A stretch of 34,472 bases of DNA from Sphingobacterium thalpophilum. GTDB taxonomy: Bacteria > Bacteroidota > Bacteroidia > B-17B0 > Aurantibacillaceae. The notes under the pieces were generated by a model. That model was not told the origin of the DNA and ran no database searches. It was given only the letters and a program-made list of their open reading frames with translations. Position numbers and translations under genes: made by a program. The stretch is taken from assembly GCA_943325195.2 (NCBI GenBank), contig CALPON020000016.1, forward strand, positions 1-34,472. Reading direction: 5' to 3'. This document shows, in pieces, positions 1 to 34,472 of this stretch. Within the stretch, counting starts at the first letter, position 1. Each line of letters begins with the position of its first letter.

Positions 1-2
1 AG

Positions 3-140
3 GTGGAAACACTGACCAGCTACGATACCCTTGTGAAGGCTGCGCTCGAAAAAGAATACATTGATGAAAAGGATCTGAAGAGTCTGCAAGACTGGCGGAC
101 CAATCCGGCTGCTTGGAGTGAAGCTTTTAATACGCAATAA
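3..140 (+). CDS. pyrE: 3' end of a CDS cut by the window edge; probable orotate phosphoribosyltransferase C-terminus
   Basis: Open frame ...VETLTSYDTLVKAALEKEYIDEKDLKSLQDWRTNPAAWSEAFNTQ* ends at 140; resembles Bacteroidota PyrE C-termini (YDTL...LQxWRxxPxxW), and pyrE commonly precedes an SRPBCC protein in this phylum. Only about 46 codons are visible. Confidence 0.55.
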   Translation: METLTSYDTLVKAALEKEYIDEKDLKSLQDWRTNPAAWSEAFNTQ

Positions 141-141
141 A

Positions 142-840
142 ATGAAGAAAATTCTTTCGGCGCTGGTCCTTCTGCTGTCTTTCTTAGGTCAAGCGCAGGA
201 TAATCTGAGTACCCGTCCCTTTATCGAAATCAGCGGCACATCAGAGACCTTTGTGGTACCAGATGAAATCTATCTGCAAATCACGTTGTTGGAACGAATG
301 GAGGGAAAGGAAAAAATTACAATCGAGCGTCAGGAAAATGATTTGAAAAAAAATCTGAAAGAAATTGGGATTGATTTGTCAAACCTGAGTCTAAGCAGTG
401 CAAATGCTGATTATAAAAGCATCCGCAGAAAAGAAAAAGACGTTCTCATTTCTAAACGCTATCAGCTGAAATTAGCAACGACGGATCAGCTGGCAAAGGT
501 TTATGAGCGTCTGGATAAACTAAATGCAGATGATGCTTCTGTTCAGCGGGTGGCTAATTCAAAAATCGCTGATTTCCAGAAAGAAAACAGAATTAAAGCG
601 CTGAGGGCTGCGAAAGAAAAAGCAGATTATCTGCTTAACGCGATCGGTCAGCAGGCTGGAACGGCCTTATTTATTCAAGAGAGTGAAAATTATGTCGACG
701 AGGGTCCGGCGCAAACGCGCATGTGGGCTATGAAAGCGAACATGATCACCGAAGATCGGCAACAGGAAGAGCCATTGGCTTTCACGAAAATAAAAGTCCG
801 TTCTTCTTATCTGGTTCGCTACGAGATTCTTAAAAAATAA
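142..840 (+). CDS. SIMPL (DUF541) domain secreted/periplasmic protein
   Basis: Start MKKILSALVLLLSFLGQAQ (signal peptide) at 142 rather than ORF-track 118; FIEISGTSETFVVPDEIYLQITLLE and later AAKEKADYLLNAIGQ are typical of SIMPL proteins. Confidence 0.75.
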   Translation: MKKILSALVLLLSFLGQAQDNLSTRPFIEISGTSETFVVPDEIYLQITLLERMEGKEKITIERQENDLKKNLKEIGIDLSNLSLSSANADYKSIRRKEKDVLISKRYQLKLATTDQLAKVYERLDKLNADDASVQRVANSKIADFQKENRIKALRAAKEKADYLLNAIGQQAGTALFIQESENYVDEGPAQTRMWAMKANMITEDRQQEEPLAFTKIKVRSSYLVRYEILKK

Positions 841-843
841 TCC

Positions 844-1242
844 GTGGCCGCTTTTACTCTCCATAGCGAGGAACATACAACGGCCTCCTCCGTCCCTCAA
901 GTCTTTTTATTTTTAAGTGATTTTAAGAACTTTGAATCCATTCTTCCGGAAGATCGGGTTTCTAATTTTCAATACAAGGGTGATGCTTGTTCCTTTGACA
1001 TCAAAGGTATGACACCCCTACAGATTCGTCTTGCAGATAAAAAGGAAAATGAATACCTGCTTTTCGCAACCGAAGGTTTGGCGCGTTTTAATTTCAATTT
1101 AAAAGTGATCTTTAGTGACACCACCTGCCGGGTCGAACTTTCTGGCGATATGAATCCCATCATTAAATCCATGGCAGAGAAACCATTGTCTGGTTTGATT
1201 AACACCATGTCTCTTCGTTTATCTCAGCTTCAAATTACTTAA
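844..1242 (+). CDS. SRPBCC-family protein
   Basis: GTG start, 132 aa; fold-like pattern HTTASSVPQVFLFLSDFKNFESILPED... with C-terminal helix; position after pyrE/SIMPL. Confidence 0.6.
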   Translation: MAAFTLHSEEHTTASSVPQVFLFLSDFKNFESILPEDRVSNFQYKGDACSFDIKGMTPLQIRLADKKENEYLLFATEGLARFNFNLKVIFSDTTCRVELSGDMNPIIKSMAEKPLSGLINTMSLRLSQLQIT

Positions 1243-1249
1243 ACTTGTC

Positions 1250-1537
1250 ATGAACTTCATCATCAATGCTGCCATTCAGCTTTTGCCCATTGGCGATACC
1301 ACCAACAAGATTGCCATCATTGATAAAGCGATTGCTCTCATTGCAGAAAGTGGACTGATCTACAAAGTCTGTCCCTTTGAAACGGTAGTCGAAGGGCCTT
1401 CCGAAAAGGTCTATGAATTGATTCGGAGAATCCAAGAAAGTACCTTAACGAATGGCTGTCCGGAACTCTTAATCAATATCAAAATCCACGCAGCCACACG
1501 CGATTTATTTATTCAGGATAAGCTTGAAAAGTATTAA
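1250..1537 (+). CDS. MTH1187-type thiamine-binding protein (DUF77)
   Basis: 95 aa; NAAIQLLPIGDTTNKIAIIDKAIALIAESGLIYKVCPFETVVEGPSEKVYELI fits the DUF77 family pattern. Confidence 0.7.
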   Translation: MNFIINAAIQLLPIGDTTNKIAIIDKAIALIAESGLIYKVCPFETVVEGPSEKVYELIRRIQESTLTNGCPELLINIKIHAATRDLFIQDKLEKY

Positions 1538-1570
1538 GGCAGAAAGAATCTCAAATTCCATCTGCCTTAA
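1534..1570. terminator. Hairpin between convergent genes, possible bidirectional terminator
   Basis: TTAAGGCAGA (1534-1543) / TCTGCCTTAA (1561-1570) perfect 10-bp arms, with inner GAAT/ATTC stem; no strong U-tract. Confidence 0.45.
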
Positions 1571-1624
1571 CCTGTTGTCGGTGTATAAATCAGTTTGTTG
1601 ATTGGTCTCTTTTTTCTCCTTGCG

Positions 1625-4600
1625 TTAATTAACTGGACTGAGTTGTTTGACCTTCGGTAGATAGGTAGTAACCGTTTTCTTTAATTTTTCTTCACCCGTT
1701 TTGTATTCCTTCTCAAGCCCCTCTATGGCTTCTAGTTGAAGGTTGTTGGGGCAGGATTCCATCCCACAAAACGTTGCATAAAGTTCCGAAACTTTTTCAC
1801 GGAGACGCTCTTCATCGGCAAAGATGGAAAGTTTTTTTGTTGCCGTTAATTCCGCTTTAACTTTCTGCAAGTCATCGTAAAAGAGACGCGCGGTTTTGTT
1901 TTTTGAAAAAGCGACAGTGTCCCGCTTTAAAACAGTTTGTATTTTATTAATGGTGTCTATGGAACCATTAATCTTGTTGTACAACTGTTGTAATTGTATA
2001 CTCTTTTCGTAGACCAGACGACGATCTGCAAGGGTCAGATCCGGATTTTTATCATCATGTACACAGTTAAATTTACACGTATATTCTTTGTCTTTTATTT
2101 TTAGTCTGCAGGTATATTCTCCCGGAAGTACCATGGGCGCCGTAAATCCAGCGCCATCCATTTTCGTACTGCCAGAGGCGACCTTCGGCGGATTGCCACG
2201 TAAGTTCCAGCTGACCGTATTAATGCCCTTACGGATCGTGCCGGGAAGAGATTGCACCAGCAGACCTTTATCATCTAAAATATCAATTGTCACTTTCCCT
2301 GCATTTAGGCGGCTTTTCAGATAATAAGTAATCCTTGGTTTCTCGGCAGGATTTCCAGTGTACCAGCCTCCGCTCACCTCAGGCCCACCCCAACCAAACT
2401 TTCCGTTGTTGAGGGTGATGTCCGAAATCGGATATAAGTAAACATCTTCTTCCAATTTTTCTTTGCTGAGTTGACGTAAAGCACGAATATCATCCACCAC
2501 AAAAATACCACGACCATGGCTGGCAATAATTAAATCATGTGTCGTGGGGTGAATTTGAATATCCCTCGCCAGGACATATTCCGGAATATTATTCTTCATT
2601 CGAAACCAGTTTTGTCCACCATCCAGTGTGGCAAAAAGTCCCATCTCGGTCCCTAGAAACAGCATGTCTTTATTCACTAGGTCTTCTCTTATTTTGTGTG
2701 CAAAGCCAGTGAAATCTTTGCCTTGAAGGCGTTTCCAGGTCTTACCCAAATCTGAACTCACAGCCACATAGGTCTGCATATCGCCATACATATGATTTTC
2801 AAAGGTGGCATACACGGTTGTTTTATTAAAGCGGGAGGGTTCAATACTGCTGACCCAGCTTTGTTTGGCGATGCCTGTAGCGCTGATGTTTGCACTTACA
2901 TTGGTCCATGTTTTTCCGCCATCTGTGGTGACCTGCAGATTACCATCATCTGTTCCGACCCAGATTAGGTTTTCATCGATTGGGGATTCCGCCATGGTGA
3001 AAATAGTACAGTGATTTTCAGCACTGGTATTGTCCTCACTCAGACCACCACTGTCTTCCTGTTCCTGCTTTTTCTTGTCATTGGTCGTCAAATCCGGCGA
3101 AATCCGTTTCCAGTTTCTACCCTGATCGACGGACTTGTACAGGTACTGGGCAGCTACATACAGATTTTTGGGATTAGCAGCGCCAGTCACAATGGGCGTA
3201 TTCCAGTTCCATCTTAACTTCTCTTCATTCGCTGTTTTTTGAGGCTGAATGTATTCAGATTTCATGTTTAGCAAATTGGTGCGGAACATATGTCCCCCTT
3301 GATACTCACTGTAAACATGCTGACCATCAATATCGGGTACGACCCAAAATCCATCGCCTCCGTTCACACGACTCCAGTGGGCATTGCCAATTCCCCCTGG
3401 TGCCGCACTGGGTGCTGTCCAAGATCCATTGTCTTGCAAACCGCCATAAAGATTATAGGTTTCTTTCCTATCATAAGCCACATGATAAAACTGCGAAACG
3501 GGTAAGCCATGATTGAATTGCCAGGTCGTCCCACGGTCGACACTCATGTATACCCCTCCATCTGTTCCGAGATAGAGAATATTGGTATTGGCGGGATTGA
3601 TCCATAAGGCATGCATATCACTGTGCACCCAGCCTCCTTCGCTGCTGGCATCTGTAAATGAATAACCACCATCACTGCTGTAAGCAAATTGATAAGCAGG
3701 ACGATAAACACGCAGCGGATCTTTGGGATCAATAACGACCGTACTGAAATAAAACGGGCGTGCAACAATGTTCATGGTCGCACTCTGACTCTTCCAGGTT
3801 TCTCCCGCATCTTCAGATATATATAGTCCTGTGGCCTTACTCTCCACAATCGCAATCATCTTCTTTGGATCAGAAGGGGCTAAGGTCATGGCAATGCGTC
3901 CAAATGGTTTAGCAGGTAGACCGTTTTTGATTTCTCGCCAGCTCTTACCGCCATCGGTACTTTTGAATAAACCACTCCCAGTGCCGCCAGAATTAAATGT
4001 ATAAGGCTTTCTCCTAAATTGCCAGGTGCTGGCAAACACAATATTGGGATTGATGGGATCAATCAGAAAATCAGCCACTCCCGTCTCTTCATTGATGTAA
4101 AGAATTTTTTCCCAGGTTTCACCGCCGTCCAGTGATTTATATAAACCCCTGTGTTTGCTATTGCTCCATAGTGGTCCCGGCACAGCGACATACACAATAT
4201 CAGGTTGTTTGGGGTCCAGCACAATTTTACTGATATGTTCGGTGCTGTCTAAACCAATTTTTTTCCAGTTCCCACCCGCATCTGTGCTCTTGTATAAACC
4301 ATCTCCAATAGAAACACTGTTGCGCATATTAGACTCTCCGCTTCCCACGTAGACAATAGAGGGACTACTTTGATTAATAGCGAGGGCACCAATACTTTGA
4401 CAGTGCTTGTCAAAAATCGATTTATAAGAAGCTCCGCCGTTAGTCGATTTCCAGACACCGCCACCCGCTGTGCCAACAAAAAGGGTTTTTCCTTCATCGG
4501 CATTAACACCCTCAATGACGCTGATGCGTCCGCTCATTGAGCCGGGACCGAATTGGCGGGCGTCCATACTGCCCAGCATACCCGAATTAAAAAGCGTCTG

Positions 4601-4660
4601 AGCAGCGAGGCCGCTCCACATGAGCAGACCGGCGACAAAGGAGGTACCTGTTCTTTTCAT
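1625..4660 (-). CDS. Secreted sortilin/VPS10-like BNR-repeat beta-propeller protein (often annotated glycosyl hydrolase)
   Basis: 1011 aa, signal peptide, multiple SxDxGxxW BNR/Asp-box motifs (KSTNGGASYKS, KSTDAGGNWKK, KSLDGGETWEK, KSTDGGKSWRE, ISEDAGETWKS). Confidence 0.8.
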   Translation of the reverse strand: MKRTGTSFVAGLLMWSGLAAQTLFNSGMLGSMDARQFGPGSMSGRISVIEGVNADEGKTLFVGTAGGGVWKSTNGGASYKSIFDKHCQSIGALAINQSSPSIVYVGSGESNMRNSVSIGDGLYKSTDAGGNWKKIGLDSTEHISKIVLDPKQPDIVYVAVPGPLWSNSKHRGLYKSLDGGETWEKILYINEETGVADFLIDPINPNIVFASTWQFRRKPYTFNSGGTGSGLFKSTDGGKSWREIKNGLPAKPFGRIAMTLAPSDPKKMIAIVESKATGLYISEDAGETWKSQSATMNIVARPFYFSTVVIDPKDPLRVYRPAYQFAYSSDGGYSFTDASSEGGWVHSDMHALWINPANTNILYLGTDGGVYMSVDRGTTWQFNHGLPVSQFYHVAYDRKETYNLYGGLQDNGSWTAPSAAPGGIGNAHWSRVNGGDGFWVVPDIDGQHVYSEYQGGHMFRTNLLNMKSEYIQPQKTANEEKLRWNWNTPIVTGAANPKNLYVAAQYLYKSVDQGRNWKRISPDLTTNDKKKQEQEDSGGLSEDNTSAENHCTIFTMAESPIDENLIWVGTDDGNLQVTTDGGKTWTNVSANISATGIAKQSWVSSIEPSRFNKTTVYATFENHMYGDMQTYVAVSSDLGKTWKRLQGKDFTGFAHKIREDLVNKDMLFLGTEMGLFATLDGGQNWFRMKNNIPEYVLARDIQIHPTTHDLIIASHGRGIFVVDDIRALRQLSKEKLEEDVYLYPISDITLNNGKFGWGGPEVSGGWYTGNPAEKPRITYYLKSRLNAGKVTIDILDDKGLLVQSLPGTIRKGINTVSWNLRGNPPKVASGSTKMDGAGFTAPMVLPGEYTCRLKIKDKEYTCKFNCVHDDKNPDLTLADRRLVYEKSIQLQQLYNKINGSIDTINKIQTVLKRDTVAFSKNKTARLFYDDLQKVKAELTATKKLSIFADEERLREKVSELYATFCGMESCPNNLQLEAIEGLEKEYKTGEEKLKKTVTTYLPKVKQLSPVN

Positions 4661-5358
4661 TATTTTGCGTTTTGGAAAAGTGATTTATCAAGAACGGGAT
4701 TGACCTCCACCTTTATAATATCCATTGTTCCCCAGTCACTGGAAATGGCCATCGGAAGGACAATGCCCTCCGGTAGTTTTTCAAAATTAGAGAAGGAGCT
4801 GGTATTCTCCATCTCTTTTCCATTCGCTTTAATTTTCGATACTTCCTTTATGACGTAATAACTTTCAGTGTCCATAAAATAGGTCGTTTCCTGCCCGTCT
4901 TTATTGACCATCTTTAATTTGAAACATTCCATCCCTTCAATGTCTTCTTTCCCAAGTAACTCTAGCTTCTTACCCAGTTCTTTATAACTAATGAACTCAT
5001 TCTGCAGATTCAGATCATCTTGCGCTGATTTTACATCATCACTAGTCATGGGCTCTGGTTTGGTCTGCCCCTGAAAGGGCATAAAACTCCAGCCTTCTGT
5101 TTTAGTCACAAAATTATAGCCCTTCATACCGGCCACTTCAATATCCTGACGAAAGGCCTGCTTATCGACTTGACAAAGGACTATCGAAATTTCACCGCCG
5201 CCCTGCTTCATGCTGCAGGTGGTCCGCAGACTCTTGATCTTAGACCAATTTTCTTTTCCGCCCGAGGCTTCAATGTGTTTTTTTACAATGGCATCCAAGG
5301 TCTGACTTTGCATGGCATTCACTAAAAGGACGAGCCCAAGTATTACTAGTTTTTTCAT
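4660..5358 (-). CDS. Exported outer-membrane lipoprotein-sorting-like protein (LolA/LolB-fold type)
   Basis: Signal peptide MKKLVILGLVLLVNAMQSQT; ASGGKENWSKIKSLRTTCSMKQGG ... YFMDTESYYVIKEVSKIKANGKEMENTSSFSNFEKLPEGIVLP. Stop overlaps the next start (TAATG). Confidence 0.65.
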   Translation of the reverse strand: MKKLVILGLVLLVNAMQSQTLDAIVKKHIEASGGKENWSKIKSLRTTCSMKQGGGEISIVLCQVDKQAFRQDIEVAGMKGYNFVTKTEGWSFMPFQGQTKPEPMTSDDVKSAQDDLNLQNEFISYKELGKKLELLGKEDIEGMECFKLKMVNKDGQETTYFMDTESYYVIKEVSKIKANGKEMENTSSFSNFEKLPEGIVLPMAISSDWGTMDIIKVEVNPVLDKSLFQNAK

Positions 5359-5387
5359 AGAAGTTTCTTTTACTATAAAACTAGTAA
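5343..5387 (-). promoter_or_regulatory. Inverted repeat enclosing the start codon of the 4660-5358 gene
   Basis: TTACTAGTTTT (5343-5353) / AAAACTAGTAA (5377-5387), perfect 11-bp arms, 23-nt spacer containing the start codon (5356-5358). Confidence 0.4.
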
Positions 5388-5721
5388 AAAAACATCAGTT
5401 AGTTGGACTTGTATTAGAAGGAAGACCTTTACCCCTTTAAAAAAATAGTCGTTTGAAGTAAAAACCGCCTTGGCGACCGGGGGAAAGTAAAAAGTTTATT
5501 CCCTGTTTGCCATCCGTTTTTATGGCTTGGACTGAAAACGAGGAAGATAGAGCCTGTTGAAGACATTGCAACTTTATGTAGACTTGTCGCAGAGGGCTTT
5601 GCAGCATAAAGCACGCAAATCTTTTTTAGCTCCTTACTTAAGGTGGCTTTGTGTTATGAAAGAAAAAAGGGAGACGGCCAGATTTGTTGGCAGTAATTCA
5701 GTTTTTTTCCTAGCGACTCAA

Positions 5722-6483
5722 TCATCCAGCTTTTTTGGATTTCTTACTTTTTTGACTTTTTGCTTTGCTTTCTGCTTTCTCGTCCCCCCGCACTTTATTC
5801 CGATACTGTTTAACTTTAGGACACTTATCAATTTTATCACCAACTCCCTGCGGCTGCTCTGCACCCAGTTTTCCTAATTTTCCAAGATTAAAAGTCAGCG
5901 CTACACTGTGCAGTAGATAAAGGTCCATGGTTCCTCCTACTTGGAAATCAATGTCATCAAAGGTATTTAGATAGAAAAGTTCCTGCACTTGGACTCCAAT
6001 ATAATCACCAAATTGAAATTTTAATCCTGCGCCAAGGGGTACTGAATAATCAAGACCTTTTCCGCGTTTGGCATAAGTCTCGCTTGAACCGCTCTGCTGC
6101 AGAGCGCTAAAGCCTCCGGTGAGGTAGGGGCGAGCCCAGGACTCCTGCCGCAAAAAATTATAACGTGCAAGTAAATTAAAGGTGGTCATGTTGGTAAGAA
6201 AACGAGTCGGTACAGTCGGGTCCTCATTCCAGTCCCCCAAAAAGCCCACGACTCCCCGGGTTGCAAGAAAGGAGGCGTCCCAGTGACGATTTAAATAGCG
6301 GTTCAGGGATAGGCCGGCATTTCCGTAAAAGGCTTTTCCAAAACGGTAAAACCCGTTGCCTAAATCACCTCGGTATTGCAGAGCGCCGCCGTGCAGACCA
6401 ATATTCCACCTGTGTTCAGAGGTTTGGCCTGAGCTATGATCAATCATCAAAAAGAGAAGCGCCAATAGTGCCAGTTTTTTCAT
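5722..6483 (-). CDS. Outer-membrane beta-barrel protein with Lys-rich C-terminal tail
   Basis: Signal peptide MKKLALLALLFLMIDHSSGQT; alternating beta-strand pattern (WNIGLHGGALQYRGDLGNGFYRF..., ARYNFLRQESWARPYLTGGFSALQQSG). Confidence 0.7.
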   Translation of the reverse strand: MKKLALLALLFLMIDHSSGQTSEHRWNIGLHGGALQYRGDLGNGFYRFGKAFYGNAGLSLNRYLNRHWDASFLATRGVVGFLGDWNEDPTVPTRFLTNMTTFNLLARYNFLRQESWARPYLTGGFSALQQSGSSETYAKRGKGLDYSVPLGAGLKFQFGDYIGVQVQELFYLNTFDDIDFQVGGTMDLYLLHSVALTFNLGKLGKLGAEQPQGVGDKIDKCPKVKQYRNKVRGDEKAESKAKSQKSKKSKKAG

Positions 6484-6636
6484 TTGCGGTGTTTTATCCA
6501 GTCTAAATTACATCCCCCTGCAGCAGCGCTGTCTGCGTATTCGGCACAAGCCATTTTAGCAAGGTTAGACACCTTGTCTGGCCCTTTCAGATTCTGCGGT
6601 TCGGACTCCGATGCAAACTGTATATTTGCAGGTCCT

Positions 6637-7533
6637 ATGCAATTGAAATTTAACAGGCACTATGTGCTTTTACATATCCTTGTTTTTATTTGGGGTTTTT
6701 CTCCAATTCTGGGTCGGTACATTACAGCAAACGTTTGGCAGCTGGTTTGGTTTCGCATTCTCATTACCATTGTGGCCATGCTGATTTATCTCAAGGCGAG
6801 TAGACAGGCACTTAAAATTTCAAAAAAGCACTTACTGCAACTAACGGGTGTGGGCATCGTCATTATGGTGCATTGGCTGGCCTTTTACGGCGCTATCAAG
6901 GTTTCCAATATCAGCGTCACCATGGTGGCCTTCAGTACCGGAACACTTTTTAGTTCTATTATTGAACCCATCTTTTATAAAAGAAAAGCGCGCTTCTATG
7001 AAGTGGTTATTGGTCTAATTATTATTGGCGCCATTGCACTGATATTTTCAATCGAAACGCATTTCTGGCTTGGGATTATCCTCGGCATTCTTGCCGCCTT
7101 TACATCCTCTCTTTTTGGTGTATTTAATGGATTGTTATCGAAACAACTGCGACCGGGTATCATCAGTTTTTATGAACTCAGCGCAGCATTTGCTGGACTC
7201 ACGGTGTTTATTCTGGCAACCGGCAATTTTAACGCTTCTTTTTTTATCTTGGATCAGCCCTCCATTATTGGCCTCCTTTTGCTCAGCCTTGTTTGCACCG
7301 TTTTTCCTTTTATTACTTCGGTGGACCTCGCTAAATACATTAGTCCTTACACCATTGTACTCACCGTTAATCTTGAAACAGTGTATGGCATAATCTGGGC
7401 TATTTTATTTTTTAATGAAAATCGGGAAGTGCAGCCCGCATTTTATGCAGGTGTCCTCATTATTTTACTGGCCATTGTCCTGAATTCCTACCTGAAAAGA
7501 CAAAGTGATAAAAAGGAATTGCTAAATGCGTAA
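6637..7533 (+). CDS. EamA/DMT-family transporter
   Basis: Start MQLKFNRHYVLLHILVFIWGFSPILGRYI at 6637 rather than 6484; about 10 hydrophobic helices with an internal EamA duplication. Confidence 0.85.
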   Translation: MQLKFNRHYVLLHILVFIWGFSPILGRYITANVWQLVWFRILITIVAMLIYLKASRQALKISKKHLLQLTGVGIVIMVHWLAFYGAIKVSNISVTMVAFSTGTLFSSIIEPIFYKRKARFYEVVIGLIIIGAIALIFSIETHFWLGIILGILAAFTSSLFGVFNGLLSKQLRPGIISFYELSAAFAGLTVFILATGNFNASFFILDQPSIIGLLLLSLVCTVFPFITSVDLAKYISPYTIVLTVNLETVYGIIWAILFFNENREVQPAFYAGVLIILLAIVLNSYLKRQSDKKELLNA

Positions 7534-7544
7534 ATTTAAAGCGC

Positions 7545-8522
7545 GTGTCTGTAATTAAAATACTAATCATCCGATTTAGTTCCATTGGCGACATTCTTCT
7601 GGTGACGCCTCTGCTGCGTTGTCTGAAAGAACAAGTGCCAGGGGCGGAATTACATCTGATTACAAAAGAACAGTTTCTTCCTCTTTTGGAACACCATCCG
7701 CAGCTTCATAAAATCCACGTCTTTAAAAAGGAGCCGGATACTTGTTATGATGTTCTGAAAGCGGAACACTTTAATTACGTTTTGGATTTGCATCATAATC
7801 TTCGCAGTCTTAAAGTTAAGAGAGCTTTGGCTGTTCCTTCTTTTTCTTTTAATAAACTTAATCTTCAAAAGTTTGCGGCTGTCTATCTGAAAATGCGGGA
7901 GGTGCTGCCACCACTTCACATCGTAGAGCGGTATTTTAAAACCGCCGAATTTTTGAAGGTCAAAGAGGATGGAAAAGGCCTTGAAATTTTTATTGATCCT
8001 GCCGATGAAACAAGTTACGAGTCGCTCTCTGGCAAACCGGCTCGAGCTTTCTTAGCACTGGTTATTGGGGGATCGTATTATACCAAGAAAATTCCAATTG
8101 AAAAGTTACGTGAAATTATTTCACGGGCTGTTCTGCCGGTTGTCCTAATGGGTGGCTCTGAAGATCAGTCTATAGGGGAGCAACTGGCGGTAGAATTTCC
8201 CGAGGTGCTGCAAACCTGCGGCCATCTTCGTCTCATGCAGAGCGCTTCTTTGATCTCGAAAGCGGAGTGGGTGGTAACGGGTGATACTGGACTGATGCAC
8301 ATGGCCTCTGCCTTCAATAAAAAAATCGTTTCCATCTGGGGCAATACCATTCCTGAATTCGGGATGGGACCTTATCTTCCGAATGCCGCCAATCAAATCC
8401 GGCAAATTGACCACCTGCCTTGTCGGCCTTGCTCCAAACTCGGACATTCTAGTTGTCCCGCAGGCCACTTTCGTTGCATGCAGGATCAGGACTTTCAATT
8501 CATTTCTGAACTCAGCTCCTAA
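7545..8522 (+). CDS. Glycosyltransferase family 9 (LPS heptosyltransferase-like)
   Basis: GTG start; IKILIIRFSSIGDILLVTPLLRCLKEQVPGAELHLITK ... WVVTGDTGLMHMASAFNKKIVSIWGNT ... PCRPCSKLG. Confidence 0.88.
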   Translation: MSVIKILIIRFSSIGDILLVTPLLRCLKEQVPGAELHLITKEQFLPLLEHHPQLHKIHVFKKEPDTCYDVLKAEHFNYVLDLHHNLRSLKVKRALAVPSFSFNKLNLQKFAAVYLKMREVLPPLHIVERYFKTAEFLKVKEDGKGLEIFIDPADETSYESLSGKPARAFLALVIGGSYYTKKIPIEKLREIISRAVLPVVLMGGSEDQSIGEQLAVEFPEVLQTCGHLRLMQSASLISKAEWVVTGDTGLMHMASAFNKKIVSIWGNTIPEFGMGPYLPNAANQIRQIDHLPCRPCSKLGHSSCPAGHFRCMQDQDFQFISELSS

Positions 8523-8535
8523 ATTTTTCTAGGCT

Positions 8536-11500
8536 TTAGTCGACTATAATTTTGCGGAATACCTCACCCGTTTCTCCACTGAGTTTCAGCACATAGATAC
8601 CTGTTGCGAAGGCATCCACTGGTACCTGTGTCAAACCTGGTAAACAATTACCTTTCTGAATCAATTGTCCGGTTAAGCTGAATAACTGATAGGTCAAGGG
8701 CTTTGTTGTTTCGATAAAAAATGTTTGCTGAACAGGATTCGGATAAATCCTGCTGAGTCCCGCTAGTTCAAGCGCATCTGTTCCCGTCGTGTTTAAAAGA
8801 CAAACCACCGTGCTGGTTTCACAAGCCTTGCCATCGCGAACCTGAACCGTATAACAGCCATTTTGTAAATTCATTGCCACACTTCCCGTGCTAACGGCCG
8901 GACTCCAACTGTAGCTATAGACCGGCGTGCCGCCATTTACCTGGACGGTAATACTTCCGTTGTTGCAATTACCACATGTTGGCGATGTCACCGACAGGGA
9001 GTTACTTAAAGCAGCGGGCTCGCTGATACTGAAACTACTTTTACTGCGACATCCTTTTAGATCGCTCACTTGCAAGGTATACAGTCCAGCACATAAATTG
9101 CTGCAAAGCGACTGGCTGCAACCGGCACTCAGACTGTAAGAATAAGGCCAGGTGCCGGAACTGACATTCGCAGTATAACTACCGTTGCAGAGGGACTGAC
9201 AGGTTGCAGCGCTAGTATTCAAACTTACCTGAGGAACTGCCGCTACAATTACAGGTATCGTCGCTGTCTTCGTGCAGCCATTGCTGAAGCCCGTCACAGT
9301 CAAATTAGCAGTATTGGTAAGACTTAGAGTGTAAACAGGTCCGATAAAGCCACCCGACCAGCTGTAAGAGTTGGCGCCACTCACCGACAAAGAGAGGTTT
9401 TGGCCTGCACAAACGGAGGCATTTGCAGGACTGACCGAGAGCGAAATGGCAGGCCAGACATAAATAGCAACACTCTGCGAACGAACGCAGCCGCTATTGG
9501 CGCCAAGAGCCGTGAAGGTAGTATTACTAGCCATTGTCACGGTGTTTTGCTGACCCAAGATGCCACCCGGTAGCCACGTATAGGTGTTGGCACCAAAGAC
9601 GACGAGACTGACTGTTGTGCCTGCACATACCGTTGAATTGGCAGTGCTGGTAATGCTAAGTGAAGGGGGCGCAATAGGTGTGATGTTCAGCGTTGAAGTG
9701 CTCTGACAACTGCCATTTGAGCCCGTGACACCTAATACGATGGCGGAATTTACCACCATCACAAAACTGGCGCTGTTTGCACCCGTAGTCCAAGTATAAT
9801 TTAGCGCTCCACTAGCAGTTAAAAGAACGGTTCCGCCTATGCAGACGCTTGGGGAAGAAATATTGGTCGTCAATACTGGCACGGCATTGACAGTAACGGA
9901 GACCGTTCGGGTGTTACTGCAAAGTCCATTGTAACCCGTCAGTGTATAGGTGGTGGATGTAGAGGGACTGACCGAAATGACCGAATTTGTACTGCCAGTG
10001 CTCCAGCTATAAGTACTCGCGCCGTTGGCCGACAAAGCGACAGATGCGTTTGGACAAATGGAGGCATTGGCCGCCGTGATAGTGGGTGAGATATTGACCG
10101 AAATACTGGCAGTTGCAGTTCCACTGCAGACGCCATTCACACCGCTTACTGTGTAGACAGTGCTGACAGAAGGCGTCACATTATAGAGAGCGCCAATGGC
10201 TACGGACCCTGCACTTGTGCTCCAGGTATAATTAGAGGCACCGCTTGCCAGCAAGCCTACTGCAGTCCCTGAGCAAATGGTGAATGAGCCTGCTGCCACT
10301 GAGGGATAAGAAGAGACAGAGACCGTGCGTGTCAGGCTTACTGAATTGGATCCATTGGCTGCCTGAATTAGAACGGTATAAATACCAGGCGCGGAATAGG
10401 TAACGGTGGCATTGCTGTTTGTTGAACTTGCAGAGGCAGCGCCACTAAAATTCCAAGAGTAAGAAGTGGCGCCCTGGCTGACGTTACTGAAGGATACCGC
10501 GCTGTTCACACACACAGAAGCAGGATGCGTGACCTGCAGAGAGGGGCTTGGAAAGGCGAGATTAATATTATCGAGGTAAATGGGCTGGCCCCAATGACCA
10601 CGGTTCACAAAAGCAAACATGACATTGGTCTGTCCCGCCGTCAATGCCGTAATATCTATACTGTCCCGCCGCCACTGTGTATTGGTGGGTACAAATAAGG
10701 TGGTCAGATCCGAAGCGGTTGAAAGTTGTGTGCCGCCCTTCAAATAAATGCTGCTCCAGCTACTGCCGCAATTAGTGGAGAGTCGGACTTCCAGACTGTC
10801 GCTATACGTGGCATCATAACGCGCATAGGCCACATCAAAACGTAAACGAGCGGAACTCACGTTGCTGAAGGAAAATTTGGGACTCCGCATCTCATCGCGC
10901 TCGTTGGCTGCATTTAAATTAAAATTGTCAAAAATGGCACAGGCCGTGCTGGTTCCAAAACCTCCGAGGCTGGTCCTGCGTGCCCAGAAAATCTGGTCAT
11001 TGTCAATGTTTTTATCAGACCAGTTGGCAGGAAGAAATGCTGCATTTTCAAATCCTTCTACAAATGGCAGCGAAAGTGGGCCCGCCACCGTGATATATGC
11101 CGTCTTTGTCACGACAGCACTGGCGCCAAAAGCATTACTGCAGGTCATAGCCACACTGTAGGTACCAGGACTCGCCCAGCTGACAGAGGGATTACTGGAG
11201 GTAGATGTGGAAGGACTGCCCGATTGAAAAGTCCAGCTCCAAGCTGTTGGCATGTAAAGTGAGCTGTCATTAAATTGCACGGCGGTGAGCGGACAAGTCA
11301 TCCTTGGAAAGGCAGTGAAATTGGCAGCGGGCGGCAGAGCAGAAAAGGTACTCGCACAAAGCATGGCGGCATAGGCATCGATCCGTCCCGCTCCCAACTG
11401 ATTACTGGTCACATACGAAGCATTGCCCGCAAGACTGTAGATGTTGGCTGCGGTTGTGCTGATACAATTAAGCACATTGGCTCGGGTCATAAGGGGACTC

Positions 11501-12672
11501 TTACTCAACATCAGTCCCGCCAGTCCCGCCACCAGTGGCGTCGCCATGCTAGTGCCTGAACTTTGGATGTAAGCCGGTGTGGCACCAGTGTATGGCACGG
11601 TGCTATTGATGTTATCTCCTGGAGCTGAAATGTCGACCCAGGAGCCAAAATTCGAATAAGAGGACTTCACATCCGCGGTATTGACAGCAGAGACACAATA
11701 CACATTGGCATAAGCTCCTGGATAATTTTGGGCGGAAGTATTGGCATTACCTGCCGATGCAAAAACAAGACACCCTTTATTCCAGGCGTAATTTACAATG
11801 GCCTGCTCCGTGGAAGAGGCACCACTGCCACCCCAACTGCAACTGATGATGCGGGCTCTGGCCTTGGCAGCATAAATAATTCCTTCGTAACCATTGGCAA
11901 CAATAGTTGTGCTGCCATTATCGGTCTGACATTTTACAGGAATCATTTTTAAATTCCAGCCAATAGAAGCAATGCCGATACCATTATTCGTGCGCCCCGC
12001 TGCAATACCTGCACAGTGCGTCCCATGGCTCATGCCTGTTTGTGTCGGAACTGGATTGTTATCCCAGTCCGTCGCATCCCAGCCATTGACATCATCCACA
12101 TACCCGTTATTATCGTCATCTACATTATTACCTGCAATCTCTGCCGTGTTGGTATATGTATTTTGAATCAGATCAGCATGGGTCCACATCACCGCATTGT
12201 CAATAATTGCAATCGTTATAGTGGAATTGCCATTAAAAACATTCCAAGCGTTGGCTGCATTTACTTGTGCGAGGTGGATGGGAATGCCTTCGTTTGGAAC
12301 TGCATCCGTTTTCATCAAAGGAACTTTTTCACAGAAACGCACTTCTGTTGTTTTTATTAATTCTTCTTCCAGCGCAGTAACTTGCCAAATGGCATTGAAT
12401 TCTAATTTCAGTACATAGGGTAACAGGGCATCGTCTGAGGCTTCTGCAAAGGGTCGCGTAATCCGTGTGATCTGGTAGGTAGAAATTAGCCGTGATAAAA
12501 AAGGAAAGTCGGCCGCACGCAGTTTGCGTGGATTTATACCCATGCAGTTTTTTATAGCAGCGGGATTAACTTGAACATATAGCTGACCATCCCTAAAAGC
12601 AGAGAAAACGCTCTGAGCAGACACTTGGCCGAGCGAACTAATAAACAGAAACAGAAATATAATTTTTCTCAT
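8536..12672 (-). CDS. S8 subtilisin-like peptidase with PKD domain, Ig/PKD-like repeats and T9SS type A sorting domain
   Basis: Likely start MRKIIFLFLFISSLGQVSAQ at 12672; triad regions IAIIDNAV (D), GMSHGTHCAGIAAG (H), GTSMATPLVAGLAG (S); C-terminal IYPNPVQQTFFIETT...GIYVLKLSGETGEVFRKIIVD. Confidence 0.9.
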   Translation of the reverse strand: MRKIIFLFLFISSLGQVSAQSVFSAFRDGQLYVQVNPAAIKNCMGINPRKLRAADFPFLSRLISTYQITRITRPFAEASDDALLPYVLKLEFNAIWQVTALEEELIKTTEVRFCEKVPLMKTDAVPNEGIPIHLAQVNAANAWNVFNGNSTITIAIIDNAVMWTHADLIQNTYTNTAEIAGNNVDDDNNGYVDDVNGWDATDWDNNPVPTQTGMSHGTHCAGIAAGRTNNGIGIASIGWNLKMIPVKCQTDNGSTTIVANGYEGIIYAAKARARIISCSWGGSGASSTEQAIVNYAWNKGCLVFASAGNANTSAQNYPGAYANVYCVSAVNTADVKSSYSNFGSWVDISAPGDNINSTVPYTGATPAYIQSSGTSMATPLVAGLAGLMLSKSPLMTRANVLNCISTTAANIYSLAGNASYVTSNQLGAGRIDAYAAMLCASTFSALPPAANFTAFPRMTCPLTAVQFNDSSLYMPTAWSWTFQSGSPSTSTSSNPSVSWASPGTYSVAMTCSNAFGASAVVTKTAYITVAGPLSLPFVEGFENAAFLPANWSDKNIDNDQIFWARRTSLGGFGTSTACAIFDNFNLNAANERDEMRSPKFSFSNVSSARLRFDVAYARYDATYSDSLEVRLSTNCGSSWSSIYLKGGTQLSTASDLTTLFVPTNTQWRRDSIDITALTAGQTNVMFAFVNRGHWGQPIYLDNINLAFPSPSLQVTHPASVCVNSAVSFSNVSQGATSYSWNFSGAASASSTNSNATVTYSAPGIYTVLIQAANGSNSVSLTRTVSVSSYPSVAAGSFTICSGTAVGLLASGASNYTWSTSAGSVAIGALYNVTPSVSTVYTVSGVNGVCSGTATASISVNISPTITAANASICPNASVALSANGASTYSWSTGSTNSVISVSPSTSTTYTLTGYNGLCSNTRTVSVTVNAVPVLTTNISSPSVCIGGTVLLTASGALNYTWTTGANSASFVMVVNSAIVLGVTGSNGSCQSTSTLNITPIAPPSLSITSTANSTVCAGTTVSLVVFGANTYTWLPGGILGQQNTVTMASNTTFTALGANSGCVRSQSVAIYVWPAISLSVSPANASVCAGQNLSLSVSGANSYSWSGGFIGPVYTLSLTNTANLTVTGFSNGCTKTATIPVIVAAVPQVSLNTSAATCQSLCNGSYTANVSSGTWPYSYSLSAGCSQSLCSNLCAGLYTLQVSDLKGCRSKSSFSISEPAALSNSLSVTSPTCGNCNNGSITVQVNGGTPVYSYSWSPAVSTGSVAMNLQNGCYTVQVRDGKACETSTVVCLLNTTGTDALELAGLSRIYPNPVQQTFFIETTKPLTYQLFSLTGQLIQKGNCLPGLTQVPVDAFATGIYVLKLSGETGEVFRKIIVD

Positions 12673-12979
12673 GTGAGTCGGAACCATAAAGATAGTATAA
12701 ATGCGCATTTTTACGACAAACGGCTGCAATTTAAAACGGGTCTTAAAAAACTTAAGAAAAGTACTTTTAGAGCAGCAGCAAGGATGGCAGCGCGCTATCC
12801 AAAAAACATCCGAAAATTTTTGTGTATGACCATTTTTTTTTACCTTGGAAGTAGAGGGGCGAAGGATGTGTCTTTAAATAGACCTCTTAGTCCACCAGTC
12901 AGATAAAAAGACGTCGAAAGGACCTTCGTGCTGCTTTTTTATTGATTATATTTAGAGGCTGCAAAGCTTGTTTTAATGT

Positions 12980-13924
12980 ATGATAGTAGCGGTTATTGAT
13001 TGCGGGACAAATACCTTTAATCTTCTCATAACACGTGTGATTGACAAACAAACATGCGAAAAACTCCACAATGACAGAATTGCTGTCCGTCTGGGCGAAG
13101 GAAGTATCAATGCAGGGTATATTTCTGATGTGCCTTATCAGCGGGGACTGTCGGCGATGAAAAAATTTCAGGCGAAATTAGTTGAATACGGTGTGGAAAA
13201 AACACTAGCCTTCGCTACTTCTGCCATTCGGGATGCTGCCAATGGTCTAGAGTTTGTGAAGGAAATTGAAACCACAACGGGCCTTGCAATCAAAATTATT
13301 GATGGTAGTCGCGAAGCGGAATTGATCTATATCGGTAACCGTGGCGCACTGGATTTATCCGATACCGTTTCACTCATTATGGATATTGGGGGTGGTAGCA
13401 ATGAATTTATTCTTTGTAACCGTTTCCGTGTTTTCTGGAAAAGAAGTTTTCGCGTGGGTGCTGCCAGACTGCTCGAAATGTTTCCTCACCAAAGTCCTAT
13501 TACCGAAGAAGAAAAGAATAAAATCCGTACCCATTTGGACCAGCAATTGCAGCCACTCTTCACTGCCGCTGCAGACCACCCGCCTTTGGAATTAATCGGC
13601 TCATCAGGGGCTTTTGATTCCATTGTCGAAATGATTTGCGGGGAATTAAATGGAGAACCTTTTTCTTTTGAAAAAACAGCTTATCACATTCAAATGGATC
13701 AGTTCCGTCAGATTACTGAAAAAGTTTTCGGTTCAAGCCTTGAACAACGCGGGGAGATAAAAGGGCTCATACCTATTCGTGTAGACATGATGGTCATTTC
13801 CTGTCTAATGATCGAACATATTCTTAGTCGTCTAAATATCAACCAGATGAGGGTCTCCTCTTATAGTTTAAAAGAAGGTGCACTTCTCGATTTTATACAA
13901 AACGAATTTAAATACTATGGCTAA
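12980..13924 (+). CDS. ppx: Exopolyphosphatase / guanosine pentaphosphatase family (Ppx/GppA)
   Basis: MIVAVIDCGTNTFNLLI, LAFATSAIRDAANG, LIMDIGGGSNEFILC. Confidence 0.88.
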   Translation: MIVAVIDCGTNTFNLLITRVIDKQTCEKLHNDRIAVRLGEGSINAGYISDVPYQRGLSAMKKFQAKLVEYGVEKTLAFATSAIRDAANGLEFVKEIETTTGLAIKIIDGSREAELIYIGNRGALDLSDTVSLIMDIGGGSNEFILCNRFRVFWKRSFRVGAARLLEMFPHQSPITEEEKNKIRTHLDQQLQPLFTAAADHPPLELIGSSGAFDSIVEMICGELNGEPFSFEKTAYHIQMDQFRQITEKVFGSSLEQRGEIKGLIPIRVDMMVISCLMIEHILSRLNINQMRVSSYSLKEGALLDFIQNEFKYYG

Positions 13925-15068
13925 AATTTTAATCATTGACGATGAAAAGGCGATCCGCCGCTCCATCCGTGAGATTCTGGAATTTGAAAAACACCAGGTC
14001 GAGGAGGCGGAAGATGGACAGATGGGACTGAATATGGCTCTTAAAAATGCCTATGATGTGGTGTTGAGTGATATCAAAATGCCGAAACTGGACGGGACGG
14101 AGTTGCTTCAAAAAGTAATGGAGGCAGGACTGGACACCTCGGTGATCATGATGAGCGGACATGGCACGATTGAAACTGCGGTGGAAGCAGTGAAAACGGG
14201 CGCTTACGATTACCTGTCCAAGCCTATTGATCTGAATCGCCTACTGGTTGCTATCCGCAATGCCGTGGAAAAAAACACATTGGTAACCGAGACAAAAATA
14301 CTAAAGAAAAAATCTGGAAAACTCACGGCCATGATTGGCGAGTCAGCCGGCATTCAGCACATTCGCGACCTCATCGAAAAAGTAGCGCCAACGGAAGCAA
14401 AAGTCCTTATCACAGGCAGTAATGGTAGTGGAAAAGAGCTAGTAGCGCGACTGCTGCATGAAAAAAGCAACCGCTCTTTCGGACCCCTGATTGAGGTAAA
14501 TTGCGCCGCTATTCCTTCTGAGCTCATTGAAAGTGAATTGTTTGGTCATGAAAAAGGCTCCTTCACCAGCGCCGTGGCTACCCGCAAGGGCAAGTTTGAA
14601 TTGGCAGAAGGTGGTACACTCTTTCTGGATGAAATAGGCGACATGAGTCTCAGTGCCCAAGCCAAGGTATTACGAGCGCTACAGGAAAATAAAATAACGC
14701 GGGTAGGCGGCGATAAAGAAATTAAAGTCAATGTCCGAGTAGTCGCAGCAACGAACAAGGATCTGCAAAAAGAAATACAGAAAGAAAACTTTAGAGAAGA
14801 TCTTTTTCATCGACTCAGCGTTATCCCTCTGCATGTTCCTTCATTGGATGATCGCAAAGAGGACATTCCGCTGCTGGCAGAGTATTTTCTAGATAACATC
14901 TGCACGGAAATGGGAATGGGACGAAAAAAAATAAAAGTGGAAGCCATTCAGTTACTGCAGAATAAAAGCTGGACGGGTAATATCAGGCAGTTTCGCAATG
15001 TCATTGAACGACTTATTATTCTGGGCGGGAAAGAAATTTCTGCCGAAGACGTGACGCAATTCGGTTAA
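13917..15068 (+). CDS. NtrC-like response regulator: receiver plus AAA+ domain, no evident C-terminal HTH
   Basis: Start MAKILIIDDEKAIRRSIREIL at 13917, overlapping the ppx stop; receiver (DVVLSDIKMPKLDG), Walker A GSNGSGKE, Walker B GGTLFLDEIGDM, GSFTSA at the GAFTGA position; ends ISAEDVTQFG*. Confidence 0.9.
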   Translation: MAKILIIDDEKAIRRSIREILEFEKHQVEEAEDGQMGLNMALKNAYDVVLSDIKMPKLDGTELLQKVMEAGLDTSVIMMSGHGTIETAVEAVKTGAYDYLSKPIDLNRLLVAIRNAVEKNTLVTETKILKKKSGKLTAMIGESAGIQHIRDLIEKVAPTEAKVLITGSNGSGKELVARLLHEKSNRSFGPLIEVNCAAIPSELIESELFGHEKGSFTSAVATRKGKFELAEGGTLFLDEIGDMSLSAQAKVLRALQENKITRVGGDKEIKVNVRVVAATNKDLQKEIQKENFREDLFHRLSVIPLHVPSLDDRKEDIPLLAEYFLDNICTEMGMGRKKIKVEAIQLLQNKSWTGNIRQFRNVIERLIILGGKEISAEDVTQFG

Positions 15069-15075
15069 CACCAGC

Positions 15076-15112
15076 AAAAAAAATCCCGTTCAATACGAAC
15101 GGGATTTTTTAA
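15076..15112. terminator. Intrinsic, bidirectional terminator between convergent genes
   Basis: AAATCCCGTTC (15081-15091) aatac GAACGGGATTT (15097-15107), flanked by A and T tracts. Confidence 0.9.
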
Positions 15113-15129
15113 TAAGGCGCATCTCCTTC

Positions 15130-17373
15130 TTAATTAATGGGGCGTCCGAGGAAATCTACCATGATTAAATCCTCCAGCGTATAACGTTTACCTCCAATAA
15201 AGGCAATAATCCACGCATCTTTCAAGCCACGCGCAATGAGTTTCTGACGATTTTTTTCAGCGACATTCAAGGTGATAAATTCGTTTTGAATAAACCGGGT
15301 GAGACTGTCGGGATAGGTTTCCGAAGTAATTTTCCCTAGATCCTTAAGCTTATCTGTTTTAAATTTTGCGGGATGTTTATAAGCACCAATCTGCACCGTG
15401 TAACGAATATTGGCTGCGCAATAATTACCCATGCGATCGAGCAAGACCTTGTATACTTCCTCGTCATTGAGCGATTTACCTTTAATATCGCTTAGATTGC
15501 CAAGGACCGAACTGCAGTTTTCGCTTTTAGGTTCCGTCATATCCTTCTTAACAGGCGCAGACGCGCTGTTTTTCTTTTTCTCCGCGCCCTTTTTAGCCGT
15601 TACCATTAGGGGATCAGGTTCTATTGCCTTTACCTCTTCTTTCATTCGCTCAGGAGCCAGCGTCGGTGTTGCAGTCGCAACTTTTTCCGGTTCTGGTGAA
15701 CTAGTCGAGCTTGCTGCTATAGTTGCTGTTGGTACAATAGTTGCTGTTTTTGCGAGAGTGGGACTTGGCACAATGGTCGCTGTGTACAGGTAAAAGTCCT
15801 TTACTTTTTCTAGATAAGTCCCCAGCTTTTCGATATCAAATTCTTCAGAAACAGATGTAAAACCATCCGCACTGACTTCCAATTGATAGTTGAATCCCGG
15901 TTTGAGAACCGTCAGGTATTTTCCATTTTCAGACTGTACATTAAAAGCAGTCAATTTTTCAGTGGTCCCCACTTTCTTTATTTCAATTTTTGCTGCAATT
16001 GGTTTGTCATTTCCATAAACAACACCCTTTAATAAGGCTACTACTGGCTTTTCACCTAAAATACCGGGTGTCACCATGTAGATGTCCAGATCACCTTGGG
16101 CGCCTTTCGCATCCCGTCCACTGCTAAAAAAACCTTTATCTCCTTTTGAATTGATTACGTAATAACTATCATCTTCGACGGTATTCAGGGGAATTCCCAT
16201 ACTCCGCGGGACCATCCAGTCAGTTCCTTCCTTAATTGTATACATAATGTCATAGCCACCGATGCTGAGATGACCCTGCGAACTAAAGAATAAAGTAATG
16301 CCATCGGTATGAATAAAAGGGGCATCGTCGTCGTACTTCGTGTTTATTTTCGGTCCCAGATTTACAGCGGGACCCCAGTCTCCGTTGAGCAATTCACTGA
16401 CATAGAGATCGCGCCCGCCAAAGCCACCGGCACGACTGCTGGCAAAGTACAATTGTTTACCATCTGCCGAAATTGAACAGGAGCCTTCCCATTCGTCCGG
16501 TGTATTAATATTCGCATTCAGGGGCACTGGCTGACCAAATTCGCTTCCTTTTAGTTTACTGACATAAATATCCCCTTCATTTTTATTATCGCTTCGAAAG
16601 GTAAAAAGAGTGTTTCCGTCTGGTGACAAGGCGATTACGGCATCATTCCCGATACTGTTTAGACTCTTCATCGGTTCTGGCTTTGTCCATTTAGTTCCGC
16701 TGCTGTCTTTACGACTAAAATAAATATCAGATAATAGTAAGCCCTTAGGGTCTGATTGTAGGGAAGTATTTACCCGTCCGCCTGTACTTTTTTCACCCAC
16801 ATAGGTAAAAATCATGAGTGATTCATCCGCCGTAATTACCGGCACACCTTCTATTTCTGGTGTATTCACCGGACCGCCAATATTCTCTATCTCCGCAATG
16901 ACTTTGTTGCTGGTCAGTGTTTTACCATTGTCGCAGTTCATAAGGGTTACTTCCACAAGACTTAATAATTCCTTGTCTTCGCGTTTTTTACTACTGCTTA
17001 AAAGTTCAACGAGGGGACGTAGTGTTTTGATTGCCTCGTCGAACTTGTAATTGCGATGGTATGCAAATCCCAGGTAGGCTTCGACCTCCAATGTCGCATA
17101 ATTGGTCTTTAGATTTTTAAACAATTCAATGGCACGAATCTTTTTAGCGGGATAGTTCAGGCAGCAATAGCCCAGATTAAATTGATAGAGCATCTCCTGA
17201 GGATAACGGGCGCATAAATTATCAAACGCATCATAGGCCTTCACGTAGTTATGGGCTTCTAAGTAGCCATAAGCCTGTTCTTCAAGAACAGCGCGGGTTT
17301 GAGCTTTACTACTGATAGCAAAAAACAACAGAGAAAGAGCCAGTAGTAGATTTCTGTTTAACTTCATGATCAT
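15130..17373 (-). CDS. TPR plus PD40 (WD40-like) protein with Thr/Pro-rich linker and SPOR-like C-terminal region
   Basis: N-terminal TPR-like helices; PD40 motifs (ALSPDGNTLFTFRSD, ISADGKQLYFASSRAGGFGGRDLYVSE); linker TATIVPSPTLAKTATIVPTATIAASS; C-terminal RYTVQIGAYKHPAKF. Confidence 0.75.
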   Translation of the reverse strand: MIMKLNRNLLLALSLLFFAISSKAQTRAVLEEQAYGYLEAHNYVKAYDAFDNLCARYPQEMLYQFNLGYCCLNYPAKKIRAIELFKNLKTNYATLEVEAYLGFAYHRNYKFDEAIKTLRPLVELLSSSKKREDKELLSLVEVTLMNCDNGKTLTSNKVIAEIENIGGPVNTPEIEGVPVITADESLMIFTYVGEKSTGGRVNTSLQSDPKGLLLSDIYFSRKDSSGTKWTKPEPMKSLNSIGNDAVIALSPDGNTLFTFRSDNKNEGDIYVSKLKGSEFGQPVPLNANINTPDEWEGSCSISADGKQLYFASSRAGGFGGRDLYVSELLNGDWGPAVNLGPKINTKYDDDAPFIHTDGITLFFSSQGHLSIGGYDIMYTIKEGTDWMVPRSMGIPLNTVEDDSYYVINSKGDKGFFSSGRDAKGAQGDLDIYMVTPGILGEKPVVALLKGVVYGNDKPIAAKIEIKKVGTTEKLTAFNVQSENGKYLTVLKPGFNYQLEVSADGFTSVSEEFDIEKLGTYLEKVKDFYLYTATIVPSPTLAKTATIVPTATIAASSTSSPEPEKVATATPTLAPERMKEEVKAIEPDPLMVTAKKGAEKKKNSASAPVKKDMTEPKSENCSSVLGNLSDIKGKSLNDEEVYKVLLDRMGNYCAANIRYTVQIGAYKHPAKFKTDKLKDLGKITSETYPDSLTRFIQNEFITLNVAEKNRQKLIARGLKDAWIIAFIGGKRYTLEDLIMVDFLGRPIN

Positions 17374-17467
17374 GCACTTTTTACTTTTCCGAAAGGTCCA
17401 ATTAAACTCTCCGACTTTTCAGTCAGGCAGACAAACTTATTAAGAATCAATTGTTTACTAATCACTC

Positions 17468-18070
17468 TTACCAAGAACAATTGCACGGAGGACTGAAGTA
17501 AATTTTACATTCCGGCAGCATCGACTGGATGTTTTCCTGGTTCTGTGCAGGGATGAGGATGTTTCGCAGATCCATCCAGCGCAGATTTTTTAGTTTAGCA
17601 AGTGATTCTGGAAAATAATCCAGATTGTTACTCCACAAATCGGCATATTCCAACTTTTCCAGATCGCCGAAGGAGTAGGGTATCACCTGAATTTCGTTTT
17701 GATTCAAATTGAGGTGGACGAGGTTTGCAAACTGGCCAATGTTTTTGGGTAAAGCTAGTAAGCCGTTTCGACTGACAATCAGGTATTGCAGATTTTTTAG
17801 TTGTACTAGGGAGTCCGGTAATTCCTTCAGCGAATTTTTGCTTAGGTCAAGATATTGTAGGTTTTTTAATTCCAGGATTTCTGGAGGAAAAGTTTTTAAT
17901 TTTTGTTTACGCAGACTGAGGCGGATAACGGCGGAGGGATTTTCCAGAGCAGCTTGCAGGTCCGTATACTCTGGCGCAAGGGCGAGTTCGAGGGAATCCA
18001 ATAATTGTGAGCGCAGGGGGCTTAGCGCTCCGCCGACCAATAAAATCAGAAGTGCAAAAATATACCTCAT
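17468..18070 (-). CDS. Secreted leucine-rich-repeat protein
   Basis: Repeated LxxLxxLxxLxLxxNxLxxLP units (LKNLQYLDLSKNSLKELPDSLVQLKNLQYLIVSRNGLLALP...). Confidence 0.85.
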   Translation of the reverse strand: MRYIFALLILLVGGALSPLRSQLLDSLELALAPEYTDLQAALENPSAVIRLSLRKQKLKTFPPEILELKNLQYLDLSKNSLKELPDSLVQLKNLQYLIVSRNGLLALPKNIGQFANLVHLNLNQNEIQVIPYSFGDLEKLEYADLWSNNLDYFPESLAKLKNLRWMDLRNILIPAQNQENIQSMLPECKIYFSPPCNCSW

Positions 18071-18999
18071 CGTGCATTTATTAATTGTAAACAGTTTTCT
18101 TTATCCTCATCCAGCGCTGCAGTCAATTCCTCCAGTCCCTTAAAGTTCTTTTCATCCCGCAGTCGGCGAATGAATTGAAGGCGGACGGAACGGAAGTAAA
18201 TGTCACGGTCAAAATCAAATAAATGTACTTCAATTTTTACAGAATCATCACGGTCTGTGGTTGGATTCGTCCCAATATTCAACATGCCATAATGCCAGTT
18301 ACCTTCGACCTCCAGTCTAACAAAATAGACCCCGTTGCGGGGAATTAGTTTTTCTTTTGCCGTTTTTAAATTCGCGGTAGGGTAGCCGATACTTCTTCCC
18401 AGTTGTTTTCCCTGAATCACTTGTGCGTTCAGAAAGTAGGGGTGACCAAGAAATTCCGCTGCCAGATCCAGTTTTCCCTCTTCCAGTGCTTTTCTGATTT
18501 TAGTGCTGCTGATGGCAATGCTGTCAATGTCCCGCGCGCTGATTTCTTCCACTTCAAAGCCATCCTCCGTGGCCGCCTCGCGTAAGACGCGGATATCGCC
18601 TGTGCGGCCCTTACCAAAACGGTGATCATAACCGATGACGAGTTTGCGGGTTTTGAGCTGAAAACAGAGAATCTCACGGATATAGACATCGGATGCTAGT
18701 TCCGAAAACTGACGGCTGAAAGGATAAACGACCGCCACATCCACTCCGAAAGAACGAAGCAGGTCCAGCTTCTCATCCACCATGGTCAGCAGGCGTAAAT
18801 CCCGTTGTTCGGGGAAAAGTACTTTTCGGGGGTGTGGTTCAAAGGTGAGGACGAGCGTCTGGAATCCAGTCTCAGCCTTGATTTCCGAGAGACGTTGCAG
18901 GATTTTCTGATGACCAAGGTGCACCCCGTCAAATGTCCCGATGGTCACAATGGTCGGTTTTTCAATTCTGAAGTATTCGGTATTCTCGATAACCAGCAC
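18067..18999 (-). CDS. ribF: Bifunctional riboflavin kinase / FAD synthetase
   Basis: GTG start; VTIGTFDGVHLGHQKIL, FEPHPRKVLFP, RKLVIGYDHRFGKGR, LGRSIGYPTANL, GVYFVRLEVEGNWHYGMLNIGTNPT. ATGA overlap with the LRR gene. Confidence 0.95.
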   Translation of the reverse strand: MLVIENTEYFRIEKPTIVTIGTFDGVHLGHQKILQRLSEIKAETGFQTLVLTFEPHPRKVLFPEQRDLRLLTMVDEKLDLLRSFGVDVAVVYPFSRQFSELASDVYIREILCFQLKTRKLVIGYDHRFGKGRTGDIRVLREAATEDGFEVEEISARDIDSIAISSTKIRKALEEGKLDLAAEFLGHPYFLNAQVIQGKQLGRSIGYPTANLKTAKEKLIPRNGVYFVRLEVEGNWHYGMLNIGTNPTTDRDDSVKIEVHLFDFDRDIYFRSVRLQFIRRLRDEKNFKGLEELTAALDEDKENCLQLINAR

Positions 19000-19070
19000 G
19001 GGCTTAAAGTTAAGGAAAATAGATGGGGAAATGAGAAGAAACTCCGCTGACAGGGTAGATTCGTGTGCAC

Positions 19071-19093
19071 AAAAAAGAGCCCCCGCGGGCAGC
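19071..19093 (-). terminator. Weak candidate minus-strand terminator/attenuator in the ribF leader
   Basis: On the minus strand, GC-rich GCCCGCGGGGGC followed by TCTTTTTTG, pointing toward ribF. Confidence 0.3.
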
Positions 19094-19169
19094 AGGACAT
19101 GACGATTACTTCGATCGAAAGCCTTTGTCCAGTTAGTGGTGTTGAAAACCCATTAATTAATACTCCTTT

Positions 19170-20745
<1,576 letters not shown>

Positions 20746-20771
20746 TAAGCAATTAATAATAAGAATAGAAA

Positions 20772-21008
20772 ATGCTCTTAGAGATTATAACCCCCGATAA
20801 AAAACTTTTCGATGGTGAAGTCAAGTATGCCTATTTCCCGGGAACGGACGGTCATTTTGGTGTGCTAGATAACCATGCACCTATGATTGCAACGCTCGCT
20901 GCCGGAACAGTGGAACTAACCGATGCCGGAAATGCGAAACAGCAGTTCATTGTAAAAGGGGGCGTAGTCGAGATATCTAAAAATAAAATTATTGTCCTTG
21001 CTGAATAA
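20772..21008 (+). CDS. atpC: F0F1 ATP synthase subunit epsilon, short form
   Basis: 78 aa following atpD; MLLEIITPDKKLFDGEVKYAYFPGTDGHFGVLDNHAPMIATLAAGTVEL. Confidence 0.92.
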   Translation: MLLEIITPDKKLFDGEVKYAYFPGTDGHFGVLDNHAPMIATLAAGTVELTDAGNAKQQFIVKGGVVEISKNKIIVLAE

Positions 21009-21030
21009 TTTCTATTCACTTCTTTATTTT

Positions 21031-21062
21031 AAATCCCGGTGCAACTGCCCCGGGATTTTTTG
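21031..21062 (+). terminator. Intrinsic terminator after atpDC
   Basis: AAATCCCGG (21031-21039) / CCGGGATTT (21050-21058), then a T-run. Confidence 0.85.
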
Positions 21063-21376
21063 TGGACTTCTTCTTCATTTCATTCTCACAAACTGCTTGA
21101 ATAAAACGAAAAGCGACTTTTGCCTGAAGGCCACCGTGTCAGCTCTTAGGGTCCTCGCCACTCATCTTCAGTCAAATCCTGGTAGCAACTATCCCTACTA
21201 TAATTACTTTGCAAAGTTAGATGAGCAGGCTGTTTTGGCCAATTTCAAATAGGCCGTTTTCTGCGTCTCGAATCAGCTGAAAGGAGCTGCTTATCGGCAA
21301 AACGTGGTCATCATTTGTGAAGTGCTTGTTATTTGATTTCACAATAACATTGTATTCTGTACCTTAGCAGTTTACA

Positions 21377-22435
21377 ATGAAAAAAGAAAGAAGAAAAATA
21401 TCATCCCGCATTTTTGGTCTTGGCCTGCTGAATGCCCTAGTCTGTCTGATTTGTTTTCTGCTCCTTAATTTTTTTGGACATTATAATCTAAAAAGTGATT
21501 ATGTGTTTCTTTCCACCTTTGCTGCTTTTGTTATAAGTTTTCTGATGCTCTATTATTTTTATTATGTAGATGTGACCCATAATATCAATCTCCTCACCGA
21601 GAAAATACGTTCTCGCTTTTTAAACAACGAAATTCCCCAAAAACGGAACCAGCTTGAAGAACAGGATGGCATTGCCCTCTTAGAAGAACGGGTAGATTTT
21701 TTAATTGAGACACGTGAAAAAGAGGTCCGCCAGTTTGAAAATCTGGACAGCTATCGTAAAGAATATCTTGGAAATGTGTCGCATGAATTAAAGACGCCTG
21801 TCTTTAATATTCAGGGATATATAGACACCTTGATTAACGGCGGCCTAGAAGATCCGAGTATCAATATGGATTACCTTAAGCGCGCAGAGAAAAGTACAGA
21901 CCGCTTGATCAGCATCATTGATGATCTAGAAACGATTACGCAGCTGGAAAGTGGCGGACTGGAGCTAGATCTTGATGTCTTTGACATCGCCAATCTGGTG
22001 CGTGAAATATACAGTGCGCTTGAGTTACAAGCCGCAAAGAAAAACACACGGCTTGAATTGGCCCGTAAATATGAAAAGCCAGTCCTCGTAAAAGCAGATA
22101 AATTCCGTATCCGCCAGGTATTGGTCAATCTGATTACCAACAGTATTAAGTATTGTAACGAAAATGGGAACACTAGGATTTCATTCAATTATCTAGATGA
22201 CGATGTGATTATTGAGGTGACGGATAACGGGGTGGGAATTGATGAGAAACATCTGCTGCGGGTCTTTGAGCGTTTTTACAGGGTAGATAAAGGAAGAAGT
22301 CGCGAACAAGGTGGAACAGGACTGGGACTCGCTATCGTTAAACACATCATTGAAGCACACGGAAAATCAATCCGTGTAGAAAGCAAGGCTGGAAAAGGTA
22401 CTACCTTTACATTTAGCCTTTTGAACGGGGGATAA
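21377..22435 (+). CDS. Membrane sensor histidine kinase (PhoR-like)
   Basis: Two N-terminal TM segments; HisKA EYLGNVSHELKTPVFNIQGYIDTLI; N-box NLITNSIKYCNENG; DNGVGIDEKHLLRVFERFYRVDKGRSREQGGTGLGLAIVKHIIEAHG. Confidence 0.93.
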   Translation: MKKERRKISSRIFGLGLLNALVCLICFLLLNFFGHYNLKSDYVFLSTFAAFVISFLMLYYFYYVDVTHNINLLTEKIRSRFLNNEIPQKRNQLEEQDGIALLEERVDFLIETREKEVRQFENLDSYRKEYLGNVSHELKTPVFNIQGYIDTLINGGLEDPSINMDYLKRAEKSTDRLISIIDDLETITQLESGGLELDLDVFDIANLVREIYSALELQAAKKNTRLELARKYEKPVLVKADKFRIRQVLVNLITNSIKYCNENGNTRISFNYLDDDVIIEVTDNGVGIDEKHLLRVFERFYRVDKGRSREQGGTGLGLAIVKHIIEAHGKSIRVESKAGKGTTFTFSLLNGG

Positions 22436-22551
22436 GCCGCTGAATAGCCCGACACGTTAAAAAAAGCCAATGAATCCACTTTTTTTAAAAACTTTTAATT
22501 GCTTCTGGCGCCTATTTTTCTTAAAATTGCAAAAACTTAGATTTACATAAG

Positions 22552-22905
22552 ATGGCCGAAATTCACATCACAGATATAGAATATATTGAGATCAACTCCC
22601 AAAGCGGCTTGGATTTTAAATACAAACCCGAAGTTCCTAAACTGAAACTCGTTGGTACCCTTTTGATTCCAGAGAGCGAAGACGAAGAGGTAGGTGTCTT
22701 GTTCCTCACCCAAAAGCAGCTCAATCAGTTAATTGCAAATAAGGACATCGAACTGAAACTAACTGAAGATCGCTGGCAGCTGGGTAAGCCCCTAACCAAA
22801 GAGCAGGTGAAGAAAGTTGGTCTAGTGGACATTGATGCTGAATTCCTCGGTATGGCTGGGGACCTCAAATGCTATGAGGCGGTTAAAATCGCGGAGAAGC
22901 TCTGA
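22552..22905 (+). CDS. Conserved-looking hypothetical protein, 117 aa
   Basis: Uninterrupted ORF, no signal peptide, globular composition; ends where the opposite-strand gene ends. Confidence 0.7.
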   Translation: MAEIHITDIEYIEINSQSGLDFKYKPEVPKLKLVGTLLIPESEDEEVGVLFLTQKQLNQLIANKDIELKLTEDRWQLGKPLTKEQVKKVGLVDIDAEFLGMAGDLKCYEAVKIAEKL

Positions 22906-23562
22906 TTACCAGTAGGAAGGTCCGAAGCGCTTCGTAAGCAGCGATTCCGGAAAAACATCATAAAAAAGTTGATCGAACCAAAAAAGCAGTTTAAAGCTGT
23001 AAGTAGGAGAACTCAGCTGTCTGGCCGCGTCTCTGTTATTAGGTAGCGTAAAACGATAGGCGACATCGGTGCCAAATCCCACCCACTTAAAAACTTTAAA
23101 TTGTACGGAAATACCCGGTTCATATAGGAACAGGAAGTATTTCGGGACTTTGCTGTCCTTAAAAGAATACGTCTTGTTTTGCTGGTACCAGCTCACACCG
23201 GTACCTAATTGTATCGGCACACTCAACTGCCAGCGCTTAGTCTTATAAAACACATAGTCTAGGTAATAATCTACGTAACCAAATTTTAGGTAGTCCGGCT
23301 TTTCTGGTGTATAGCGCAGGCTGCGGACCTCGGAGTTCAACCAGCTAATGCCGATGCCCAGTTTAAATTTACGAGCAAAGGATAAGCCCAGACGTGTACC
23401 ATTCACACTGACCAGTTGGTGATCGATAAAACTGTTGCGCGATTCTAGTCGCGCATCAATGCTGTACTGACTTTTGAAAAGCAAAGCGAGGGTATCAATT
23501 ACCTGCGACTGAAGAGACATTCTCCAGCCAAAAAACAGTATAATCAACAAGATGCGTCGCAT
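22906..23562 (-). CDS. Hypothetical exported, probably outer-membrane beta-barrel protein
   Basis: Signal peptide MRRILLIILFFGWRMSLQSQ; aromatic-rich alternating strands (LKFGYVDYYLDYVFYKTKRWQLSVPIQLGTGVSWYQQ). Confidence 0.65.
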   Translation of the reverse strand: MRRILLIILFFGWRMSLQSQVIDTLALLFKSQYSIDARLESRNSFIDHQLVSVNGTRLGLSFARKFKLGIGISWLNSEVRSLRYTPEKPDYLKFGYVDYYLDYVFYKTKRWQLSVPIQLGTGVSWYQQNKTYSFKDSKVPKYFLFLYEPGISVQFKVFKWVGFGTDVAYRFTLPNNRDAARQLSSPTYSFKLLFWFDQLFYDVFPESLLTKRFGPSYW

Positions 23563-23579
23563 GTTGTAAAATTACAACA
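23562..23579. promoter_or_regulatory. Palindrome in the recG / OM-protein divergent region
   Basis: TGTTGTAA-AA-TTACAACA, 8-bp half-sites, abutting the start codon of 22906-23562. Confidence 0.4.
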
Positions 23580-23655
23580 GGACAGTGAACCCACAATGGT
23601 GGAAAATTCAATTGTTTCAACAGGCAACTTGTAGTAATTTCGGCCAACGCTACAA

Positions 23656-25752
23656 ATGCTGGACACGCCAATCGAATATCTTAAAACAATTGGACCCCAA
23701 AGGGCCGAGGTGTTGAAGAAAGACCTGAACATTTTTGTGTACAGAGACCTGCTCCTGCACTTTCCCTATCGCTATGTAGATCGCAGTCGCATTATCAGTG
23801 TGCGCGACATCCACGACGACCTTCCCTTTGTGCAATTACAAGGTGTCATCGACAGCATCGAAATTGTGGGAACCAAGCAAGCGAAGCGCCTGGTTGTTAT
23901 TTTCAGGGATCGCACCGGGGTCATCGAGTTGGTTTGGTTTAAAGGTTATAACTGGATGGCTCAAAAATTACAATTAGGCATTGAGTACCTTGTCTTTGGA
24001 AAAGCCTCAGTCTTTAACGGCCGCTTTAATTTAGCGCACCCAGAAATCGAGGTGATAACGCCGCAGCTCCTGTCGGAACTCTCGGCCATGCAACCGGTGT
24101 ACAATACCTCGGAAAAAATGAAATTAAGAGGAATGGACAGTGAAGGCATTCGCAAAGCCCAAAAACAGCTCTTCCTTCAGCTTCAACCACAGCATCTCAG
24201 CGAGAATCAAAGTGATGAGGTCATGGCGCAGTATCGCCTGCTTCCGCGTTTTGAAGCCTTTCAGACGATTCATTTTCCCGATAGTCCAGCTCATCTTTTA
24301 AAAGCAGAATTTCGTATTAAATTCGACGAATTATTTTATGTGCAACTCCGTCTTCTGCGACTCAACAAGGTCCGCAACCGCGATGTGGAAGGCTTTGTGT
24401 TTAAGAAAGTGGGCCCACTCTTCAATGATTTTTATGCAGAGCACCTGCCGTTTCAACTAACCGGGGCGCAGAAAAGAGTGATTAAGGAGATTCGTCAAGA
24501 TACGGGTTCGGGACATCAGATGAGTCGCCTGGTTCAGGGGGATGTCGGGAGCGGAAAAACCCTAGTGGCCTTGATGACTATGCTGCTGGCCCTGGACAAT
24601 GGCTTTCAGACCTGTCTGATGGCCCCCACCGAAATCCTTGCGCAACAACATTATCAGACATTTCAAGACCTTTTAAACCCTTTAGGCCTGCAGATTGCCC
24701 TGCTGACTGGCTCTGTAAAGGCGAAGGCCAGAAAAGTGATTCACCGGGACCTTCTGAGTGGCGACCTAAAAATACTGATTGGAACACATGCCTTGATTGA
24801 AGATAGTGTGCAGTTCCAAAACTTGGGGCTGGTGGTCATTGATGAACAGCATCGCTTTGGCGTGGCTCAGAGAGCGCGGCTGCGGGCGAAAAATACGACC
24901 GCCCCGCATATGTTGATTATGACGGCTACACCCATTCCTCGCACCCTGGCAATGACGCTATACGGCGATCTGGATACAAGTGTCATTGATGAATTACCTC
25001 CCGGCCGAAAACCTATAAAGACTATGCATTTCACCGAAAGCCAGCGCTTAAGGGTTTATGGTTTTATGCGTGAACAAATTGCCCTCGGTCGTCAGGTCTA
25101 TATTGTTTATCCACTCATCACCGAAAGTGAAAAAATGGATTATCAGAATCTTCAGCAGGGTTACGATCACATTATTACCGAATTCCCGCCGCCGCACTAC
25201 CAAGTGAGTATCGTACATGGTCAACTGCAGAACGAGCAAAAAGAATTTGAAATGCAGCGCTTCATCCGCCGGGAAACGCAGGTGATGGTGGCTACGACCG
25301 TGATTGAAGTAGGGGTGAATGTGCCCAATGCCAGTGTGATGATTATTGAAAGTGCCGAACGCTTTGGCTTAAGTCAGCTGCATCAATTGCGTGGACGGGT
25401 AGGGCGGGGGGCTGATCAGAGCTTTTGTATATTAATGACCGGTTTGAAGCTGGGCGCTGACAGCCGCTTGCGCATGGAAACCATGGTCCGGACCAACGAT
25501 GGTTTTGAAATCAGTGAGGTCGACCTCAAGTTAAGGGGACCCGGCGATCTAGAAGGCACCCAACAAAGCGGGGTCACGGATCTGCGACTGGCAAATCTGG
25601 CAGAGGATGGTCAGATTTTAATGATGGCCCGGCAGGCGGCACAAACTATTCTAGAAAGGGATATGGACTTAATTCTCCCCGAAAACAAAGTTTATCAAGA
25701 GGAACTCCGCAGCCTTCAGAATAACCGCCCAAATTGGAGCAAAATTGGCTAA
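23656..25752 (+). CDS. recG: ATP-dependent DNA helicase RecG
   Basis: Wedge-domain start TPIEYLKTIGPQRAEVLKKDLNI; RLVQGDVGSGKTLVALMTMLLA; DEQHRFG; TATPIPRTLAMTLYGDLDTSVIDELPPGRKPI; RGRVGRG. Confidence 0.97.
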   Translation: MLDTPIEYLKTIGPQRAEVLKKDLNIFVYRDLLLHFPYRYVDRSRIISVRDIHDDLPFVQLQGVIDSIEIVGTKQAKRLVVIFRDRTGVIELVWFKGYNWMAQKLQLGIEYLVFGKASVFNGRFNLAHPEIEVITPQLLSELSAMQPVYNTSEKMKLRGMDSEGIRKAQKQLFLQLQPQHLSENQSDEVMAQYRLLPRFEAFQTIHFPDSPAHLLKAEFRIKFDELFYVQLRLLRLNKVRNRDVEGFVFKKVGPLFNDFYAEHLPFQLTGAQKRVIKEIRQDTGSGHQMSRLVQGDVGSGKTLVALMTMLLALDNGFQTCLMAPTEILAQQHYQTFQDLLNPLGLQIALLTGSVKAKARKVIHRDLLSGDLKILIGTHALIEDSVQFQNLGLVVIDEQHRFGVAQRARLRAKNTTAPHMLIMTATPIPRTLAMTLYGDLDTSVIDELPPGRKPIKTMHFTESQRLRVYGFMREQIALGRQVYIVYPLITESEKMDYQNLQQGYDHIITEFPPPHYQVSIVHGQLQNEQKEFEMQRFIRRETQVMVATTVIEVGVNVPNASVMIIESAERFGLSQLHQLRGRVGRGADQSFCILMTGLKLGADSRLRMETMVRTNDGFEISEVDLKLRGPGDLEGTQQSGVTDLRLANLAEDGQILMMARQAAQTILERDMDLILPENKVYQEELRSLQNNRPNWSKIG

Positions 25753-26157
25753 TTTCAGGTAGTCAGCCACTTAGCACCTCTTTTATGTTCGGGTTTTCTA
25801 GCTGAACAAGTGCTACGATATATTTCTCTACCCTGTGCGCGGTGACACTTATTTTTTTTATATTTGCTAGCCACTTCGAAACTAATTCTGATAATTTAGC
25901 GCATTTTTTATTTTTATTTATAGCTGTTAGTGTTATTATCTCAATTGAATGGGGTTTACCCTTTTCCTAGTGATTGGAGTGAGTAGGATTTTTATGAGAA
26001 TTATTTTAAAAATTTGTTTAGAAAAGATTCGCCTATCGGTAGTAGGCCCCGCACTTGTGTATTTCAGCGAAAAAGAGGTCCGCAGTTCTCCTTTGCCTCT
26101 GGTAACGAATACCTTCGGCTTGTGCAGTGAGCATACTCTTAAAGTAGTACCTTTATA

Positions 26158-26547
26158 ATGAAGTATTTATCTACTCTTATTATCAGCGAAATACCAATAT
26201 ATGCCTTTTCGCAAACAGCATCGGTCATCCGTTACAGCGGTGCCGAGCGGGAGCAATTCGGAAAAGCGGATTGCCTCAGCGGCATAGCCAAGAGGAATCC
26301 ATTCGTGTTTAATTCTTTCATAGTCAATGTTCCTCAGAAGAATGCGAATACCGGCAGCAAGTTGCAGGTGCCAGGCAGATTACCCCGAACAGCAAGGCTG
26401 AATTTAGCAGCGAATCGTCTGGATAATACCTCAAAAACAGGTTGTTTTTACTGCTCAACTGCCCTCCAAAATAAGGCAAATTTATGGATTGGGGCAGCGG
26501 GACTTAGTGACATTGCCGTGTACGTGCGCGCTGGCCATCCAAGCTGA
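26158..26547 (+). pseudogene. Possible relic or short homologue of a fibre-like secreted protein
   Basis: Signal-peptide-like MKYLSTLIISEIPIYAFSQT; SGIAKRNPFVFNSFIVNVPQK...NTGSKLQVPG aligns with TGIASVTAVGNNSFLVNVPAP...NSGAVQIIG of the downstream 797-aa protein. Confidence 0.35.
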
Positions 26548-26634
26548 ATCAGATTTGAGTAAGCCTGATAATGGTTGAAGTATCGAAGAAGATAAAATGA
26601 ATTAACTAATTGATAATTAAAACAGAGAGAACCG

Positions 26635-29028
26635 ATGAAAATTAAAATTACTTTATTGCTGTTATTTTTGGCTTCCCTTGTCTTTGGACAGGCGCCAAAA
26701 TTAATTAACTATCAGGGGATTGTTCGCGGTACTGATGGAGCCCCAACTATTAACCAGCCTATCAGTATCCGTTTTCAGATTTTGAAAGGTTCTCCAACTG
26801 GCACCCTGGTGTATACGGAGCTACAGTCATTGACGACTAATTCCCTCGGACTCATACAGACACAGATTGGGCTTTCTGCCAATCTAGGCAGCGTGGTGTG
26901 GAATGCAGCACAACTGTATCTGGAAGTAGCCATGGATATTACTGGCGGCAGCAATCTTTCAATTCTGGGAACGCAGCAAATTATGGGTGTACCTTACAGT
27001 TTTCTTGCAAATAACGTCCCCGCAGCCTATTCCCCTACAACCAACATTCTCAGTGTAGGGGAGAATACTTTTCAACTCTCTAGCCCTCCCCCCACCAGTA
27101 TGACTGCTACCGGCATTGCCAGTGTGACCGCAGTGGGTAATAATTCGTTTCTAGTGAATGTCCCTGCGCCTAGTTTTACCAATTCAGGTGCGGTGCAAAT
27201 CATCGGCACCTATCCTAATTACACAGTGGCTGCCGATAGTCCGACTATTACCGGCACTGGCAACGCGATTGTGACCACGCCTGTCACCAATTCCTTCGTG
27301 GTGGATGTCCCCTTTATGCAAATCACCACTACCAGCAGTGCGGGCCTCTCCGGCGTAAGCGGATCGGGAACCAATAGCGTGAATATTAATATTCCAGCGC
27401 CCACGCTTACAGGCTTGGGTGCGGTAACGATTGCGACCTCAACGGTTGCAAATACTTTCAGTATTACCGTGCCGCAAACCAGCATCGCCTTAACACAAAC
27501 TGGAACAACAGCGGGTTTAACATCCACCAGCCTCAATGACTTTACCCTCAATATACCAACACCTAGCATTAGTGCAGCGGGACTCGCCACTGTGTCAACA
27601 AATGGCGCTAGTTTCAGTGTCGGCGTGGCGCCTTTTACATATGTCAACACCACAGGAGTTTTGAGCTCCGGTCCAAATGCAGTTGTCGTGGCGCCCTTAC
27701 TGACTTTTAATAATGGTACCATCACTTCCGGTCCTGCTTCCAATTCTATCAGTCTTTCTTCCCTGACACCGTGGCTGCAGGGCGTGAATACGGTCACCCT
27801 CGCCAATAGCACCGACCGGGTTGGAATTGGTGCATCCGCTCCGACAGAAAACCTGCAAGTAGAATCGGCAGGCAATAGCAGTATTTCCATCTTATCCGGC
27901 GCATCTAATATCTCGGATTTAGGATTTGGAACAACTGCCAATCATGGTTTGGGACGACTCCGGTATGATAACACAACCGGATCTTTAGCCTTCTGGACCG
28001 CCGCAGCCCTTCGTGCGACATTAACCAACACGGGACAATTAGTAATTGGAATCGCTCCTTCTTATTCTTCCACAACCGGTTTAACAATTGGACGTCCAGG
28101 GGCCTTTAATAATCAAGTGATGATCACAGGTGGAGACAACAGTAACCTTTTTGGTGGCCTTCTCAGTCTCGGTGAAAATCTAAATCCAAGTTCTGGCTTT
28201 TCAATAAAATTAGATGCTGCTGGCAATCGTCTGCAAATCACCAATGACCTGGCTGGCAATTCGCCAATTGCAGCATTTGGAGGTTATGCTGGTTCCAGCA
28301 ATGGAATGGTAATTGGGTCTTCTTACGCCCCAGGAACCCAGGCGCCTGCAGAGGGCTTGGCAGTTCAGGGTTTTGTCGGAATCGGACTCAGTAGTCCAGC
28401 CGCCGCCCTCCATGTGAATGGTAACAGCATCATCACTGGCAGCACCTTGATTGGTGGAAATGCCTCCATTGTGGGCAGCGCCTCCGTCACAGGAAATGCG
28501 ACCATCACAGGCAATCACACTAATTTGGGGCAAACATTTGCAAATGGCAATGTGTTTGTGGGCACCAGTGCCACAGCACCTGCAGATGTCAGAGTGTTTG
28601 GCGGCGTGAAGATGGGGACAGAACTTGGCACAACGCAGGCACCCTACTATCCTGGTGGAAATGGCATGATTTACAGACGTGTTAACAGTACCGCATTTAA
28701 TTCGGTCGTTACACTGGCCCGTACAGCGGATATTACTTTTGAAACAGAAGCAACTACGGGAGGCATTCAAGTTACACGATCTACTGGTAATATCAATCAA
28801 ATCTGCCATTGTTCCGGAGTAAATGCCGCTGGTGTGACCGTTAATAAGATTTTCAACAATATTATTATTGGTACAACTCAGGTGTATAGTGCGACTGATA
28901 ATATTTTGTATTTCCGCTGTATCTTTGGTGATGTTTTTTCCAACGGACACATGACCGAAATAACGGTTAGCCGTTTTCCCGGCGATTACTACTGGATTGG
29001 ACATTTGATTTCAACTTTTAATCAATAA
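26635..29028 (+). CDS. Fibre/adhesin-like secreted protein with tandem repeats
   Basis: Signal peptide; Bacteroidota surface-protein N-terminus APKLINYQGIVRGTDGAPTINQPISIRFQIL; repeats ending NSFxVxVPxP; later NGNSIITGSTLIGGNASIVGSASVTGNATITGN; no recognisable T9SS CTD. Confidence 0.75.
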   Translation: MKIKITLLLLFLASLVFGQAPKLINYQGIVRGTDGAPTINQPISIRFQILKGSPTGTLVYTELQSLTTNSLGLIQTQIGLSANLGSVVWNAAQLYLEVAMDITGGSNLSILGTQQIMGVPYSFLANNVPAAYSPTTNILSVGENTFQLSSPPPTSMTATGIASVTAVGNNSFLVNVPAPSFTNSGAVQIIGTYPNYTVAADSPTITGTGNAIVTTPVTNSFVVDVPFMQITTTSSAGLSGVSGSGTNSVNINIPAPTLTGLGAVTIATSTVANTFSITVPQTSIALTQTGTTAGLTSTSLNDFTLNIPTPSISAAGLATVSTNGASFSVGVAPFTYVNTTGVLSSGPNAVVVAPLLTFNNGTITSGPASNSISLSSLTPWLQGVNTVTLANSTDRVGIGASAPTENLQVESAGNSSISILSGASNISDLGFGTTANHGLGRLRYDNTTGSLAFWTAAALRATLTNTGQLVIGIAPSYSSTTGLTIGRPGAFNNQVMITGGDNSNLFGGLLSLGENLNPSSGFSIKLDAAGNRLQITNDLAGNSPIAAFGGYAGSSNGMVIGSSYAPGTQAPAEGLAVQGFVGIGLSSPAAALHVNGNSIITGSTLIGGNASIVGSASVTGNATITGNHTNLGQTFANGNVFVGTSATAPADVRVFGGVKMGTELGTTQAPYYPGGNGMIYRRVNSTAFNSVVTLARTADITFETEATTGGIQVTRSTGNINQICHCSGVNAAGVTVNKIFNNIIIGTTQVYSATDNILYFRCIFGDVFSNGHMTEITVSRFPGDYYWIGHLISTFNQ
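27103..27758 (+). repeat. Protein-level tandem repeat region of about 25 aa units inside the fibre gene
   Basis: Units such as TATGIASVTAVGNNSFLVNVPAPSF, TGTGNAIVTTPVTNSFVVDVPFMQI, TGLGAVTIATSTVANTFSITVPQTSI; divergent at DNA level. Confidence 0.7.
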
Positions 29029-29029
29029 C

Positions 29030-29842
29030 ATGAGGTTTTTTAAACTGCTTTCCAGCTTGACGGTGTTTTTTTTCTGTCTGAGTGCGAGAGCACAGGTCAG
29101 TCCTACTATTTCGCCAAATGTTCTGAATGCTGGGGGTGGCCATCGCGCTATTGGCACTTCCGGGTACTGGCTGACCGACAATGTGGGAGAACCTTTTACC
29201 GCTTCCTTAGGCCTAGGTACTCTCAATTATATGATCACCCAGGGCTTTCTTCAACCGGAAATTGTTAGTCCCGGTGGTTTCAGCGTCACCTCTCTTTATC
29301 AGGATATTCAGTGCCTAGACAAAGCAGATGATGCCTTTATCGCCTTGACCTTAACGACTACTGTAGGTAAATACCGTGCGAAATACCTATGGACGCCCGC
29401 ATCGGTTTGTCCTGATAATACGTGTGACCGCATCGACACATTGAAAGCCGGCTCCTACAGCGTTAAAGTGGCCATTGACTATACTACCAATGCAGGCGTC
29501 GCTAAATTAGATACCGTTCGTCTCGCCTTTACTATCCGCAACGCCACGCAACCATGCATCGTCAAGCCCTTTAGCGGTATAAGTCCAAATAATGATGGAA
29601 CGAATGATATTTTTACGATTGAAAATATTAAAGAATTTCCCAAGAACCATGTAAGCATATTTAACCGATGGGGGAATTTGGTATTTGATGTAGATGGCTA
29701 TGATATGGCGAAAGAAGGAAAGAACTGGCCTGATGCAGATGCACTCGATAAATTGCCTTCGAGTACCTATTTTTATATTATTCAATTGAATGATGGTGTT
29801 GGCTCCATTATTAAGGGTTGGGTGGAACTTATAAAAAACTAA
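29030..29842 (+). CDS. Small secreted protein with gliding-motility-associated (T9SS type B) C-terminal domain
   Basis: Signal peptide; ISPNNDGTNDIFTIENIKEFPKNHVSIFNRWGNLVFDVDGY...STYFYIIQLNDGVGSIIKGWVELIKN. Confidence 0.9.
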   Translation: MRFFKLLSSLTVFFFCLSARAQVSPTISPNVLNAGGGHRAIGTSGYWLTDNVGEPFTASLGLGTLNYMITQGFLQPEIVSPGGFSVTSLYQDIQCLDKADDAFIALTLTTTVGKYRAKYLWTPASVCPDNTCDRIDTLKAGSYSVKVAIDYTTNAGVAKLDTVRLAFTIRNATQPCIVKPFSGISPNNDGTNDIFTIENIKEFPKNHVSIFNRWGNLVFDVDGYDMAKEGKNWPDADALDKLPSSTYFYIIQLNDGVGSIIKGWVELIKN

Positions 29843-29845
29843 ACG

Positions 29846-30766
29846 ATGAATAAATTTTTGCGAATTACATTCTGTTTTGTTCTTGCAAGTTCCCTGCATG
29901 CGCAGCAGGATCCCCAATATAGCCTTTACCAGTTTAATCAGATGATTATTAATCCTGCCTATGCTGGTTCACGTGATAATTTAAGTGCGGTTGCTGCCAA
30001 CCGTCAGCAATGGGTCGGCTTCGATGGGGCACCTAAAACGACCTGCCTGAGTCTGCATGGTCCCGTCTTGCGAAAAAATTTAGGATTGGGCCTCACCCTG
30101 GTAAATGATATCATGGGACCACGCAATGTGACGAGTATATACGGGAATGTGGCGTATTTACTCAAGATCAGCAGCACTGCAAAGCTCTCCTTCGGACTGA
30201 ATGCCGGTTATAATCGCTATCAGTTCAATTTTGCCAAGATTGACTGGAATGTTTCTGAAGCTCCAAGCCAGTTCTTTAGTAATCAGACCACAGGAGCACT
30301 GGACATTAATGGGGGCGTGTATTTTAGAACACCTTCTTTTTTTCTTGGCGTCAGTGCTTCGCATTTGAATAATCCTACCGTCTACACTTATCAGGCGTTA
30401 TCTAACAATCAGTTTTCTTATCGTCTACGCACCCATTTATTTGTTAGTGCTGGCTATTCTCATCAGATCAACGATAACATCCTTTTTGCTCCAACCGCAC
30501 TTTTGAAGTTTGTGGACGGAACATTTAATGCAGATTTGAACATCAACTTTTTTGTCCACAAAGTATTTTGGGTTGGCGCCTTTTATAGAATGGGCTTTGG
30601 TCCCGGCCTCTTAACGCAGTATTGCATCAGTAAGAAGTTACGGATTGGCTTATCCTACGATACAGGTCTGCAGGCAGCCACAAGATTAGGCTCCAGCTTT
30701 GAAGCGATGTTTGGTTATGATTTTGGTGGCAGTAAGGCAAAAATGATTAATCCACGTTTTTTATAA
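29846..30766 (+). CDS. PorP/SprF family type IX secretion system membrane protein
   Basis: QQDPQYSLYQFNQMIINPAYAGSRDNLSAVAANRQQWVGFDGAPKTTCLSLHGPV is diagnostic of PorP/SprF. Confidence 0.93.
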   Translation: MNKFLRITFCFVLASSLHAQQDPQYSLYQFNQMIINPAYAGSRDNLSAVAANRQQWVGFDGAPKTTCLSLHGPVLRKNLGLGLTLVNDIMGPRNVTSIYGNVAYLLKISSTAKLSFGLNAGYNRYQFNFAKIDWNVSEAPSQFFSNQTTGALDINGGVYFRTPSFFLGVSASHLNNPTVYTYQALSNNQFSYRLRTHLFVSAGYSHQINDNILFAPTALLKFVDGTFNADLNINFFVHKVFWVGAFYRMGFGPGLLTQYCISKKLRIGLSYDTGLQAATRLGSSFEAMFGYDFGGSKAKMINPRFL

Positions 30767-30769
30767 ACT

Positions 30770-33490
30770 ATGGCAAAGATACTTAGAACGCTTGTCCTCT
30801 GTGCTTTGCTAACTTTTGTGGCAGGAGCTGCTGCACAAAAATCGCACGCGGATAAACTTTTTGACCGGGGTGCCTATTTTGAAGCGCTCCCCATATACAA
30901 AAAGGAGGCGAAAAATAAATCACCTGAACGCAGCCAGCATGCGCTCCTGAGGTTAGGCGAGTGCTATAAAGCGCTGTATGACTTCACCATGGCAGAAGTT
31001 TCCTACGCAAAAGCGCTGGAATTATCGCCTGAGATTCCGTCAGAGGTTTATCTGAAGTATGCTCAGATTCTAAAAATCAATGATAAATATGATCTCGCTG
31101 CAGAACAGTATTCGGCGTATTTGAAATTAAATCCGAAAGATCAGGCCGCCAGAAGGGCCAAGCGTTTTTGTACAGAAATTCAGACCAACATGAATCGTCC
31201 GGTTGAATACACCGTTACAAACGTACAGGCGATCAATACCAGTAATTCCGAATTTTCACCATACGTTTTCAAGAATAAATTATTATTCATTGCCGAACGT
31301 GCCCGCTTCGATTTTACTGGTTATGAGCGGAATGACTATAATGGCCAACCCTACCTAAATCTCTATGAAGCCCCTATTCAGGGGAATGTTGTAAAAAAGG
31401 AAAAACCATTTTCAAATGCTGTTAACTCTGAATATCATGACGGACCCGGCTGCCTCAGTGCTGATGGCACTACTTTATATTTTACGCGGGTGAGCTATGT
31501 TAACAAACGTAATTTTGTTAATCAGTCAAAGATTTACACGGCTGCCGGTACTGCAAAAAGTTGGAAAAAAATCAAACCGCTGGAATTGAGCAGTGACGAT
31601 TATTCCATTGCTCATCCTAGTATTAGCCAGGACAATAACACCCTCTATTTTACCAGTGATATGCCTGGTGGGTTTGGAGGTAAAGATATTTGGATGTGCA
31701 AACGGGAAGGCGATGGCTGGGAGGCTCCAATAAACCTGGGTCCCGATGTTAATACAACAGGCGATGAAATGTTTCCTTCCATTCGTCAGGATGGGGTTTT
31801 GTTTTTTAGTTCCGATGGATTGCCTGGTTATGGCGGTTTAGATGTTTTCAGTGCCCGTAAACTGGAAGGAAAATGGGTAATCGACCGAAATGAAGGACCC
31901 GGTATCAACAGTCGCTCAGACGATTTTGGAATTACTTTTCTGAATGACAGCACTGGTTATTTTTCCTCCAATCGCTTGGGTGGTAAGGGTAGTGATGATA
32001 TTTACAACTACCGATTCCATGCAAAAAAGCTGACTTCAGTTGACGGTACAGTACTCTTGAGTGAAAACATTGCCGATAAGGCAAAACAAAAAAAGGTGCT
32101 CCTACTCGATGAAAAAGGAAAGGTGTTGGATAGTACCTTCACCAATCAGAAAGGTTATTTTGAATTCCGAAACCTTGATCCAGATAAAAAATACATGACC
32201 TCCATTGAAGAGTCGGATCCTAGTTTGCAAAGTAAAGCCCGCTTCTATCTTGCCGCAAAGGACTCTACCATCCAAAGGGTCAGTGGAAAGTTTGAAGGCA
32301 ACCGTTTCGTATTTAAAAACCTACCTTATGAGCCTGGCGCCCTGCCTGAACTTACGCCAGACGGTAACCTTGTTCTATCAGGAACTGTATCTCAGGATGG
32401 AAAGAAACCGCTAAAAAACTTGAAGGTAAAGCTGGTTAACGAATTAGGGGAGGTGATGGAAGAAACAACCACCAATGAAAATGGTTCCTTTGCCTTTAGA
32501 AATATTCCAAGTGATAAGAATTATGTCGTTTCCATTGAGGAAGGGGATATTCAATTACCGGAAGGAACCAAGATTGTGCTCAGCAACCGTGCAGGTAAAG
32601 AAATCCGTTCCTTTTATAAAGCAAAGGAAAAGTTTGTCTTTAAAATTCTGGCGGCGGATAAAGCAGTGATTGAGGAAATGGAGTTGGAGGAAATGAGCCT
32701 TGCCATGGGTCTATACGGGTACATGTACGATCAGGATAAAAAACCGCTCGCTAACATTAGAGTAAAGGTCAAAGAAGAGAATGGGGGCGAGGAGGTCGAA
32801 TGGGTTACCGCGGACAATGGTAAGTTCACTTTCAAGAATCTCTCCACAGAAAAGAAATATATTTTTTCCGCAGATGAAAAGGATCCGCATCTAAAAGGTG
32901 TTCGCAAGATTTTTATTGCTGATGCCAAGGGACGTGTTTATAAAGTTGTGGAATTAGGTGTTAATGGAAAGTTTGAATTCAAAATTCTTGAAATCGATAA
33001 AAGTAGCATGGGTGAATTCGAGGTGAGTGATCCGTGGTTAAAACTCGGTGAATTGAAAAACGGCCGAAAGAAACCGCTGAAAGTAACCAAGGGCAAAGAG
33101 GAGGATGGAGAAAGCGAATTTGAAATGAGCATTACCATCGTTGAGAATATCCATTATCCCTTCGGCTCTTGGGAGCTTGATGAAGACGCTCGTGCTATTT
33201 TAGACAAGGCGGCGGATGCAATGAAGGATTATCCAAAACTCTTGATGGAAATTTCTTCGCATACCGACAGTCAATCCACCAACGAATTCAACTTGATGCT
33301 TTCCAACAAACGTGCACAGCGAGCAGTTGATTATGTTGTCAGCCGAGGCGTCGACCGAAAACGTCTGAAAGGTAAAGGGTATGGCGAAGCCAAATTATTA
33401 AATAATTGTGCAGATGGCGTTGATTGCACCGATGCAGAGCACATGGTTAACCGCCGTACTGAATTCAAGATCACCAAGCCAAGCAAATAA
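30770..33490 (+). CDS. TPR-PD40-carboxypeptidase-regulatory-like repeats-OmpA family protein
   Basis: TPR N-terminus; PD40 ISQDNNTLYFTSDMPGGFGGKDIWM; three KPLxNxxVKxxxxxGE...NGxFxFxN units; OmpA-like ISSHTDSQSTNEFNLMLSNKRAQRAVDYVVSRGVDRKRLKGKGYGE. Confidence 0.92.
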   Translation: MAKILRTLVLCALLTFVAGAAAQKSHADKLFDRGAYFEALPIYKKEAKNKSPERSQHALLRLGECYKALYDFTMAEVSYAKALELSPEIPSEVYLKYAQILKINDKYDLAAEQYSAYLKLNPKDQAARRAKRFCTEIQTNMNRPVEYTVTNVQAINTSNSEFSPYVFKNKLLFIAERARFDFTGYERNDYNGQPYLNLYEAPIQGNVVKKEKPFSNAVNSEYHDGPGCLSADGTTLYFTRVSYVNKRNFVNQSKIYTAAGTAKSWKKIKPLELSSDDYSIAHPSISQDNNTLYFTSDMPGGFGGKDIWMCKREGDGWEAPINLGPDVNTTGDEMFPSIRQDGVLFFSSDGLPGYGGLDVFSARKLEGKWVIDRNEGPGINSRSDDFGITFLNDSTGYFSSNRLGGKGSDDIYNYRFHAKKLTSVDGTVLLSENIADKAKQKKVLLLDEKGKVLDSTFTNQKGYFEFRNLDPDKKYMTSIEESDPSLQSKARFYLAAKDSTIQRVSGKFEGNRFVFKNLPYEPGALPELTPDGNLVLSGTVSQDGKKPLKNLKVKLVNELGEVMEETTTNENGSFAFRNIPSDKNYVVSIEEGDIQLPEGTKIVLSNRAGKEIRSFYKAKEKFVFKILAADKAVIEEMELEEMSLAMGLYGYMYDQDKKPLANIRVKVKEENGGEEVEWVTADNGKFTFKNLSTEKKYIFSADEKDPHLKGVRKIFIADAKGRVYKVVELGVNGKFEFKILEIDKSSMGEFEVSDPWLKLGELKNGRKKPLKVTKGKEEDGESEFEMSITIVENIHYPFGSWELDEDARAILDKAADAMKDYPKLLMEISSHTDSQSTNEFNLMLSNKRAQRAVDYVVSRGVDRKRLKGKGYGEAKLLNNCADGVDCTDAEHMVNRRTEFKITKPSK

Positions 33491-33493
33491 TTT

Positions 33494-34472
33494 ATGAATA
33501 TTGTGCTGATTGACGATGAACAGAACTGGAAAAACTTACTCCCGTTCTGCTTTACGCGTCCCGTTTCCGAAATCCGAATCGGAATTCTAAACCTTCGGGA
33601 AAAATGGGAAACACTCCTTCAGGCCTCCTGCTCTTATCAAACACAGCTTTACCTGAGTCAAAAGTATGCACTTAAAGAAACAACTAATCAGATTGTTATT
33701 GCCTCCAATCTCTGCGCAGACCGTTCTCTTGCAAAAGTAATAAAGGCACTGCAGCCCGGTGAAGCCTTGTATTGGGGGGACCGCTTATTGGCCCTCAGGG
33801 GTTCAGTGGCAGATTTTCAGTCCGCACGGTTTCTAAAGAAAGTAGTCTTGACAGAAAAGGTTTTGATGCTTGAACAGGTTTATGATATCTTTCAAAAAAA
33901 TGCGGAGGCCTTAGCAGCAGATTACGAATCACTTACCACCGGACGGAGCTCGCAACCGCTTAGTCCTTCCGTTACCGTTGTTGGTAGCAGAGATTTAATT
34001 TTTCTGGAAGCAGGTGCTAAAGCTGAAGCCTGTGTTTTGAATACAACTGCTGGTCCGGTTTACATCGGAAAAGAGGCGGAGATAATGGAAGGTGCACTGG
34101 TAAGAGGACCCTTTGCTTTGTGCGAGCATAGTACATTAAAATTAGGCGCAAAGGTATACGGAGCCAGCACGGTAGGGCCACATAGCAAAGTAGGAGGGGA
34201 GCTGAGTAACAGTGTTATTTTCGGCTATAGTAATAAGGCACACGATGGTTTTCTGGGAAATTCTGTCCTTGGCGAATGGTGTAACCTTGGTGCAGACACC
34301 AATAACAGTAATCTGAAAAACAATTACGGTCCTGTAAAACTTTATAACTACGCGATGGGAAAATCGCTTAATACAGGACTTCAATTTTGCGGACTGATGA
34401 TGGGCGATCACTCCAAAGCGGGGATCAATACCATGTTTAATACAGGCACAGTGGTCGGCGTTGGCTGTAATA
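33494..34472 (+). CDS. GlmU-like sugar nucleotidyltransferase/left-handed beta-helix protein, 3' truncated by window
   Basis: ORF open to the window end (absent from the track): MNIVLIDDEQNWKNLLPFCFTRPVSEIRIGILNLREKWE ... GPVYIGKEAEIMEGALVRGPFALCEHSTLKLGAKVYGASTVGPHSKVGGE. Confidence 0.85.
   Translation, partial: MNIVLIDDEQNWKNLLPFCFTRPVSEIRIGILNLREKWETLLQASCSYQTQLYLSQKYALKETTNQIVIASNLCADRSLAKVIKALQPGEALYWGDRLLALRGSVADFQSARFLKKVVLTEKVLMLEQVYDIFQKNAEALAADYESLTTGRSSQPLSPSVTVVGSRDLIFLEAGAKAEACVLNTTAGPVYIGKEAEIMEGALVRGPFALCEHSTLKLGAKVYGASTVGPHSKVGGELSNSVIFGYSNKAHDGFLGNSVLGEWCNLGADTNNSNLKNNYGPVKLYNYAMGKSLNTGLQFCGLMMGDHSKAGINTMFNTGTVVGVGCN

Follow-up and report, generated by a model that had tools for sequence, protein, structure and literature searches.

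Introduction

For T9SS-dependent display, proteins with a type B CTD rely on a shuttle of the PorP/SprF family, whereas those with type A CTDs use PorV (PMC12618676, PMC9143113). The PorE-PorP-PG1035 system of Porphyromonas gingivalis combines a type B CTD protein, a PorP barrel and a TPR/PD40/OmpA protein; PG1035, whose function is unknown, is this species' sole type B CTD protein, and no fibre appears in that report (PMC9143113). In the published work the type B CTD binds PorP, PorP binds PorE and PorE binds peptidoglycan; the PorE-PorP-CTD-B complex was found bound to peptidoglycan and, in F. johnsoniae, the PorE-linked Fjoh_3952 is static (PMC9143113, PMC12618676). The Fjoh_3952/3951/3950 genes and other PorE-linked type B operons bring a CTD-B substrate, a PorP/SprF protein and a PorE homologue together in one operon for a static surface complex (PMC12618676). 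The SprB adhesin is likewise held at the surface by a carrier of the PorP/SprF family, SprF, whose C-tail CxC joins the gliding track (PMC12635249). A different group of surface structures, the mosaic adhesive trimer (MAT) fibres of Bdellovibrio, consists of a signal peptide, a conserved beta domain, a long shaft and exchangeable tips that include S74 and C1q/TNF-like folds; according to the authors, an as yet unidentified component of the surface must be bound by the N-domain (PMC10769870).

Here we describe a locus from Sphingobacterium thalpophilum that has features of both groups. The window, that is the whole stretch of DNA analysed, comprises 34,472 nt (contig CALPON020000016.1, GCA_943325195.2, positions 1 to 34,472, forward strand). 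Unlike the Fjoh_3952 operons, whose CTD-B substrate is at the same time the putative adhesin, the locus encodes the adhesin as a separate fibre that has no CTD. It differs from SprB/SprF in that SprB has its own CTD and SprF has a CxC tail, which is missing from the PorP of the window. The fibre is only a distant sequence match to the Bdellovibrio MAT fibres, and a gene for a partner with a T9SS CTD lies next to it, whereas no surface partner is known there. At this locus an adhesive surface fibre appears to be built in two pieces, a fibre without an export or anchor tag and a small secreted partner. We found no description of such a pair in the open-access literature.

Results

Gene order of the locus and its conservation

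Four genes follow each other on the plus strand with gaps of 1, 3 and 3 nt. The first encodes the fibre, a protein of 797 aa with a signal peptide and no CTD (26635..29028), and is conserved upstream of the second gene in relatives. This second gene encodes a small T9SS type B CTD protein of 270 aa, the proposed fibre anchor (29030..29842). It is followed by the gene for a PorP/SprF-family outer-membrane barrel of 306 aa, the carrier of the type B CTD (29846..30766), and by the gene for a PorE-like TPR-PD40-CarboxypepD-OmpA protein of 906 aa, the proposed peptidoglycan anchor (30770..33490). A preliminary description had recognised this packed arrangement and assigned all four identities from the letters of the sequence, and both were borne out by the list of open reading frames and the domain scans. 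The run does not end with these four genes. After a further gap of 3 nt it continues into a glmU-type UDP-GlcNAc gene on the same strand (33494..34471, running past the window end; TIGR03991, 357 bits), so that it contains at least five genes. The glmU-type gene is probably co-transcribed with the cassette and is not part of the display module. On the left, recG (RecG domains; 23656..25752, plus strand) served as the synteny marker by which the absence of the fibre and small genes from relatives was shown. The interval between recG and the fibre gene (25753-26634, about 880 bp) contains an ORF of 129 aa (26158-26547) with no relatives in the libraries searched; this region is possibly a remnant or a leader sequence.

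Sixty relatives were searched with the small protein, and flanks of up to about 20 kb were read around each match. Throughout the genus the order was one or more fibre genes, the small CTD-B gene, an optional gene for a second CTD-B protein, porP, the OmpA gene and, although not everywhere, glmU. Loci from three other families of the class (L059, L060 and L061) had the order fibre, small protein, PorP and OmpA protein, without glmU. As the order is shared by over 25 relatives and by three further families, chance is excluded, and the fibre, which the preliminary description had singled out as the gene on whose co-conservation the proposal depended, was conserved together with the other three.

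The fibre combines a constant N-domain with an exchangeable tip

Pfam and NCBIfam scans of the fibre revealed no Pfam domain and no CTD. Its sole annotated similarity was to Bdello_MAT_N (NF053851), which matched residues 9-83 with 28.8 bits (E 9e-7), below the curated cut-off of 60. On the tests made, the window fibre is thus related to the MAT family and is not formally a member of it. The alignment of 40 fibres and the structure model delimited an N-terminal domain of about 110-130 residues just after the signal peptide (about residues 20-125 in the window fibre; 26692..27009, plus strand), with invariant positions Q-P-I-Y-Q-R-G-P. It was predicted to be all-beta, with a mean pLDDT of 86. 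Bdello_MAT_N was matched by 31 of the 40 fibres (best E 4e-12). Foldseek with the model of this MAT_N-type domain returned only a weak match to the neck of phage XM1 (E 2e-4, TM 0.41), and sequence searches against solved structures gave nothing useful.

The remainder of the fibre varied. Similarity was detectable between the N-domains of 753 of 780 fibre pairs, and between the C-terminal 150 aa of only 129 of 780; the tips fell into 12 clusters. The tandem fibres of one relative (L053) were 88% identical in the N-domain and carried unrelated tips. The tip of the window fibre (about residues 641-797; 28555..29025, plus strand) resembled the tip of a single fibre (L035, 46% identity), the other tips in the genus being unrelated. 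Constant N-domains with mosaic tips are the plan described for Bdellovibrio MAT fibres. Modules recognised in the 40 fibres included collagen (2), S74 (1) and C1q (1), which suggests that the fibres form trimers, and several fibres matched phage tail-fibre PHROGs. An origin as a phage tail fibre was rejected, as there was no phage match, the recG-glmU synteny is chromosomal and the PHROG matches of relatives reflect shared shaft modules. A trimeric autotransporter (type Vc) was rejected as well, since Pfam detected no YadA-type C-terminal anchor in the 40 fibres.

The small protein joins a conserved N-terminal domain to a T9SS sorting signal

An alignment of 32 homologues resolved the small protein into a signal peptide, a conserved domain, an Ig/SprB-like domain and a type B CTD. 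The CTD occupies residues 182-268 (29573..29833, plus strand; CHU_C 83.5 bits, TIGR04131 54.3 bits). With a signal peptide and C-terminal CHU_C and TIGR04131 matches that both score above cut-off, the protein has the features by which T9SS type B substrates are defined. The Ig-like/SprB-like domain (29279..29539, plus strand) contained a SprB repeat in 16 of the 32 homologues and was modelled as a confident beta domain; Foldseek with the small-protein model returned general Ig-like matches only. Two giant proteins of relatives (3,300-4,600 aa; L063 and L064) matched the Ig-like domain and CTD-B of the small protein at their C-termini and did not contain the first domain.

This first domain (about residues 24-80; 29099..29269, plus strand), delimited from an alignment, is the candidate docking domain. 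It spans ~55 residues with the pattern ...GE...TQGFLQP, has no Pfam or NCBIfam model, and is named TQGF here. The domain was modelled with a pLDDT of about 50 when alone, despite its conservation, and the rest of the protein reached about 90. Such a low-confidence model fits a domain that folds on its partner, without proving so. The same behaviour would be expected of an assembly factor or terminal subunit, with the small protein acting as a chaperone, a trimerisation cap or a tip rather than as an anchor at the base. We consider this very unlikely: in the fibre it is the N-terminal base that is constant, the tips vary while the TQGF domain is conserved, and a tip factor with a CTD would hold the fibre by the wrong end.

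Fibre and small protein adjoin each other across the phylum

The search with the small protein does not presuppose a fibre and is free of the training bias of the TQGF model. Of the 32 homologous loci, 25 had a MAT_N fibre gene directly before the small gene, counting one (L050) in which an ORF of 124 aa separates the two. Six of the other seven loci end at a contig or stretch edge, and the last (L061) has the N-domain three ORFs upstream. Among the 60 relatives, all 49 genomes with a TQGF match had MAT_N, and one genome (G035) had MAT_N only, at a contig end. When coordinates alone were used, 68 of 81 cases lay within 6.5 kb, a figure that understates the pairing: six of the 13 non-adjacent cases stood beside an open, fibre-sized ORF running off the contig or stretch end, at least four were no more than about 400 bases from a contig end, and three were solitary TQGF genes (L230, L231 and L232). 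The genome of the window itself encodes SprA, PorV and 11 PorP copies, and contains only one MAT_N and one TQGF gene, adjacent to each other.

We then examined 148 genomes that sample the Bacteroidota evenly. The TQGF model gave 25 matches, 24 of which adjoined a MAT_N fibre, although this model was trained on members that neighbour fibres and is biased towards such matches. MAT_N was present in 19/19 genomes with TQGF compared with 45/148 overall (p=6e-12). Starting instead from the fibre side, with 85 MAT_N ORFs (loci L145-L223), an immediate neighbour with a small CTD or TQGF was found for 54/85 fibres versus 12/307 other ORFs (p=2e-32). Partners missed by the TQGF model were often recognisable diverged forms (GTIGQPVIG...QGFW). 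For 26 of the 85 fibres, several of them with weak MAT_N scores, there was no detectable partner within two genes; some of these partners may be encoded in trans or be too diverged. A CTD of its own was found in 1/85 MAT_N fibres of the phylum set and in 0/104 and 0/40 fibres of two further sets. The single exception, an ORF of 1823 aa (L197) with a type A CTD match, nevertheless lies directly downstream of a small CTD-A gene.

The pair was seen in Chitinophaga, Flavihumibacter, Aureispira, Phaeodactylibacter, Cyclobacteriaceae and Bacteroidales MAGs, among others. The CTD-less fibre beside a tiny CTD protein, which had been regarded as the oddity of this locus, is therefore a recurrent arrangement in many Bacteroidota families. 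The TQGF proteins next to phylum MAT_N fibres are often 155-225 aa long. Three TQGF proteins of 260-269 aa (L106, L128 and L141) had no recognised CTD; two of them contain dockerin-type repeats and directly adjoin a MAT_N fibre. Their sequences point to a possible third way of anchoring.

PorP accompanies type B but not type A partners

Among 45 small proteins scanned, 38 matched the model for a type A CTD and 7 that for a type B CTD (E 0.01), with a small overlap. Elsewhere in the phylum, the usual form of the pair is one with a type A CTD and without PorP or OmpA protein. A PorP gene was found within three genes in 31/34 loci with a type B partner and in 0/83 loci with a type A partner; two of the three type B exceptions lie at a locus edge. 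This correlation matches what is predicted from the use of PorP/SprF and PorV by the two CTD types, and indicates that the conserved element is a T9SS-delivered TQGF protein next to a CTD-less fibre.

The PorP of the window, encoded next to the CTD-B gene, scored above cut-off with both PF11751 (217 bits) and TIGR03519 (230 bits). A CxC motif was found neither in its C-tail nor in the PorP tails printed for window-like loci. A gliding adhesin of the SprB type was rejected on these grounds, and with a PorP that lacks the CxC tail a static mount is expected. In much of the genus, a second CTD-B protein of 737-939 aa is encoded between the small protein and PorP (L037:9841-12054, with FG-GAP repeats; equivalents in L040-L047, L049-L052, L054, L056 and L058). 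It is absent from the window and probably shares the same PorP carrier. Another large T9SS-secreted protein of the window is a protease, a subtilase with PKD domains, a SprB repeat and a type A CTD (8536-12729, minus strand).

The OmpA protein has the TPR-PD40-OmpA domain order of PorE and matched NF052230 with 358 bits, compared with a cut-off of 600. It differs from P. gingivalis PorE in having extra carboxypeptidase-regulatory repeats and no lipobox, the Cys being absent at the signal peptide in the window sequence and in relatives. By these features it is classified as PorE-like and not as PorE. The genome contains many PD40/OmpA paralogues, and a PD40 protein of 747 aa encoded in the window (15130-17373, minus strand) is 35% identical to part of the OmpA protein of the cassette.

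Fibre and small gene are missing together

Two relatives of the same genus (G004 and G005) have recG, about 200 bp and then porP, ompA and glmU, the fibre and the small gene both being absent. A third genome of the genus (G024) is organised in the same way and also lacks both genes, but its porP-ompA region is broken and diverged. The outgroup families have all four genes, so that joint loss is the simpler reading. It is preferred over independent gain by parsimony only, as the position of G004/G005 in a PorP+OmpA tree had a support of 0.44 and the base of the genus was not resolved. The fibre and the small protein are therefore one unit, and PorP-OmpA is a separable base.

These absences also bear on whether the small protein acts independently of the fibre, as a separate T9SS adhesin or a plug that caps PorP in the manner of PG1035, with the fibre displayed on its own and the genes merely co-regulated. 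PG1035 has been proposed as a PorP cap (PMC9143113), and PorP-OmpA does occur without the fibre and small gene. However, the two genes are absent jointly while PorP stays, all but one of the TQGF matches in the phylum adjoin a fibre, and in the 83 type A loci without a nearby PorP the small protein still adjoins a MAT_N fibre. We therefore regard a plug as improbable.

Discussion

Collectively, the comparative data make it likely that the small TQGF-CTD protein, secreted by the T9SS, anchors a CTD-less and probably trimeric fibre at the surface, and that PorP and the PD40-OmpA protein here fix this anchor to the wall. The fibre would be an adhesin exported by Sec, in which the MAT_N base is constant, the shaft and tip can be exchanged and a membrane anchor is lacking. 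Its base would be docked by the TQGF domain of the small protein, whose type B CTD would leave the cell through the T9SS translocon and then be retained on the surface by its cognate PorP barrel. The TPR-PD40-OmpA protein would in turn tie PorP to peptidoglycan, resulting in a static mount. The steps from CTD to cell wall follow contacts taken from the literature; the binding of TQGF to MAT_N, the trimerisation of the fibre and its route over the outer membrane are what we infer here. The preliminary description had proposed the same roles for the small protein, PorP and the OmpA protein, and these roles still account best for the comparative evidence; its closed four-part cassette did not hold, as three relatives keep PorP-OmpA without the fibre and small gene.

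The fibre could cross the outer membrane either together with its anchor, through the T9SS, or separately, to be captured afterwards. The first route leads to an alternative in which the small protein is above all an export carrier: the fibre would bind it in the periplasm and piggyback through the T9SS, with surface retention being secondary. Several observations agree with this. Every partner has a CTD and the fibre has none; a CTD of either type, A or B, can be used, so that it is the status of T9SS substrate that is conserved; and one partner often adjoins, and would serve, 2-4 tandem fibres. Conversely, we found no precedent of piggyback export by the T9SS in the open-access literature, and the cargo, a folded trimer of >2,000 residues, would be very large. 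To our knowledge, moreover, the MAT fibres of Bdellovibrio are on the surface without a T9SS, so that export may not require the anchor. A carrier role is possible, and we hold it to be rather unlikely as the main function. Returning to the surface anchor, a wider proposal is that TQGF, fused to either type of T9SS signal, captures and possibly co-exports CTD-less MAT-type fibres in an undescribed two-component display system found across the phylum; on the sequence comparisons made here, we consider the case for and against this generalisation to be evenly balanced.

With this pairing, the Bacteroidota offer a concrete candidate for the surface partner of the MAT N-domain, and a class of small T9SS proteins in which only the CTD is annotated receives a proposed function. 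To the CTD-B/PorP/PorE anchoring already known, the locus adds an adhesin that is separate and has no CTD. If the proposal is true, T9SS substrates act as adaptors for proteins that have no CTD, and inventories of T9SS-dependent surface proteins based on the CTD are incomplete. One secreted adaptor would then display many exchangeable adhesins.
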